Under the pieces are notes generated by a model. That model was not told where the DNA came from, did no database searches, and worked only from the letters and a program-made list of their open reading frames with translations. A stretch of DNA of 64,000 bases from an uncultured Flavobacteriaceae bacterium (GTDB taxonomy: Bacteria > Bacteroidota > Bacteroidia > Flavobacteriales > Flavobacteriaceae), in NCBI GenBank assembly GCA_947494205.1, contig CANLUH010000003.1, forward strand, positions 186,001-250,000, in the 5' to 3' direction. Both the position numbers and the translations under genes were made by a program. Of this stretch, positions 1-64,000 are shown one piece after another. Each line of letters begins with the position of its first letter. Within the stretch, counting starts at the first letter, position 1.

Positions 1-1
1 A

Positions 2-1198
2 GAAATAGATAATAGAGACGCAAATATTGTATATACAGGCTATCAGTTTGGAAATTATTTTAGAATAAATAGAGGGACAGGGGAGCAAAAATACATTCAG
101 CCAAAACACGAATTAGGTGAGAGTCCATACCGTTTCAATTGGCAAACACCAATACAATTATCTACACACAATCAAGACATTTTATATTTAGGAGGTAATA
201 AACTAATGCGTTCTATGAATAAAGGAGACGATTGGAAAGCTATTTCCCCAGATTTAACCAAAGGTGGTAAAAAAGGAAATGTCGCTTATGGAACCATTTC
301 TAGTATTAGCGAATCGCCTTTTGAATTCGGACTTATTTATGTAGGTACAGATGATGGTATGGTGCAAGTTACTAAAAATGCAGGAGGAAGTTGGGAGACT
401 GTATCGCAATCCCTTCCGAAGGATTTATGGGTAACCCGAGTTATTGCATCTAAGCATGACGAAAATAGAGTTTATGTTGCTTTAAACGGCTACCGTTGGG
501 ACGATTTTGGCACATACGTTTATATGAGTGAAGACCAAGGAAAAAACTGGAAAGCAATTAATAGTAACATACCACATTCGCCAGTAAATGTTATTAGAGA
601 AGATCCAGTAAACGATGCTGTATTGTATTTAGGAACGGATAACGGTGCCTATGTATCGTTTAATAATGGTAATACATGGAGTGCTTTTTCTAACGGATTA
701 CCTGCAGTAGCAGTACACGATATAGTAGTGCAAAGTGAGACTAACGATTTATTAATAGGCACACATGGACGAAGTATTTATACCGCAAATGTAGCACCAT
801 TACAAACTAAAGACTTATTTACAGAAGCAAATGATATTGTGTTTTTCGATATAGATAAAATACGTTATTCATCGCGTTGGGGAAGCTCTTGGAGTAAATG
901 GTTAGAACCATACGAACCATCTACAGTCTTAAAGTTTTATGCAAAGCAAGCTGGTAAGAAAACCTTAGAAATACGAACAGATAAAAACACAGTAATACAA
1001 ACTATTGTGGTCGATGTAACTAAAGGTTTTAATTATGTAGATTACGATTTAACAATTTCTAAAAAAGGAAGAAAAAAGTTGTTAAAAGAAAATACAAGTA
1101 TAGATATTAATAAAGCTAAAAACGATAAATACTACATACCAAAAGGCAACTATGTTGTTTATTTAGATGGTGTAACTAAAGGTTTTGAGATAAAGTAA
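2..1198 (+). CDS. BNR/Asp-box repeat exported protein (sortilin-like propeller), 5' end outside window
   Basis: The reading frame is open from base 2, so this is the last ~398 residues of a longer protein. At least four Asp-box-like repeats are visible (for example KGDDW, NAGGSW, DQGKNW and NNGNTW, each followed by a short turn), spaced about 45-55 residues as in BNR/sortilin-type beta-propellers. A C-terminal beta-rich module of ~130 residues follows the propeller. Flavobacterial proteins of this family are usually ~900-1100 residues, exported, and annotated as glycosyl hydrolases, although catalytic function is unproven. No C-terminal T9SS sorting domain is evident. The substrate cannot be inferred. 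Confidence 0.8.
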   Translation, partial: EIDNRDANIVYTGYQFGNYFRINRGTGEQKYIQPKHELGESPYRFNWQTPIQLSTHNQDILYLGGNKLMRSMNKGDDWKAISPDLTKGGKKGNVAYGTISSISESPFEFGLIYVGTDDGMVQVTKNAGGSWETVSQSLPKDLWVTRVIASKHDENRVYVALNGYRWDDFGTYVYMSEDQGKNWKAINSNIPHSPVNVIREDPVNDAVLYLGTDNGAYVSFNNGNTWSAFSNGLPAVAVHDIVVQSETNDLLIGTHGRSIYTANVAPLQTKDLFTEANDIVFFDIDKIRYSSRWGSSWSKWLEPYEPSTVLKFYAKQAGKKTLEIRTDKNTVIQTIVVDVTKGFNYVDYDLTISKKGRKKLLKENTSIDINKAKNDKYYIPKGNYVVYLDGVTKGFEIK

Positions 1199-1320
1199 CT
1201 TATTTAGAGTAGTTCTAAATCTATAGCATATACTGTTAAAATAAACTAAAGGCATGAAATTTGCGTTTTGATGATGACTACATTGGTCCCCTAAACTAAA
1301 TTCATCAATCAAAATCAATT

Positions 1321-2568
1321 ATGCACAAGTTCGCAATTATTTTACTTGCCCTTTTTTCTGTGTTTCAAAGTTTTGCTCAAGAAAACACAAACAAAGAATT
1401 AAAAATATTTTTAGACTGTAACATCTGTGACAATACCTACATTAGGCAAAACTTAGGGAATGTAGAGTTTGTAAGAGATCAAAACCTTGGAGACGTACAT
1501 TTGTTTTTTGTATCGCAAAGAAATGGTAGTGGAGGTAGAAGCTATGAAATCGATTTTATAGGAAAAGAAGAATTAGCAACTATAAACTACAAAATTGAAT
1601 TCTCTACAGACACTAACATGACGGATGACGATGTTAGAAAACGAATTCTTAAAAATATTAAACTAGGTTTAGTGCGCTTTTGGATAGCAAAAGGGATAAC
1701 CGACGATGTTACTATAGATGTTCCAATTCCTAACGCAGAGACAGAAGAAACAGAAGCTAAAGAGGAAGAAAAGGATCCTTGGAATTACTGGTTATTTAGA
1801 GTAGGAGCTAGAGGATTTTTCAATGGACAAGAATCGAATAGAAGAAGTAACTTGAACTTTAATGTTTCGGCAAGGAGAGTAACGGAGAAAAATAAGTTTT
1901 CATTACGAGTAGGTTTCGGAGAAAACAAATCGGTATTTACCTTCGATGGAGAAGATATTATAGCAATTAATAATAATAAGTTTCTAGATGTTGAAGATGT
2001 TATTAGTATAAGTGATCATTGGTCGGCTGGAGCTTTTGGAAGCCTTGGGTCTTCTACGTTCTCTAATAGAGATTCGTATTGGTCTTTTAAACCAGCCATA
2101 GAGTATAATTTCTTTAAATATGAAGAATCTGCAAAAAAGCAATTAACATTATCGTACAGAAATGGCGTAGTATATAATAAATATATAGAACGTTCTATTT
2201 TTGGACAAAACGAAGAGCATTTATGGGAACATAATGTTTTACTGGGAGGATCTGTAAGGCAGGAATGGGGGAATATTAATGGAGAAGCTTCTTTTAATCA
2301 ATATTTACATGACACTACATTAAACTCTCTTGGATTCTTTTTAGGTGCAAATATTAGAATATTTAAAGGCTTTAATTTCGATGTGAGCGGTAATTATAGA
2401 ATTACAAGAAACCAAATTAGTTTACCAGCAGGTGACGTTTCTTTAGAAGAATTATTATTACAACAACAGCAACTTCAATCTGGTTATAATTACTTTGTAA
2501 GTGTTGGTTTTAGTTACTCGTTTGGATCGATATATAATACTGTAGTAAACCCAAGATTTAACTTTTAA
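1321..2568 (+). CDS. Predicted outer-membrane beta-barrel protein, unknown function
   Basis: 415 residues. Residues 1-19 form a clear Sec signal peptide ending in FAQ. A periplasmic N-terminal part (to ~150) contains a C-N-I-C pair near residue 31 and an acidic Glu/Lys stretch near 140-150. The remainder alternates hydrophobic and polar residues with many aromatic girdle positions, and the protein ends in Phe, as outer-membrane barrels do. A Gln-rich turn lies near residue 380. I recognise no named family. It is followed by a strong hairpin, so it is probably monocistronic. Confidence 0.65.
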   Translation: MHKFAIILLALFSVFQSFAQENTNKELKIFLDCNICDNTYIRQNLGNVEFVRDQNLGDVHLFFVSQRNGSGGRSYEIDFIGKEELATINYKIEFSTDTNMTDDDVRKRILKNIKLGLVRFWIAKGITDDVTIDVPIPNAETEETEAKEEEKDPWNYWLFRVGARGFFNGQESNRRSNLNFNVSARRVTEKNKFSLRVGFGENKSVFTFDGEDIIAINNNKFLDVEDVISISDHWSAGAFGSLGSSTFSNRDSYWSFKPAIEYNFFKYEESAKKQLTLSYRNGVVYNKYIERSIFGQNEEHLWEHNVLLGGSVRQEWGNINGEASFNQYLHDTTLNSLGFFLGANIRIFKGFNFDVSGNYRITRNQISLPAGDVSLEELLLQQQQLQSGYNYFVSVGFSYSFGSIYNTVVNPRFNF

Positions 2569-2621
2569 AGTAATAATTTATATAGCATAAATAAAAAAGG
2601 TTGATTAATACAGCCACTATT

Positions 2622-2668
2622 AAAATACGATTAAAGTAAGCTAAAACGTTTATTTTAATCGTATTTTT
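2622..2668 (+). terminator. Rho-independent-like terminator
   Basis: A perfect 14-bp inverted repeat (2622-2635 with 2654-2667) with an 18-nt loop runs into a short T tract. It lies 54 bp after the stop of the barrel protein and just before the next start. Confidence 0.6.
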
Positions 2669-2686
2669 ATATAAAATCCCTCGATA

Positions 2687-3709
2687 ATGCTACGTTTCAG
2701 TTTATTTAACGTTTCTATGTTTATTGCCGTTGTAGTGCTTATAACACTGCTGCTGTATAGAATTATAGTTTTAAAAAGTAAACATAAACAGCAAGATATT
2801 AATTTATCTAGCCTTAATAGTTTTTTTGATGCGCACGGATTATCTGTGTTACAAAAAAATCAATATCAAGTTACTGCAATATTAGGCTATTTCGCAACAA
2901 CGTTATTCGATAAAAATAAAACAAAAGAAGTACTTTGGGATATTATAGAGAACTGTATTTCTAAGTTAGGATTAGAAGATTGTGTGCTCTATCTTTTAGA
3001 TGAGAAACAGCAAGAGTTATGTCAAGTAGCAGCTTTTGGTAATAAACAGAAAGGAGATAAAGAAATACTATTACCAAAACAAATACCAGTTGGTAAAGGT
3101 ATTGTGGGGAGTGTTGCAAAAACTGGTAAATATGAATTGATTGCAGATACAAGTAAAGATAATCGTTATATAATTGATGATAAAAAGCGACAATCGGAAT
3201 TAGCGGTCCCTATTTATATGGACGCGCATTTAATAGGCGTACTAGATGCAGAACATTCAAAAAAACTATTTTTTACAGAGAATCATTTGTATCTGTTTCA
3301 ATTGATTGCAAAACTAACCGAGAAAAAACTACTTCAATTAGATCAAAAAAAAGGTTTAAATATTACAGAAGATAATGGATATTATAAAGAAGTATGTCAT
3401 TTAATGGAGACCGAAAAACTCTATCGAAATCCAGAAATTAAACTGATTACTATTTCAGAAAAAATAAAAATAAGTACAAATTACCTCTCTCAATTAATTA
3501 ATACACTTAGTGGTTATAATTTTTCAGATTTTGTAAATAATTACCGTGTAGAAGAAGTAAAGCAAAAATTAAAGGATACTTCATTTATTGGCTACCCAAT
3601 GCTCTCTATAGGTTTAGAGTCTGGCTTTAATTCTAAATCAGCATTCTATAATGCTTTCAAAAAACATACGGGGATGTCCCCCACCGATTTTAAGGAAAAA
3701 CACCTTTAA
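2687..3709 (+). CDS. Membrane-anchored GAF-domain AraC-family transcriptional regulator
   Basis: 340 residues. One N-terminal membrane helix (about residues 8-28) precedes a GAF-type sensor domain (about 65-215, with a PVGKGIVGSV motif typical of GAF folds) and a C-terminal AraC double helix-turn-helix (about 245-340, ending in the conserved GFNSKSAFYNAFKKHTGMSP block). It is likely to sense a small ligand or redox signal and regulate transcription from the membrane. The next gene starts ~95 bp downstream on the same strand, so the BTRD1 hydrolase gene pair is a plausible target. That link is inference. Confidence 0.85.
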   Translation: MLRFSLFNVSMFIAVVVLITLLLYRIIVLKSKHKQQDINLSSLNSFFDAHGLSVLQKNQYQVTAILGYFATTLFDKNKTKEVLWDIIENCISKLGLEDCVLYLLDEKQQELCQVAAFGNKQKGDKEILLPKQIPVGKGIVGSVAKTGKYELIADTSKDNRYIIDDKKRQSELAVPIYMDAHLIGVLDAEHSKKLFFTENHLYLFQLIAKLTEKKLLQLDQKKGLNITEDNGYYKEVCHLMETEKLYRNPEIKLITISEKIKISTNYLSQLINTLSGYNFSDFVNNYRVEEVKQKLKDTSFIGYPMLSIGLESGFNSKSAFYNAFKKHTGMSPTDFKEKHL

Positions 3710-3802
3710 CCGTCCTGATTCTTTTAGTATCAATACTATAGGACATTGAAACCTCCCGTGTCTACTAGGTTTGCATCGTTATTAATAAAAAACAAGAAAA
3801 CG

Positions 3803-5770
3803 ATGAAAACAAAAATTAAAATGGCAATATGGGGACTTTTATTAGCATTCAGTTTCTCATATGCTAACGAGAAAAGTAATGAACCTGTTTTAGAAACAGA
3901 ACCATTACGAGCTGCGAAAACATTAAAAAATTGGGCAGCAAGACATGGTATGTCTTCAAAAGCATACCAAGATAATTTTACGAAGTTTAGTAAAAAAGGT
4001 TTCCGATTAACAGCGGTAGATGGCTATTTAGTAAATGGTAAAATATACTATGCTGCATTATGGGAAAAAGGTAACACCTCTGGGTTGGTTGCTAGGCATG
4101 GATTAACAGGAAAACAATACCAAGCAGAATTTAGTAAATGGAGTAGCAAAGGTTACAGGTTAATACATGTAGATGGCTATTCTGATGGTAAAAGGGCAAG
4201 ATATGCGGCCATTTGGCAAAAAGGAAGCCAAGCGGGACTTAAAGCTAGACATGGATTAACAGGAAAACAGTATCAAGCAGAATTTACCAAATATCATAAA
4301 GCAGGATACAGGTTAGTACATGTTAGCGGTTATGGAGTAAAGGGAAAATTATACTACGCTGCTATTTGGAAAAAAGGAAAAAACAACGATTACATTGCTA
4401 GGCATGGTTTATCGAGCAAACAATACCAAGACGTCTTTACAAAGTATGCAAAAAAAGGATATAAGTTAACGCATATAGACAGTTACGATGCTAAAAACAA
4501 AGTATACTACGCTTGTATTATGGAAAAAGTAAACGGACGTTACAGTGCGCGCCATGGTATGAATAGTACAAACTACCAATTGCAATACGATAACCATTAC
4601 TATCAAGGTTTTATTCCAGTAAGTGTAAGTGGACACGACGGCGGTAAAAGAGCTGGCTATGCAGCATCTTTTAAAGCTGTAGGTGGTTGGAAATATGCAG
4701 ACGTAAAACAACTAGATGCAAAAATAAAAGCAGTACAAAAGCAATTTAAAATTCCTGGAGTGTCTATAGCTATTGTAAAAGATGGGAAGCTAGTCTATGC
4801 AAAAGGCTATGGTTATGGGGAGAAAGATAAAAAGGAAATTGCTTCGGCATCAAGTCTTTTTCGTCAAGCAAGTATTTCTAAATCATTTACTAGTGTTGCT
4901 ATTATGAAGTTAGTAGAACAAGGAAAACTAAAATTAACCGATAAAGTATTTGGACCCGGAAAAATATTAGGAACCACTTATGGGACTAAAGCCTATAGCA
5001 GTAGAGAAAAAGCAATAACTGTAGAACATTTATTAGAGCACACTGCGGGTGGACATGCATGGGATAATAACTCAAAGCCAGATAATGTAGATACTTGGGC
5101 TGCTGCTATGAAACTGGGCACAAAAGAAAGTTTCTCTGCTTTATTTAAAAGAATTTTAGATGGTAGAAACCCAACGCATACACCAGGGACGTTTTATGAG
5201 TATTCTAATTTTGGTTACTGTGTTTTAGGGCGTATTATCGCTAAAAAATCTGGAATGTCTTACGAGAATTATGTAAAGAAATATGTTTTAAAACCGAGTG
5301 GCATTAGTAGAATGCAAATAGGACCAAGCGATAAGAAAAAACGTGCTTATAAAGAAGTTGCCTATTATAATTCAGATTGGAGTCCATACAATTTAAAAAT
5401 GCAAAAAATGGATGCTCACGGCGGATGGATTGCTTCTTCGGTAGATTTAATGCGCTTTATGGTTCGTGTAGATGGGCAAGCTTCAAAAAAGGATATTATT
5501 AAAGCGTCTACATTTAAAACGATGACAACATCGTCTTTAAATAATGGCTACGCCAAAGGATGGGGTGTTAATAGTTCTGCATCAACAATGTCTCATGGCG
5601 GCGGAATGTCTGGAACAAGTACAACACTAAAGAAAATGAATAATAGTATTAGTTACGCTATTCTGTCTAATTCAACAGGAAATGGAAGTGGACAAGGTAG
5701 TGCTTTAAAAGCAGCAATTGAGCAAGGTATAAATGCTATAGGCACATGGCCAAATCTAGATTTATTTTAA
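3803..5770 (+). CDS. Secreted serine hydrolase (class C beta-lactamase family) with five N-terminal BTRD1-type repeats
   Basis: 655 residues from the Met that opens a good Sec signal peptide (KTKIKMAIWGLLLAFSFSYA). The in-frame Met 19 codons upstream would bury the signal. Residues ~38-290 are five ~50-residue repeats with the pattern ARHGL..KQYQ..F...GYRL..V.GY....YYAAIW, matching Bacterial tandem repeat domain 1 (BTRD1). Residues ~300-655 are a beta-lactamase-family transpeptidase-like domain: S357-I-S-K360 (SxxK), Y467-S-N469 (YxN), and H598-G-G-G in place of KTG. The same architecture occurs in fungal polyglycine hydrolases and in bacterial esterases/peptidases. Substrate is unknown. The next gene starts 16 bp downstream and carries related repeats. 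Confidence 0.85.
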   Translation: MKTKIKMAIWGLLLAFSFSYANEKSNEPVLETEPLRAAKTLKNWAARHGMSSKAYQDNFTKFSKKGFRLTAVDGYLVNGKIYYAALWEKGNTSGLVARHGLTGKQYQAEFSKWSSKGYRLIHVDGYSDGKRARYAAIWQKGSQAGLKARHGLTGKQYQAEFTKYHKAGYRLVHVSGYGVKGKLYYAAIWKKGKNNDYIARHGLSSKQYQDVFTKYAKKGYKLTHIDSYDAKNKVYYACIMEKVNGRYSARHGMNSTNYQLQYDNHYYQGFIPVSVSGHDGGKRAGYAASFKAVGGWKYADVKQLDAKIKAVQKQFKIPGVSIAIVKDGKLVYAKGYGYGEKDKKEIASASSLFRQASISKSFTSVAIMKLVEQGKLKLTDKVFGPGKILGTTYGTKAYSSREKAITVEHLLEHTAGGHAWDNNSKPDNVDTWAAAMKLGTKESFSALFKRILDGRNPTHTPGTFYEYSNFGYCVLGRIIAKKSGMSYENYVKKYVLKPSGISRMQIGPSDKKKRAYKEVAYYNSDWSPYNLKMQKMDAHGGWIASSVDLMRFMVRVDGQASKKDIIKASTFKTMTTSSLNNGYAKGWGVNSSASTMSHGGGMSGTSTTLKKMNNSISYAILSNSTGNGSGQGSALKAAIEQGINAIGTWPNLDLF

Positions 5771-5786
5771 AATAAAAACAATAATC

Positions 5787-7307
5787 ATGAAAACAAAAAT
5801 ATTAATTCTACTGTGTTTAATAGGAATTAAATACGGAGAAACGCAAAACAAATATGTAGGGGTGTGGGAGAGTGCAAGTAAATCTAATATTGTGCATAAA
5901 CCATTATTATGGAACGCTTTTGTAAATAAAAACGAAGCGATGGAAAACAAAGGGTTACGACTTAATGATTTAGAAATTACTAAAAAAGGACCTTTAGTAA
6001 AATATACTGGGTCGTGGCGAAGTGGTTCGGGGAAAACCAAATTATCTAAAGCGCTTATATGGAAAGACTTTTTGAAAAAAGGTGAAAATTTAACTGAAAA
6101 AGGATATCGTTTAGTCGATTTTGAGATTTTTAAAAAAGCAGGAAAGCAATATTATGTAGGGTTTTGGAAAAAAGGTTCAGGAAATAATATTATAACTAAA
6201 GGATTGAAATGGAAAGCGTTTTTAGATAAAGGAGAAGATCTAACTAAAAAGGGGTACAGACTTACAGATTTTGAAACCTTTAAAAAAGGTAGTAGTTATT
6301 TTTATGTAGGAAATTGGAGGTCTGGTTCAGGAAGTAATCTTATTACTAAAGGCCTTAAATGGAACGCTTTTTTAGACAAAGGTGAAGAACTTACTGGAAA
6401 AGGACTTCGATTATATGATGTAGAGATTATTAAAGTAGGTAATACAAAACGCTATGTTGGTGCATGGAAAAGTGGAACAGGTGGAAATATTATAACAAAA
6501 GGGTTAAAGTGGAATGCTTTTTTAGAAAAAGGAAAAAAGATGACACAAGATGGTTATAGATTGGTTGATTTTGAGGTTTTTAAAGCTAAAACAACACCTG
6601 ACCAAAATAATACTCCAAATCCTAATTCAAATACATTGCCTAATATCTCTAGTTTTGCAAAAACGCCTAATTATGTTAAGCTGTTAAGTGGAACGCAAGG
6701 AAATAATAAGTATAGAGTAACGGTAGATTTTACAAAATTAATCGATGGTAAGCCAGAAATAACTATCCCAAAACAGTTTTTAAAAAACCTTCCTAGTTAT
6801 AAAGGAGAAATCATTTTTCCAGATAATTTTTGTGGATTAAGAATTGTAAAAGCCAATAGGTTTGTTTGGTATACTAAAAACGATGGCGTTTATAATAAGC
6901 ACCCATATAATTATATTTCAGAAGATTCGTCAATTCTTGAAGAATATCAAGACAGTGGAGAAGGTGAATATTTTGATAAAATAGGAATAGATTTTACAGG
7001 GCCAATTGGTAAATGCATAAATAGTAATGCTAGTTGGGTATTTCCACAGCCTTACATGAAAGAATACAAAGTAATGCCTCAACCTTTAAAGTTAGAAATT
7101 GAACTAGGTAGTGACTCCGAAGTTAAGTTTGTAAACTTTAAGATGTCTCCAGGGAAATCATTGAAAGCATTAAAATTGTTTAAGAAAACAAAAGCAGAAA
7201 AATTAATGAAGTATTATAAGAAAACATTAATAGATGGTCTTAGAAAATGGATAGAAACGGTTTGTAAAGAAAACCCAGATAAGTGTGTTTCTATGGGAAT
7301 TGAATAA
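5787..7307 (+). CDS. Secreted protein with five BTRD1-like repeats and an uncharacterised C-terminal domain
   Basis: 506 residues. A signal peptide (MKTKILILLCLIGIKYGETQ) starts with the same MKTKI as the upstream gene. Residues ~21-260 hold five ~47-residue repeats of pattern YVG.W.SGSG.NIITKGLKW.AFLDKGE.LT.KGYRL.DFE.FK. The order of elements (aromatic YxxxW, GL, xxF, GYRL) matches the BTRD1 repeats next door, so I read this as a divergent version of the same fold. An Asn/Pro/Thr linker (~262-282) leads to a ~220-residue C-terminal domain with several Cys (FCGL, GKCIN, VCKENPDKC) that I do not recognise. No catalytic motif is visible. It is probably cotranscribed with the hydrolase. Confidence 0.75.
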   Translation: MKTKILILLCLIGIKYGETQNKYVGVWESASKSNIVHKPLLWNAFVNKNEAMENKGLRLNDLEITKKGPLVKYTGSWRSGSGKTKLSKALIWKDFLKKGENLTEKGYRLVDFEIFKKAGKQYYVGFWKKGSGNNIITKGLKWKAFLDKGEDLTKKGYRLTDFETFKKGSSYFYVGNWRSGSGSNLITKGLKWNAFLDKGEELTGKGLRLYDVEIIKVGNTKRYVGAWKSGTGGNIITKGLKWNAFLEKGKKMTQDGYRLVDFEVFKAKTTPDQNNTPNPNSNTLPNISSFAKTPNYVKLLSGTQGNNKYRVTVDFTKLIDGKPEITIPKQFLKNLPSYKGEIIFPDNFCGLRIVKANRFVWYTKNDGVYNKHPYNYISEDSSILEEYQDSGEGEYFDKIGIDFTGPIGKCINSNASWVFPQPYMKEYKVMPQPLKLEIELGSDSEVKFVNFKMSPGKSLKALKLFKKTKAEKLMKYYKKTLIDGLRKWIETVCKENPDKCVSMGIE

Positions 7308-7340
7308 TGATGTTGAAGTTTAAGTAGCGTTGTTTTTTTG

Positions 7341-7372
7341 AAGCATCAATTTATTATATAAGTTGATGCTTT
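7341..7372 (+). terminator. Hairpin terminator after the tandem-repeat gene pair
   Basis: A 9-bp inverted repeat, AAGCATCAA (7341-7349) with TTGATGCTT (7363-7371), lies 33 bp after the stop codon. The T tract is weak, so termination efficiency is uncertain. Confidence 0.45.
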
Positions 7373-7477
7373 AGTTATGTTTAAGAGTTTAATGTAAAAT
7401 TAAAGACCTATGAAGGTTAAACAAATGCATCTCTAACTTAAACCCATTCTAAATAGCGAGCAAAAGCATAGTATAAA

Positions 7478-7509
7478 TTTGTGATACTAACTAACGAGCG
7501 TTATCTTTG
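7478..7509 (+). promoter_or_regulatory. Bacteroidota-type promoter of sdhCAB
   Basis: TTTG at 7478-7481, a 20-nt spacer, then TATCTTTG at 7502-7509. This fits the known Bacteroidota -33/-7 pattern TTTG and TAnnTTTG. It ends 28 nt before the sdhC ATG at 7538, and it rules out the longer ORF start at 7481, which falls inside the promoter. Confidence 0.65.
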
Positions 7510-7537
7510 TAAAACACTATTCTTAATAACAAAAATA

Positions 7538-8197
7538 ATGAGCGGAATTTTAAATTCTTCAATAGGAAGAAAGTTTGCCATGGCACTTTCGGCACTCTTT
7601 CTAATGTTTTTTTTACTTCAACATTTTTCTATAAACTTACTTTCGGTTACTAGTCCTGAGACTTTTAATGAAGTGTCATATTTTATGGGAAACAATCCAT
7701 TAGTACAATACGGCTTACAACCGGTTTTACTTATTGGTGTTTTGTTTCACTTTATTATGGGATTTGTTTTAGAAATTAAAAACAGAAAAGCGAGACAAAT
7801 TAGTTATGCTAAAAATAATGGAGGGGCTAATTCTACATGGATGAGTAGAAACATGATTTGGAGTGGAGCAGCTATTTTATTATTTATGATTTTTCACTTT
7901 AACGATTTTTGGGTTCCAGAAATAGTTGAAAAATATGTTGAAGGTAAAAGTCAAGTTGGCAAGGATTTTTATGCTCACGTAGTGCACATGTTTGAAAACC
8001 CGATTAGAGTTGGTGTTTATGTGTTAGCATTTGTATTCTTAGCACTACACTTATTACACGGTTTTGATTCGGCATTTCAGTCGGTTGGAGCAAATAATAA
8101 ATATACTAAAGGATTAAAACGATTTAGTAAAATATATGCAATTGGAATTCCTGTAGGATTTATAATTATTGCATTAGTTCATCATTTTAATCACTAA
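7538..8197 (+). CDS. sdhC: Succinate dehydrogenase cytochrome b subunit
   Basis: 219 residues from Met at 7538, which gives the conserved [20 protein letters not shown] start. Five hydrophobic segments and several intramembrane His residues fit the single-subunit di-heme cytochrome b of class B succinate:quinone reductases, as in Bacillus and Wolinella. It anchors SdhAB to the inner membrane and passes electrons to menaquinone. It is first in an sdhCAB operon: sdhA starts 14 bp after its stop. No separate sdhD is present, as expected for this class. Confidence 0.95.
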
Positions 8198-8211
8198 TAA
8201 TTAAGTTCAAT

Positions 8212-10224
8212 ATGGCTTTAGATTCAAAAACACCAAAAGGTCCAATAGCAGATAAATGGACTAATTATAAAAATAAAATAGATCTTGTAAACCCTGCGAA
8301 CAAACGTAACATAGATGTTATTGTTGTTGGTACAGGATTAGCAGGAGGTTCTGCAGCAGCAACGTTAGCAGAATTAGGATATAATGTAAAAGCATTTTGT
8401 TTTCAAGATTCCCCAAGACGTGCGCACTCTATTGCAGCACAAGGAGGAATTAATGCAGCAAAAAATTACCAAGGAGATGGAGATTCTACTTACAGATTGT
8501 TTTACGATACTGTAAAAGGAGGGGATTATCGTTCTCGTGAAGCAAACGTATACCGTTTAGCTGAGGTATCTGCAAACATTATTGATCAATGTGTGGCGCA
8601 AGGTGTTCCTTTTGCTCGTGAATATGGAGGGTTACTAGATAACCGTTCGTTTGGAGGGGTTTTAGTTTCTAGAACATTCTACGCAGCAGGACAAACAGGA
8701 CAACAATTATTATTAGGAGCTTATTCTGCCATGAACCGTCAAATCGGTCGTGGTAAAATAAAAATGTACAACCGTCACGAAATGTTAGACGTTGTAAAGG
8801 TAGATGGAAAAGCTCGAGGAATTATAACACGTAACCTAATCACTGGAGAAATTGAGCGTCATTCTGCGCATGCAGTTGTTCTTGGAACGGGAGGTTATGG
8901 TAACGTATTCTTCTTATCTACGAATGCTATGGGAAGTAATGTTACAGCAGGTTGGAAAGCTCACAAAAGAGGTGCTTACTTTGCAAACCCATGTTATACA
9001 CAAATCCACCCAACATGTATTCCAGTGTCTGGAGACCATCAGTCTAAATTAACATTGATGTCTGAGTCTCTTAGAAATGATGGACGTATTTGGGTGCCTA
9101 AAAACATAAAAGATGTTGAGGCTATTCGTAACAAAACATTAAAACCAACACAAATAGCAGAAGGCGATAGAGATTACTACTTAGAGCGTCGTTATCCAGC
9201 CTTTGGAAACTTAGTACCTCGTGATGTAGCCTCTCGTGCTGCAAAAGAAAGATGTGATGCAGGTTATGGTGTTAACGCAACTGGGGAAGCAGTTTATTTA
9301 GATTTTGCTTCGGCAATTACACGTTACGGAAAAGAACAAGCAACTATAAAAGGTTTAGATTTAAACGATGCAGCCTTAATTAAAAAATTAGGACAAGAAG
9401 TTGTTAAAAATAAATATGGAAACTTATTTCAAATGTACGAGAAAATCGTAGATGAGAATCCATACGAAACACCAATGATGATATATCCAGCTGTGCACTA
9501 CACAATGGGTGGTGTATGGGTAGATTATAACTTAATGACTACTGTTCCTGGATTATATTGTATTGGAGAAGCAAACTTCTCTGATCACGGAGCAAATAGA
9601 CTTGGAGCTTCTGCCTTAATGCAAGGTCTTGCAGATGGTTATTTTGTATTACCTTATACAATAGGTGATTATTTATCAGATGATATTAGAACAGGACCAA
9701 TCTCAACAGATTCGAAAGAATTTGAAGAAGCAGAAAAAGAAGTTAGAGAAAAAATAGAGTTCTTTATTAATAATGAAGGGTCTCACTCTGTAGATTATTT
9801 CCATAAGAAATTAGGGAAAATCATGTGGAATAAAGTAGGGATGTCTAGAAATGTAAAAGGATTAACTGAAGCAATTCAGGAAATAAAAGCATTAAGAGAT
9901 CAATTCTGGAAAGAAGTAAAAGTTCCTGGTTCTAGTGATGAGTTAAACGAAGAATTAGCAAAAGCAGGACGTGTAGCAGATTTCTTAGAATTAGGAGAGT
10001 TATTTGCTAAAGATGCATTAAACAGAGAAGAATCTTGTGGAGGACACTTTAGGGAAGACTCTGTAGAGTTAGACGGTGAGCAAAAAGGAGAGGCTTTACG
10101 TAATGATAAAGACTTTGCTTATGTAGCAGCTTGGGAATACAAAGGAGAACCTAGTGAGGCTGTTTTACATAAAGAGGAGTTAGAATTTAATGATATTGAA
10201 TTAAAACAAAGAAGTTATAAATAA
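8212..10224 (+). CDS. sdhA: Succinate dehydrogenase / fumarate reductase flavoprotein subunit
   Basis: 670 residues. The FAD-binding glycine motif VVGTGLAGG is at 38-46. His72 in [11 protein letters not shown] is the position of covalent 8-alpha-N3-histidyl-FAD attachment. Active-site blocks such as HPTC and the [10 protein letters not shown] segment near 465 are intact. It oxidises succinate to fumarate in the TCA cycle on the cytoplasmic face of the membrane. Length and sequence are normal for the Bacteroidota class B enzyme. It lies between sdhC and sdhB with 14- and 10-bp gaps. Confidence 0.97.
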
Positions 10225-10234
10225 AAGGAAGACT

Positions 10235-10981
10235 ATGAATTTAACGTTAAAAATATGGCGTCAGAAAAACGCTAACGATAAAGGGAAAATGGTTGATTAT
10301 AAAATCAGCGATGTATCTCCAGATATGTCTTTCCTTGAAATGTTAGATGTTTTAAACGAACAACTTATAAATGAAGGAGACGAGCCAGTAGCATTCGATC
10401 ACGATTGTCGTGAAGGAATTTGTGGTATGTGTTCTTTATACATAAATGGGGAAGCACACGGACCAGATAGAGGTGTTACAACATGTCAATTACATATGCG
10501 TATGTTTAAAGATGGCGATACTATATTTATAGAGCCATTTAGAGCAAAAGCATTTCCTGTAATAAAAGATTTAGTTGTAGATAGAGGTGCTTTCGATCGT
10601 ATTCAACATGCAGGAGGTTTTATTTCTGTAAACACCTCTGGAAATACAATAGATGCAAACGCTATACCTGTTGAAAAAGCAGATGCAGATAAAGCTTTTG
10701 AAGCGGCTACTTGTATTGGTTGTGGTGCTTGTGTTGCCTCTTGTAAAAACTCTAGTGCCATGCTATTTGTTGGAGCTAAGGTGTCTCAGTTTGCATTATT
10801 ACCACAAGGAAAAGTGGAAGCTACAGACCGTGTATTAAATATGGTAAAGCAAATGGATGAAGAAGGCTTTGGTAATTGTACAAATACAGGTGCTTGCGAA
10901 GTTGAATGTCCAAAAGGTATCTCGTTAGAGAATATTGCTAGAATGAATCGTGAATACTTAACAGCATCTTTAAAAGGCTAG
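10235..10981 (+). CDS. sdhB: Succinate dehydrogenase / fumarate reductase iron-sulfur subunit
   Basis: 248 residues. The N-terminal [2Fe-2S] ferredoxin domain has C58, C63, C66 and C84. The C-terminal domain carries the [11 protein letters not shown] and [12 protein letters not shown] clusters for the remaining [4Fe-4S] and [3Fe-4S] centres. It relays electrons from SdhA-bound FAD to the heme subunit. It is the last gene of the sdhCAB operon and is followed within 30 bp by a terminator hairpin. Confidence 0.97.
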
Positions 10982-11010
10982 TATAAGTTTTCAAATCTTC
11001 AAAATATTTT

Positions 11011-11046
11011 AAACCTAAGTGTATCTTGATATACTTAGGTTTTTTT
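11011..11046 (+). terminator. Rho-independent terminator of sdhCAB
   Basis: AACCTAAGTGTAT and ATATACTTAGGTT (one G-T wobble) form a tight stem-loop followed by TTTTTT, 30 bp after sdhB. Confidence 0.8.
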
Positions 11047-11159
11047 ATTGGTATTAGCTTACTTAGATGATGCTAACGGTTTTCTGTTTATACTAAATTA
11101 CTATAAAGAATAAAACTAATTAAAATAAGTATGGTATTTTAAATTAAAAAATTCTAATA

Positions 11160-11210
11160 CAACAAAGCCCCAAAAAATAATTTTGGGGCTTTGTTGTATT
11201 TTTATAAAAG
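11160..11210. terminator. Strong hairpin between sdhB and the THC0290_0291-type gene
   Basis: A perfect 16-bp inverted repeat with a GGGGCTTTGTTG core (11160-11175 with 11181-11196) and a 5-nt loop. It sits 22 bp past the stop of the minus-strand gene and has a T-rich run on the plus side, so it can probably work in both directions. Confidence 0.7.
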
Positions 11211-11218
11211 GCTTTTTT

Positions 11219-12028
11219 CTAATCTAAGTAGTAAATGTATCCAACATTAAACCAAACTAACCAGTCATTATTTTTGTTAGATTCTAACTGGTGATTTAAC
11301 CCATCTACCCAGTTGCTAAAATAATATTGCCATCTTAAATCCACCATAACATCGGCAAGAGGTGCAATCTTATATCTAACACCTACACTAGATACTATAG
11401 ACCAAGTACTGCCTGCTTCATCTGAAACAGAACCAGGCTCCCAGCCAGGGTAAAAGTTGTTAGGGTTGGATATGTTACCAGGATCGTTTAATAATGGATC
11501 AGGATTAATATAAGATGTGCTCACCTTAGGGTTGTAAGATACATAATGTGCACCTAAGCTAACAAAAGGAGCAAACTTGTAACCAAAGGCTTGAAATGAA
11601 CGAATACTTAATGGAAAATATTCTAATTGCATACCAATATCAAAGTTATTAGCTTCACCTGCGTGACCTCTTAATTTATTGGCTCCAGGAGTTTGTCTAG
11701 ATTCATCAACCCATTTTCCAAAATGATTTAATGTTGTTTTATTCCAAGACAATTCTGTTCTTAGTTTAAAGTGGTCATTAAAATAATTGTCTGTAGTGTA
11801 ACAGTTACAATCTGCTCTGTATGCAAAGTTTATGTAATGTACTAGACCGATTCCGAAACCAGTGTTTCCTTTATTAGTTTCAAAGTCGTTACGTACACCA
11901 AAATCCGATTGAAATGCAACAGGACCTGAGATAACCCCTATTTCGTGAGAGAAACCTAACTGAGAAAAAGCAGCTTGGGAGGCTAAGAATACTAAAAATA
12001 GCAATGCTAATTGTTTTGCTTTAAGCAT
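11219..12028 (-). CDS. THC0290_0291-family outer-membrane beta-barrel protein
   Basis: 269 residues from the Met at 12028, which opens the signal peptide (LKAKQLALLFLVFLASQAAFSQ). The longer ORF start adds 21 residues ahead of it. The conserved opening GFSHEIGVISGPVAFQSDFG and the YRADCNCYT block are what I recall for the flavobacterial family named THC0290_0291, of unknown function. The rest is alternating beta-strand sequence with many Trp/Tyr, ending in VGYIYYLD. The two adjacent Cys of CNC may form a disulfide. Monocistronic, with its own terminator. Confidence 0.75.
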   Translation of the reverse strand: MLKAKQLALLFLVFLASQAAFSQLGFSHEIGVISGPVAFQSDFGVRNDFETNKGNTGFGIGLVHYINFAYRADCNCYTTDNYFNDHFKLRTELSWNKTTLNHFGKWVDESRQTPGANKLRGHAGEANNFDIGMQLEYFPLSIRSFQAFGYKFAPFVSLGAHYVSYNPKVSTSYINPDPLLNDPGNISNPNNFYPGWEPGSVSDEAGSTWSIVSSVGVRYKIAPLADVMVDLRWQYYFSNWVDGLNHQLESNKNNDWLVWFNVGYIYYLD

Positions 12029-12197
12029 GATATGGTTCAAATTTAGAGGCTTATAATTAAACAAATATATAAAAACCCGATTAACTAACAAATTTTATAG
12101 ATAAAATGCATCAATTACTTGGTTTTATTTTATTTGGTCAACTAATTAAAATTTTTGCGAATTTAAAAAAAAAAGAATGTAATTTTTAAAGATAATG

Positions 12198-12205
12198 TAT
12201 ATTTG
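12198..12205 (+). promoter_or_regulatory. Probable -7 element for gdhA
   Basis: TATATTTG matches TAnnTTTG, 40 nt before the gdhA ATG. No TTG at the -33 position was found, so only half of the promoter is supported. Confidence 0.4.
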
Positions 12206-12245
12206 TACTAAATAATATACGTCGTATTTATAATTATATAAGTAA

Positions 12246-13589
12246 ATGAAAAATAAGATAGAATCATTTTTAGATCTTGTTAAAGAAAAAAATGGACACG
12301 AACCAGAATTCTTACAAGCAGTTCATGAGGTTGCAGAAACTGTAATCCCATTTATTGAAGATAATCCACAGTATCAAAATAAGATGTTATTAGAGCGTAT
12401 GGTAGAGCCAGAACGTACAATAATATTTAGAGTACCTTGGATAGACGATAATGGTAATACACAAGTAAACAGAGCTTTTAGAGTAGAGTTTAACTCTGCA
12501 ATAGGTCCTTATAAAGGAGGGTTACGTTTTCACCCTTCTGTAAATTTAAGTATTCTTAAGTTTTTAGGGTTTGAGCAAGTATTTAAAAACAGCTTAACGA
12601 CTTTACCTATGGGTGGAGGAAAAGGAGGAAGTGACTTTAACCCTAAAGGGAAAAGTGATAATGAAGTAATGCGTTTCTGTCAGTCATTTATGAGTGAGCT
12701 ATTCAGGCATATTGGTGCAAATACAGATGTACCTGCAGGAGATATAGGAGTAGGAGGTCGTGAAATAGGTTACATGTTTGGGCAGTACAAAAGGTTACGT
12801 AATGAATTTACTGGTGTTTTAACGGGTAAAGGAATGTCTTATGGAGGCTCTTTAATTCGTCCTGAAGCTACAGGTTATGGTTGTGTGTATTTTGCAAAAA
12901 ATATGTTAGCAACTAAAAACGATTCATTTGAAGGAAAAACAGTAGTTATTTCTGGATCAGGAAACGTTGCACAATATGCTTGCCAAAAAGCAACAGAACT
13001 AGGAGGTAAGGTTGTAACAATGTCAGATTCTTCTGGTTACATACATGATAAGGACGGAATAGATGCAGATAAATTAGCCTTTATTATGGACCTTAAAAAT
13101 GTAAAAAGAGGTAGAATTAGTGAGTATGTAGATACATATTCTTCTGCAACATTCCACAAAGGCGAAAGACCATGGAGTGTAGATTGCGATGTTGCAATGC
13201 CATGTGCAACACAAAACGAATTAAATAAAGAAGAAGCAGAAGCTTTAGTTAGTAACAATGTTTTAGCTGTAGCAGAAGGCGCAAATATGCCAACTACACC
13301 AGAAGCTATTGAAGTGTTGCAAAATGCTAAAGTATTATTTGCACCAGGAAAAGCATCTAATGCTGGAGGTGTTGCTACTTCTGGATTAGAAATGAGCCAA
13401 AACTCATTACGTTACAACTGGACAAGAGAAGAAGTAGATACTAAGTTAAACCAAATCATGAATGATATTCATGAATCTTGTGTTACTTACGGTACAGATA
13501 AAGATGGAAATGTAGACTATGTAAAAGGAGCAAATATTGCTGGTTTTGTAAAAGTTGCAGATGCTATGCTAGCGCAAGGTGTTGTGTAA
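12246..13589 (+). CDS. gdhA: NADP-specific glutamate dehydrogenase
   Basis: 447 residues, the usual length of the hexameric NADP-dependent enzyme. K90 in GPYKGG and K126 in PMGGGKGGSD are the substrate-binding and catalytic lysines. The Rossmann motif GSGNVAQ lies near residue 240. The enzyme aminates 2-oxoglutarate to glutamate and is the main ammonium-assimilation enzyme when ammonium is plentiful. It stands alone, with a probable promoter -7 box upstream and a strong terminator downstream. Confidence 0.96.
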   Translation: MKNKIESFLDLVKEKNGHEPEFLQAVHEVAETVIPFIEDNPQYQNKMLLERMVEPERTIIFRVPWIDDNGNTQVNRAFRVEFNSAIGPYKGGLRFHPSVNLSILKFLGFEQVFKNSLTTLPMGGGKGGSDFNPKGKSDNEVMRFCQSFMSELFRHIGANTDVPAGDIGVGGREIGYMFGQYKRLRNEFTGVLTGKGMSYGGSLIRPEATGYGCVYFAKNMLATKNDSFEGKTVVISGSGNVAQYACQKATELGGKVVTMSDSSGYIHDKDGIDADKLAFIMDLKNVKRGRISEYVDTYSSATFHKGERPWSVDCDVAMPCATQNELNKEEAEALVSNNVLAVAEGANMPTTPEAIEVLQNAKVLFAPGKASNAGGVATSGLEMSQNSLRYNWTREEVDTKLNQIMNDIHESCVTYGTDKDGNVDYVKGANIAGFVKVADAMLAQGVV

Positions 13590-13611
13590 TTAAATAGTTT
13601 ATTAATTATAT

Positions 13612-13653
13612 AATCCCTCAAAATGTTAAATGCATTTTGGGGGATTTTTTTTA
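13612..13653 (+). terminator. Rho-independent terminator of gdhA
   Basis: AATCCCTCAAAATG (13612-13625) pairs with CATTTTGGGGGATT (13633-13646, one G-T wobble) and is followed by eight T. Confidence 0.85.
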
Positions 13654-13831
13654 TTGATAGCAATCAATATTTCTTGCTAATATAGATTTAACCACCTGTT
13701 TTAAGAGTACTAATACAAATTTTACAATTATGTTAATAAACATAAAAAGGTATAAAACAATAAGTTTTCCATTTTTTGTATATATTTTTGTTCAAAATAG
13801 CGTTATAACTAAAAGCGATTAAATTGCAGTT

Positions 13832-16189
13832 ATGAAAATTAGAATTTTACTAATCATAGTATTCTTAATACCAAAACTTTTTTATTCACAGGATTTTACT
13901 AATTCTTGGACAGGACATTTCTCTTATTTAAGTATAGAGGATATTTCTCAAGGTGAAAATAAGGTGTTTGGTGCTGCAGAGAATGCTATATTTATTTACG
14001 ATAAACAAACACTAGAAATAGATAAACTATCAACTATTCATGGTTTATCTGGGGAGACCATTTCTGCTATAAAATATATAGAAGAACAAGGTATTTTGTT
14101 AGTTGGTTTCGATAACGGTTTAATGCAGGTCTATAACGAGTCCGATGGAAGTTTTGTTACCGTTGTAGATATTATAGATAAACCAACAATACCGCCTAAC
14201 GATAAAAGGATAAATCATTTTATGATATATAATGAAATAGCTTATATATCAACGAATTATGGAATTTCTCTTTATGATATTAATAATTTAGAATTTGGAG
14301 ACACTTATTTTATAGGAGATGGCGGTGCTCAAATAAAAGTGAATCAAACCACTATTTTTGAAGATAATATATATGCAGCAACTGCTGTAGGTATTAGTAG
14401 GGCTGTTGTAGAAAATACAAACCTTATAGACTTTAATCAATGGACTCGAATTTTTGGAGCTAATTGGGTAGGTATTGTAAGTATAGGAGATAAATTGTTT
14501 GCCTCTAGATTCGATAAAAAACTATATAGTGTTATTAATAATATTGTAGCAGTAATTGAAACTTACGATGATATAATTGTCGATACTAGAGCTAATAGCG
14601 ATAGGTTAATAATTACAACTAAAGAAGAAGCCTATGTATACAATCCAGAGGATTTTAGTTTAGTAGCATTAGCGACTACTAATGAAGATTATGAAGCTGT
14701 ATTTTCTAGTGCCTCTTTTAATTCGGAAGGAGAACTTTATATAGGAACTCAAGTAGAAAATAATGCAAGTGGATTATTTGGCTATGGAATATTAAAAACT
14801 ACAATTTCTGATACGTCTACTTTTGAAGAAATACACCCGGCAAGTCCATTATTAAATAGATTTTTTCAAGTAAGGACTCAAGGCGGTCAAATTTGGGGAA
14901 CACATGGAGGGCATTCTGTAACATTTAACCCATATTCAGGTTTAAGAAGAACAGGAATAAGTCATTTTATAGATAATGATTGGGATAATATTGTATATAG
15001 CGAGTTTTTAGATGTCTTAGCAAAACCATGGGCGTTTTCTTACTTATCAATAAACCCTTTTAATTCTAATGATGTTTTGTTAAGTTCTTCAATTTCTGGA
15101 GTGATATCAATTACAGAAGGTGTTCCAGATACATGGTATAATGCAGAAAACAGTACTATAGTTCCATTTGTTGGACAAAATCATTTTGTTTTTGCAAGTA
15201 ATTATGATGAAGAAGGCGCATATTGGGTATTAAATGGAAGAACAAATAATGCTCTAAATAGATTTAAAGATGGGCAGTGGCAAGACTTTAGTTTAGAAAG
15301 TATTATTAGTCCAGCTACTAGTAATGCAGGATTTTCCGATTTAACGTTTACAAATGACGAAAAGATTTTTATAGGAAGTCTTAACTACGGAATTATAGGT
15401 TACGACAAAGAGAGTGGAGATTTGAAATTTATAGAGGATATAGAGCTTAACATGCCATCTCAAAAAGTATGGGCAGTAGAGGTAGATAAGCAAAACCAAG
15501 TATGGATAGGAACTTCAAGTGGATTAAGAGTTATTAATAATCCAACAGAATTTTTTGATGATAATGCATACCAACCATCAGATATTATTATTTTAGACGA
15601 TGGTATTCCTAGAGAGCTTTTATTTCAACAATATATAACAGATATAGAAGTGGATGGCTCTAATAATAAGTGGATTTCTACTTTAGATACAGGCGTATAT
15701 TATTTGTCTTCAGACGGACAAGAAACCATATTTCACTTTACAAAAAACAATTCCCCTTTACCATCAAATGATGTACTAGATGTTGCAATAGACGATACTA
15801 ATGGAGTGGTGTATTTTGCAACAGAAAAAGGGTTAGTTGCATTTAGCTCAGACACTTCAAAACCAGAAGAAACACTTACTAATGCGTATGTGTATCCAAA
15901 CCCTGTACGTCCAACATTCAATATCTCTCAAGATAAAGTTAAAATAAAAGGGATTACAGATAATGTAAATATAAAAATCACAGATATAGAAGGTAATTTA
16001 GTAACAGAAGCAGAGTCTAGAACAAATTCAAAATTTAAAGGCTATAATTTAGAGGTAGATGGAGGAACAGCGCTATGGAATGGAAAAAATTTAGCCGATA
16101 GAATTGTAGCTTCAGGAGTATACCTTATTATGATTTCAGACCTAGATTCATTTGAAACCAAAGTCTTAAAAGTAATGATAGTTAGGTAA
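13832..16189 (+). CDS. porZ: Type IX secretion system attachment-complex protein PorZ
   Basis: 785 residues with an N-terminal signal peptide (ending YSQ near residue 20), two-component-regulator-type propeller repeats from ~30 to ~680 (blocks such as LVGFDNGLMQVY, GTSSGLRV, ATEKGLVAF), and a C-terminal ~95-residue domain of T9SS sorting type (YVYPNPVRPTFNIS through SGVYLIMISD). PorZ works with PorU, PorV and PorQ on the cell surface to cleave the sorting domain of cargo and attach it to A-LPS-like glycan. The stop codon overlaps the recO start by one base (TAATG), a fixed arrangement in flavobacteria. The many T9SS cargo genes in this window would depend on this system. Confidence 0.85.
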   Translation: MKIRILLIIVFLIPKLFYSQDFTNSWTGHFSYLSIEDISQGENKVFGAAENAIFIYDKQTLEIDKLSTIHGLSGETISAIKYIEEQGILLVGFDNGLMQVYNESDGSFVTVVDIIDKPTIPPNDKRINHFMIYNEIAYISTNYGISLYDINNLEFGDTYFIGDGGAQIKVNQTTIFEDNIYAATAVGISRAVVENTNLIDFNQWTRIFGANWVGIVSIGDKLFASRFDKKLYSVINNIVAVIETYDDIIVDTRANSDRLIITTKEEAYVYNPEDFSLVALATTNEDYEAVFSSASFNSEGELYIGTQVENNASGLFGYGILKTTISDTSTFEEIHPASPLLNRFFQVRTQGGQIWGTHGGHSVTFNPYSGLRRTGISHFIDNDWDNIVYSEFLDVLAKPWAFSYLSINPFNSNDVLLSSSISGVISITEGVPDTWYNAENSTIVPFVGQNHFVFASNYDEEGAYWVLNGRTNNALNRFKDGQWQDFSLESIISPATSNAGFSDLTFTNDEKIFIGSLNYGIIGYDKESGDLKFIEDIELNMPSQKVWAVEVDKQNQVWIGTSSGLRVINNPTEFFDDNAYQPSDIIILDDGIPRELLFQQYITDIEVDGSNNKWISTLDTGVYYLSSDGQETIFHFTKNNSPLPSNDVLDVAIDDTNGVVYFATEKGLVAFSSDTSKPEETLTNAYVYPNPVRPTFNISQDKVKIKGITDNVNIKITDIEGNLVTEAESRTNSKFKGYNLEVDGGTALWNGKNLADRIVASGVYLIMISDLDSFETKVLKVMIVR

Positions 16190-16908
16190 TGTTTACCACT
16201 ACAAATGCCATTGTTCTTTCTAAAATAAGATACAGAGACAACGATTTAATAGTAAAATGCTATACCCAAAAAGATGGTATAGTAAGTTATTTATTAAAAG
16301 GTGTTTTTAAATCTAAAAAAGGCTATTCAAAAATAGCGTACTACCAGTTATTATCTCAGTTACAAATTACTACAGACCATAAAAGTAAGCGCTCACTACA
16401 ATACATAAAGGAAGTTAAAAACAACTATTTATATACGAGTTTACATACTAATATATTAAAAAGTGCTATTGTTATGTTTTTAGCCGAAGTATTATCTACA
16501 TCACTTCAAGAAGAAGAACAAAACGATACACTGTATAATTACTTAGAAGCAACGTTACAATGGTTAGATGTAAATGAAAGTTTTGCAAACTTTCATTTGT
16601 TATTTCTATTAAACCTTTCTAAACATCTTGGATTCTACCCAGATAAATCAAAAATTGAAGCCCCATATTTTAATTTAAAAGATGGAGAATTTCAATTAGT
16701 AAAAGACAGTAGATATAGCGTTTTTGGGGAAAATTTAACACTGCTAAAACGTCTGTTAGGCATAACATTTGATACTCTAGAAGAAGTGAAAATAAACGCT
16801 AAACAAAGACAATCCTTTTTAAGTTTAATTTTACTTTATTTTGAATTACATTTGGGGAGTTTTAAAAAGCCCAAATCTTTACAGATATTTAATGAAGTTT
16901 TTAATTAA
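16189..16908 (+). CDS. recO: DNA repair protein RecO
   Basis: 239 residues. The N-terminal OB-fold (residues 1-80, TTNAIVLSKIRYRDNDLIVKCYT) and helical C-terminal region are typical. The zinc-binding Cys set of some RecO proteins is absent, as is usual in this lineage. RecO acts with RecR to load RecA on SSB-coated DNA in RecF-pathway repair. Start overlaps porZ by 1 nt and its end overlaps the next gene by 17 nt, so translation is probably coupled. Confidence 0.93.
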   Translation: MFTTTNAIVLSKIRYRDNDLIVKCYTQKDGIVSYLLKGVFKSKKGYSKIAYYQLLSQLQITTDHKSKRSLQYIKEVKNNYLYTSLHTNILKSAIVMFLAEVLSTSLQEEEQNDTLYNYLEATLQWLDVNESFANFHLLFLLNLSKHLGFYPDKSKIEAPYFNLKDGEFQLVKDSRYSVFGENLTLLKRLLGITFDTLEEVKINAKQRQSFLSLILLYFELHLGSFKKPKSLQIFNEVFN

Positions 16909-19321
16909 AAATAAAATATATTTCTTTAATCTTTTGTTGTTTGTATTAGCAATAACAGTAGCTCAAGCGCAAAATATTAAGGTTTTAAATAAAATAACAA
17001 AAGAACCTGTAATTGGAGCAGCTATTTTTAATACAGATCAAACTAAAAGTGTTGTTAGTGATATTAATGGAGAATTATCTTTATCTGGTTTCGATGCCAA
17101 AGAAATACTATACATTACACATATTACATACAGAGAACGAATAATTGTTAAATCTAAAATAAATAAAGGTGTTATTTATTTAGAATCTAACACGCAAGAT
17201 TTAAATGAAGTAGTGGTGTCGGCTTCTAAATTTGAACAAAGTAAAAGAGACATTCCTAAAAGTATTTCTAGTATAAATGCAAAAGCCATAGCCTTTAATA
17301 ATCCGCAAACCAGTGCAGATTTACTAGAAGCAACTGGGCAAGTCTATATTCAAAAAAGTCAATTAGGAGGTGGAAGCCCCATGATTAGAGGGTTCTCGAC
17401 CAATAGATTATTAATTACTGTAGATGGGGTAAGAATGAATAACGCTATTTTTAGAAGCGGAAACTTACAAAATGTTATTTCTATAGATCCATTTTCTATT
17501 AAAAACACCGAAGTTATATTAGGGCCAAGTTCTGTTATCTATGGAAGTGATGCCATAGGTGGTGTTATGAGCTTTTATACAGAGAAACCACAATTATCCT
17601 ATTCAGATTCTACATATGTAAAAGCTAATGCTGTATTACGATATGCTACAGCTAGCGAAGAAAAAACAGGACATTTTGCATTGAATTATGGATTGAAAAA
17701 ATGGGCGTTTTTAACAAATGTAAGTTATACCTCGTTCAATGATTTACGAATGGGGAAAAATGGTCCGGATGATTATTTAAGACCAGAGTTTGTAGTAACT
17801 AATAACGGAGAAGATACTGTTGTAGAAAATAATAATCCTTTGGTACAGCGTTTTTCAGGGTACAATCAAATAAACCTTATGCAGAAAGTACGGTTTGAGC
17901 CAGAAAGCAATCTTAGTTTCGACTTAGGTATGTATTATACCGCAACATCAGATAACCCAAGATACGACCGTTTAATTAGATATCGAGGCGATCAATTGCG
18001 TTCTGCAGAATGGTTTTATGGACCGCAAAAATGGTTTATGACTAATTTAAACGTTACCAAATTAAGTAGCGACTCTAACTTATATGATAAAATACAAGCA
18101 ACAGCTGCATACCAGAACTTTAAAGAAAGTAGAGTAGATCGAGATTTTCAATCTGTAGATAGAAGAATAAGAGAAGAGTCGGTAGATGCCTTTTCGTTTA
18201 ATTTAGATTTAGAAAAAGAATTAAGCCCAAAAACAAAACTATTCTACGGGTTAGAGTACGTTTACAATAAAATTTCATCGAGTGCTAGAACAGAAGATAT
18301 CATAACAAATGAGACTACAGAAGTTGTAACAAGATATCCAAATGGCTCTACATGGCAATCTGCAGCGATTTATGCTAATATAAAATATAAACCAAATCCT
18401 AAGTTTATATTTCAATCTGGGTTGCGATTTAACAATGTAGATTCTAGAGCAGATTTCACAGAGAATAATAGATTTTTAGACTTGCCTTTTAGTGCTTCAA
18501 AAAACACATCCGGAGCTTTAACAGGAACAGCAGGAGTAAGTTGGTTGCCAAGTAAAACATTGCAATGGCGATTAAATTTTTCATCTGCATTTAGAGCCCC
18601 AAATATAGACGATATAGGTAAAGTATTCGATTCTGAACCTGGCTCTGTAGTTGTACCTAATGAAACCTTAAAACATGAGTATGCTTATGGTGGAGAATTA
18701 GGGTTAACATTAAATTTTGATGATGTTGTTGTTTTTGATACTGCTACTTATTATACCTATTTAAATAATGCTTTAGTAAGAAAGGATGGTGATTTAAATG
18801 GAGAAACAACTATTTTGTATGATGGAGAGGTAAGTAATGTACAATCTATTCAAAACGCATCGAAAGAATGGATTTATGGTTTTGAAGCTGGTGTTAGAGT
18901 TAATTTTTCTGAACAGTTTAAATTAACCTCTCAATATAATATTATAGGAGGGACCGAAGATAATAATGGAGTAGAATTACCGGTAAGGCATGTAGCACCA
19001 AATTTTGGGAATACGCATTTAATTTGGCAACAGAGTAAATTTAAAACAGACGCTTTTATTAATTATAATAATGCATTATCGTTTAATCAATTAGCACCTT
19101 CCGAAAGAGAAAAAGATTATATATATGCTTTAGATGAGAATGGAAATCCTTATTCACCATCATGGTATACTTTAAATTTAAGAACGCAATATCAATTTAG
19201 TGAGTCTACATCTTTAACGGCGAGTTTAGAGAATATTACAGACCAACGTTATAGAGCCTATTCTTCAGGTATTTCGGCGCCAGGACGTAATTTAATAGTG
19301 TCTTTAAAATATAATTTATAA
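16892..19321 (+). CDS. TonB-dependent receptor with carboxypeptidase-regulatory-like N-terminus
   Basis: 809 residues from the Met at 16892 that opens the signal peptide (KFLIKNKIYFFNLLLFVLAI, ending AQAQ). The longer ORF start lies deeper inside recO and would hide it. An N-terminal CarboxypepD_reg-like module (~28-105) precedes the plug (~110-235, with TSADLLEATGQVYIQKS and VILGPSSVIYGSDAIGGVM) and a ~570-residue barrel ending in NLIVSLKYNL. It imports an unidentified ligand; plug wording resembles siderophore/heme-type receptors, but this is weak. Third gene of the porZ-recO unit. Confidence 0.9.
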   Translation: MKFLIKNKIYFFNLLLFVLAITVAQAQNIKVLNKITKEPVIGAAIFNTDQTKSVVSDINGELSLSGFDAKEILYITHITYRERIIVKSKINKGVIYLESNTQDLNEVVVSASKFEQSKRDIPKSISSINAKAIAFNNPQTSADLLEATGQVYIQKSQLGGGSPMIRGFSTNRLLITVDGVRMNNAIFRSGNLQNVISIDPFSIKNTEVILGPSSVIYGSDAIGGVMSFYTEKPQLSYSDSTYVKANAVLRYATASEEKTGHFALNYGLKKWAFLTNVSYTSFNDLRMGKNGPDDYLRPEFVVTNNGEDTVVENNNPLVQRFSGYNQINLMQKVRFEPESNLSFDLGMYYTATSDNPRYDRLIRYRGDQLRSAEWFYGPQKWFMTNLNVTKLSSDSNLYDKIQATAAYQNFKESRVDRDFQSVDRRIREESVDAFSFNLDLEKELSPKTKLFYGLEYVYNKISSSARTEDIITNETTEVVTRYPNGSTWQSAAIYANIKYKPNPKFIFQSGLRFNNVDSRADFTENNRFLDLPFSASKNTSGALTGTAGVSWLPSKTLQWRLNFSSAFRAPNIDDIGKVFDSEPGSVVVPNETLKHEYAYGGELGLTLNFDDVVVFDTATYYTYLNNALVRKDGDLNGETTILYDGEVSNVQSIQNASKEWIYGFEAGVRVNFSEQFKLTSQYNIIGGTEDNNGVELPVRHVAPNFGNTHLIWQQSKFKTDAFINYNNALSFNQLAPSEREKDYIYALDENGNPYSPSWYTLNLRTQYQFSESTSLTASLENITDQRYRAYSSGISAPGRNLIVSLKYNL

Positions 19322-19330
19322 AAATAGATG

Positions 19331-21802
19331 CTATTTTTTAATAGCCTTTTTACTTATAGTTTGCCCATTAGATAATTCTACTTTAGCAATAAATATATTA
19401 GATTTTAAAAGAGATAAATTAATAGTTTCAATATTAGTATTATTTACTCCATTACCATTGTACAACTGTCTACCTAAAGTATCGTAAATTTTTATAGAAG
19501 CAATAGTTAACTGTTGCGGAACAGTAAATTGTATAGTATCATTTTCGAGCTCAATAATCGATACTGAGTTAGTGTCCAAATCAAAAGTATCTGTAGATAG
19601 CGTATTAGTATTAAATACGATTTGAAAACGATTATTAAAATTACCAGTATCGCTAGTAAAAGTATAATCGGCGTTAGATAAATTATGAGTTGTGTTTATA
19701 ACATTATCTATTAAATACACTGTATTATTATTGAAGAACTCTCCTTCAAACTGAGCAATAGAAATAGTATATAATGTAGGGTCTGTAATTGTTGTGTATA
19801 AGCCTAAATGAATAACTTCGTTAATTGTAATACTTTCAGAAGCTTTACCTTGTATAGAAAAGGCAGTATCGTCTCCATTTATTGCAGAATACATAAAAGC
19901 AGCCATGCCAGTTGATATATTTCTTCTAGCATCGTAAAAAGCACCATCATTACCATTGGTTGCGCCATTTAAATAAGCAATAAGAATTTGACTAAAAACA
20001 CCATTGTCTGAAGTTAAATTAAGCCAAATTTTGTTGTTATTTACAGAAGTATTAGTATTTCTAAAAAACTGATTGTTATTGCCCGTTACACGCATATTAT
20101 TTGTAAAAGTAACTTCTCCTTCAGAAATGGTGTCTCCGTCAGCATTTGTAGTACTAGATATAACATCTCCGTTATTATTATAGCTTAAAAAGAAACCTTG
20201 TCCAGAAGGAATATATCTGTTAGGAGTAATCCCATCTCCACCAGCAACTTCTCCAGAACCATTAATGGTAGCATAGTCTGATGTGTTAAAATTTTGACCA
20301 GAATTACCATTATTTGTACCACTAGCAATCGTGTTTTGAGACCATAAATAAATAGCACCATCTGTAGTACCAGAACCGGCCATAGCATCGTAATTATTTT
20401 CAGAAAAAAATAAATCCACATCTATAGTAGAAGGATAAGGGTTTCCTACAAAGTTCCAATTTGTATCAGCAGTCTCTGCATCATTTCTATATACGGGAAC
20501 ATTATAAGTTCCGTTATTAAAGGGGCCTTCAAAAACATGAGCATAACCAACGCCTGCAAATACAAAACTAGCAGGAGATAATGTTGCAGCATAACCAACA
20601 CCAGGTTGCATTACATCTACAGCAGCAGTTAGTTGCCAATCGTTAAAATTATCGTCTACGTCGTCTTGGCCAGCAACGGCTGTATTATCATTATTAGTTT
20701 CAGCAAAAGAATCTTTATAGTTTTCTGCATTAAAAAGGTAGCGTCTATCTGCATTAGTAGCAAAAAAAGTATCGCCTATAGTTTCTCCAGATACGGGAGA
20801 ACTCCAATAAGTATATTCATACCATGCATTAATTGGAGCTGTTTCTTTAGTAACGGCAATACGTCCATTAGTAGGGTCAGAGATAGTAGTTGTTGCTGTA
20901 TTATTATTTTGTACTACGGATCCGTATCTAGATACAGTAATTTCTCCAGTACCGTTTACAGTAATATCCTCTTCAATATCTATATAATTATTATCGGTTA
21001 CAGCTAATGTGTTTCCAGAAATAATAGTTAGAGAACAAGCAGTAATATTACCATGAGTTCCGGTGTTATAGTCTGCATCAATTATTACGGCATTTGCGCT
21101 AGTTGGGGCTGCTGGCATCCAAGAACCATCCCATGTTACAGTACTAGGGCAAGTAACACAAGTATAGGTGCAACCTGCTAGTGTAGTAATTCTCGTATTA
21201 TTTAAAGTCCAATTTGTGCTATTAGAAACTGCTGCTAAAACCAATAGCTGATTAGTAGTAGTAGAACAATCGTAAGTTCCATTATCAATAAAGCCAACAT
21301 AAACAGCATTTACGGCATCTGTTAAACCTATAGGTAATGCTGTAGATTGTGCATTGGTAGCATTTGTCCATCCACCACCATTACCAAAGTGAATAGCATA
21401 AATAAAAGAAGGAGCAGCATCTGTACCTTGATAAGCCAAAATTTGATCTCCATTTGTTGCTAGTCCAAATTGATTACTATCTGTTATAGACCCAGAAGAC
21501 ACGCTAAAAGGAGTATTGTCTGTAACGGTGATTTCTGTACCACACGATAAATTAGAAGTTGCTGTCCAAACAATTACGCCTTCTCCACTAGTTCTGAAAC
21601 TTCCAGAACTAATCCAACCTCGATCTGTAAACCTAATTTGTGTATTTGTTACTACATCTGTTAACAGTACAAATGTAAACTCATCTGGATTATCAGAATT
21701 AAAACCAGTTATGGCTATATCTCCGGCAGTTAAAGTTGTTTGTGAAGCTCCAAAAGTAATAGCAAAACAAATGCTAATTATACCTAACGTTATCCTTTTC
21801 AT
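19331..21802 (-). CDS. Large T9SS cargo protein with type A sorting domain
   Basis: 823 residues. Signal peptide at 1-19 (TLGIISICFAITFGASQ). The N-terminal ~215 residues (AGDIAITGFNSDNPDEF...) resemble a conserved domain of exported bacteroidotal proteins that begins with GDIA-type motifs. A central beta-rich region begins with a WDGSW block near 224. The last ~80 residues are a T9SS type A sorting domain (IKIYDTLGRQLY ... FIAKVELSNGQTISKKAIKK). Predicted to be secreted and surface-attached or released. From WDGSW on it aligns with the downstream paralogue at 22061. Very rich in Asn and Thr. Function unknown. Confidence 0.8.
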   Translation of the reverse strand: MKRITLGIISICFAITFGASQTTLTAGDIAITGFNSDNPDEFTFVLLTDVVTNTQIRFTDRGWISSGSFRTSGEGVIVWTATSNLSCGTEITVTDNTPFSVSSGSITDSNQFGLATNGDQILAYQGTDAAPSFIYAIHFGNGGGWTNATNAQSTALPIGLTDAVNAVYVGFIDNGTYDCSTTTNQLLVLAAVSNSTNWTLNNTRITTLAGCTYTCVTCPSTVTWDGSWMPAAPTSANAVIIDADYNTGTHGNITACSLTIISGNTLAVTDNNYIDIEEDITVNGTGEITVSRYGSVVQNNNTATTTISDPTNGRIAVTKETAPINAWYEYTYWSSPVSGETIGDTFFATNADRRYLFNAENYKDSFAETNNDNTAVAGQDDVDDNFNDWQLTAAVDVMQPGVGYAATLSPASFVFAGVGYAHVFEGPFNNGTYNVPVYRNDAETADTNWNFVGNPYPSTIDVDLFFSENNYDAMAGSGTTDGAIYLWSQNTIASGTNNGNSGQNFNTSDYATINGSGEVAGGDGITPNRYIPSGQGFFLSYNNNGDVISSTTNADGDTISEGEVTFTNNMRVTGNNNQFFRNTNTSVNNNKIWLNLTSDNGVFSQILIAYLNGATNGNDGAFYDARRNISTGMAAFMYSAINGDDTAFSIQGKASESITINEVIHLGLYTTITDPTLYTISIAQFEGEFFNNNTVYLIDNVINTTHNLSNADYTFTSDTGNFNNRFQIVFNTNTLSTDTFDLDTNSVSIIELENDTIQFTVPQQLTIASIKIYDTLGRQLYNGNGVNNTNIETINLSLLKSNIFIAKVELSNGQTISKKAIKK

Positions 21803-22060
21803 AATCTAACCTTTTTTTATATTAAATAACAAGACATTATTATAATTAAGCGAAGAGAAAATGTTACATATACTTATTAATAAGCTATGTTTATTTAAAC
21901 TTTGTTAAAAAGTTAGTTTAGTATATAACGGGGAGACATCTTGTTATATATAAAGTTAGTGAAAATCAGTTGTTTATGAAATAATAAAAAGCTGATTACA
22001 TCGAGTTTTTTTGATAGTTTAACCGAAAAAACAGAATAGGAATTTTATTTTATTTAAATA

Positions 22061-25000
22061 TTATCTAATAATTACTTTTTTACTTACTGTATTTCCGTTA
22101 GATAATTCTATTTGTGCAATATAAGTTGCTTGGCTTAAGTTAGCCAATGTGTAGGTCTCTACATTGCTATTATTACTGCCGTTTAAATGGTACAACTCTT
22201 TCCCAATAATATCATATAGTTTAATACTTTTAATAGCTAATGGATTAGGTACTGTAAATTGAATAGTATTAGAGTTTAATGTTATAATAGATATTGAACT
22301 AGAATCTGTTTCAAAGGTTTCTACAGAAAGACTTTCTGGATTAAAAATAATTTCGAAGCGATTACTAAAATCACCTTCGTTAGAAGTAAATGTATATTCC
22401 GAAGCTGAAAGATTATGTATAACATCTAAGTCGTAATCTTTTAAATAGACAGTAGTATTGTCAAAAAAGTCACCTTCAAATTGCGCTATAGATAATGAGT
22501 ATATAGTAGGAACAGTAATAGCGGTTTCAAAACCTAAAGGAATGGTTTCTTCTAAAGTTAAACTTTCTGGGGCTTTACCTTGTATAGCAAATCTATCAGT
22601 ATCATCTTCAATTAAGGTATAAATTACCGCCGCACTTATATTATAAATACTTCTTCTTACATCGTAAGACACATTATCTCTACCATTAGTAGCACCACCA
22701 ACATAAGCTATTAATGCTTGATTAAAAACACCATTATCTGAAGTTAAATTAACCCAAAGTCTATTTGCACTAGTATTAGATTTAAAAAACTGACTATTAC
22801 TGGTTCCATCTGCCATTCTCATGCTGTTATTAAAAACGACATTGGCATTAGATAAGCCTTGAACAAAAAAACTTTGCCCAGAGGGAATGTAATCGGTTGG
22901 AATAATCATGTCTCCACCGGCTGTGTTACCACTACCATTTGTTATTATGGCATAATCGTCTTGCGAGAAATTAGCATTCTGATTACCACTTGTGTTCGTA
23001 TTAGCTGCCGTATTATGAGACCATAAATAAGCCGCTCCACCAATAACCGTATTATTTAAGTTTAAAAATGTAGTAGCATTTATAGCACAAGGATAAGGGT
23101 TTCCTATAAGATTCCAGTCTTCGTCACCGTTTGCACCATTATAGGAAATTAAAGTGTTTACAACCCCTGTATTAAAAGGTCCAGTAAAGGTATAAGTATA
23201 TTGTGTTCCAGGAATAAAACCAACAGGACTGTGCATAGAAGCGTATCCTAAACCAGGAGACATTATAGTTGTACCATCGGTAATTAAAGTCCATGCATTA
23301 CCATCATCATCAGTACCATCTGATCCAGACATGTAAGTATTAGTATTGTCTATTTCTATTAATACATCTAGAAAGTTTGCAGCGTTAAACCAATAGCGTC
23401 TATTAGGATTTGCAAAAGCTAAAGCGTCTTGAATCATTGCGTTTTGAATAGGTGAACTCCAATACGTATAATCGTGAATAGTATTCAAAGCTGTCGTAGT
23501 TTTATTAACCAAGGCAGTTCCTCCAGCAACAGAAAATAATGAATCATCATTATTTTGTACAAAAGCACCTTGCGGTTGTACATATAGTTCTCCAGCTACG
23601 GTAGTGTTGTTTTCTATAGCAACAAAAGTATTATTTGCAATGTTTAACCTATACTCAGAGCCTGCTCCAGTATTGGTATTTACAATTAATGAACACGCCG
23701 TAAAATTACCATTAGTACTCGTGTCGTATAAACCATCTATAATAGCCATAGTATTAATATCTGGAGTACCATTAGACCATGTAGCGCCATCCCATATAGT
23801 ATTTGCCATACTTATTTGCACAGCGTCTGTAGCAATACTACAAGCACCCGCTTCTGTAATTTCGCAATAAAACTGGTAGCCATCTAGATTAAAATTTAAA
23901 ATAGATAGATTTATAGCATTTTCTCCAGTTACAGTACCCGGCGAGAATGCTGCACTAGTAACGTCCGACCAACCAGTAGAATTTCCGTCATTATATTTCC
24001 ATTGATATGAAAGTGCACCACCATTACCTGCTGTAACAGAGATGTCTAGAGCTGCTGTGTTACAATTATTAATATCCACAGGGTGTAATGTTATTGTTGG
24101 GGAAACAACAGTAGTAATTTCGAAACCAAAACAGTCTTCATTACCATCAGAGTCCCAATCAGCTAAATTAAAAGTTGTAGAAGGTGCAGTAGCTGTATTA
24201 CTTCTAGTGTATACATAACCTACATTAAATCCAGCTCCTGGATTAGAGTGGTTTTGCCAAACATCTTCTGCTGTACTGCCATTAACTAGCACTAAACGGT
24301 CATCGTCATTAAGGCCACCTCCAGTAAAAGATAAGTCTGGAGTTATTGTTGCGCAACTTGTACAAGCGCCAGAAGAACTTAACCTAATCATAACAGTTTC
24401 TCCTGCTAATACAGTACCTGTTAAAGGCATACTTAAATTAAATCCCGTAGTTGGAGGTGTAGAACCTAAAGTAAAATTATTATCTACGCCTACTGTATAG
24501 GTTGATAAATCGATATCAGATGCAGTTGGATTTAATAATTCTATATAATGACAAGAATCTGTTTGGTCATCATATACTCCAGAAAACATTAAACCAGTAA
24601 AAGAACCCGAAATACCTCCAGAACCACAATTATCTAATAGAGTAGTGAAGTTTGTAGCACTAACTGCGTCGCAAGTTTCAGTCACGGTAATGGCTCCAGT
24701 TGTTGTTCCTGTTGGAGCTTCAGCTATTAAGGTAGTACTATCAACAAAAGTAACACTAGCAGAAACGCCATTAAATTGTACAGTAGAGCTTCCGGTAAAA
24801 CCAGTTCCCGTAATGGTAACCTGTGTTAGTTCTGGGCCAGAAGTAGGTGAAAAACTAGTTATTGTATGTGTTGGTGTACAGGAGATGCCACAAATAACAT
24901 TAACATCATCTAAATAATAAGAGCCACCGTCTCTTTGCGTCATTGCAATTCGTATATAATAATCTCCAACTAAATTTAAATTAATAGTAAACTCTTGATG

Positions 25001-25348
25001 TGTTGTTGTAACCTCTCCAACTAGAATATCTCTTGCCGATGTCCAAGGCCCTGTATTACTAGTAGAATATTCTATACTTAATGTTTTATTAGCAGTAGAA
25101 GATGTTCTAGCTAACCAAAGGGTTGAGGTTTGCGGGTTGGTTATTACACTATTAGTAATAATTTCATCGCCCAGTGTATTAAAACCTGTCCCATTTCCTG
25201 TGCGTCCGGCCGTCCCGTTTTGATATGTGCCTGTCCCTGTCCAGTTACCATAACCAGAATTAAAATCGTCTGTTAAACATTGCGAATAGCCAAAATTTAT
25301 AGCACACAAAAAGGTGATAATAAAAAGTAGGGTTTTATTATTAAGCAT
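22061..25348 (-). CDS. Large T9SS cargo protein: IPT/TIG, lamin-tail-like and type A sorting domains
   Basis: 1095 residues. Signal peptide 1-22 (ends GYSQ). Then a ~130-residue beta-sandwich module, an IPT/TIG domain (~160-235, ITSFSPTSGPELTQVTITGTGF), a lamin-tail-like domain (~245-415, with CHYIELLNPTASDIDLS), an Ig-like segment, a WDGATWSNGTPD block near 515, and a type A T9SS sorting domain over the last ~80 residues (KSIKLYDIIGKELYHLNG). The C-terminal ~570 residues are closely similar to the neighbouring 19331-21802 protein. Predicted adhesin-like surface protein; substrate unknown. Encoded upstream of its paralogue on the same strand, with a 258-bp gap. Confidence 0.82.
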   Translation of the reverse strand: MLNNKTLLFIITFLCAINFGYSQCLTDDFNSGYGNWTGTGTYQNGTAGRTGNGTGFNTLGDEIITNSVITNPQTSTLWLARTSSTANKTLSIEYSTSNTGPWTSARDILVGEVTTTHQEFTINLNLVGDYYIRIAMTQRDGGSYYLDDVNVICGISCTPTHTITSFSPTSGPELTQVTITGTGFTGSSTVQFNGVSASVTFVDSTTLIAEAPTGTTTGAITVTETCDAVSATNFTTLLDNCGSGGISGSFTGLMFSGVYDDQTDSCHYIELLNPTASDIDLSTYTVGVDNNFTLGSTPPTTGFNLSMPLTGTVLAGETVMIRLSSSGACTSCATITPDLSFTGGGLNDDDRLVLVNGSTAEDVWQNHSNPGAGFNVGYVYTRSNTATAPSTTFNLADWDSDGNEDCFGFEITTVVSPTITLHPVDINNCNTAALDISVTAGNGGALSYQWKYNDGNSTGWSDVTSAAFSPGTVTGENAINLSILNFNLDGYQFYCEITEAGACSIATDAVQISMANTIWDGATWSNGTPDINTMAIIDGLYDTSTNGNFTACSLIVNTNTGAGSEYRLNIANNTFVAIENNTTVAGELYVQPQGAFVQNNDDSLFSVAGGTALVNKTTTALNTIHDYTYWSSPIQNAMIQDALAFANPNRRYWFNAANFLDVLIEIDNTNTYMSGSDGTDDDGNAWTLITDGTTIMSPGLGYASMHSPVGFIPGTQYTYTFTGPFNTGVVNTLISYNGANGDEDWNLIGNPYPCAINATTFLNLNNTVIGGAAYLWSHNTAANTNTSGNQNANFSQDDYAIITNGSGNTAGGDMIIPTDYIPSGQSFFVQGLSNANVVFNNSMRMADGTSNSQFFKSNTSANRLWVNLTSDNGVFNQALIAYVGGATNGRDNVSYDVRRSIYNISAAVIYTLIEDDTDRFAIQGKAPESLTLEETIPLGFETAITVPTIYSLSIAQFEGDFFDNTTVYLKDYDLDVIHNLSASEYTFTSNEGDFSNRFEIIFNPESLSVETFETDSSSISIITLNSNTIQFTVPNPLAIKSIKLYDIIGKELYHLNGSNNSNVETYTLANLSQATYIAQIELSNGNTVSKKVIIR

Positions 25349-25597
25349 AGTATTTGGGGTGTTAATCTATTACGGGAAACAGAATAAAAGGGGAGAATTG
25401 TTATTAATTAATTGCACATTTATTTAATCACAATCAGAATGTTCCTTAGTAAAAGCTGATTTTCAAATATATAAAGATTAGTGAGTATTCAAAATTAAAT
25501 CAATTAGTTTTCGATGAAGTGATATAATTTGTGCATTTAATTTTTAAATTATATGTTGAATTGTATCTTCGTTTTTCGGCTTATAAGTAGAATTTAA

Positions 25598-26074
25598 ATG
25601 TATCAAACAAGTAAAACCTATACAGTAGAGCAAGCAAAGAGGAAATTGGAGCATTATTGTGCTTACCAAGAGCGTTGCCATAAAGAAGTACAAGAAAAAC
25701 TAAGGGGCATGAGCATGATTCCTGAAGCTATCGATGAGATTATTGTACACCTATTACAACATAATTTTTTAAATGAAGAACGTTTTGCTAAAGCCTTTGT
25801 TAGAGGGAAGTTTAATACTAAAAAATGGGGTAGAGGTCGTTTACTTACAGAATTAAAAAGAAAAGCAATTTCTAAAGCCAATATAGATATTGCCTTTAAA
25901 GAAATTAGCGATAACGATTACATAGAAACGTTTAATGCATTAGCAGAAAAACGAATAGCAAGTATAAAAGAAACAGATAAGTATAAGAAAAAGAAAAAAT
26001 TGATAGATTATTTGTTATACAGAGGTTGGGAATCGTATCTCGTATTTGAAAAAGCTAACGAATTGATTAAGTAG
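25598..26074 (+). CDS. recX: Regulatory protein RecX
   Basis: 158 residues, normal for the family. Three-helix repeats are visible, with the RecX signatures YCAYQERCHKEVQEKL, LLQHNFLNEERFAKAFVRGK and KKWGRGRLLTELKRKAIS. RecX binds RecA filaments and limits recombinase activity. It stands alone here, not beside recA. The upstream ~30 bp contains a TATCTTCG box close to the -7 consensus but without a well-placed -33 element. Confidence 0.9.
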   Translation: MYQTSKTYTVEQAKRKLEHYCAYQERCHKEVQEKLRGMSMIPEAIDEIIVHLLQHNFLNEERFAKAFVRGKFNTKKWGRGRLLTELKRKAISKANIDIAFKEISDNDYIETFNALAEKRIASIKETDKYKKKKKLIDYLLYRGWESYLVFEKANELIK

Positions 26075-26083
26075 TCTAATGTG

Positions 26084-26938
26084 CTACTTGTTAGTTCTTG
26101 TAATGGCTTGTTCGTTTTTCCAATCAATCCATTTTTGTCCTTTTATTCTACGCATAACATTGTCTAGATTTCGCATTACAAATACATTGTAAATTGCTTT
26201 TCCTAAAGTTTTAGGGTGTCTAGCAATAGCACGAAGACTCATAGAAAAGCCAGGGGTAATATATTTCATATAATGCCAATAGCCTTCGGGCATATATAAT
26301 ACTTCACCATGATTTAATTCGCAAACCCAACCTTTAGCATTTTTTAAAGCAGGCCATTTTTTAAAATCTGGGTTAGAGAAATCGATGTCTTCACGAACAA
26401 TTAAAGAATGTGGAATTTTATATAAGTACTTGTTTTGTTTTTGATCAAAAAGAATACATTGCTTCTTGCCTTCAAAATGAAAATGAAAGATGTTTGCCAA
26501 ATCAATATCGTAATGCATAAACGTATGCGAATCTCTTCCGCCAAAGAAAAGCATTGGTAACCCTTTCATTAAACGCAATCCAAAATCTGGAAACGAAAAA
26601 TCTTTTTGAAGCTTAGGAATCTCCTTTAAAATATTCCAAAGAAAAATACGGTATTTTGTAGGTTCACGTTTTAATAAATCGACATACTCACTCATTTTCA
26701 TTGTGGCATGTGGCTCATTAAATCCGTCTTTATAGTCTACAGGTCTATCATCGTAAAGCGGAACCGTTTTATCTCCCGCAATAGATTTCATGTAATCTAA
26801 ACTCCATTTAGAGTACGCAGGCCAATCTTCTATACAGCGTTCTATTACCACAGGTTTCTGCGGTTTAAAGTAATGCTTTATAAAATCTTCCTTACGTATA
26901 GTTTTTACACGAGGGATGTCTTGAAGGTTTAATTCCAA
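26084..26938 (-). CDS. Cupin-like (JmjC-type) Fe(II)/2-oxoglutarate dioxygenase family protein
   Basis: 284 residues starting at a TTG codon (no in-frame ATG nearby). The Cupin_8 fold is indicated by the opening IPRVKTI.KEDFIKHYFKPQKPVVI, the iron-binding H142-x-D144 in FMHYDID, and the distal H222 in EGYWHYMKY. Relatives hydroxylate amino acids in proteins or small molecules. The target cannot be inferred. Its stop lies 9 bp from the convergent recX stop. The C-terminus is rich in Arg/Lys. Confidence 0.8.
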   Translation of the reverse strand: MELNLQDIPRVKTIRKEDFIKHYFKPQKPVVIERCIEDWPAYSKWSLDYMKSIAGDKTVPLYDDRPVDYKDGFNEPHATMKMSEYVDLLKREPTKYRIFLWNILKEIPKLQKDFSFPDFGLRLMKGLPMLFFGGRDSHTFMHYDIDLANIFHFHFEGKKQCILFDQKQNKYLYKIPHSLIVREDIDFSNPDFKKWPALKNAKGWVCELNHGEVLYMPEGYWHYMKYITPGFSMSLRAIARHPKTLGKAIYNVFVMRNLDNVMRRIKGQKWIDWKNEQAITRTNK

Positions 26939-27008
26939 AAGATGAAAGTTTAGCGTATAAAGTTAAAAAAACGCTGTAATTTTCAAAAAAGTAAAGTGTT
27001 TTTTGGCT

Positions 27009-28103
27009 TTATTTAACAGCTTTAGCTTTTTGTTTTGCAACTTCGTTTCTTTCAATTTTGTGTTCAGGGCGAGACCATTTTGGTTTTTCTCCTAGTGCTT
27101 CAAATTTAGAATCTGTTGCTTCAACAGTTTGCGGTTGTGTCTTTTTTGTAAATGGCTTTTGCGGATTTAAACCTAATAACTCAAACATTTTCATATCCTC
27201 ATTCACATCAGGATTTGGTGTTGTTAATAGTTTGTCTCCAGCAAAAATAGAGTTAGCTCCAGCAAAGAAACACATAGCTTGTCCTTCTCTACTCATTTGT
27301 GTACGACCCGCACTTAAACGTACTTGTGTTTCTGGCATAACAATACGTGTAGTTGCTACCATACGTACCATTTCCCAGATAGATACTGGTTGTTGCTCCT
27401 CTAAAGGCGTACCTTCTACAGCTACTAAAGCGTTAATTGGTGTAGATTCTGGTTGTGGATCTAAAGTAGATAAAGCCACTAACATACCTGCTCTGTCTTC
27501 TATTTTTTCTCCCATACCAATAATACCACCAGAACAAACAGTTACGTTAGTTTTACGTACATTATCTATAGTGTTTAAACGGTCTTCGTAACCACGAGTA
27601 GAAATAACTTCTTTATAGTATTCTTCGGAAGAATCTAAGTTATGGTTGTATGCATATAAACCAGCTTCTGCTAAACGTTGTGCTTGGTTTTCGGTAATCA
27701 TACCTAAGGTACAACATACTTCCATATCTAGTTTATTAATGGTACGTACCATTTCTAAAACCTGATCAAACTCTTCTCCATCTTTTACGTTACGCCAAGC
27801 TGCTCCCATACAAACACGAGAACTTCCCGATGATTTTGCTCTTAATGCTTGTGCTTTTACTTGTTGCACATTCATTAAATCGTTGCCTTCTATGTCTGTG
27901 TGATAACGTGCTGCTTGTGGACAATACCCGCAATCTTCTGGACAGCCTCCAGTTTTAATAGACAATAACGTACTTACTTGAACCGTATTTGGATCATGGT
28001 GTAAACGATGTGTCGTTGCTGCTTCGTAAAGCAGGTCCATTAATGGTTTATTATAAATATCTAGAATCTGTTCCTTAGTCCAATTGTGCCTTATCTCACT
28101 CAT
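27009..28103 (-). CDS. bioB: Biotin synthase
   Basis: 364 residues. The radical-SAM cluster C54-x3-C58-x2-C61 (GGCPEDCGYCPQ) is intact. Sequence runs through the conserved YNHNLDSS and ETQVRLSAGR blocks; the Arg in the latter coordinates the [2Fe-2S] sulfur donor. It converts dethiobiotin to biotin. The C-terminal ~45 residues are a Lys-rich tail. It lies ~13 kb from bioF/bioD/bioA. Two AT palindromes ~100-135 bp upstream (28204-28237) could be an operator. Confidence 0.96.
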   Translation of the reverse strand: MSEIRHNWTKEQILDIYNKPLMDLLYEAATTHRLHHDPNTVQVSTLLSIKTGGCPEDCGYCPQAARYHTDIEGNDLMNVQQVKAQALRAKSSGSSRVCMGAAWRNVKDGEEFDQVLEMVRTINKLDMEVCCTLGMITENQAQRLAEAGLYAYNHNLDSSEEYYKEVISTRGYEDRLNTIDNVRKTNVTVCSGGIIGMGEKIEDRAGMLVALSTLDPQPESTPINALVAVEGTPLEEQQPVSIWEMVRMVATTRIVMPETQVRLSAGRTQMSREGQAMCFFAGANSIFAGDKLLTTPNPDVNEDMKMFELLGLNPQKPFTKKTQPQTVEATDSKFEALGEKPKWSRPEHKIERNEVAKQKAKAVK

Positions 28104-28203
28104 AAAATAATACTATTTGGAGACAAAAATAACTATATCCATTTAGAATTTGGTGTTGTTGGATCTAAAATATCAACATTTAATGTTTTTGTAATTGCTT
28201 TAG

Positions 28204-28237
28204 CTATTTTAAAATAGCTTATTCTATTTTAGAATAG
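28204..28237. promoter_or_regulatory. Two adjacent AT palindromes upstream of bioB
   Basis: CTATTTTAAAATAG (28204-28217) is a perfect palindrome and TTCTATTTTAGAA (28222-28234) a second, related one, separated by 4 bp. They lie ~100 bp upstream of the bioB start. The spacing of repeated CTATTTT units suggests a dimeric regulator site, but no regulator can be assigned. Confidence 0.35.
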
Positions 28238-28321
28238 ATTATTGTAGATGATTTAATGAAATGTTATGAGTTTATTTTTTGGTTTTAAAATCCATAATAG
28301 GTTTATACCTAGGTTATGCTA

Positions 28322-28352
28322 TTAAACAAAAATGCCCTCAATTAAGAGGGCA
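28322..28352 (-). terminator. Terminator of the double-glycine peptide gene
   Basis: TGCCCTC (28333-28339) pairs with GAGGGCA (28346-28352) across a 6-nt loop; on the minus strand it is followed by a T run. It starts 10 bp after the stop of the small peptide gene, which supports that gene being real. Confidence 0.75.
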
Positions 28353-28361
28353 AATGTTATG

Positions 28362-28514
28362 TTAAGCACAATCGTAATTAAGAGAGATTTCAGGGTTTGT
28401 GCAACCTCCACTGGTGTTTACACATTCACCATCTGGACATCCTCCGCCTCCGTTAATAGATTTTTGTTCTGACTTGTTTAAGGGTTTTCCTAAGTTTGAA
28501 ATGGTTTTTAACAT
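28362..28514 (-). CDS. Short Cys-rich peptide with double-glycine leader (RiPP/bacteriocin-like precursor)
   Basis: A 50-codon ORF. Residues 1-23 (MLKTISNLGKPLNKSEQKSINGG, here described rather than quoted in full: LGKPLNKSEQKSI then N-G-G) match the leader typical of bacteroidotal bacteriocin-like and ranthipeptide-like precursors, with a Gly-Gly processing site at 22-23. The 27-residue core is Gly/Cys-rich with four Cys (C26, C31, C38, C49) in the pattern CPDGEC...GGC...C-A. A terminator hairpin follows immediately. No maturase, C39 peptidase or exporter gene is nearby, so modification and export would need genes elsewhere. Flavobacteria carry many such orphan leader peptides. Confidence 0.75.
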   Translation of the reverse strand: MLKTISNLGKPLNKSEQKSINGGGGCPDGECVNTSGGCTNPEISLNYDCA

Positions 28515-28632
28515 GGTAACAATTTTTAAAAGATTAATAATATACCTAAGTTAATAAAAATAATTGATAATCAATTAGTTAACATGTTTTTATGATTCTA
28601 GATTAACAATAAGTAACTGTAGCATATAAAAA

Positions 28633-28656
28633 GACCATTCTAGTTAAAGAATGGTC
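28633..28656 (-). terminator. Hairpin terminator of the alpha/beta hydrolase gene
   Basis: GACCATTCT (28633-28641) pairs with AGAATGGTC (28648-28656); on the minus strand a T run follows. It lies 62 bp past the hydrolase stop. Confidence 0.65.
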
Positions 28657-28718
28657 CTTAGGTAATAGAGTCTATGTATAGATTGTACGGTTATCTTCTT
28701 ATTTTATAGTAAACGATT

Positions 28719-29681
28719 TTACTCTTTTATAAACGTATCAAATAGTTTATAGAACTTTTCAGGTTCTTCTAAATAAGGGTTATGAGCACTTTGCTCGAAC
28801 ATTACAAATTGCGCTTGTGGCATAAATGTTTTGTATTGTACAGCAAATTCTGGTGTTGAAACACCATCGTAACGTCCAGCAATAATTAATGTTTTCGCTT
28901 TTACGTCTTTAAGCTGTTTTCTGTAATCTTGTTTTATCATGCTTCCAGAAACATCGAAATCGCCATCTCTTCCTATAATAGCTACATAAACATCGTTTGC
29001 CCAGCCTCTATGTTTATATTTTGGCGAATTTTGCTTCAGTTTAGTATTATGATAATAAATATACTTGGTAGGGAAATTGCCATAGACTTTAGCCAATTCT
29101 TTATCGCTAGAGACATAACCTAAAGCACGCAATGAATCTACTTTTTTCCATTTCTCAGGAAAATGTGTTTTTGCATAATGATTATAACTGTCGCAATTGG
29201 CTTGCCACATAGCACCGCTATGGAATCCATTTATAAGTACCATTTTATCTACATTATCAGGATATTTTATACTGTAGGCTTGCGCTGGTACTGTCCCGTA
29301 AGAATGCCCAACAATAGATATTTTATCGAATTTTAAAAGAACACGTAACTTCTCTATAAGCTCCACATCATTCTCTACAGAATATTCAGAAGCATCTTTA
29401 GCATCATCACTTTTTCCGCGACCTAAAAAATCGAAAAAAACAACAGTATTTGTTTTATAATACTGTCCAAAATTACCTTGCATATAATCGTGAGAGTTTC
29501 CAGGTCCTCCTGGTAAAAAGAAGATAGGGTCTCCAGAACCTTTTAGTTCTACATTAATTTTATAGCCATCTATGGTATAGAATTTAGATTCAAATTTATT
29601 AAAAATATTAGGGTCTTGTTGTGCATAAAGCGAAGTGCTTATTAATAAAAGCACGAAAATTAATTTCAGTAGAGACTTCAT
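28719..29681 (-). CDS. Exported alpha/beta hydrolase (prolyl aminopeptidase-like)
   Basis: 320 residues. A signal peptide (KSLLKLIFVLLLISTSLYAQ) is followed by the complete fold: oxyanion segment FFLPGGPG (~54-61), the FDFLGRGKSDD strand-turn, nucleophile S127 in GHSYGT, the acid in GRYDGVS (~273) and His in SAHNPYLEEP (~298). The order and wording fit the proline iminopeptidase/tricorn-interacting-factor group of the S33 family; actual substrate is unknown. Monocistronic, between two similar hairpins. A 14-bp perfect palindrome lies 19 bp upstream of the start. Confidence 0.85.
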   Translation of the reverse strand: MKSLLKLIFVLLLISTSLYAQQDPNIFNKFESKFYTIDGYKINVELKGSGDPIFFLPGGPGNSHDYMQGNFGQYYKTNTVVFFDFLGRGKSDDAKDASEYSVENDVELIEKLRVLLKFDKISIVGHSYGTVPAQAYSIKYPDNVDKMVLINGFHSGAMWQANCDSYNHYAKTHFPEKWKKVDSLRALGYVSSDKELAKVYGNFPTKYIYYHNTKLKQNSPKYKHRGWANDVYVAIIGRDGDFDVSGSMIKQDYRKQLKDVKAKTLIIAGRYDGVSTPEFAVQYKTFMPQAQFVMFEQSAHNPYLEEPEKFYKLFDTFIKE

Positions 29682-29699
29682 AAGTATAGGAGTTAGGAG

Positions 29700-29713
29700 T
29701 TAGGAGCTCCTAA
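29700..29713. promoter_or_regulatory. Perfect 14-bp palindrome upstream of the alpha/beta hydrolase
   Basis: TTAGGAGCTCCTAA, preceded by two further direct GGAGTTA units at 29688-29701. Its position 19-32 bp before the start codon would suit an operator or an mRNA leader hairpin. Confidence 0.35.
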
Positions 29714-29751
29714 TATAAAAAATAAGGAGATAAAAAGATGAAGTAATTAAT

Positions 29752-29785
29752 AAAAAGACCGTTCTAGTGTGTGGACGGTCTTTTT
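29752..29785. terminator. Hairpin terminator downstream of the beta-ketoacyl synthase gene
   Basis: AAAAAGACCGT (29752-29762) and ACGGTCTTTTT (29775-29785) form a stem with T tracts on both strands. It lies ~115 bp after the synthase stop. The left arm nearly repeats the start of the hairpin at 28633. Confidence 0.6.
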
Positions 29786-29898
29786 CACACAATAAATAGA
29801 GTGTTATAATATATTATTTGGCATCGCTTTTTGCTATAACTTACTAGAAGTATCGTTTCCAGAAGCTAGATCTTTACCTTTTAAATACTCTGGTAATT

Positions 29899-31038
29899 TT
29901 ATTTAGAAAGTAAAATGCTTACCGCATTACCGCCAAAACCTACGGCGTTAACTAAAATGTGTTGTAATTTTTCAGGTTGTTTTGTATTTAAGTAAGGCGT
30001 TGAAATAAAGGTTTGATGCTGTAACATTAATACAGCTAATTCAACACTTAGCATACCCGAAGCTCCTAAGGTATGTCCAAACTTCCACTTGTTTGTAGTT
30101 AATGCAGGCGTTTTGTCACAAAAAACAGTGTTAATTGCATTAATTTCAGAAAGATCACCTTTAATAGTACCTGGTGTATGTGTAACAATAACATCTATAT
30201 CGTCTGGGTTTAACTTGCCTAAAGCCATAGTCATAGATTTTACAAAACAGTCGCCATTAGTAGATAAAGAGACATTGTGTTGTAATACTTCTGTGGCATA
30301 ACCAATACCAGTAATTACAGCTAAAGTATTAGATTGTAGCCCTTGTTCTAGACAAGCCATAGCAGCACCTTCACCAAGAATCATAGTGTTTTTAGATTTG
30401 TTTAAATCTAAAGCTAAACACGGGTAATCAGTTTTTGTTTTAGCATATATTTTTAAGGCTTGCATTTGTGCAATAGTAAATGGTGTTAAAGGGGCTTCGC
30501 TACCACCAACTAAAAAGGTTTTACATAACCCAGCCTGTAACCATGCTACACCATTTAATAATGCATGTAAAGCAGTAGAGCAGGTAATAGAATGCGATAT
30601 TTCAGGGCCTTGTGTTTGTAAATCATGTGCTACCCAAGAGGAAATATTTCCTAATGTGGTAGTCGGAGAGCTTAAGGTTTCTGCTTTATCTCTATTTAAA
30701 AAACTATCGTAATAACTTTCAAATAATTGTGTAGCACCACGAGACGACCCAATGTTAATTCCAAAGTTGTTTTTAGAAGGCCAATTCGCTTGTTTTACAG
30801 CTTGCCTAGCAGAATATATTGCAAATAAAACAGAATCGTCTAAAGCTTTATATTTTAAATCTGAAGCTTTTAATTTTAAAATTTCCGCTTTTGCTTCTTC
30901 TGGTAATTCAGAAACCAATGCATCATTTTTTAAAGTAATATGATGTTGGTTGGTTCTATAATTATTCCATACCTGTTCTGCCGATATACCTAAAGGAGAA
31001 ATCGACGCTATTGCTGTTATGGAGATTGGTTGTAACAC
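29899..31038 (-). CDS. Beta-ketoacyl synthase (FabF/KAS-like), probably in biotin or acyl-chain synthesis
   Basis: 379 residues, starting at GTG. The full Cys-His-His triad is present: C153 in ITCSTALHAL, H287 in THTPGT and H322 in KFGHTLGASGM. It is shorter than FabF (~412) and diverged. In several Bacteroidota a stand-alone synthase of this sort sits with bioA/bioD/bioF; here it is in the same 18-kb stretch as bioB and the other bio genes but not adjacent. A role in pimeloyl-chain building is therefore an inference; aryl-polyene or other lipid synthesis is the alternative. A TACTTTTG -7 box is 17 nt upstream. Confidence 0.8.
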   Translation of the reverse strand: MLQPISITAIASISPLGISAEQVWNNYRTNQHHITLKNDALVSELPEEAKAEILKLKASDLKYKALDDSVLFAIYSARQAVKQANWPSKNNFGINIGSSRGATQLFESYYDSFLNRDKAETLSSPTTTLGNISSWVAHDLQTQGPEISHSITCSTALHALLNGVAWLQAGLCKTFLVGGSEAPLTPFTIAQMQALKIYAKTKTDYPCLALDLNKSKNTMILGEGAAMACLEQGLQSNTLAVITGIGYATEVLQHNVSLSTNGDCFVKSMTMALGKLNPDDIDVIVTHTPGTIKGDLSEINAINTVFCDKTPALTTNKWKFGHTLGASGMLSVELAVLMLQHQTFISTPYLNTKQPEKLQHILVNAVGFGGNAVSILLSK

Positions 31039-31236
31039 AAAAATAATTTTGAAGCAAAAGTACGAGTTATCCTTTTTTATTCTAGAAAATAATTCGATTT
31101 AATTTTAGTGTTATAAAACATAATAAATTTAATTATTTATACAGAAATGTGTAACAAAGTTTTATGTTTTGTTACCAATATTTTACCAAGCGATTATAAT
31201 TAAAGTTATAATTGTTATTTACTAACCTTAAATAGA

Positions 31237-31254
31237 TTTCCACTTTCGTGGAAA
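31237..31254. repeat. Short palindrome (TTTCCAC-tttc-GTGGAAA) in the leader of the next gene
   Basis: A 7-bp stem with a TTTC loop, ending 6 bp before the ATG at 31261. Same style as the TTCCCTT-cttc-AAGGGAA palindrome at 31965 and the intergenic palindromes near bioA/bioD, so probably one scattered repeat family. Confidence 0.5.
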
Positions 31255-31260
31255 ATAAAT

Positions 31261-31890
31261 ATGAAAAAAATTATACCCTATAAGTCCAGTAATGAAGCGT
31301 TAACTGCTTTAGATAATGGCGGACGTTTTTATAATATATTTACCAAAGCTGGCGATGGTGTTATTACACAAGCCGAAATAGGAAAAGTAGGCGGTTTGTT
31401 TAATAATAAACAAGGAGCAGTTTTATTTTTAGAATTAGCTATGTCTCAATTAGACGAAAATGCTAAACATAGTTTGTTGTCTAAAATGGAAACAACAATG
31501 CAAACAAGCTATAAAAAATACAAACCACAAAAGTTATTAGCCTCTCAAGTAAAAACAGAAGGTGTTTTAGCCTCTGGAGCCATTGTTACAGGAATACCAA
31601 AACTAGTAGATTCTAAAACAGAAATGACTACTTTTATTATGATGCCTATTACTACAGGAAACATAACTACGTTTACCATGATTCCTATTTACGAGCAATA
31701 CGATGTGTATGAGTTGCGTGATGAGGTTTCCTCGGAAACGGTTGTAATAGCACACAATAAAAGTAACACTAAGTTGCCAGAAGATAAGATAAGAGTAGCT
31801 GGTATTATTAAAGAATTAAAAAAAGAGCAATCTAAAAATGCAGAAACAAAGCTGTTTTTAGAAGTATTATACCATGCAGATACTATGTAA
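31261..31890 (+). CDS. Hypothetical protein, 209 residues
   Basis: No signal peptide and no membrane segment. The N-terminal half has an EF-hand-like turn (KAGDGVITQAEIG near residue 30-42) and a helical stretch; the middle is Thr/Met-rich beta sequence (TTFIMMPITTGNITTFTMIPI, partly). The C-terminal third is helical and Lys/Glu-rich. I recognise no family. It precedes the Coa1-like and RDD genes on the same strand with a 110-bp gap holding a small palindrome. Confidence 0.6.
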   Translation: MKKIIPYKSSNEALTALDNGGRFYNIFTKAGDGVITQAEIGKVGGLFNNKQGAVLFLELAMSQLDENAKHSLLSKMETTMQTSYKKYKPQKLLASQVKTEGVLASGAIVTGIPKLVDSKTEMTTFIMMPITTGNITTFTMIPIYEQYDVYELRDEVSSETVVIAHNKSNTKLPEDKIRVAGIIKELKKEQSKNAETKLFLEVLYHADTM

Positions 31891-31964
31891 TTTATAGCTT
31901 TATGCAAAAACAATACCTTTACAAGAGTATAGAATATTATAAGTATTAATTAATAAAAAAGAGA

Positions 31965-31982
31965 TTCCCTTCTTCAAGGGAA
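31965..31982. repeat. Short palindrome TTCCCTT-cttc-AAGGGAA
   Basis: A 7-bp stem with a 4-nt loop between two genes, followed by TAAC. It matches the layout of the widespread flavobacterial intergenic palindrome of the type GATTCCC..CTTC..GGGAAT. Confidence 0.5.
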
Positions 31983-32000
31983 TAACAAAAAGAGTTTTCT

Positions 32001-32447
32001 ATGGAAGAAGTAAGACAAAAAAGTTGGATGAGTCGTAATTGGGGATGGTTACTAGGTGGTGGCTGTTTACTATCTATTGTTATAGTAGTATTGGTAATTG
32101 GCGGAGCCATTTGGGGGGTTACAAAAGCTGTAACCGAGTCTGTACCTCATACTTATGCTTTTGAAAAAGCAATACAAAATGAAGCAGTTAAAGCAGCTTT
32201 AGGAGAACCTATAGAAACAGGACTTGTAGGATCTAATACAAAGTATAATTACAATAATGGCGAAACTAATGTAGATATGACTATTCCTTTAAACGGTTCT
32301 ATAAACAATGGTTTTATATACCTTATAGGAACTAAAGTTAATGATGAATGGACGTATTCTAAATTGTATGTGGATGTTAACAATAGTAATGAAGATATTA
32401 ATTTATTAGAAGATGTTATTGAAATAGAGGGAGAATCAGATTTATAA
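32001..32447 (+). CDS. Coa1-family (cytochrome c oxidase assembly factor-like) membrane protein
   Basis: 148 residues. One N-terminal transmembrane helix (~15-38, after WMSRNWGWLLGGG) precedes a ~100-residue beta-rich extracytoplasmic domain (from FEKAIQNEAVKAALGEPIETG). This matches the bacterial Coa1-family proteins common in Bacteroidota; homology to mitochondrial Coa1 is distant, so a role in oxidase assembly should not be assumed. The next gene starts 1 bp after its stop, suggesting cotranscription with the RDD protein. Confidence 0.75.
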   Translation: MEEVRQKSWMSRNWGWLLGGGCLLSIVIVVLVIGGAIWGVTKAVTESVPHTYAFEKAIQNEAVKAALGEPIETGLVGSNTKYNYNNGETNVDMTIPLNGSINNGFIYLIGTKVNDEWTYSKLYVDVNNSNEDINLLEDVIEIEGESDL

Positions 32448-32448
32448 A

Positions 32449-33024
32449 ATGAAAGCATCTGAAAATGAGACAAAAGGAGTTTTTGTAGATGAAATAATAA
32501 AAATATCTAATATAAATTTTAGGTTTCATCGCATTTCGAGTATGCTTTTAGATCATTTCATTATGACTATGGTTATGGTTCCTCCAATGATACTTGTTAT
32601 CATTTTATTATCTCAACAAGTTTTAAGGTTTAATGATGCATCCAGATCTTTAGTTTTCTTTCCACTAATGTTTATTTATCTTAATAAAGATTTTTTTAAA
32701 GGAAAAAGCCCAGCGAAAAGACTTTTAGGGTATCAGGTAGTTAATGCAAAAACAGAACAACCAGCGACAGAGCTACAATGTTTTATTAGGAATTTAACTA
32801 TAGCCATTGCGTGGCCTCTAGAGGTTATTGTTGGATATATTAACCCGCAAAGACGCATTGGAGATATAGCCAATACAAAAGTAGTTTCTTCTAAGAAAGA
32901 ACACTTAAAATCGATTTGGATAGATTTTAGAACTAAAAAACTGAAAGTAAATATACTTTTTATTATAATTATTGGAGCCATTTATTTTTATGGATTAAGT
33001 TTTTTAATGCCAAATACTTTTTAA
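32449..33024 (+). CDS. RDD-family membrane protein
   Basis: 191 residues with about four hydrophobic segments and the RDD-like pattern R-I-S-S-M-L-L-D-H-F (residues ~23-32) followed by SPAKRLLGYQVVNAKT. RDD proteins are small integral membrane proteins, some linked to ion transport. It follows the Coa1-like gene by 1 bp and is followed by a frameshifted lipoprotein gene. An extra hydrophobic C-terminal segment (~168-187) is present. Confidence 0.75.
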   Translation: MKASENETKGVFVDEIIKISNINFRFHRISSMLLDHFIMTMVMVPPMILVIILLSQQVLRFNDASRSLVFFPLMFIYLNKDFFKGKSPAKRLLGYQVVNAKTEQPATELQCFIRNLTIAIAWPLEVIVGYINPQRRIGDIANTKVVSSKKEHLKSIWIDFRTKKLKVNILFIIIIGAIYFYGLSFLMPNTF

Positions 33025-33033
33025 TAGTATATT

Positions 33034-33277
33034 ATGAAAAAGACACTTAAAATAGTCATATTTACACTAATACTACAATCGTGTACACCAACCTAAACAA
33101 AGAAAAACTTATTGGTAATTGGAGTACTATGAATGGTCTAAATGAGTTTGAATTTTATCAAGATTCATTAATTGTTTATGAATGGGACTATCTTATATAA
33201 ACAAATGGAATGCAGATGATTCAAAATTATATCTCGAAATAATTAAAGGATTAGATAGTTTTGGTCTTGATTTATGA
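33034..33277 (+). pseudogene. Decayed small lipoprotein gene (lipocalin-like)
   Basis: An ATG 9 bp after the RDD stop opens a 20-residue lipoprotein signal peptide (KKTLKIVIFTLILQSCTPT) that runs into a stop at 33094. In another frame the continuation NKEKLIGNWSTMNGLNEFEF is clear, wording typical of small lipocalin-like domain lipoproteins (IGNW and F.FY.DS.). A second shift is needed for the later segment KWNADDSKLYLEIIKG. At least two frame changes and stops make it non-functional as read. The ~150 bp after it, to 33430, hold nothing recognisable. Confidence 0.65.
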
Positions 33278-33429
33278 ATGAAACAAATGATATAAGTGAG
33301 ATGTGTTTTTAAAGGATTAAATTAACTAAAAAGTTAATTTGGCAAAACCTTTTAGAATCTTTTGGCATCTATTGTAAAAAGCATTAATTATCTTGTTATA
33401 AATATTTGTTTTTGTATTAAAATTAATCA

Positions 33430-35304
33430 ATGAAAAGAAACCACTACAATGTTATAGTACTAATATTTTTAGCACTCTTCGTAACATTAACGGGTGCGGC
33501 TCAAGACTTAGAAATTACTATCTGCGATGAAGACAATGATGGGTATAGTGTTTTTAATATAGAAGATATTGAGAGTTATGTTCTTCAAAATATTGGAGAA
33601 GAAGAGGGTAATATCCAAGAACAAGTATTAATTTCTACTTCAAATGGTAATGTGTATTCTGTGGACTCACCTTCTAATAACTCTTCTATTTCAGAGGTTT
33701 GTATACTTAATGATTATTCTTTTTTTGCAGATATAGCAATTAATTCAAATCAAGAAATATTTGTTTGTAGTTCTACCTATGTATACTCGGTCGAAAATGA
33801 TTGTAGTGTATTAGAGTTTGATAATCCTATTGATTACCTTTCTTTTAATGCTCTATCTTTTGACGATTTAGATAATGCTTATGGAGGGTTTGGAAGTATT
33901 TCTATGGTATACAGGTTTAATATTTCAGAAACAGAAATAATTAATTTAGAATTATGGCATGACTTTCAATTTGGATCTTCTGGAGGGGACTTTGTGTTGT
34001 TAAACGATAAAATGTATGTTGCCTGGTTATTAAATAATGATAGCTATAGATTGTATGAAGTAACAATAAATAGTAATAGAGATTACATCTCACACATAGA
34101 TTTAGGAGTGTTACCTGATAATACTTTTGGTTTAGCTTCTGAGCTAGGTAAACTTTACGGAGTTACACCCAACAAATTATACCAAATTAACTTACCAGAT
34201 ATGACGTTTACAGATATTATTCAAAACCCAGATTCTAATGATAGTTGGTTCGGCGCTGCTGGTTTACATGAAGCTGTGTCATTTAATCTTTCAACACATT
34301 TAACATTAAGTGATGCAGAAAACGGAAATGATAGTATTAATGGAGACTGGACAAATACTATTCAAGGTGGGCAAACTATTTATATTAGAGTAGAAAACTC
34401 ATTAACAGGAGAATATGAAATCGTTTTATTAAATATTATTATTTCTAATTTTCCTAATGTGAATGTACCAGAAGATTTAGTGTCTTGTTTTTATGGTGAA
34501 TTTAATGTATTCGATTTATCTTTAGTAGCTAACCAAATGCAAATAGACGAAACAGATAATCTAGTATTCACATTTTATAATATAGATCCTGAAACGAATG
34601 TTAACGCTGTTCCATTAGCAATTTCGTATCAAAGTATAATGGAAATCGAAACTCTGTTTGTAAGTGTAAACGACGACAATAGTGATGAATGTATTATAGT
34701 GCACAATTTTCAAGTAATAAATAAAGAAAAACCTAATATATTACCTATTTCTAATTTACAAGAACCTACAACACTTGAATTTTGTTATTTTGATTCTAAT
34801 GATGACAAATATTTTGATTTAAACGATATTGAAAATACTTTAATATTAGACGATGGAAATCATGAAACTTCATTTCATTTAAGCTATTTAGATGCTTTAA
34901 ATGCTAATAATGAAATACCAAATATTTATTATTTAGAATCTTTACTTCAAGAAATTTACATTAGAGTAGAAAATGAATTAGAGTGCTTTGCGATATCAAA
35001 TTTCTTTTTAGATAGTAATTGTGTAGAGAATACTAATTTTTATTTTCCGCAATTTGTTACGCCAAATGGAGATGGTTTTAACGATTATTGGAATGTTAAA
35101 GGTGCTTCTAAAGACCTGCAAAACCAATCTATAATAAGAATTTTTGATAGATATGGCAAAGAACTCATTTCGTTTAGACCGTCGTCTAGGTTAGGTTGGG
35201 ACGGTACTTATAATGGTAAACGTCTTCCTGCATCCGATTATTGGTATACATTTAACACAACTACAGGAATAGAAAAGGTTGGTCACTTTACATTAAAGTG
35301 GTAA
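33430..35304 (+). CDS. T9SS cargo protein with type B (gliding-motility-type) C-terminal domain
   Basis: 624 residues. Signal peptide 1-24 (ends GAAQ). The first ~290 residues are a mix of beta repeats resembling a single propeller-like unit (FGLASELGKLYGVTPNKLYQI). The middle contains repeated modules typical of type B cargo. The last ~85 residues are the gliding-motility-associated C-terminal domain: FPQFVTPNGDGFNDYW, IRIFDRYGKEL, GWDGTYNGKRLPASDYWYT. Predicted to be exported by T9SS and surface-attached through SprF-type partners; no sprF gene follows here. Function unknown. Confidence 0.87.
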   Translation: MKRNHYNVIVLIFLALFVTLTGAAQDLEITICDEDNDGYSVFNIEDIESYVLQNIGEEEGNIQEQVLISTSNGNVYSVDSPSNNSSISEVCILNDYSFFADIAINSNQEIFVCSSTYVYSVENDCSVLEFDNPIDYLSFNALSFDDLDNAYGGFGSISMVYRFNISETEIINLELWHDFQFGSSGGDFVLLNDKMYVAWLLNNDSYRLYEVTINSNRDYISHIDLGVLPDNTFGLASELGKLYGVTPNKLYQINLPDMTFTDIIQNPDSNDSWFGAAGLHEAVSFNLSTHLTLSDAENGNDSINGDWTNTIQGGQTIYIRVENSLTGEYEIVLLNIIISNFPNVNVPEDLVSCFYGEFNVFDLSLVANQMQIDETDNLVFTFYNIDPETNVNAVPLAISYQSIMEIETLFVSVNDDNSDECIIVHNFQVINKEKPNILPISNLQEPTTLEFCYFDSNDDKYFDLNDIENTLILDDGNHETSFHLSYLDALNANNEIPNIYYLESLLQEIYIRVENELECFAISNFFLDSNCVENTNFYFPQFVTPNGDGFNDYWNVKGASKDLQNQSIIRIFDRYGKELISFRPSSRLGWDGTYNGKRLPASDYWYTFNTTTGIEKVGHFTLKW

Positions 35305-35427
35305 TATTATTTTTTAACGAAATAGTATTTCTGTAAAAGAGAAGCATAGACTATTATGGATAACTTGCGTATTAATAGTTAAAGTTATTACATTGTAACA
35401 GTAATAGAGACAAAGCTAAACTAGAAC

Positions 35428-35970
35428 ATGACTATAGGAAAACCATTTAATCAATTAGCTAAAAAGGATTATATCTACTATATAGATAACCATAAAAAAT
35501 ACACCGATTTTAATACTTTAGGGTTGTATCGTTCTATTTGTGAGAATAAAAAATTAGAGTTAAACGACCGTATAGAAATAAGAGATTATGCCAATATCAT
35601 TTTCGGGAAAACGTTTCATTTTTATCAGTTAAAAGACCCAAAAACCTATTTCGATTTAACAACACTAGGGGAAGAACTAACTGTAGCAGACGAAAAGCAA
35701 ATTTGGGAAAATATTAGAGAAACCCAGCAAAACATAATAAAGGAAAAAAAGATTAAACACCGAAACTTCGGCGACTACTCTAAACATAATTGCGGATACG
35801 ACGATTGCCCTTACAACGGGCTTATGGTAAAACAAAATTCATGGTTAAAAGAAACACATATACATTTTGAAACGGATAAAAATGAATATGCTGCAAAAGA
35901 TAAATCAGAACGCATAAAAAAGGAACGCAAAAACAAGCGTAGCATTATTAAAGATGCATTAGAGGATTAA
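35428..35970 (+). CDS. Hypothetical soluble protein with conserved Cys/Asp patch
   Basis: 180 residues, no signal peptide, highly charged. The first ~60 residues hold several Tyr-rich helices (KKDYIYYIDNHKKYTDF). A distinctive segment at ~113-133 (HRNFGDYSKHNCGYDDCPYN) has two Cys and a His that could bind a metal. The C-terminus (AAKDKSERIKKERKNKR) is a basic helix that may bind nucleic acid. No family is recognised. A strong bidirectional hairpin follows. Confidence 0.65.
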   Translation: MTIGKPFNQLAKKDYIYYIDNHKKYTDFNTLGLYRSICENKKLELNDRIEIRDYANIIFGKTFHFYQLKDPKTYFDLTTLGEELTVADEKQIWENIRETQQNIIKEKKIKHRNFGDYSKHNCGYDDCPYNGLMVKQNSWLKETHIHFETDKNEYAAKDKSERIKKERKNKRSIIKDALED

Positions 35971-36030
35971 GACATTTTAAAATTAAAACGGTCTACACTA
36001 ATAAAATGCATACTATCATTTAGAGCCTTT

Positions 36031-36072
36031 AAACTAAAAAAAACACGTAAGACTACGTGTTTTTTTAGTTTA
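36031..36072. terminator. Strong bidirectional terminator
   Basis: AAACTAAAAAAAACACGTA pairs with TACGTG plus a T run and AGTTT, around a 4-nt loop. It separates convergent genes at 35970 and 36109. A related hairpin in inverted orientation lies at 38075-38101. Confidence 0.8.
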
Positions 36073-36108
36073 TAATTTTAGAAGAGGTATTTTATTTATA
36101 ATGTAATG

Positions 36109-37926
36109 TTATTTAACATTCGGATTCGTAATACCTGTTAATGTAAGAGGCGTAGTTGTATTTGTTGGATCATATACTAATACATGTCCATTAGCAACAG
36201 CCGCATCTTGCGGTAATAGAAATTGTCTTCCCACAACTGAATCTCCTTTAATTTCAAATCTAAATACAAATCTAAAAGGACTGCTTAGATTACTTGCCGG
36301 AATATGTATTTGGTTATTAGTGGCTACTCCTGGAACATATAAATTAAACGACTCATTGTCTTTCTCTTTAGAAGAGAACATTAAATCACAATGCGTTAAA
36401 GTTGCGTTATTTTTAGGGCTTATACTAATAATAACACCATCTGCACCTGGATCTTGTTTTACATCTATAGTATAGTCGTTTTTTAGTAAGTCTTTTATAG
36501 TAGTAGTACCAGTAGGGAAAACACCTGTATTACTTTTAGGTTTTTTATAATAAATAGATAATTTCATTACAGTAGGAGCGCTAGTACTTAACGGACCAGA
36601 AAGGTTTACGTTTTGGCTATACTTATCGTCATAAGCCAAAGCGTAACATAAATTTTTAAGACTTAATTCGTGTAAAAATTTCCCGTATTTATTAATAGAA
36701 AGTGAAGCCGCTGGTACATTGTTATCTTCATAATAAGCACATCTGTCTGCCCAACGTATAGTGCCTTTAGCTGGATTAGTTTCATCGTAATCTCCTTTGT
36801 ATTCTCCATGCATTACATTTCTGTTTATAGCGGTAGATACTTGGTTTTTTATATCGCCATCTATAGAAAACAGATAACCAGTTAAGCTGGTTAATGGCGC
36901 AAAAATACCACCTTGCCGCAATACATCCCATGAACTAGGAAGTGTTATTATAAAGGTGTTTTTTGGCACTGTTAATGCTTTATTATTTTTATCTACAAGA
37001 GATGTGACTTTAAATTTTAAAGTTCCCGTTGCACTATCTGTTATGGTACCTTCTGCAGTCCATTTACAACCTTTTCCATCTGCATCACTAGATAAAGATG
37101 AATTTTCTGCTGTAGTGATATCTACATAATTCCAAATGGTAATAACATCTTTAGATGTAAAATACTTATTCCAGCAATACTTAATATAAGCATCCATATA
37201 TGTAGCATCATTTCCAAAAGGTGCAAAATTAGGGCTATTAACTTTAGGTGCTAGTAATCGTGAATTTTCAACCAATACAGAAAATTCGTTATCAGCTTTA
37301 AACTTCTTTGTTAAAAAGGCAAAGGGGTCTTTTTGTGCGGTTGCATCTATAGCAAAGCCTTCTTGTGGTGTATTACTTCCATTAATACTATAAGCCATTG
37401 GTATGCCTACAAAATCTACAGCTGTTGTGTTAGAAAATAATACATTATCTGTATTAGAAGTAAACTCGAATTTATCGAAAATAGTATTAAAATTGGGGTC
37501 TGTAGGATTCCCTTCGTCTGGTTCTGCAGGACTTATTACGCCAGTACTACTTGTTACAACGTTAAGGTATACAGGTGCAGAAAAAGAAATATAAAGTCTA
37601 CCACTATAAATAGGTATTGGGATTTGTAATCCGTTTGTAGCATCGTAATAACTTTTGGTTAGCAAATCCTCTAAAGTAATCCAATATTTAGCATATTTAA
37701 TGGTTGGGTCTCCGCCTAAAACGGGTACTTTTACGGTATTGTCTGCTATTGCCATCTTTTTTAATTGACCTGTTGCCCAATCGAAATGCGCATAAGGCCC
37801 ATCCCCAGATCCTATAAGACCTTGTATTACTAAATAAATTTCCGATGGTTTATAGCCAGTCGCCGTTGTACCATCGCTACCAACAGTTAAGTTAAGAAGG
37901 TCTAGGTAAAGTAAGGGTTTGCTCAT
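36109..37926 (-). CDS. GH64-like beta-1,3-glucanase family protein without signal peptide
   Basis: 605 residues. The core shows glycoside hydrolase 64 (thaumatin-like laminaripentaose-producing glucanase) wording: IYLVIQGLIG, YAHFDWATGQL, IFDKFEFTS...VDFVGIPMAYSI and FLHELSLKNLCYALAYDDKY with its acidic residues near the end of the catalytic domain. A ~130-residue extra beta module follows. The N-terminus (MSKPLLYLDLLNLTVG) has no signal peptide, lipobox or T9SS domain, unlike most GH64 enzymes, which are secreted. It may act in the cytoplasm, leave by a non-Sec route or be a lectin-like descendant. Catalytic activity is unproven. Confidence 0.7.
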   Translation of the reverse strand: MSKPLLYLDLLNLTVGSDGTTATGYKPSEIYLVIQGLIGSGDGPYAHFDWATGQLKKMAIADNTVKVPVLGGDPTIKYAKYWITLEDLLTKSYYDATNGLQIPIPIYSGRLYISFSAPVYLNVVTSSTGVISPAEPDEGNPTDPNFNTIFDKFEFTSNTDNVLFSNTTAVDFVGIPMAYSINGSNTPQEGFAIDATAQKDPFAFLTKKFKADNEFSVLVENSRLLAPKVNSPNFAPFGNDATYMDAYIKYCWNKYFTSKDVITIWNYVDITTAENSSLSSDADGKGCKWTAEGTITDSATGTLKFKVTSLVDKNNKALTVPKNTFIITLPSSWDVLRQGGIFAPLTSLTGYLFSIDGDIKNQVSTAINRNVMHGEYKGDYDETNPAKGTIRWADRCAYYEDNNVPAASLSINKYGKFLHELSLKNLCYALAYDDKYSQNVNLSGPLSTSAPTVMKLSIYYKKPKSNTGVFPTGTTTIKDLLKNDYTIDVKQDPGADGVIISISPKNNATLTHCDLMFSSKEKDNESFNLYVPGVATNNQIHIPASNLSSPFRFVFRFEIKGDSVVGRQFLLPQDAAVANGHVLVYDPTNTTTPLTLTGITNPNVK

Positions 37927-38070
37927 AATAAATGGGTTATTGTTAGTTTAAAAGTTTGTATTCTGAATGCGAAATATTTAGCTTAAGTATAGTGTTAAAT
38001 ATTATACCTAGAACCGCTTTTGTTTAATTGTCTTGCTTTCTTTTCAAAACTATTAAACTTAGTACATAAA

Positions 38071-38101
38071 AAAGCACGTAGTTTTACGTGGTTTTAGTTT
38101 A
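38071..38101 (-). terminator. Terminator of the ParE/RelE-like gene
   Basis: CACGTA (38075-38080) pairs with TACGTG (38085-38090); on the minus strand a T run follows. It resembles the 36031 hairpin read on the opposite strand, including the TAAACTAAAA flank. Confidence 0.55.
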
Positions 38102-38150
38102 GAAGAAATCTTGTTTTTAATAGATAGAAGCTTTATTTAGGACGAGATAG

Positions 38151-38171
38151 TTGTACAGTCACTTGTCACAG
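38151..38171. repeat. 21-bp direct repeat, copy 1 (AGTCACTYGTCACAG core)
   Basis: Matches 38595-38615 at 18 of 21 positions. The two copies bracket the ParE/RelE-like gene. Confidence 0.6.
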
Positions 38172-38200
38172 GCTATTTTAGCTGTGGACTAAAAAGGTTA

Positions 38201-38497
38201 TTATTCTGAAATTAAAGTATTAATTACCTTGGATAGAACATCTTTTTCTTTTTTCTTAAAAATATTTATAATAAAAATAGGTTCATTTTTATTCTCATAG
38301 TGGTAGACTAAATTATATTCAGTTTTTTTATTAATAGTTAAACCAATATCTAATTTATATATGTTATTTACTGCCAAAAATTTCTTTCCTAGTTTGGGGT
38401 TAGCAGATAATTCTTCTATAATAGACTCAATAAACTCTACAGAATATTTCCCTTTAATTTTTTCTTGAAAATTTTTACTATTAATGGTAGAGTGCAT
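38201..38497 (-). CDS. ParE/RelE-like toxin-family protein, no antitoxin seen
   Basis: 98 residues. The order helix, helix (FIESIIEELSANPKLGKKF), then strands YKLDIG, YNLVYHYE and IFIINIFKKKEKDVL fits the ParE/RelE fold of type II toxins. The second strand carries the usual VYHY sequence before a variable turn. No partner antitoxin ORF is visible within 250 bp on either side, so it is either an orphan, a decayed module, or the antitoxin lies under another frame. It is bracketed by 21-bp direct repeats and next to an IS110 remnant, which suggests arrival by transfer. Confidence 0.6.
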   Translation of the reverse strand: MHSTINSKNFQEKIKGKYSVEFIESIIEELSANPKLGKKFLAVNNIYKLDIGLTINKKTEYNLVYHYENKNEPIFIINIFKKKEKDVLSKVINTLISE

Positions 38498-38594
38498 TTT
38501 TTTAATATTGGATAATAGTCTTATGTATGATTTTTTTACGTTGGCTAAGAGCTAATTTAGCAAATAGAAACCGAATAGAAAATCTATTATTAAA

Positions 38595-38615
38595 TTGTGT
38601 AGTCACTCGTCACAG
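38595..38615. repeat. 21-bp direct repeat, copy 2
   Basis: Second copy of the repeat at 38151-38171, here extended by a CTCGTC-aca-GACGAG hairpin (38606-38620). Confidence 0.6.
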
Positions 38616-38667
38616 ACGAGCGCTAGCCTTTAGATTAGCATCATAGTTATTTTATGACTAAATTTAA

Positions 38668-38985
38668 AAAGAACGGAGTGAACTTTGTAGTTATGCGGGG
38701 TTAACTCCTGTAATAAGACAGTCTGGAAGTAGCATAAAAGGAAGACCACGAATAAGTAAAATGGGTAATCCTAAACTTAGAAATTTACTATTTATGTGTA
38801 GTTTTAATGCCTGTAAATATAATCGAGCTTGTAAATCGCTTTTTGATAGAATAGTAGCCAAAGGGAAAAGTAAAAAACTGGCTTTAATAGCTGTATGTAA
38901 TAAACTATTAAAGCAAGCTTTTGCTATAGTTAAAAATGGAATACCTTATAACAATGAATATAGAAGTGCATTGGTAATAAATTAA
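38668..38985 (+). pseudogene. C-terminal fragment of an IS110-family transposase
   Basis: The frame opens at 38668 after a stop and gives ERSELCSYAGLTPVIRQSGS, then SSIKGRPRISKMGNPKLRNL, then a tail with VAKGKSKKLALIAVCNKLLK. This is the C-terminal catalytic-serine-side end of IS110-type transposases (helix-rich, AGLTPVIRQSG and KMGNPKLR motifs). The N-terminal ~200 residues, with the DEDD nuclease, are missing. It is about 105 residues of a ~330-residue protein, so it cannot transpose. Confidence 0.85.
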
Positions 38986-39050
38986 TAATTTTTATTTGTT
39001 TTTTACCTCAGTTCTTTGTTGGCAATAGTTTTTATTGTTTATATTGTATT

Positions 39051-39902
39051 TTATTCCCAATCAATCCATTCTTTAGGATATTTTTGATAAAGGTCATTCA
39101 GTAAATCGATATTGGCTTTACTATTTTGATGAGCTTTATAAAATTGAGCTATAAAGTCAATAATTTCCTCATCTTGGTCCTTTGTATGCAAACTTTTGAG
39201 TGTTATTTTAGAATCTTTATTTTCATCTAGAAGTAATAATGTAACTGCTCCAGCACATAAGCGATTGTTAGTAATAAAACTACCCAAACCACTTTGAATT
39301 CTTTTGATTAGTATAAGACAATCTAGGAAGGGTCTAAACTTTTCTTTATTTTCCCTAAAAGCAGGATAGGTTTGATAGGCATGTGTTTTAAAGATAAATT
39401 TTCTAATCTGAATAAATTCTTGATAGTTCGTTTTACCAAAGGTGGTCTTACCCTTTTGTAATTCAAAAAATAAATACGCTTCAAATTTACTAACTGAACA
39501 TTCATAATAGTTTAAAGAGCCTATATCAGGAATTAATTCTTTATATGCCTTTTGGTATAGTGGGTATTTCTTTTGCGATGGTTTGAATAATGTACTAAGT
39601 CTTATTAGGTGATAAAATATTTTAAAAGATTCATCCTTAGAATAATTAGACATTTCTGATTCAGCAATTTTTTTCAACTCCTTTGTAAAGCTTGGATGAA
39701 TCGCCCCTTGAAAATGATACTTTTTAGCAACTTCTTCGGTTTCAATAAAATACTTTACTATTGCTTTCTTATCATCTTTTATCTTTAATCTAAAATCAAT
39801 ATTATGACTTCCATATAGTTTTTGCTGTTCTTCTTGCCTAGCTCTGCTTTCATCTTCAAAACTATTTTTTTTACCTCTAAAATTTAATCCAAATATTTTC
39901 AT
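39051..39902 (-). CDS. Hypothetical soluble protein, 283 residues
   Basis: No signal peptide or membrane segment. The N-terminus (KIFGLNFRGKKNSFEDESRA) is basic and charged. The remainder looks all-helical with many aromatics (IKYFIETEEVAKKYHF region, YLFFELQKGKTTFGK, FIFKTHAYQTYPAF). No family recognised. The gene lies directly downstream, on the minus strand, of the long palindromic element at 40009-40234, in the position a cassette gene would have. It may be accessory. Base composition is like its neighbours by eye. Confidence 0.6.
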   Translation of the reverse strand: MKIFGLNFRGKKNSFEDESRARQEEQQKLYGSHNIDFRLKIKDDKKAIVKYFIETEEVAKKYHFQGAIHPSFTKELKKIAESEMSNYSKDESFKIFYHLIRLSTLFKPSQKKYPLYQKAYKELIPDIGSLNYYECSVSKFEAYLFFELQKGKTTFGKTNYQEFIQIRKFIFKTHAYQTYPAFRENKEKFRPFLDCLILIKRIQSGLGSFITNNRLCAGAVTLLLLDENKDSKITLKSLHTKDQDEEIIDFIAQFYKAHQNSKANIDLLNDLYQKYPKEWIDWE

Positions 39903-40008
39903 TATGTACCTAATTCTGACTAACGGTTAAATTTACTATAAAATTGTTATACAAAAAATTGACTGGTTGTCAAAAGGAATTAATAGAGTTTTTTTATGTG
40001 GAATTATT

Positions 40009-40234
40009 GCCAACGTCTCGTATAAGAAACGTAGGGCAGGTGATAAGCACTTTCGTTTCGGTTTATTACTTAGCTAAATATAAATATTTTGCTTTTATTT
40101 TTACTTCTATAAACGCCAAATTTTATATTTAGCGGACTTTATTAATATGCACAGACTTTTCGATTTAGCACAAACGCCCTATGTTTTTTTATACATTGTT
40201 AGGTGCCTGGCTTTTTTTTCAGCTTGCACCTAAC
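40009..40234. repeat. Long imperfect palindromic element with attC-like ends
   Basis: Outer arms: GTATAAGAAACGTAGGGC (40020-40037) pairs, with few mismatches, with GCCCTATGTTTTTTTATAC (40176-40194). An inner perfect 12-bp stem joins GCTAAATATAAA (40073-40084) to TTTATATTTAGC (40122-40133). The ends are GCCAAC (40009-40014) and GTTAGGT (40198-40204). A short extra hairpin GTTAGGTGC / GCACCTAAC (40198-40206 with 40226-40234) follows. Read on the minus strand the order ACCTAAC ... GTTGGC resembles an integron attC (RYYYAAC ... GTTRRRY), though GTTGGCA departs from consensus. No integrase is in the window. Confidence 0.6.
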
Positions 40235-40399
40235 TATTGTATAAACTCAATAAGTTGCGTTTATTTTCTTTCATATATAATGACTTAAAATTAAATCATT
40301 TTTCTGTTAAACCCAATAAAAACAAGTGTTTTCATTGGTTAAGCTTATTAAGCGGTTTTTAATGGTTTACAAACGACTAATGCCACACCTTCTTTTATA

Positions 40400-40426
40400 A
40401 AAACAAACCTAAGTAACGTTTGTTTT
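40400..40426 (-). terminator. Hairpin after the 2OG-Fe(II) oxygenase gene
   Basis: AAAACAAAC (40400-40408) with GTTTGTTTT (40418-40426), 38 bp past the stop; T-rich on the minus strand. The remaining bases between 40235 and 40399 show no gene. Confidence 0.45.
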
Positions 40427-40463
40427 AGTTCTCTACGGAAATCCGTAAATACATCAAAATCTA

Positions 40464-41051
40464 TTAACGATAAGGCGGCCCAGCCACCCAACCTACAATA
40501 GATTGTCTAGTCCCTTTGGTAATAGGCGTTACACGATGTAAAATAAACGACGGAAAAATAATAACGGTGCCTTTCTTTCGTGGAGCTTTTACTATGTTTT
40601 GATTAATCATAAACTCTAAATCGCCACCTTCGTAATCATCAGGATCCGATAATTGTACCGTAACACTTAGTTTTCTTGTAGAAATGCCACCTGGACCAAA
40701 ATCTAAATGCCAGTCGAAAAAATCACCTTCAGAATAGCGTGTTAATTGCAATTCTTGTTGAAAGCCTAAAATATCGAAAAGATACCGTTGGTTATTTGTC
40801 ATTATGGCTAATTCTGCTAGTTTACGATATAGCCAATCGTTCTCTGGTGTTTTTTCAATAAACATCACCGAGCTTTTTCGTAACTCGTCTTTATACTTTT
40901 CAGCACCAGAAAGGGTAGCCTTTTCTATTTTATCTTCTTCCCAGAAATTAATAATTCTATCGACTTCATGAGGCATAATAAAACCTTCGTAATAGATATA
41001 TTCTGCAAAATTGTTATTGTTTGGCAATCCAAAAGGATAATAAGTAGACAT
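40464..41051 (-). CDS. 2-oxoglutarate/Fe(II) oxygenase, prolyl-4-hydroxylase-like (PKHD type)
   Basis: 195 residues from the Met at 41051. The longer ORF start adds 22 residues of poor quality. The double-stranded beta-helix metal site is H115-x-D117 in WHLDFGPGG and H172 in LHRVTPI, with the 2OG-binding Arg R182 in KGTRQSI. The DDYEGGDLEF and GTVIIFPSF motifs are typical of PKHD/4-hydroxylase proteins. It hydroxylates a protein or small substrate that cannot be named. It lies 87 bp downstream of bioA on the same strand. Confidence 0.85.
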   Translation of the reverse strand: MSTYYPFGLPNNNNFAEYIYYEGFIMPHEVDRIINFWEEDKIEKATLSGAEKYKDELRKSSVMFIEKTPENDWLYRKLAELAIMTNNQRYLFDILGFQQELQLTRYSEGDFFDWHLDFGPGGISTRKLSVTVQLSDPDDYEGGDLEFMINQNIVKAPRKKGTVIIFPSFILHRVTPITKGTRQSIVGWVAGPPYR

Positions 41052-41138
41052 GTAGTATGTATTTATTAAATGAACGTAACTAGAGGTTAAATTTAATAAA
41101 CTTGAAATAGTATACAATAAGTATTAATACTTGTTTTT

Positions 41139-42404
41139 TTAAACAATCTCTAGCGCCGCCTCAATAACAGTATAAATGTTTTCCAATTGTGTTTCTGTAA
41201 TCACATAAGGCGCTTGTATATAAATGGTGCTTCCTAACGGACGTAAAAAGACGCCATTATCCATGAAAAAATGAAACAATTTGTCTCGTAAATCGCCATA
41301 GCGATCCATTTCTATGTTTAAATCTAAAGCAAAAATAACACCTGTTTGTCGTGTCGATTTTACTTTAGGATGGGTTTTAATACGGTCATTAAAGGTGTTA
41401 TGAGCCGCAATTACCATTTGTATATTGTCTTGTATGGTTTTAGATTGCAATAATTCTATACCCGCTAAAGCAGCAGTACAGGCTAACGGATTTGCAGAAT
41501 AGGTGTGCCCATGAAACAACCCTTTACCAATATCGTCGCTATAAAACGCATCGTAAATGGCTTGCGAGCATGAGGTAATCGCCATAGGTAATAAGCCAGC
41601 GGTTAAGGCTTTACTTAAGCAAATAACATCTGGTTTTTGCTCCATATACAAGGACGCAAAATGTTGTCCTGTTTTACCAAACCCCGTCATAACTTCATCG
41701 GCAACAGTAATAATGTTGTTAGCTTTACAGAATTTTAGAACCTGGTTTAAACCGTCTGCATTATGCATTTTCATTGCTGCAGCACCTTGTACTAAAGGTT
41801 CGTAAACAAAACCTGCAACTTTATTATTATCTACAATAGTTTGAAGTGTGTTTAAAATAGCCTCGTGATTATCGCCGTTTGGTACTGGAATACGTTTTAC
41901 GTCTAAAAAGAAATCCTCGAAAGGGCCATTATAAACCGATAAACCAGACACGCTCATGGCACCAAAAGTATCGCCATGAAAACCATCTTCGAAAGCAATT
42001 AAAGTATTACGTTTTTCGCCTGTATTAAAATGATATTGTAATGCCATTTTAATGCCTATTTCTACAGACGACGAGCCATTATCGCTAAAGAATATTTTAT
42101 TTTGATTATCTGGTAAAATACTTATTAATGCTTCTGATAGTTTTACGGCAGGTTCATGTGTAAAACCACTAAAAACAACTTGATCGAGTACTTGCATTTG
42201 TGTGGTGACGCGACTGGTAACATATTCGTTACAATGCCCATACATACAAGTGTACCAAGACGCAATAGCATCTATATATTCGTTACCGTTTTCATCATGT
42301 AATACACAGCCTTTGGCTTTTGTTATAGCAATGGCTTCTGGGTGCAATTTATGTTGCGTTAATGGGTGCCATATATGTTTTTGATCTCTTTCTTTTAAAT
42401 TCAT
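41139..42404 (-). CDS. bioA: Adenosylmethionine-8-amino-7-oxononanoate transaminase
   Basis: 421 residues, normal length. Fold-type I aminotransferase with the ERDQKHIWHPLTQH opening of BioA, the PLP aspartate in VADEVMTGFG and the PLP lysine in CLSKALTAGLLP. It uses SAM as amino donor to make 7,8-diaminononanoate in biotin synthesis. The bio genes lie in order bioF, DUF2007, bioD, bioA along the minus strand, but a 380-bp gap with a nuclease remnant and palindromes separates bioD from bioA. Confidence 0.95.
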   Translation of the reverse strand: MNLKERDQKHIWHPLTQHKLHPEAIAITKAKGCVLHDENGNEYIDAIASWYTCMYGHCNEYVTSRVTTQMQVLDQVVFSGFTHEPAVKLSEALISILPDNQNKIFFSDNGSSSVEIGIKMALQYHFNTGEKRNTLIAFEDGFHGDTFGAMSVSGLSVYNGPFEDFFLDVKRIPVPNGDNHEAILNTLQTIVDNNKVAGFVYEPLVQGAAAMKMHNADGLNQVLKFCKANNIITVADEVMTGFGKTGQHFASLYMEQKPDVICLSKALTAGLLPMAITSCSQAIYDAFYSDDIGKGLFHGHTYSANPLACTAALAGIELLQSKTIQDNIQMVIAAHNTFNDRIKTHPKVKSTRQTGVIFALDLNIEMDRYGDLRDKLFHFFMDNGVFLRPLGSTIYIQAPYVITETQLENIYTVIEAALEIV

Positions 42405-42414
42405 AATCTTATGT

Positions 42415-42486
42415 TATTCCCGCCCTTCGACTATAGCCTGTCTCGAGCAAATTCGAGAGGCTCAGGATAAATTCCAACGGGAATCT
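42415..42486. repeat. Nested palindromic repeat upstream of bioA
   Basis: An outer ATTCCCG ... CGGGAAT pair encloses an inner structure with CTTCGACT and the hairpin CTCGA-gcaaat-TCGAG. Both styles (GATTCCCG and CTTCGACT...CTCAGG) are the common flavobacterial intergenic palindromes, here one apparently inserted in another. Confidence 0.6.
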
Positions 42487-42601
42487 TTTTAATGCTTTTC
42501 TAAAACAATTTTAGAATGCTATTTTTAATTAGTACTTATAATATTCTGTACTCTTGTTATATATCTGGATGAAAGGGGGCAACAATAGCAAATTTACTTT
42601 A

Positions 42602-42730
42602 CTAATAATCCAACGTTTTTAAAGTTGGGTTTTTTGTTTTAATTAAATTTAGTTTCCACTCCTTATGCCAATTTTTAAGCTGTTTTTCTCTAGCTATTGC
42701 TTGATTTATATCTGAAAATGTTTCAAAATC
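42602..42730 (-). pseudogene. GIY-YIG nuclease C-terminal remnant
   Basis: In one frame this reads DFETFSDINQAIAREKQLKN, WHKEWKLNLIKTKNPTLKTL and then DY-stop. That is the C-terminal third of small GIY-YIG endonuclease proteins (AI.REKQLK.W...WK..LI...NP). The upstream part is missing: a TGA lies right before the fragment. The 42 residues left cannot be an enzyme. It sits between two palindromic repeats in the bioA-bioD gap. Confidence 0.7.
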
Positions 42731-42755
42731 TCATCCTAATTGATTTATAAGTGTG

Positions 42756-42776
42756 ACCCTGAATCAAGTTCAGGGT
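42756..42776. repeat. Palindrome ACCCTGAA-tcaag-TTCAGGGT
   Basis: A perfect 8-bp stem just past the bioD stop. It has the sequence of a palindrome widespread in Bacteroidota intergenic DNA and may also help terminate bioD transcripts. Confidence 0.65.
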
Positions 42777-42784
42777 GACGTAAA

Positions 42785-43420
42785 TTAACTTATTTCAAAA
42801 AACGCTTGTGCTTCCTTATTATTTAGGAATTGTTCGGCGTAATCCTTTATAACGTTTTTGTCAAAATACGGTTCTTCATCTATACGTCCAATAACAGGCG
42901 CATTGGTTTTTGTTTTAATAATAGCCTCGGTGGTTTTATGTTCGTTTCCACTAAATACAATAGCAACGTCGAATCCTTTAGATTGTAATACATTTACAGT
43001 TAATAATGTATGGTTTATACTGCCTAAATAATGTCTAGAGACTACAATAACTTTGTAGTTGGGTTGTATTAAATCTAATATGGTTTCAGTAGTATTTAAG
43101 GGTACTAATATACCGCCTGCGCCTTCAATAACTAAAGTGTTTTTAGTTTTTGGTGGGTGTATTGTTTTGGCATCAATAGTAACATTATCAATGTCTGCTG
43201 CTGCATGCGGACTCATCGGTGTATTTAATGCGTATGCATTATCGTGAAATTGCGATTTATTATTAGATATTAATTGTTTTACTTTTTTAGTATCGCAATA
43301 CTCTAATTCTCCAGCTTGTACGGGTTTCCAATAATCGGCTTTAAGCGCTTCTGTTATAATGGCCGAAGCTACTGTTTTACCAACTTCGGTAGATATGCCT
43401 GTTATAAAATAGGTGTTCAT
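42785..43420 (-). CDS. bioD: Dethiobiotin synthase
   Basis: 211 residues. The N-terminal P-loop G8-ISTEVGKT16 (glycine-rich GxxxxVGKT form) is characteristic. VIEGAGGILVPL near residue 100 is the conserved nucleotide/substrate segment. It makes dethiobiotin from diaminononanoate, CO2 and ATP, the step before BioB. Its start abuts the stop of the DUF2007 gene directly. Confidence 0.95.
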   Translation of the reverse strand: MNTYFITGISTEVGKTVASAIITEALKADYWKPVQAGELEYCDTKKVKQLISNNKSQFHDNAYALNTPMSPHAAADIDNVTIDAKTIHPPKTKNTLVIEGAGGILVPLNTTETILDLIQPNYKVIVVSRHYLGSINHTLLTVNVLQSKGFDVAIVFSGNEHKTTEAIIKTKTNAPVIGRIDEEPYFDKNVIKDYAEQFLNNKEAQAFFEIS

Positions 43421-43798
43421 TTAAAAAATGGTGTTACAAACATTACAGCGGTATTTCGTTTTTTCGAAAAACGGAAATAGCATGTAAAAAATATTTTTTC
43501 TTGAGGGTTCTGCTATTAATATTTTGGTAGACTCGCAATTACCACAGACTATGGCATTGCCGTTATCGTCTGTTTCGTAAGCTCTAATTCTATTATAAAT
43601 GGTAATAGCTTTATTTAAATCGTCGTTATGTACTAATAATTTAACGCCTCCAATGGCTTGGCTTATTAATGGATCGGAATCTACTGTTTTTTCATCGGCC
43701 AGCATAACACGTATGTATTCTTCCTCTAATTTAGATTTCGTAATGTGTGCTTCTGTAGAATACGGAAATGTTGCTAAAACAGTATAATGGTCTACCAT
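43421..43798 (-). CDS. DUF2007-type protein with C-terminal zinc-ribbon Cys pairs
   Basis: 125 residues. The first ~70 residues (YTVLATFPYSTEAHITKSKL, then GVKLLVHNDDLNKAI) match the DUF2007 signal-transducing-protein-like fold related to the PII-type alpha/beta arrangement. The C-terminal part has two CxxC pairs, VCGNCEST and YRCNVCNTIF, likely a zinc ribbon, with a hydrophobic stretch between them. It is wedged between bioF (15 bp) and bioD (0 bp), so it is cotranscribed with biotin genes. Function in that context is unknown. Confidence 0.75.
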   Translation of the reverse strand: MVDHYTVLATFPYSTEAHITKSKLEEEYIRVMLADEKTVDSDPLISQAIGGVKLLVHNDDLNKAITIYNRIRAYETDDNGNAIVCGNCESTKILIAEPSRKNIFYMLFPFFEKTKYRCNVCNTIF

Positions 43799-43813
43799 AA
43801 ATACAATTGATTT

Positions 43814-44962
43814 TTAAACAAAGGTACTAAGTATGCTTAAAACGGTAGTAATTTCTGCTTCAGAATTATAACTGTGTAAACAAAAACGTAGGCGTTCTTG
43901 TTCTTTTGGTACCGTTGGCGATAGTATAGGCTTTACATTAAAGCCTGCATTTTGAATATTCCTTGCTATTGTTTTAACAGTAATATTACCTGGAATAATA
44001 CAACATTGTATGGCAGAGTCACTGTCTATAAAATGCTGTTGTAATTGTAGTGTTTGTAATTGCGATTTAAAAAACGAAATATTGCGTTGTAATGTCGCAA
44101 TAGCATCGGTTTCTAAAAGTAAATTGTACGCTAATTTTATGGTTGCTACAGAATGTGGTGGCAATCCTGAGGTGTAAATTAAAGACCGTGAAAAATTGGT
44201 TAAATAATCTTTTAAAAGTGTACTACTTAAAATTGCTGCACCGTGGCAACCTAGCGCTTTTCCGAAGGTTATAATTCTGGCAAAAACTTGTGTTTCTATA
44301 TTTAGTTGTTGCGTTAAACCCACACCATAATCTCCAAAAACGCCAATGGCATGCGCTTCGTCTACAATTAAATAGTAATTGTTGGAGGTGCAGAAATTGG
44401 CCAAAGCTTTTAGGTTTGGTGTATCTCCATCCATTGAGAATACAGATTCTGTGACGATGTAAATGGTAGCACCTTCTGGACTTCGACTGCGCTCCGCCTG
44501 ACATTTTGTATTTAAATGGTCTAAATCGTTATGTTTAAATTTATAACTTTTAGCATTACTCATGGTTATGCCATCTCTAATAGAGGCATGAATATATTCG
44601 TCGTAAAATATAATATCACCACGTTGTGGCACACTAGAAAAGAAGCCTAAATTGGCATCGTACCCAGAGTTAAATAACAGCGCATTTTCACTATTATGAA
44701 AGTTAGAAATCTGTTTTTCTACTGTATTGTATAAGGTGTGGTTTCCTGTTAATAAACGTGAACCGGTTGCACCATTTTGCGTTAGTTTTTGTGCTACTAA
44801 ATACTTGTGGGTGTCTTTAAAAAGTGTTTCGTTTTTAGAAAAACCAATGTAATCGTTAGAAGAGAAGTCTACCAAACCACTTGGCGTACCTAGTTGTCGT
44901 AATACATTATCTGTTTTACGCTTGTCTAGTTTTTGTTGTAGTTTTTTTGGAAAACTCTTCAT
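43814..44962 (-). CDS. bioF: 8-amino-7-oxononanoate synthase
   Basis: 382 residues from the ATG at 44962; the longer ORF begins at TTG. Alpha-oxoamine synthase fold with GATGSRLLTGNH, DEAHAIGVFG and the PLP lysine K235 in ITFGKALGCHG. It condenses a pimeloyl thioester with alanine. Residues ~154-163 (CQAERSRSPE) interrupt an otherwise conserved region just before ATIYIVTESVFSMDGD. They are encoded by a palindrome-type repeat read in frame. The insertion lies in a surface-type loop and the motifs on both sides are intact, so the enzyme may still work. A TATATTTG box ends 4 nt before the ATG. Confidence 0.92.
   Translation of the reverse strand: MKSFPKKLQQKLDKRKTDNVLRQLGTPSGLVDFSSNDYIGFSKNETLFKDTHKYLVAQKLTQNGATGSRLLTGNHTLYNTVEKQISNFHNSENALLFNSGYDANLGFFSSVPQRGDIIFYDEYIHASIRDGITMSNAKSYKFKHNDLDHLNTKCQAERSRSPEGATIYIVTESVFSMDGDTPNLKALANFCTSNNYYLIVDEAHAIGVFGDYGVGLTQQLNIETQVFARIITFGKALGCHGAAILSSTLLKDYLTNFSRSLIYTSGLPPHSVATIKLAYNLLLETDAIATLQRNISFFKSQLQTLQLQQHFIDSDSAIQCCIIPGNITVKTIARNIQNAGFNVKPILSPTVPKEQERLRFCLHSYNSEAEITTVLSILSTFV
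44474..44503. repeat. Palindromic repeat inserted in frame within bioF
   Basis: The 30 bp contain CTTCGACTGCGCTCCGCCTG, a member of the CTTCGACT...CTCAGG repeat family, and are GC-rich against the surrounding AT-rich gene. They encode CQAERSRSPE on the minus strand. Confidence 0.7.
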
Positions 44963-44980
44963 AGAGCAAATATACAATTA

Positions 44981-45844
44981 CTAAGTGTTTTTTTTACTCC
45001 GTATACTTTCAATGATAACTGTACTAATAATTAATAAACCGCCGAAAAAAGTATTCCAAGTGGGAATTTCTTTTAAAAATAAATAAGCGAGTATTATAGC
45101 ATAAATAGGCTGCATACTACTTATAATACTAGCAGTACTCGCCGAGAAGTATTTTAGACTTTTTACAAATAAAGTATGGCCAATAGCTGTGGTTAGTAAC
45201 GCCAATAGTATAACATAAGGAAACTGTGTTTCTATGTTTGCACTACCGTAATAAAATAAAAAAGGAGTTAAGGCAATGGTTACAAATACTAATTGATAAA
45301 ACATAAGCATAGTACCATTATAATGAGGAATTTGTTGTTTTAAAATTAACGTTCTTAAAGCATACAATACAGCAGAGAGCAAACCAAAAAGAATACCTTT
45401 TACATATGTATTCTGGTAATTTAACTCGGGGACTAATATATAAATACCTAATAATACTAATACCCCTAATACTATATGAATAGGATTTAGCTTCGTTTTA
45501 ATAAATAAAGGTTCTAATAATGCTGTTATAATAGGGAATGTATAAAGCGATAAAATACCTAGTGCAACATTAGAGAGTTTTAATGCATAGAAATACGTAA
45601 CCCAGTGTGCTGCTAAAAATAAAGCGCTAAGTATAAAACTAAACGTATCTTTTTTAGAATGTAATTTTAAGCTAATGTTCTTGTATTTACAGTACCCTAA
45701 TAAAATTAACATTGCTAAAGCAGCGCGCCACCAAACGGTAACAGGTGGAGGCATAGCTATAAATTTACCTAACACACCAGAAGTGCTAATAAATATGGTG
45801 GCTAAACTTAACTCTAATAATTGTTTAAGGTGTTGGTTTTTCAT
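44981..45844 (-). CDS. EamA/DMT-family transporter
   Basis: 287 residues with about ten hydrophobic segments and two EamA repeats (the first around residues 10-135, the second around 145-280, each ending with a long hydrophobic helix, e.g. LGVLVLLGIYILV and FGGLLIISTVIIES). DMT proteins export metabolites such as amino acids, but YigM, an E. coli biotin importer, is also in this superfamily. It precedes bioF by 18 bp on the same strand, so a link to biotin or its precursors is a hypothesis. Start overlaps the upstream gene by 4 nt. Confidence 0.85.
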   Translation of the reverse strand: MKNQHLKQLLELSLATIFISTSGVLGKFIAMPPPVTVWWRAALAMLILLGYCKYKNISLKLHSKKDTFSFILSALFLAAHWVTYFYALKLSNVALGILSLYTFPIITALLEPLFIKTKLNPIHIVLGVLVLLGIYILVPELNYQNTYVKGILFGLLSAVLYALRTLILKQQIPHYNGTMLMFYQLVFVTIALTPFLFYYGSANIETQFPYVILLALLTTAIGHTLFVKSLKYFSASTASIISSMQPIYAIILAYLFLKEIPTWNTFFGGLLIISTVIIESIRSKKNT

Positions 45845-46380
45845 TTAGTCTGTTCGGCTTTTAGAGCCTCTTTATCTATCCACTTAAAATCATCGCGAAT
45901 GGTTGCATCTAATAAATCTATATTTAATGCTTCAGATAAATCATAAGCTACGGTAATAGCGTCTTCGAAGTTATTTCTTGTGTACAATTCAAAATGTTTG
46001 TTTTTATCGTACCAAAGATTAACTTCAAATTGTTCATCTGTAGCCTTGGAAGCGTCATAGAATATAGAAACGTATTCGTAATTATGAATGGTTTTCCACT
46101 TACCGAATTTTAAAAAACCAATTTCGGTACTCGGCTTAAATCGAGAGTTTTCTAAATCTATATAAATTCGTTTTTGAGATGAAAAATAGGTTCCTAAAAG
46201 GATTAAGACTGCTAAGGTTTGAAAATTTACAGATAAATTTCTTAAGTATTCATTAGTCCAATTAAAATTGCTCATATCTACAATTAACAAGAAAATTGCA
46301 GTAGTGAAAAGAACGGCAGCGATAGGTAATTGCCAATACGGGCGATTAGTCTCAGAAACGATAATATTGGTGTCTTTCAT
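45841..46380 (-). CDS. Hypothetical membrane protein with two transmembrane helices
   Basis: 179 residues. Two hydrophobic segments at ~18-35 and ~55-67 (IAAVLFTTAIFLLIVDM, FQTLAVLILLGTYF) are followed by a ~110-residue cytosolic domain with beta strands and a Glu/Lys-rich C-terminus. It resembles small PH-like membrane proteins in layout but I cannot assign a family. Its stop overlaps the EamA start by 4 nt, so it probably leads the minus-strand bio transcription unit. Divergent from the DUF2975 cassette. Confidence 0.65.
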   Translation of the reverse strand: MKDTNIIVSETNRPYWQLPIAAVLFTTAIFLLIVDMSNFNWTNEYLRNLSVNFQTLAVLILLGTYFSSQKRIYIDLENSRFKPSTEIGFLKFGKWKTIHNYEYVSIFYDASKATDEQFEVNLWYDKNKHFELYTRNNFEDAITVAYDLSEALNIDLLDATIRDDFKWIDKEALKAEQTK

Positions 46381-46448
46381 TATTCAAATATAACTAATGC
46401 TTTTATAAGCCTAAAAGATTTTTAATTTACTTTTTTCAATAAAAAATT

Positions 46449-46476
46449 ATTGTTTTTCAATAATTTTAATATATTT
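46449..46476 (+). promoter_or_regulatory. Promoter of the DUF2975 cassette
   Basis: TTG at 46449-46451, a 17-nt spacer and TATATTTG at 46469-46476, 36 nt before the first ATG. Fits the Bacteroidota -33/-7 consensus. Confidence 0.55.
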
Positions 46477-46512
46477 GTTATCGTTAAACAATAATAAAAT
46501 AATTTTTTAGAT

Positions 46513-47019
46513 ATGAAAACAGCCAATAGGTTAAAGTTACTAATAGATGTTTTTAGTATACTATTTATTATAATACTTGTAGGAATGCTTACAAGTAATT
46601 ATCCCTTCTTTTTTAAAGCTTATAATTGGAATGCTTTAAAACACACTCCCGTGTTTAGCTTTACTTTAATATATGTATTCCTTATACTAAAAAGCATTCT
46701 AACTATATTTGGTATTTTATATTTGCGTAAGGCTATTAAAGCTATTTTAATTAAAGAATATTTTTCGATTCAGGTTACTAAAAACTTAAAAAAAGCTGGA
46801 CATATTTTCGTTGCTGTTGGAGCAGGATATATAACAGTTTTTATAGTAGGTTTATTAAGAATACACAATGTCTTACAGTTTCGTTTAGAGTTTTTTCAAA
46901 TAGAATCAGTAGTAACTTTGGGGTTATTTGTAGTTATTATAGGTTTATTTTTTATACTTATAAGTTACCTTTTTACTCAAGCAAGAAGTCTTAAACAAGA
47001 AAACGAATTAACAATATAA
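46513..47019 (+). CDS. DUF2975 membrane protein, copy 1
   Basis: 168 residues with four transmembrane segments (~13-30, ~52-73, ~93-113, ~135-158) and a cytosolic tail. The last residues are QENELTI, shared by all four copies. DUF2975 proteins are small integral membrane proteins that, in many Gram-positive and Bacteroidota genomes, sit beside a small Xre-type regulator. The next ATG is 2 bp after the stop. A TTG-N17-TATATTTG promoter lies upstream. Confidence 0.8.
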   Translation: MKTANRLKLLIDVFSILFIIILVGMLTSNYPFFFKAYNWNALKHTPVFSFTLIYVFLILKSILTIFGILYLRKAIKAILIKEYFSIQVTKNLKKAGHIFVAVGAGYITVFIVGLLRIHNVLQFRLEFFQIESVVTLGLFVVIIGLFFILISYLFTQARSLKQENELTI

Positions 47020-47021
47020 TT

Positions 47022-47531
47022 ATGAAAAAACTTAATATTTTAAAAAGACTAATAGATGTCTTCTGGATTATGCTTTGCATTTTATCATTTGCTCTATTTT
47101 TATTTACTATTGCTTATCTAGTTTTTGGAGATTCTATTGTTGGGTTTCTTATTGAAAGAGCTGAACTTCAAATAGGGAATGTTTCTATAGTTAAAGTTAT
47201 AACTTTATCATTTTTCTTTCTAATATCATTAACAATTGCACATGTACTTTATTTATTTAAAAAAGCATTAGAGGCTTTTCAAAAACAGAATCCATTTAGT
47301 AATATAGTAGTGGCAAATTTTAACAAAATTGGAAAACTATTAATAGTTGTTGGGATTGTTCCTGGACTATTTTTCTTTGTACTTAGTTTATTTCCTATAT
47401 CTGATGTTGAATTTTTTGTTGAATTTGGTTCGAATTTAATAACGATCTGTATGGGGCTATTCTTTATCGTATTGAGTGAAGTTTTTAAAGTAGCTAAAAT
47501 GGTAAAAGAAGAAAACGAATTAACAATATAA
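47022..47531 (+). CDS. DUF2975 membrane protein, copy 2
   Basis: 169 residues, same four-helix layout. The loop between helices 2 and 3 keeps the pattern FKKALEAFQKQNPFS, where DUF2975 proteins have a conserved F/NPF-type motif. It ends EENELTI. Sequence identity to copy 1 is low except for the loop and tail, so these are old duplicates under constraint at the C-terminus. Gap to copy 3 is 2 bp. Confidence 0.8.
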   Translation: MKKLNILKRLIDVFWIMLCILSFALFLFTIAYLVFGDSIVGFLIERAELQIGNVSIVKVITLSFFFLISLTIAHVLYLFKKALEAFQKQNPFSNIVVANFNKIGKLLIVVGIVPGLFFFVLSLFPISDVEFFVEFGSNLITICMGLFFIVLSEVFKVAKMVKEENELTI

Positions 47532-47533
47532 TT

Positions 47534-48001
47534 ATGAAAAAAATAAAAATATTAAGAGCTATTATTTTAGTATTATTAACATTACAATTATTAAGCTTTG
47601 TCATGGGGTTTGTACAATATAATGAGTTTGAACAATTACATGAAACACTAATTTTTGGCAAGTTTAATTTTGTTATTCATTCAATCTTGTCATTATGTAC
47701 AATTGCGGGTTTGTTCTTTTTAGTTTTTGCCTTAAACGCAGTTATAAAGAAAGATTTCTTTGTGACTATAGCTACTAAACGATTTAAAATAGCTGGTCTA
47801 TTTCTTTTTATGGTTGGGTTAGGACAAATAGTATTTAATAGTGCTGTTTTAATTAAGGAAACGAATCTAAAAAATGAATACTTTTTTACTGGAATAGAAA
47901 AGGCATTTATTTTAATTGTAATAGCTTTTGGGCTATTTGTAGTTGCAGAATTAATACAGAACGGAAGTGTTTTAAAACAAGAAAACGAACTAACAATATA
48001 A
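47534..48001 (+). CDS. DUF2975 membrane protein, copy 3
   Basis: 155 residues with four hydrophobic segments and the loop sequence VFALNAVIKKDFFVTIATKR before helix 3. It ends KQENELTI exactly like copy 1. The charged cytosolic tail is short (about 12 residues after the last helix). Gap to copy 4 is 2 bp, so the cassette is a single operon. Confidence 0.8.
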   Translation: MKKIKILRAIILVLLTLQLLSFVMGFVQYNEFEQLHETLIFGKFNFVIHSILSLCTIAGLFFLVFALNAVIKKDFFVTIATKRFKIAGLFLFMVGLGQIVFNSAVLIKETNLKNEYFFTGIEKAFILIVIAFGLFVVAELIQNGSVLKQENELTI

Positions 48002-48003
48002 GT

Positions 48004-48459
48004 ATGAAAACTATAAAATTAAGAATGTTTGGTAAGTATTCTGTATCATCACTATTTTTTTGGAGTTTTATTTTATGCTTTATATTAACAACTCCATTAT
48101 TTATAGCAATGCCTTTTTCGGGGCTTTTAAGAGCATTTTTTGGGTTATTGTCGTTTGCTCAAATTGCACTTTTTTTTACCCCTAAAGTGATTTTCTTTTA
48201 TTTGCTAATTTTAATATTTAAGTCTTTTAAAACAGAAACGATATTTACAAAAAAAACGATTAATTATTTACATTTATTTGCAGGCATTAATTTTATAATA
48301 GCATTACTAATTATTGTATCTACAAAATTAGATATCTATTGGGTTAAAGAAATGATTCCCATATTTCCTTTTGTTATTTTAGGTATATTTTCTGCATTTA
48401 TTGCAGCCATTTTTAAACAAGGTTTTCAGATTCAACAAGAAAACGAACTAACAATATAA
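48004..48459 (+). CDS. DUF2975 membrane protein, copy 4
   Basis: 151 residues, four hydrophobic segments. It is the most diverged copy, with a longer hydrophobic loop after helix 1 (MPFSGLLRAFFGLLSFAQIA). It ends QQENELTI. The small Xre regulator starts 2 bp after its stop. The shared tail next to the regulator suggests a common partner that binds it, most simply the regulator itself. Confidence 0.8.
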   Translation: MKTIKLRMFGKYSVSSLFFWSFILCFILTTPLFIAMPFSGLLRAFFGLLSFAQIALFFTPKVIFFYLLILIFKSFKTETIFTKKTINYLHLFAGINFIIALLIIVSTKLDIYWVKEMIPIFPFVILGIFSAFIAAIFKQGFQIQQENELTI

Positions 48460-48461
48460 TC

Positions 48462-48668
48462 ATGTCAATAATTGTGAACTTAGATGTCATGCTTGCCAAA
48501 CGCAAGATGAAAAGCAAAGATCTAGCAGAGATTATTGGCATTACTACAGCTAATTTGTCTATACTAAAGTCAGGTAAGGCAAAAGCAGTACGATTTTCTA
48601 CATTAGAAGCTATTTGTAAAGCCTTAGAATGTCAACCAAGTGATATTTTAGAATATGTTGAAGACTAA
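48462..48668 (+). CDS. Small Xre/YozG-type helix-turn-helix regulator
   Basis: 68 residues, essentially one HTH domain. MLAKRKMKSKDLAEIIGITT forms the first two helices, then NLSILKSGKAKAVRFSTLEA and CQPSDILEYVED. This matches YozG-like regulators that accompany DUF2975 proteins. It probably controls the cassette. Its last 14 bases overlap the start of the GNAT gene. Confidence 0.9.
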   Translation: MSIIVNLDVMLAKRKMKSKDLAEIIGITTANLSILKSGKAKAVRFSTLEAICKALECQPSDILEYVED

Positions 48669-49203
48669 CATTACATACCATAGAGCAGAAACTACTGAAG
48701 ATTTAAAAGCTATTTTAAAACTTCAAAAAAACAATTTACCCAATGCACTTACAGAACATGAAAAAAAGAAAGAAGGATTTTTAACTGTACAGCATGATTT
48801 TGAGTTATTAAAGCGAATGAATGTAGCCTGTGCGCATTGCATTGCTAAACATGGAGATGAAGTTGTAGGTTATGCATTATCTATGTTGCCTAGTTTTAAA
48901 AACGAATTACCTTTACTAATCTCAATGTTTGATGAGGTGGAAAGTATAGTGCCAAAATCGACCCGTTATATAGTAATGGGACAAATTTGTGTCGCTAAAA
49001 GTATGAGAGGTCAAGGTGTTTTTAGAGGCTTGTACAATTACATGGCTCAAGAGCTTAAAACCAATTTCGATGCGATTATAACAGAAGTCGATGCGGCAAA
49101 TACAAGATCATCTAACGCACATAAAGCCGTTGGTTTTGAGCTACTGAAAGCGCATGAAGCAAACAATAGACTTTGGGAATTAATTATTTTAAAAACTAAA
49201 TAA
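48655..49203 (+). CDS. GNAT-family N-acetyltransferase
   Basis: 182 residues. The acetyl-CoA-binding block is IVMGQICVAKSMRGQGVFRG (around residues 102-121, with the R-G-Q-G-V-F-R-G form of the GNAT motif). C-terminal DAANTRSSNAHKAVGFELL is the usual end of the fold. It begins inside the end of the regulator gene, so it may be translationally coupled to the cassette. Substrate unknown. Confidence 0.85.
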   Translation: MLKTNITYHRAETTEDLKAILKLQKNNLPNALTEHEKKKEGFLTVQHDFELLKRMNVACAHCIAKHGDEVVGYALSMLPSFKNELPLLISMFDEVESIVPKSTRYIVMGQICVAKSMRGQGVFRGLYNYMAQELKTNFDAIITEVDAANTRSSNAHKAVGFELLKAHEANNRLWELIILKTK

Positions 49204-49234
49204 CCAAAATCATTTTCTCGTATCTTTACAGTCT

Positions 49235-50494
49235 ATGTTTGCATTAGTTGATTGTAATAATTTTTATGCTTCATGCGAACGTGCTTTTAACCCAAACTTA
49301 CAAGGAAAACCAGTAGCTATTTTAAGTAATAACGATGGTTGCGTAATATCACGAAGCGATGAAGCAAAAGCTATTGGCTTGCCAATGGGCGCACCTATTT
49401 TTAAATGGGAAGCCTTTTGCAAGACCAATAATATACATGTGCTGTCTTCTAATTATCCTTTATATGGAGATATGAGTAGTCGGGTCATGTCTATACTATC
49501 GCAGTTTACACCAGACGTAGAGTTATACAGTATAGACGAGTCATTTATAGAATTTAAAAACTTTAAAACCGATTTTAATTACAACGACTACGGCTTTCAA
49601 ATAAGAACACGAGTTTTAAAATGGACAGGCATACCAACATCGGTTGGGATTGCACCAACCAAAGCACTGTCTAAAGTAGCCAACAAGATAGCACGAAAGT
49701 TCCCCAATGAAACCAAAGGCGTATATGTTATAGATTCTGAAGAGAAACGCATAAAAGCTTTAAAATGGATTAAAATTGAAGATGTTTGGGGTATTGGTAG
49801 ACGTTTGGCAGAACGTTTAAAGATGAAAGGTTGTAAAACAGCTTTCGATTTTACAGCGTTACCTGATGCTTGGGTAAAACAAAACTTCTCGGTTATAGAA
49901 GCACGATTAAAACGCGATTTAGAAGGTATCCCCACATTGCAATTAGACGAGCATAAAGATCGTAAAATGATTGCCACTACGCGAAGTTTTGAGTACACCT
50001 ATTCCGATATCGATAATATAAAAGAACGCATTTCTACATTTGCCTCTAGTTGTGCCGAAAAACTTAGAAAACAAAATTCTAGTTGCTACGTTATTATAGT
50101 AACATTACGTAGCGATAGACATAAAAAAGGAGCAGAGCAACACAGGGTAAGTACTAGTGTTAATTTAACCTATCCTACAAACTCCTCGTTAATTATAAGT
50201 AATTATGCTATTAGCGCAGTAATGTCTATATTTAAAGAAGGAATAAAATATAAGCGGGCAGGTGTTATTGTAACAGGATTGGTACCAACAGATAATTATC
50301 AATTAAATATGTTTCACGAAGAAAACCCGAAACATAAACCCTTAATGGCCTCTATAGATAGTTTAAACACTAAATATGGAAGCAATAAAATAAAATTAGG
50401 AAGCCAAGATTTACAGCGCACCTGGAAAATGCGGCAAGAGCGTTTATCGCCAAGATATACCACTAATATTAACGATATTATAGTTGTGAAATGA
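49235..50494 (+). CDS. umuC: Y-family DNA polymerase V catalytic subunit UmuC
   Basis: 419 residues. The N-terminal catalytic block FALVDCNNFYASCERAF and the YSIDESFIEF motif supply the metal-binding acidic residues. HhH, thumb and little-finger domains follow, with the C-terminal QDLQRTWKMRQERLSPRYTT typical of UmuC. It performs translesion synthesis with UmuD'. A TATCTTTA box lies 7-14 bases before the ATG. It comes before umuD, the reverse of the E. coli order, with a 4-base overlap (ATGA). Confidence 0.94.
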   Translation: MFALVDCNNFYASCERAFNPNLQGKPVAILSNNDGCVISRSDEAKAIGLPMGAPIFKWEAFCKTNNIHVLSSNYPLYGDMSSRVMSILSQFTPDVELYSIDESFIEFKNFKTDFNYNDYGFQIRTRVLKWTGIPTSVGIAPTKALSKVANKIARKFPNETKGVYVIDSEEKRIKALKWIKIEDVWGIGRRLAERLKMKGCKTAFDFTALPDAWVKQNFSVIEARLKRDLEGIPTLQLDEHKDRKMIATTRSFEYTYSDIDNIKERISTFASSCAEKLRKQNSSCYVIIVTLRSDRHKKGAEQHRVSTSVNLTYPTNSSLIISNYAISAVMSIFKEGIKYKRAGVIVTGLVPTDNYQLNMFHEENPKHKPLMASIDSLNTKYGSNKIKLGSQDLQRTWKMRQERLSPRYTTNINDIIVVK

Positions 50495-50931
50495 TAGTAC
50501 ATAAATCAGGAAGTTTAACCTTCTTTACACCAGAAACAGTAGACGATGCAGCAGCACAGTTTTTCGATACAGGAATCTCGGCTGGGTTTCCATCGCCAGC
50601 AGACGATTTTAAAGAGCAACGTTTATCTTTAGACGAAGAACTAGTAAAAAATAAAGAAGCCACGTTTTATGCTAGAGTTAGCGGACAATCTATGATTGGT
50701 GCTGGACTAGAAGATAACGACCTATTAGTAATAGATCGTAGCCTAGAACCTAGTAATAACAAAATAGCTGTTTGCTTTTTAGATGGAGAATTTACAGTAA
50801 AACGATTACGAGTAGATAATGAAGAGGTGTGGTTACAACCAGAAAACCCTAACTATCCCATTATTAAAATTACCGAAGACAATAACTTCCTTATTTGGGG
50901 CATCGTTACTAATGTGATTAAAAAAGTATAA
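50491..50931 (+). CDS. umuD: UmuD, S24/LexA-family autoprotease
   Basis: 146 residues, close to E. coli UmuD (139). The cleavage site A31-G32 (ISAGFPSPADDF), the serine S67 in VSGQSMIGAG and the lysine K104 in FTVKRLRV are intact. RecA-stimulated self-cleavage yields UmuD' for polymerase V. Translation is coupled to umuC by a 4-nt overlap. The following AraC regulator starts 5 bp after its stop but is probably unrelated. Confidence 0.94.
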   Translation: MIVHKSGSLTFFTPETVDDAAAQFFDTGISAGFPSPADDFKEQRLSLDEELVKNKEATFYARVSGQSMIGAGLEDNDLLVIDRSLEPSNNKIAVCFLDGEFTVKRLRVDNEEVWLQPENPNYPIIKITEDNNFLIWGIVTNVIKKV

Positions 50932-50936
50932 TTGTC

Positions 50937-51986
50937 ATGGAGTTTAATAACCCGCTGGTATTTTTTATTTCCGCTATCGGCGTCTTTAATGGCTTTTTAG
51001 CCAGTTTCTATTTCCTGTTTTTTAGTAAGCAAAAACGTGTACAGAATTTATTTTTAGGACTGTTATTACTATTTTTAAGTCTACGCATAGGGAAATCTGT
51101 CTATTCTATATTTACAGCACGAGACGCACGCGATTTATTAATACTTCAAATAGGATTATCTGCCTGTTTTTTAATTGGTAGTGCATTATTTTACTATATA
51201 AAATCGTCTATAGAAAACACTAAAGTTATTCCGCGTGCATGGAAAATACATTTTGCAGTAGCGGCTATTTTAATAATAACAGTAGGTATTATAAAACCCT
51301 ATCGTATTTATCCAGAAGTATGGAGTAACTATATTGTGTATTCAATTTATACCGTTTGGGGAGTTTATATACTCGCTTCGGGAGTATTACTAAAAACGAT
51401 TTTTAAAAAAGCAGTTAGCAAAGGTCAACAATGCACGACTTCGGAGTTGTGGTTAGTTGCCGTTTTTATAGGGAACTTATTAATATATTCTGCCTATATA
51501 ATAGGTTACTTCTATCTATATTTAATAGGAACCGTTACGTTTTCTATTGTGTTTTATGCTTTGCTAATTTTCTTATTATTTAAGAAAAACAGAGAGAGTA
51601 TATTTCAAGATATTCCAGAAAAATATGCCTTAAAAAAGATTGAAAATAATGAAGCTGAACAATTAAAAGTACAATTATATAAAGCCATGCAAGATGAGCA
51701 GTTTCATAAAAACACAGATGTTAAATTGAAAGATATTGCTGAAGCATTACATATCTCCCCACATAAATTATCTCAATTATTAAATGATAACCTTGGCAAA
51801 AGCTTTGCAGCGTTTATAAATGAACAACGTATAGAAGATGCCAAACAATTATTAATAGAAAATAATCAATTTACATTAGAAGCTATTGGTTTTGAAGCAG
51901 GATTCTCTTCAAAATCAAGTTTTTATGCTACGTTTAAAAAAGTGGTAGGTCAAACGCCTTCCGAGTTTAAAAAGCAATATGCCTAA
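50937..51986 (+). CDS. AraC-family regulator with a seven-helix membrane sensor domain
   Basis: 349 residues. About seven hydrophobic segments fill residues ~8-215, then a cytosolic linker and a C-terminal AraC domain (~245-349, ending with DIAEALHISPHKLSQLLNDN and EAIGFEAGFSSKSSFYATFK). Such membrane-bound AraC proteins in Bacteroidota sense extracellular or membrane signals. The genes starting 117 bp downstream (NTF2-like and DUF5916) are candidate targets, by position only. Confidence 0.88.
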   Translation: MEFNNPLVFFISAIGVFNGFLASFYFLFFSKQKRVQNLFLGLLLLFLSLRIGKSVYSIFTARDARDLLILQIGLSACFLIGSALFYYIKSSIENTKVIPRAWKIHFAVAAILIITVGIIKPYRIYPEVWSNYIVYSIYTVWGVYILASGVLLKTIFKKAVSKGQQCTTSELWLVAVFIGNLLIYSAYIIGYFYLYLIGTVTFSIVFYALLIFLLFKKNRESIFQDIPEKYALKKIENNEAEQLKVQLYKAMQDEQFHKNTDVKLKDIAEALHISPHKLSQLLNDNLGKSFAAFINEQRIEDAKQLLIENNQFTLEAIGFEAGFSSKSSFYATFKKVVGQTPSEFKKQYA

Positions 51987-52102
51987 GTAAATTACTCCAA
52001 AATTATAATTCTGGACACTTCAATTATAAGCTAACACGCTAATTTTAGCTTGTTTTTTCATGTTTGTATTAAATGAAATAAAAACATTAATACAAATTCA
52101 TC

Positions 52103-52540
52103 ATGAAACATTACATCCTATTATTTACAGCATTATTAGCTTTTCAATTTACAAATGCACAATCCGAATGTGCAAAAATTGAAGAAACATTACAAAAATA
52201 CATGGAAGGCAGTTCCTATAATAAATTAGAACTATTAGAAAGTGCTTTTACAGAAGATGCAACATTGTATTTAACACTCAGAGACGGTAGCTTTAAATCT
52301 ATAACGCCAAAAGACTATGTAGGTTTTTTTAAAAATGGAGAAGCAGGAAAGTTTAATGGTCGAGAAGCAGAAGTATTAGCTATTGAAGTGGTAAAAGATA
52401 TAGCAACAGCAAAAGTTAAAATAGCATTTCCAGAACGCGATATGGTTTATATGGATTTGTTTCTATTGAAAAAATTAGAAAATGGTTGGAAAATTATTAG
52501 CAAAACAGCAACACGAGTAGATAACGCTGCAAATAACTAA
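52103..52540 (+). CDS. Exported NTF2-like / lumazine-binding-like protein
   Basis: 145 residues. Signal peptide 1-19 (ends NAQ) and an NTF2/SnoaL-like cone fold: CAKIEETLQKYMEGSSYNKL (helix), FTEDATLYLTLRDGSF and DLFLLKKLENGWKIISKTAT (strands). Related proteins of this type are annotated as putative lumazine-binding; binding of flavin precursors is not shown. It lies 1 bp before the DUF5916 gene, so they share a transcript. Confidence 0.8.
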   Translation: MKHYILLFTALLAFQFTNAQSECAKIEETLQKYMEGSSYNKLELLESAFTEDATLYLTLRDGSFKSITPKDYVGFFKNGEAGKFNGREAEVLAIEVVKDIATAKVKIAFPERDMVYMDLFLLKKLENGWKIISKTATRVDNAANN

Positions 52541-52541
52541 T

Positions 52542-54707
52542 ATGAGATACTTTTTAATACTAATTATTAGTTTTTATAGCTTTGTAGTAACAGCGCAAGA
52601 TTCTAAAATTAAATTTGTAGATACTACAATAGCAATAGATGGTAATTTTACAGAATCTGTTTGGGAAAACTTACCAGAATATACAGGGTTCTATAACTAT
52701 TTACCAACAGACATTGGTCTGGCTAAAAACCAAACCTCTGTAAAACTATTTCATAACGGAACACATTTGTATGTAAGCGCTATTTACAATGATACAACTC
52801 CAAAAGCACAAGTAAGTACACTAAAAAGAGATGTTTCTATAGCATTTAGCGATGCTTTTGTTCTTATTTTAGATACTCAAAATCAAGAACAAAACGGTTA
52901 CTTCTTTGCTGTAAATGCCTTAGGTAATCTAACCGATGGTTTAGTAGGAAGAAGTAATAGTGGTTATAATTTAAGTTTTAGTTGGAATGCGACTTGGCAA
53001 GCGAAAGCCCTTTTAAATGGAAATAAAAAACAATACGAAATTGCAATCCCTTTAAAAGCGTTGAATTTTAATAAAGACAATGCTGTTTTCGGGGTTCAGT
53101 TTTATGTAAGAGATATAAAAAATAATTCGTGGACTATTTTTAAAAATGTAAAACGAAACTATGCTAATCTAGATTTACGTTTTACTGAGAAATTTGCAGT
53201 CGAAAATTTACCAAATAAATCAAATTCGCGGTTTACAATAACCCCGTCTTTAACTACAAATTATCAAAACAATGTATTAGATAACCTTGAAGAAACGACT
53301 TATAAACCAAGTTTAGACGTGCAATATAATGTTACTTCTTCCTTAAAATTAGATGCCACAGTAAATCCAGATTTTTCTCAAATAGATGTAGATCAACAAG
53401 TCACTAACCTAACGCGGTTTTCTATATTTTTTCCTGAACAAAGAAATTTCTTTTTAGAAAATTCCGATTTGTTTTCTAATCTAGGAGTTAGCGGTATTAA
53501 TCCGTTTTATTCAAGACGCATTGGTGCAAGTTCAGATATTCAATTCGGATTAAAACTATCTGGAAATATAGCTTCAAAAACAAGAATAGGTCTTTTAAAT
53601 GTGCAGTCAGATAAAAGTGATGGTGTAGCGTCTCAAAATTATGGCGTTCTAGTAGGGGAGCAGCAACTTTCTAAAAACATTGCAGCTACAGGTTATTTAA
53701 TAAACAGACAGCAAACCAATAAATTTGAATTTGTAGACGATTATAATCGGGTTACAGGAGTAAATCTTAATTACAAGTCTAACAATAATAAATGGATAGG
53801 TTTAGCCAATTTTGGAAAGAGTTTTAACGACGGAATCTCTAATAAAAATACATTTTACAATGCGGGCATCTGGTTTAATAAAAGAGGGCTAGAATGGAAT
53901 GTAGGTATAAAAACCATAGGAAATAATTTTATTACCGATATTGGTTTTACACCAAGATTGTACAATTATGATGCTATAAATAATGTAACCATTAGAGAAG
54001 GGTATACAGAAGTGAATTCGGGTATTGAATATGAAAAATTTTACGAAACGTCTAAAACCTTAAATTCTTTTAGAATAGTAAATTATAGAAATAACACCTA
54101 TTTCGACACAGACGGACAACTAAATCAAACGTCACATTTTATAAATTCGGCACTATTCTTTAAAGATTTGTCGGCGTTATACTATGTATTTACTTACGAT
54201 TTTGTAGACTTAAAATATGGATTCGACCCCTTAGGAAACGGTAATGCATTGCAGCCTGACACTTATAAGTATGGACTTTTAAAAGTAGGCTATAACTCTG
54301 CAAATAACCAAAAGTTTAGATACCGTTTTAATATTCAAAAAGGACAGTATTATAGTGGTAAACGAACCTCTGGAGGGGTGTATTTAAATTATCAATTACT
54401 GCCATTTGCTAATTTAGAAGCCAGTTACGATATAAATAGAATAGACCTTAACGAATTGGGTAGCGAAACGTTTCATTTAACACGTTTTACAGGAGAAGTG
54501 TTTTTTAATAATAGATTAAACTGGACCACTTATCTTCAATATAACACACAACGTAATAATTTTAATGTAAATAGTCGCTTGCAATGGGAGTATAAGCCAT
54601 TATCGTACGTTTATTTGGTGTTAACCGATAATTATAATAATACTAGTGGTTTTAATAGAACAAATTGGGGAGTGGCCTTTAAAATGAATTACAGATTAGA
54701 TTTATAG
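52542..54707 (+). CDS. DUF5916 outer-membrane protein with N-terminal CBM9-like domain
   Basis: 721 residues. Signal peptide 1-18 (ends VTAQ). A carbohydrate-binding-family-9-like domain (~22-210, DTTIAIDGNFTESVWENLPEY, then DAFVLILDTQNQEQNGYFFAVN) is followed by a DUF5916 region (~230-721) with the motif TVNPDFSQIDVDQQVTNLTR and a barrel-like alternation that ends GVAFKMNYRLDL. Common in Bacteroidota; role is not established and may be in uptake or surface binding of a sugar or polymer. Second gene of the NTF2/DUF5916 unit. Confidence 0.85.
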   Translation: MRYFLILIISFYSFVVTAQDSKIKFVDTTIAIDGNFTESVWENLPEYTGFYNYLPTDIGLAKNQTSVKLFHNGTHLYVSAIYNDTTPKAQVSTLKRDVSIAFSDAFVLILDTQNQEQNGYFFAVNALGNLTDGLVGRSNSGYNLSFSWNATWQAKALLNGNKKQYEIAIPLKALNFNKDNAVFGVQFYVRDIKNNSWTIFKNVKRNYANLDLRFTEKFAVENLPNKSNSRFTITPSLTTNYQNNVLDNLEETTYKPSLDVQYNVTSSLKLDATVNPDFSQIDVDQQVTNLTRFSIFFPEQRNFFLENSDLFSNLGVSGINPFYSRRIGASSDIQFGLKLSGNIASKTRIGLLNVQSDKSDGVASQNYGVLVGEQQLSKNIAATGYLINRQQTNKFEFVDDYNRVTGVNLNYKSNNNKWIGLANFGKSFNDGISNKNTFYNAGIWFNKRGLEWNVGIKTIGNNFITDIGFTPRLYNYDAINNVTIREGYTEVNSGIEYEKFYETSKTLNSFRIVNYRNNTYFDTDGQLNQTSHFINSALFFKDLSALYYVFTYDFVDLKYGFDPLGNGNALQPDTYKYGLLKVGYNSANNQKFRYRFNIQKGQYYSGKRTSGGVYLNYQLLPFANLEASYDINRIDLNELGSETFHLTRFTGEVFFNNRLNWTTYLQYNTQRNNFNVNSRLQWEYKPLSYVYLVLTDNYNNTSGFNRTNWGVAFKMNYRLDL

Positions 54708-54812
54708 AAAAAAGTATTATTTTCCTTTTATAATTATAAATCCATAGGTATATATAGAAGGTTATACGCCTGTTTTAAACTATTTTTATAAATAAACTAA
54801 ATAATAAAATTA

Positions 54813-55265
54813 ATGAGAAGAATAGTAATTATAGTCGTTGCGCTGTTAAGTTTTAAACAAGTTGCTAGCCAGACATTCAACGGAAATGAAAAGGATATAG
54901 AGATAATATTAAAAAACACCAAAGATTTTTCTAAGTATGTTATGGCTTCTAATTATAAACTAATTGAAGCTTCTTATACTAAAGATGCTAAAATTTTTCC
55001 TAATAATTCTGAAATATTGACAGGAGATGATATTTTAAAGTATTGGACTCTGCCCGAAGGCGTAAGTATTTCTTATCATAAAATTTTTCAAGAAGAAGTA
55101 ACAGTTACTGGAGATACAGCTTATGATTATGGGTATTACGAAGGCATAACCAAAAGTGAGCAAGGAGAACAATCTTGGAGAGGTAAATATGTAATTGTAT
55201 GGAAAAAAGTTGATAATGATTGGAAGATGTATCTAGATATTTGGAATAGTGCAGGTAAAAAATAG
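54813..55265 (+). CDS. Exported NTF2-like (SnoaL/DUF4440-type) protein
   Basis: 150 residues with a signal peptide (RRIVIIVVALLSFKQVASQ). The cone fold is shown by a helix (KDFSKYVMASNYKLIEASYT), strands with TKDAKIFPNNSEILTGDDIL, and the closing YVIVWKKVDNDWKMYLDIWN. It is a second family member next to the one at 52103, but only distantly similar. No catalytic residues can be assigned. A bidirectional terminator follows. Confidence 0.8.
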   Translation: MRRIVIIVVALLSFKQVASQTFNGNEKDIEIILKNTKDFSKYVMASNYKLIEASYTKDAKIFPNNSEILTGDDILKYWTLPEGVSISYHKIFQEEVTVTGDTAYDYGYYEGITKSEQGEQSWRGKYVIVWKKVDNDWKMYLDIWNSAGKK

Positions 55266-55272
55266 AGTATAA

Positions 55273-55304
55273 AAAAACGCAAAACTTAATAGTTTTGCGT
55301 TTTT
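55273..55304. terminator. Bidirectional terminator between convergent genes
   Basis: AAAAACGCAAAAC (55273-55285) with GTTTTGCGTTTTT (55292-55304), a 6-nt loop. Shared by the NTF2-like gene and atpC. Confidence 0.85.
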
Positions 55305-55326
55305 ATTATTATTGGAAGTAATTGTA

Positions 55327-55605
55327 CTAGTCAGCTAATATAATTACTTTATTTCCGTTCATTTCTAAAGTGCCAGAGTTGATTTTTAATAAAGTCGTGT
55401 TTTTGTCGCCTTTAGTAAATTTATCTTGTACCTCTTCATTTAGTTCTATATTACCAGAGATTTTAACATTACCTGCTTGTAATATAGAGACAATAGGAGC
55501 GTGATTGTTTAACATCTCGAACTCACCATTAATACCAGGAACAGCAACGCTAGTTACTTCTCCACTAAATAAAGTTGCTTCTGGTGATACAATTTCTAAA
55601 TACAT
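55327..55605 (-). CDS. atpC: F-type ATP synthase epsilon subunit
   Basis: 92 residues: only the N-terminal beta-sandwich domain (LEIVSPEATLFSGEVTSVAV, then PGINGEFEMLNNHAPIV). The C-terminal two-helix inhibitory domain of E. coli epsilon (139 residues) is absent, as is usual in Bacteroidota. It couples the central stalk to the c-ring. Follows atpD by 89 bp on the same strand. Confidence 0.95.
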   Translation of the reverse strand: MYLEIVSPEATLFSGEVTSVAVPGINGEFEMLNNHAPIVSILQAGNVKISGNIELNEEVQDKFTKGDKNTTLLKINSGTLEMNGNKVIILAD

Positions 55606-55694
55606 CTTTTAAATTTTATTTAAAAACTTCCGAGAAATCGGAAGTCTCATTTTTATTAAACAGATGCTGAAATAAATTCAGCACTTGCTTTGGC

Positions 55695-57206
<1,512 letters not shown>

Positions 57207-57323
57207 TTATCTATTTAATATTATGCAATTTAATTGATTGAAAACGCAATTTGTTTTCGCGTGCAAAGATAGTAGTTTTAATTTAATATTAAAGGGGTTT
57301 TTTAAAGCATTTTTAAGCATAAA

Positions 57324-57350
57324 AAAACGCCTTCAATTTGAAGGCGTTTT
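57324..57350 (-). terminator. Terminator of the TonB receptor / SGNH hydrolase operon
   Basis: AAAACGCCTTCAA with TTGAAGGCGTTTT, 13-bp arms, followed on the minus strand by a T run, 24 bp past the hydrolase stop. Confidence 0.85.
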
Positions 57351-57373
57351 ATACTGTTATTTATTGGGTAACC

Positions 57374-58891
57374 TTATGGTAATAAAGGCGAATAATTTGT
57401 TGGGTAATTAACAACTTCAAATAATGAATTAGAAGCTTCAAAGTTAGAACCATATGTTTTATCTATAGCTTTCATAAACTCATTAGCCATAATAGCATAA
57501 CCTTGTGCTGTTAAGTGAATACCATCTAAACTTACTAAACCACCAGTTACTAAATCTGTAGTTAAAATAAAGTCTCCGTTTTCAATACCTACAGTTGCAG
57601 CTTGTTGTAAAATAGCTTTAAAATCTACAAATGCTAAACCAGTAGCTTGAACTGTATCATCAATAGTTTGGTTATAAGCATCTGTTGCTGTTATTACTGC
57701 TAATTGTTCTTCAGGAGTTAATACAGATTGGTCTCCTAAAGGAGCGGCTGTTCCTGCTCCTGCTGGTATAGCAGAAGATGTTGGTAATGTAATTAAATCG
57801 TCTGCAGTTGCTTGTCTTAAATTAATTAATTGAGGATTTAAAGCCGTTAAGTCTCTTAAATCTTCATCTATAATTACTAGAGCGTTATTGTCTCCTGCAC
57901 TAAATGTAATCGTTCTTTTCGCAATCTCAGCATCTGCCATTTCTTGTGTTAATGGTGTATTTGCAACTAAAAAAGCATACGCTTGTGCAATTCCACCATT
58001 ATAAAGTGCATATCCAGCATTTAATTGTGCAGCTGTTGCAGCATTTAAAGGTACTGGGTTGTGCGGTACTGTTGTAAAATATGGTAAATCTGTAATGTAA
58101 GGAATGTTAGCTAAAACACCTTGAGATCCATTTGCAGTTAATTGTGCAACGATTGCATTAAATGTTTGACCAAAAACTGTTGGGTCTGTAATATCATTAT
58201 TACCATAAGAGGCTGGGTTAAAGTTACCTGTTTGGTCTTCTCCAATACCTCCAGAGGTTGCATAAGATAATACATCGTTTCCTCCAATTTCAGATAACGT
58301 GAAAAATGTTGGAAGTTGTACAGCTGCTTCTCCTAGAATTGTCGCGCCTGCTGATGTAGCAAAACGTCCAAAATAAGGGTTTAATGCTCCATATCCTGGA
58401 GTTACTAAATGAAAACTTTTTGCTCCTGGAACACCAGTATTATTAAAAGTACTACCTAGATTTACAGTAGCATCTGTTGTAATTGGTGGTGCTGGAGCTC
58501 CTAAATCTGCAAAAAAATCGTTTAATCGCTGTGGTCCAGATCCATTAAATACTAATCTGTAAGGGATAATAGGTGTAGTACCTACTACCATTCCTCCTGT
58601 ATTATCATTCATTAATGGCTGTGTGAAAGCACCTCCACCTATTGCTGAAAATTTTTGTGATAATAAATTTGGAAACGAGTTTCCTTGGGCTGCATTAAAT
58701 AAAGCGCCATCTGTAAAACCTGCTGTAAAAGAAGCTCCTACAGCTACATAATTAGAAAGGGTTGCATTACCAGCGGTTAAAGCAGGATAAGTTGCTGCTG
58801 GTTCTGGTGCATCTATAAAATCTTCTTCGTCGCTACATGCTGTAAATCCTAAAGCAATTGCTAATAGGTATATATATTTTATCTTTTTCAT
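57374..58891 (-). CDS. SGNH/GDSL-family hydrolase lipoprotein
   Basis: 505 residues. Lipobox GFTAC with the lipidated Cys at 19. Nucleophile S54 lies in YVAVGASFTAGF, with Ala where GDSL enzymes have Asp. Block III is GGNDVLSY and block V is DGIHLTAQGY, so the catalytic Ser, Asp and His are present. It is an outer-membrane-associated esterase or lipase candidate. Its start is 2 bp after the TonB receptor stop, so the two are translated from one mRNA; this pairing is common in flavobacteria and suggests the esterase trims a ligand for uptake. Confidence 0.85.
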   Translation of the reverse strand: MKKIKYIYLLAIALGFTACSDEEDFIDAPEPAATYPALTAGNATLSNYVAVGASFTAGFTDGALFNAAQGNSFPNLLSQKFSAIGGGAFTQPLMNDNTGGMVVGTTPIIPYRLVFNGSGPQRLNDFFADLGAPAPPITTDATVNLGSTFNNTGVPGAKSFHLVTPGYGALNPYFGRFATSAGATILGEAAVQLPTFFTLSEIGGNDVLSYATSGGIGEDQTGNFNPASYGNNDITDPTVFGQTFNAIVAQLTANGSQGVLANIPYITDLPYFTTVPHNPVPLNAATAAQLNAGYALYNGGIAQAYAFLVANTPLTQEMADAEIAKRTITFSAGDNNALVIIDEDLRDLTALNPQLINLRQATADDLITLPTSSAIPAGAGTAAPLGDQSVLTPEEQLAVITATDAYNQTIDDTVQATGLAFVDFKAILQQAATVGIENGDFILTTDLVTGGLVSLDGIHLTAQGYAIMANEFMKAIDKTYGSNFEASNSLFEVVNYPTNYSPLLP

Positions 58892-58893
58892 TA

Positions 58894-61671
58894 TTATAGA
58901 TTGTTAATTGTTAATGAAACGTAGTATTGTGAACCAATGAATCCTGTACCAAATGCAGTAAAGTATTCTTTACCAGTAATATTAGTAGCTCCTGCTTTAA
59001 TTGTTGTTTTAATAGAAGGAACTCTATAGTTAATTTGTGCATCTAGAACATGGAATTCAGGTACAACACCTTCTCCAAAAGTTGCTTCCCAGAAATAGTC
59101 ATCGCTAAATCTGTAAGCTATATTAAATCCAAAGTTTTTAAATAATTCTGTGTTACCAAAAGTCGCTTTAAACTTGTGTTCTGGTGTGTTAAAGTTTGTC
59201 ATTAAATCTGGATCTGAAGATTGATCGAAATCTAATTTAGTATATGTATAACTTCCTCCTAAATCGAAATCTCCAAATACTTTAGTAGATAACCCTAAAG
59301 AAGCACCATAAGAATTAATGGTTGCAGCAGAGTTTGTATAAGTACTATATGTTTGGAAATCGCTATTTGCTATCGCTGCAATAGATAAAGAGTTATCTCC
59401 AACGGTTCCGTAGAAAGGAGAAATTACTACCTCTTGAGAAATGAAATCTTGGTAGGAGTTGTAGTATGTACTAAAATCTACAATAAGTTTATCGTATTTA
59501 CCTCTATATCCTAGTTCTACAGATGTTACTCTTTCTGGCTTAATAATGTCTGGATTAGCAATAGCATCTGGTGAAGCTAATATTGCTGGGTTTCCAGAGT
59601 CTGCAAAAGCTTGTACTGCACTTGCTGAGTATGAATTGTTATATGCAACAGCTCCAGTTTGTGTTACAGTACTTGGTTGTCCAAGTGTGTTTTGTGCTAC
59701 TGTACTTACTGGGAATGTTCTTACATATCTTTCTAAGTTGTTAGGTGCAGAACCTACTAAGATTGCTCTACCAGCATCTAAACCAATAAATAAATCTTGA
59801 GTTGTAGGGTTTCTAAATCCTGTCTGTACAGATGCTCTAACATTGTGATCTCTGTTTAATGTTAATCCTGCTGATAATCTTGGAGAGAAGAAACCATCAA
59901 ATAATTCTGATTTGTCATAACGACCAGAAGCTGTAATTTTTAATTCTTTTTCTCCGTTTAATTCAAAGTTTTTCTGAATTTGTGTGTATATACCTGCTTC
60001 AGAATATTCTATTTCTCCGTTTCCGTCTGTATAAATTGTTCCTCCTGAGTTTAAAGTGTATTTTCTGTAAGAACCACCAACTTGTATTTCAGCAAAATCT
60101 ACTAAATGGCTAAAGTTATAATTAGCATCACTATGGAAGTATTTAGAAGCATCTTGGAATTTAGAACCAGTACTTAAATCAGGGTCATTTACAGATCTAT
60201 TAAATGCTGCTTGAAATTGAGGCGTACCAGGTAAGAAACGTCCAGTATCTGCTGCTGCTCTAGCGGCTGCGTGTTTTTGTTGCTCTGTTAAACCTTGTGG
60301 GTTACCACTTAAGTTGATTCCCGCAAATGTTTGAATATAATCTCCAAACCAGTCTGCATCACTTTTCCATGCTCTATTTATGTTAATTCCTGTGAAAACC
60401 ATATCATAAGAATCTCCTGCTCTATCTGAAACTTCGTAAGCTCTTACAAAGAAGTTGTCGTTTTTAACTTCTATTTTGTGTTGTTGTTGAGAGAAGTTTC
60501 TAATGTTATATCTGTTAGTTCCTTGGTAAATTGTAGTACCTGTTCCAACTTTTCCAACATAAGAAATTTCTAAACTGTTATCAGTTATTGGTCTAAAGTA
60601 TAATCCCCAATCAGCTTTTACACTTTTTGCATCATAATTAGTTAAATCTCTTTCGTTATAACCAGTTCTACTTACTACAACATCTGGAATAACTCCTAAA
60701 CCAGAAGCTGAACGTATATTTGTTGATACTTCATCTCCATATACGTTAATACCATCATAATTAGTGTTAGTACCTCTTGTTCCTCCAGGAATCGTTTTGT
60801 CAACCTCACTTGTCGCAGCCCAATCCGTTCCTTTTAAATATCCAAAGTTTACTTTAGCAGCAAATTTATCATTGAATTTATGAGCCATTCTTATACCTAA
60901 ATCAGTATAATCATTGTCTCCAGCAGCTTCTTGCGAAGTGATACCTCTTTTAATAAAACCACTTATACCTTGGTGATCGAAAGGACTTTTACTTCTCATA
61001 AATAAAATTCCGTTAAAGGCATTGGCCCCGTATAATGCAGAAGAAGCACCAGGTAAAAGCTCTACACTTTTAACATCTGTTTCAATCATACCTACAAGGT
61101 TACCAAGTGGGAAGTTTACGGCTGGAGCAGAATTGTCCATACCATCTACTAACTGCATGAAACGTGTGTTTGCAAAGGTTGCGAAACCACGAGTGTTAAT
61201 AGATTTAAATGTTAAACTGTTTGTATTTACATCTACACCTTTTAAATTTTCTAAACCATCGTAGAAATCTGCAGAGGCTGTATTTTTTATCTCTTTAAGC
61301 CCAAAACGTTCTACTGTTACAGGGGATTCAAAAATTCTTTCAGGTGTTCTAGAAGCAGATATAACAACTTCATCTAGAATACTACCTTCTTTTACTATGA
61401 AATTTAATTTTTGATTATTAGTAGTAACTTCCATAGATTCTGTTGTGAAGCCTACACTACTTACTTGTATAGTAAATGGTGGGTCTTGACTTACAGTTAA
61501 TGTAAAGTTTCCATCGAAATCACTTACAGTTCCTGAAGATGTACCAACAGCAAAAACGTTGGCTCCTGGTACAGGTTGACTATTATCGTCTACAACTGTT
61601 CCAGTAATTGTTGTTTGTGCGAATGTTACACCGCAAAAAAGCAACAATAAAATTGATAAGATTGTTCTCAT
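58894..61671 (-). CDS. TonB-dependent receptor with carboxypeptidase-regulatory-like domain
   Basis: 925 residues. Signal peptide 1-18 (ends TFAQ), CarboxypepD_reg domain (~20-100, TTITGTVVDDNSQPVPGANV), plug (~110-230, with VKSVELLPGASSALYGANAF and NGILFMRSKSPF), and a barrel that ends YYVSLTINNL. It differs from SusC in lacking a SusD partner; a lipid or small-molecule ligand is plausible because the next gene is an SGNH lipoprotein. That is inference. A TTTG-N22-TAATTTTG promoter (minus strand) is visible at 61739-61772. Confidence 0.92.
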   Translation of the reverse strand: MRTILSILLLLFCGVTFAQTTITGTVVDDNSQPVPGANVFAVGTSSGTVSDFDGNFTLTVSQDPPFTIQVSSVGFTTESMEVTTNNQKLNFIVKEGSILDEVVISASRTPERIFESPVTVERFGLKEIKNTASADFYDGLENLKGVDVNTNSLTFKSINTRGFATFANTRFMQLVDGMDNSAPAVNFPLGNLVGMIETDVKSVELLPGASSALYGANAFNGILFMRSKSPFDHQGISGFIKRGITSQEAAGDNDYTDLGIRMAHKFNDKFAAKVNFGYLKGTDWAATSEVDKTIPGGTRGTNTNYDGINVYGDEVSTNIRSASGLGVIPDVVVSRTGYNERDLTNYDAKSVKADWGLYFRPITDNSLEISYVGKVGTGTTIYQGTNRYNIRNFSQQQHKIEVKNDNFFVRAYEVSDRAGDSYDMVFTGININRAWKSDADWFGDYIQTFAGINLSGNPQGLTEQQKHAAARAAADTGRFLPGTPQFQAAFNRSVNDPDLSTGSKFQDASKYFHSDANYNFSHLVDFAEIQVGGSYRKYTLNSGGTIYTDGNGEIEYSEAGIYTQIQKNFELNGEKELKITASGRYDKSELFDGFFSPRLSAGLTLNRDHNVRASVQTGFRNPTTQDLFIGLDAGRAILVGSAPNNLERYVRTFPVSTVAQNTLGQPSTVTQTGAVAYNNSYSASAVQAFADSGNPAILASPDAIANPDIIKPERVTSVELGYRGKYDKLIVDFSTYYNSYQDFISQEVVISPFYGTVGDNSLSIAAIANSDFQTYSTYTNSAATINSYGASLGLSTKVFGDFDLGGSYTYTKLDFDQSSDPDLMTNFNTPEHKFKATFGNTELFKNFGFNIAYRFSDDYFWEATFGEGVVPEFHVLDAQINYRVPSIKTTIKAGATNITGKEYFTAFGTGFIGSQYYVSLTINNL

Positions 61672-61738
61672 TTTCTTTATTAGTTAAATTTGGAAAGACC
61701 AATATACGTTTTTTAGGGTAATCATAAAAAAAAGTTAA

Positions 61739-61772
61739 CAAAATTATGCGTGCATAACAAAAAATAAGCAAA
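61739..61772 (-). promoter_or_regulatory. Probable promoter of the TonB receptor / SGNH hydrolase operon
   Basis: On the minus strand TTTG (61772-61769), a 22-nt spacer and TAATTTTG (61746-61739), giving a ~60-nt leader. Confidence 0.45.
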
Positions 61773-61782
61773 ATATAGATGT

Positions 61783-61820
61783 AAAAAAAGCACTATCCTT
61801 AATAAATAGTGCCTTTTTTA
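61783..61820 (-). terminator. Terminator of glmS
   Basis: GCACTAT (61790-61796) with ATAGTGC (61806-61812) and an A/T-rich stem extension; on the minus strand a T run follows. Confidence 0.75.
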
Positions 61821-61843
61821 ATGATTTGATAATATTTGTATTT

Positions 61844-63691
61844 TTACTCTACTGTTACAGATTTTGCTAAATTTCTAGGTTGATCTACATTTTTATTTAA
61901 TAAAACTGCAATATGGTAGGATAGTAATTGTAATGGAATTGTTGTTAAAAGAGGTGTTAAAACTTCTAGTGTTTCAGGCACTTCTATCGTATGGTCTGCT
62001 AAGTTTTTGACATCTACATCTCCTTCGGTTACAATACCGATTATTTTACCTTTTCTAGATTTTATTTCTTGTATGTTGCTTACTACTTTTTCGTAATGTC
62101 CTTTTTTAGTTGCTATTACAAAAACAGGCATTTGCTCATCGATTAATGCAATAGGACCATGTTTCATTTCTGCAGCTGGATATCCTTCTGCGTGTATATA
62201 TGAAATCTCTTTTAATTTTAATGCGCCTTCTAAAGCTACAGGGAAATTAAATCCTCTTCCTAAATACAAGCAGTTTTTTGCATCTTTATATGTTTCAGCA
62301 ACTTGTTTTATATGTGCGTCCGATTTTAAAGCTTGTTCTACTTTTCCAGGAATTAACTCTAATTCTTGTAAGTGTAAATGGAAGTTTGAATTAGAAATAC
62401 TTCCTTTTTCTTTAGCTAATTTTAAAGCAATTAAAGTTAATACTGTTATTTGCGTTGTAAATGCTTTTGTAGAAGCAACACCAATTTCTGGTCCTGCATG
62501 TGTATAAGCTCCTGCATGTGTTTCTCTAGCAATAGATGATCCAACAACATTACATACACCGAATACAAAAGCGCCTTTAGATTTGGCTAATTTTATAGCA
62601 GCAAGTGTATCTGCTGTTTCTCCAGATTGTGAAATAGCAATAACAACATCATTTTCTGTAATTATTGGGTTTCTGTATCTGAATTCTGAAGCGTATTCCA
62701 CTTCTACTGGTATTCTTGCTAAATCTTCAAAAATATATTCTGCTACTAAACCTGCGTGCCATGATGTACCACAAGCTATAACTATAATTCTATTTGTGTT
62801 TAAGAACTTTTCGATATTATCGTCTATTCCAGACATTTTTATAATACCTTCTTTAGCTCTTAATCGACCTCTGTAAGTATCTTTTATTGCATTTGGTTGT
62901 TCATGAATTTCTTTTAACATGAAATGCTCGTAACCACCTTTTACAATTTGCTCTAGATTCATTTGTAGCTCTTGAACGTATGGTGCTACTAAAGAATCGT
63001 TTTTGATTTTTCTAATTTTTACGCCTTTTTTACGTCTTACAATTGCCATTTCTTCATCTTCTAGATAAATGGCTTTTTTAGTATATTCTAGAAAAGGAGT
63101 GGCGTCACTAGCTATAAAAAACTCATCATCTCCAATACCTATTGCTAACGGACTTCCTAGTTTAGCAACAACTATTTCGTTTGGCTTATTTTTGTCGAAT
63201 ACAGCAATGGCATAGGCTCCCACTACTTGATTTAAAGCTATTTGTACTGCTTTTCCTAGTTTTACGTTTTCGTTCTTTTTAACATCTTCAATTAAGTTAA
63301 TTAAAACTTCTGTATCTGTATCTGATGTAAAAGTGTAGCCTCTTTTTATTAATTCTTGTTTTAAAGACTCGTAATTTTCTATAATCCCATTATGGATTAT
63401 TACTAAGTTTCCAGAATTAGAATAATGTGGGTGAGAATTAACGTCATTAGGAACACCATGTGTAGCCCATCTTGTATGTCCTATTCCTACAGTACCACTA
63501 GCGTCTATTTCGCTACTAACACGTTTTTCTAAATCTGCAACTTTTCCTTTAGTTTTAGAGAGTTTTATATCTTGCCCATCATATAAAGCTATTCCTGCAC
63601 TATCATAACCACGATATTCTAGTCGTTTAAGGCCTTCTAGTATTACAGGGTAAGCTTCTCTTTCTCCAATATATCCGACAATTCCACACAT
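61844..63691 (-). CDS. glmS: Glutamine--fructose-6-phosphate aminotransferase (isomerizing)
   Basis: 615 residues. Cys2 (MCGIVGYIGE) is the glutaminase nucleophile after Met removal. The isomerase half holds two SIS domains with the C-terminal LAKSVTVE signature. It makes glucosamine-6-phosphate for peptidoglycan and LPS. It follows the DUF4270 gene by 6 bp, an arrangement common in flavobacteria, and is ended by a hairpin. Confidence 0.97.
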   Translation of the reverse strand: MCGIVGYIGEREAYPVILEGLKRLEYRGYDSAGIALYDGQDIKLSKTKGKVADLEKRVSSEIDASGTVGIGHTRWATHGVPNDVNSHPHYSNSGNLVIIHNGIIENYESLKQELIKRGYTFTSDTDTEVLINLIEDVKKNENVKLGKAVQIALNQVVGAYAIAVFDKNKPNEIVVAKLGSPLAIGIGDDEFFIASDATPFLEYTKKAIYLEDEEMAIVRRKKGVKIRKIKNDSLVAPYVQELQMNLEQIVKGGYEHFMLKEIHEQPNAIKDTYRGRLRAKEGIIKMSGIDDNIEKFLNTNRIIVIACGTSWHAGLVAEYIFEDLARIPVEVEYASEFRYRNPIITENDVVIAISQSGETADTLAAIKLAKSKGAFVFGVCNVVGSSIARETHAGAYTHAGPEIGVASTKAFTTQITVLTLIALKLAKEKGSISNSNFHLHLQELELIPGKVEQALKSDAHIKQVAETYKDAKNCLYLGRGFNFPVALEGALKLKEISYIHAEGYPAAEMKHGPIALIDEQMPVFVIATKKGHYEKVVSNIQEIKSRKGKIIGIVTEGDVDVKNLADHTIEVPETLEVLTPLLTTIPLQLLSYHIAVLLNKNVDQPRNLAKSVTVE

Positions 63692-63697
63692 AATTTC

Positions 63698-64000
63698 TTA
63701 GTTTTCTGTTTCTGTATAAAATATTTCAAATTCAACACGATTCCCTTCAGGAATATCCGACTTACTTCCGTATAATACAGTACTTTTTGGCGATAGTAAA
63801 CTTGTTGAAGGAAAAAAGCTATTTATTGTTGAGTCATCTTGATCATATATAACACCTTGTACTCTAGCATTTGTGGCTGATCTTACATCTAGAGGAGAAG
63901 TAGGTGCGTTATTTACGTTATTAGCAACGTATAGTCCTAATTTTACATTTGTTGAGTCTCTAATTAATAGACTGTTAATATGTTCGGTAAGTCTAAATTT
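63698..64000 (-). CDS. DUF4270 family lipoprotein, C-terminal part only
   Basis: The frame is open to the window edge, giving the last 100 residues. Wording such as INSLLIRDSTNVKLGLYVAN and the closing NRVEFEIFYTETEN fit DUF4270, a family of bacteroidotal surface lipoproteins encoded just upstream of glmS. The N-terminus with its lipobox lies outside the window. Its role is unknown. Confidence 0.8.
   Translation of the reverse strand, partial: KFRLTEHINSLLIRDSTNVKLGLYVANNVNNAPTSPLDVRSATNARVQGVIYDQDDSTINSFFPSTSLLSPKSTVLYGSKSDIPEGNRVEFEIFYTETEN

Follow-up and report, generated by a model that had tools for sequence, protein, structure and literature searches.

A conserved C-terminal tail of tandem DUF2975 membrane proteins as a candidate docking peptide for a linked Xre-type autorepressor

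The two protein families studied here, in the same gene order, also make up the YoaS/YozG pair, which we take to be a DUF2975 membrane protein with an HTH_26 Xre regulator in Bacillus and others. In that pair there is one membrane protein per regulator, whereas four go with one regulator in the locus described below. A further likeness to our proposal is found in Mlc/PtsG, where a membrane protein takes the glucose repressor off DNA; the proteins are unrelated to the present ones, however, and removal is the work of a transporter domain rather than of a C-terminal peptide. SdpI/SdpR resembles the present locus in combining a membrane protein and an autorepressor in one operon, but SdpR is of the ArsR type, not Xre, only one membrane protein is present instead of four, and we know of no shared tail in that system. 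In Bacillus subtilis, SdpI sequesters the autorepressor SdpR, encoded in the same operon, at the membrane on a signal (PMC1626106). In our sequence-profile searches, none of the four proteins gave a Pfam match to the SdpI family up to E 1. In the case of CylR1/CylR2 of Enterococcus faecalis, a small repressor lies next to CylR1, a presumed membrane protein that induction requires and that a published model has acting on CylR2 (PMC3709268). CylR1 has three predicted membrane helices, whereas the DUF2975 protein has four in our model, and no docking tail was noticed in its description there.

The association of Xre with YoaS-like proteins was listed by Makarova in 2009 as ‘a membrane protein, likely permease’ and then set aside (PMC2701414). 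Holding a repressor at the membrane is thus an established logic, and the two families had been recorded as a pair by 2009; the claim of the preliminary description that no described system has that logic was too strong in view of SdpI/SdpR (PMC1626106) and CylR1/CylR2 (PMC3709268). In the open-licence literature on DUF2975 and yozG/yoaS we found no function, tail or operator for the pair, nor a case of an Xre repressor sequestered by the C-terminal tail of a membrane protein; a shared plug, a residue code, an operator and many-to-one arrays were likewise not found in the open-licence literature searched. The name YozG also serves as a subfamily name in a Mycoplasma restriction-modification paper.

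The window is a stretch of 64,000 nucleotides from an uncultured Flavobacteriaceae bacterium. The open reading frames together with the profiles PF11188 and PF13443 bear out what had been read from its letters, namely four tandem DUF2975 genes with 2-bp spacers and then an Xre gene of 68 codons for amino acids (Table 1); the 2-bp spacer is found at every junction of the five-gene array. All four membrane proteins exceed the PF11188 gathering cut-off of 27 bits, two of them narrowly, and the Xre gene matches PF13443 (HTH_26) with an E value of 3.6e-26 and 91.6 bits against a cut-off of 22. A DUF2975 gene followed at 2 bp by a same-strand YozG-like Xre gene places the locus among modules of the YoaS/YozG type. 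In the organism's own genome (5.06 Mb), the profile search gave no further DUF2975 match above the Pfam cut-off.

Table 1. Genes and putative regulatory elements of the DUF2975/Xre array (positions in the window)
Feature	Position	Strand	Remarks
Operator-like palindrome 1	46447..46463	.	TTATTGTTTTTCAATAA; exact match to TTATYGTTWWWCRATAA
TATATTTG element	46470..46477	+	between the two operator-like palindromes; from sequence
Operator-like palindrome 2	46478..46494	.	TTATCGTTAAACAATAA; 18 bp from its end to the first ATG
DUF2975 membrane protein 1	46513..47019	+	168 aa; PF11188 30.7 bits; ENELTI tail at 46999-47016, full end QENELTI
DUF2975 membrane protein 2	47022..47531	+	169 aa; PF11188 48.1 bits; ENELTI tail at 47511-47528, full end EENELTI
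DUF2975 membrane protein 3	47534..48001	+	155 aa; PF11188 28.5 bits; ENELTI tail at 47981-47998, full end QENELTI
DUF2975 membrane protein 4	48004..48459	+	151 aa; PF11188 32.0 bits; ENELTI tail at 48439-48456, full end QENELTI
Xre/HTH_26 regulator	48462..48668	+	68 aa; PF13443 91.6 bits; predicted socket A42-S46; codon 42 = 48585-48587

The observation that diverged bodies carry the same ENELTI end, preceded by Q or E, was also confirmed, with QENELTI three times and EENELTI once, and without their tails the four proteins are only 23-36% identical in pairs. The last 21 coding bases, in contrast, are identical between copies at 19-21 of 21 positions, and at most tail positions all four genes use the same codons. 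These figures would fit an explanation that does without docking, in which shared ancestry, a constraint of the DNA on the start of the next gene, or gene conversion accounts for the tails.

To place the array among its relatives, genomes were sampled through either protein family. With the Pfam profile of DUF2975, matches were present in 51 of 198 Bacteroidota genomes, 17 of 40 genomes of relatives, 27 of 119 genomes of the phylum of a Bacillus locus (L154) and 20 of 200 genomes of the phylum of a Legionella locus (L134). Sampling by the regulator consisted of a genome-contig scan, from which the best 80 of at least 586 matches were used, and of Xre-profile searches in the same three phyla, in which 55 of 349, 57 of 247 and 64 of 249 genomes gave a match. 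Altogether 301 distinct Xre loci were obtained. A DUF2975-profile match lies upstream in 269 of them, and adding 13 divergent upstream genes, accepted by eye after their ends had been seen, gives the 282 DUF2975/Xre pairs on which the following counts are based. The remaining 19 loci comprise four Xre genes behind a gene of about 465 aa, 13 without a clear upstream DUF2975 gene, and the loci L170 and L101. Of the four former genes, the one checked (L132) follows a Band_7 gene; at L101, a gene of beta-lactamase fold stands between the Xre gene and an array farther upstream.

The 282 pairs come from several phyla. In 278 of them I, V or L stands exactly at the C-terminus of the membrane protein, and in 276 position -6 (counted from the end) is occupied by E or D. 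Judging from the sequences compared, an ENELTI-type tail is a general property of Xre-linked DUF2975 proteins and not a peculiarity of this array; similar tails turn up in related operons of different phyla, so its sharing is not due to chance. Every tail position uses several synonymous codons, the threonine at -2 for example being encoded by ACG (78), ACC (55), ACA (49) and ACT (34), all three stop codons are present, and the distance to the Xre gene varies between an overlap and 30 bp, with most values at 1-4 or 9-17 bp. This variation rules out a cause at the DNA level for the pairs as a whole and stands against the explanation without docking. Gene conversion, which had been named early on as a possible reason for the common ends, therefore fails as a general cause, since different phyla keep the tail while its codons vary freely. 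Within the window it fares differently: most codons are common to the four tails there, and their likeness may have been raised by local gene conversion or by a constraint from the next start site.

We then asked how the tail is distributed in relation to a nearby regulator. A tail was scored when [ED] stood at -6, one of T/V/F/Y/I/M at -2 and I/V/L at the end. In the Bacteroidota sample of 198 genomes, 64 of the 65 DUF2975 proteins whose fetched stretch contains a same-strand Xre had such a tail, compared to 2 of the 11 others (Fisher p 4e-9). Proteins with and without a linked regulator thus differ in carrying the tail, a point on which the docking idea had been said to hang. This comparison covers 76 of 79 PF11188 matches, three being dropped (a match on contig 1 of the own genome, G028 with internal stops, and G095:C1:511470 within a frame of 1171 aa), and none of the 15 genomes that only the sample of 40 relatives supplied. 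In a second table across phyla, 50 of 52 Xre-linked proteins carry the tail, as does the unlinked L192; it holds 53 of 57 rows (L206, L207, L229 and L230 were dropped) and does not include two matches without a locus. The genome of L192 carries two other Xre modules. Because PF11188 covers the tail, recruitment by it is biased toward tailed proteins. To offset this, members were also recruited through the Xre profile and through a profile of the body only.

The latter, from which the tails were excluded, found 14 members in 395 genomes. All three with an Xre in the fetched stretch end in ENDLTI, as against none of the 11 without. Ten of these 11 keep a DUF2975 body of near full length, the exception being the short frame of L246, and some of their genomes have an Xre elsewhere. 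Traces of the loss could also be seen: at L093/L233 a decayed Xre reading frame lies behind a tail cut to SDND, and at L009/L238 transposase-like frames (a label taken from the reading frames) occupy the expected place of Xre and the tail reads ENDLIV. On these sequences, loss of the regulator tends to bring decay of the tail while the membrane part is retained. That the tail is lost with Xre and the body mostly kept is a second point against an explanation without docking.

The same clade bears on whether the two genes could be a toxin-antitoxin-like pair, in which a harmful membrane protein would be neutralised through its tail by an Xre antitoxin that also represses the operon. A two-gene operon with an HTH regulator fits such a pair, and the Xre/YoaS-like association surfaced in a toxin-antitoxin screen, yet that screen itself excluded it (Makarova 2009; PMC2701414). 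Moreover, 11 of the 14 clade members lack an Xre in the fetched stretch (some have one elsewhere), with a near full-length DUF2975 in all but L246, and in the window one Xre is common to four DUF2975 copies. We therefore regard this reading as quite improbable.

To localise a possible contact, distances in windows of eight DUF2975 columns were compared to Xre distances in 183 pairs (7 of them accepted by eye), controlling for the rest of the protein. Of 113 windows, those of the tail showed the highest partial correlation with Xre, 0.38. A second peak of 0.20 falls on the loop between DUF2975 helices 2 and 3, which, given a four-helix protein, we place in the cytosol along with the tail, and windows apart from both stay below 0.16. 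Sets of conserved body columns reached at most 0.235 in 900 draws. When tails were permuted within clusters of similar bodies, 5, 42 and 15 of 500 permutations were equally high at three cluster cuts, so the coevolution signal within clades is moderate.

At the residue level, the mutual information between tail and regulator was highest for tail -2 and Xre 42 (z 12.2), followed by -2 and 46 (z 8.9), compared to z 6.8 for the best body pair. The 282 rows show T/A in 215, V/A in 4, F/G in 35, I/G in 12, Y/G in 7 and M/G in 4, that is, 219 combinations of T or V with Ala, 58 of F, I, Y or M with Gly, and none of T with Gly. The exceptions are I/A (L146), L/A (L388), R/A (L301), M/A (L393) and one gap due to a partial regulator (L018). 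The 269 profile-recruited pairs alone gave T/A 200, V/A 4, F/G 30, I/G 10, Y/G 7, M/G 1, I/A 1 and R/A 1, with 15 unreadable by the motif script. Among 39 representatives below 70% Xre identity, counted after L301, L393 and L018 had been dropped, 26 were T/V-Ala, 12 bulky-Gly and one an exception. From the sequences, the pairing reads as a size match, a small residue going with alanine and a bulky one with glycine.

On a tree built without the columns -2 and 42, and likewise without these three rows, we count five changes at residue 42 and seven of the size class at -2. Each of the five shares its branch with a change of size class, whereas random placement by branch length produced at most three such coincidences in 200,000 trials; the size classes were picked after the residue table had been seen. 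Without size classes, three of the five changes coincide (z 4.9), which is the top of 7,260 pairs, the next having 4.8 and 4.7, and the treekit sign test was short of independent pairs and did not become significant. One of the five size-class coincidences is at L064, where both positions went back to T and Ala within a bulky/Gly clade. Altogether, plug and socket appear to have coevolved across distantly related bacteria. Two of the alternatives are weakened by this. Since the -2/42 covariation recurs on separate branches, we consider the explanation by ancestry, DNA constraint or conversion alone largely refuted and give it very little credence. The other alternative is that the tail binds a different cytosolic partner, for example a protease, and only travels with Xre. 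Three proteins lacking a nearby Xre but keeping a rule-conforming tail (L009, L024 and L192) would fit it, but it leaves both the size-matched -2/42 pair and the coevolution peak unexplained, and we hardly credit it at all.

Docking on the regulator was further looked at in predicted structures. Read-through fusions were modelled with AlphaFold2 on 29 rows that have in-frame spacers, the stop being read as glycine, with L173 as first row. The L173 fusion (pLDDT 85.9) is predicted to form four long helices and then a strand at T150-I151, which are tail positions -2 and -1, and a second added strand at residues 199-200, equal to I43-R44 of Xre. In the case of the L173 Xre alone (pLDDT 74.4), strands are predicted only at 2-5 and 63-66, and are absent at 43-44. 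Because the strand at 43-44 is missing without the tail, the two added strands most likely pair with each other in the model, beside residue 42. We take the fusion as supporting evidence only, as the pairing was deduced from secondary structure and confidence and not from coordinates, the artificial tether keeps tail and Xre close (the linker block has pLDDT 53), and the alignment contains the same covariation signal as the residue-pair analysis. The Xre part of the model has a predicted fold of the CylR2 type, similar also to SinR and the P22 c2 repressor. CylR2 was the best match (Foldseek E 0.015; VIA-align Z 11.1, rmsd 1.7, 65 residues), with many Xre repressors within 1-2 Z units of it; the rows of the structure search mostly span the Xre part and little of the membrane part.

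Upstream of the array, two operator-like palindromes, 31 bp apart from start to start, lie on either side of an TATATTTG element that resembles the -7 element of Bacteroidota promoters. Exact copies of the 17-bp TTATYGTTWWWCRATAA occur at these two places only in the 5.06-Mb genome. With up to two mismatches, the pattern, which was derived from the same loci in which it was counted, is found upstream of 195 of 277 related operons from several phyla versus 4 of 831 shuffles. Exact copies precede 77 of the 277 and occur in none of the shuffles, which preserve base but not dinucleotide content; 82 of the 277 operons have no site within two mismatches. A Bacillus mojavensis pair (L154), with the tail ENDLTV and Ala42, has the palindrome with one mismatch upstream (L176). 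As to a wider regulon, the own genome has seven further places with one mismatch, about as many as the reversed-pattern control (three forward and three reverse), and no other target is claimed. This distribution of putative operators points to a dedicated autorepressor.

From these results we propose the following mechanism. Xre would bind the two palindromes flanking the promoter and repress its own operon. Each DUF2975 protein would be a four-helix membrane protein ending, on the cytosolic side, in a common docking peptide E-x-[DE]-L-T-I whose terminal carboxylate is free. The peptide would dock at Xre 42-46, in the stretch that links recognition helix 3 to helix 4. Aligned by eye, residues 42-46 presumably correspond to the segment between helices 3 and 4 of the 434 repressor that touches the DNA backbone. 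Once docked, the negatively charged tail would compete with DNA, Xre would be held at the membrane and the operon would open. Any of the four proteins, if abundant or if its tail were exposed by a stimulus, could release Xre in this way, which would give four inputs to one repressor. Our guess that the four are sensors with different inputs follows from the divergence of their bodies.

That the autorepressor is freed from DNA by docking on DUF2975 tails is, on the sequence evidence, what we consider fairly probable. The linkage of tail and Xre, their coevolution, the predicted contact and the conserved operator support it computationally. The view of the tail as a docking peptide for the regulator, already put forward in the preliminary description, is thus well supported by linkage, coevolution, -2/42 covariation and the predicted strands, so that of the earlier reading the docking stands and the novelty of its logic does not. 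The competition with DNA, the sequestration at the membrane, the sensing and an OR-type logic are steps that we infer. The same linkage and covariation would also be expected if the tail docked on Xre without blocking DNA, DUF2975 then being a membrane anchor of the DNA-bound repressor or a co-repressor, and they are silent on the direction of control. Yet residues 42-46 align with the presumed DNA-contacting loop of the 434 repressor and simultaneous binding looks hindered, which makes this alternative unlikely. Release at the membrane, as in SdpI/SdpR (PMC1626106), is favoured because the tail would dock on the presumed DNA-contacting surface; the opposite direction of control is the less probable one.

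If release by docking is true, DUF2975 and YozG-like regulators, found in several phyla, gain a testable mechanism, with the last six residues as plug, Xre 42-46 as socket, a 17-bp palindrome as operator and a predicted rescue of a bulky -2 residue by Gly42. It would provide a simple membrane-to-DNA pathway, a readable specificity code and a natural wiring of several inputs to one repressor. There is also a broader picture, of a widespread and so far undescribed family of signalling systems: divergent membrane proteins would all carry one C-terminal plug for one socket on a dedicated autorepressor, the -2/42 size code would insulate paralogous modules of the same cell, and duplicated membrane proteins would form multi-input arrays converging on one repressor. 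For this picture we see the chances as even.

Two observations on the wider set of loci concern this picture. Among the loci of the 282 pairs there are 22 arrays of at least two DUF2975 genes, 17 with two, 2 with three and 3 with four including the present one, so that arrays of four are rare and not unique; in many loci the upstream sequence ends after about 1.5 kb, and longer arrays may have been cut short. Of 30 upstream array members, 27 carry T or V at -2, the exceptions being a truncated protein (L164), one ending in ENGLMV (L023) and a doubtful member (L131). Finally, 19 of 28 genomes with at least two modules hold both a T/Ala and a bulky/Gly module, in a count in which 72 rows had no genome assigned. 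The chance of such mixing under random assortment is 2.5e-4, calculated with kinship ignored on 26 genomes, that is, without G081 (one locus fetched twice) and G919 (broken second module). By their sequences, paralogous modules that share a cell tend toward different plug-and-socket types.

A tail-like end was also met perhaps outside the DUF2975 family: in L170, one of the fetched loci, a 169-aa protein with a hydrophobic N-terminus ends in ESSLTI, and 10 bases separate its gene from a YozG-like Xre gene. A DUF2975 match was looked for in this protein and none was found. It is perhaps an unrelated protein carrying the same plug as DUF2975.

In four Bacteroidales loci (L132, L142, L160 and L168), a gene of 455-474 aa, not DUF2975, lies immediately 5' of the YozG-like Xre gene. 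The upstream genes are without the tail, and Xre residue 42, the proposed socket position, is Ala in each locus. Of the four upstream genes, the one from L132 was searched for families, and it is a Band_7/SPFH gene (PF01145).

In L101, a gene of the beta-lactamase fold (PF00144) intervenes between a three-gene DUF2975 array and its Xre. In L137, DUF2975 occupies residues 536-634 of a 634-aa open frame ending in ENELTI, possibly a fusion. In L093 (the same place as L233), the tail encoded by a DUF2975 gene is cut short, and a decayed Xre frame lies 3' of that gene.

Coordinates of the features
Locus	Feature	Position	Family or basis
L170	169-aa protein	375-884	
L132, L142, L160, L168	YozG-like Xre	at 4001	
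L101	DUF2975 array	1334-4213	
L137	634-aa frame	93-1997	
L093	Decayed Xre frame	1797-2138	
Window	GNAT acetyltransferase gene	48655-49203	PF00583
Window	umuC/umuD-like gene pair	49235-50931	sequence reading
L126	DUF4153 gene	4232-5809	PF13687
L158	DUF4153 gene	4220-5857	PF13687
L163	DUF4153 gene	4227-5837	PF13687

Downstream of the array in the window, the GNAT acetyltransferase gene overlaps the Xre gene end by 14 bp and may belong to the same transcript; the listed gene pair looks like an error-prone polymerase operon. In three other loci, a DUF4153 gene lies 3' of the module, of which it is a possible target or output.
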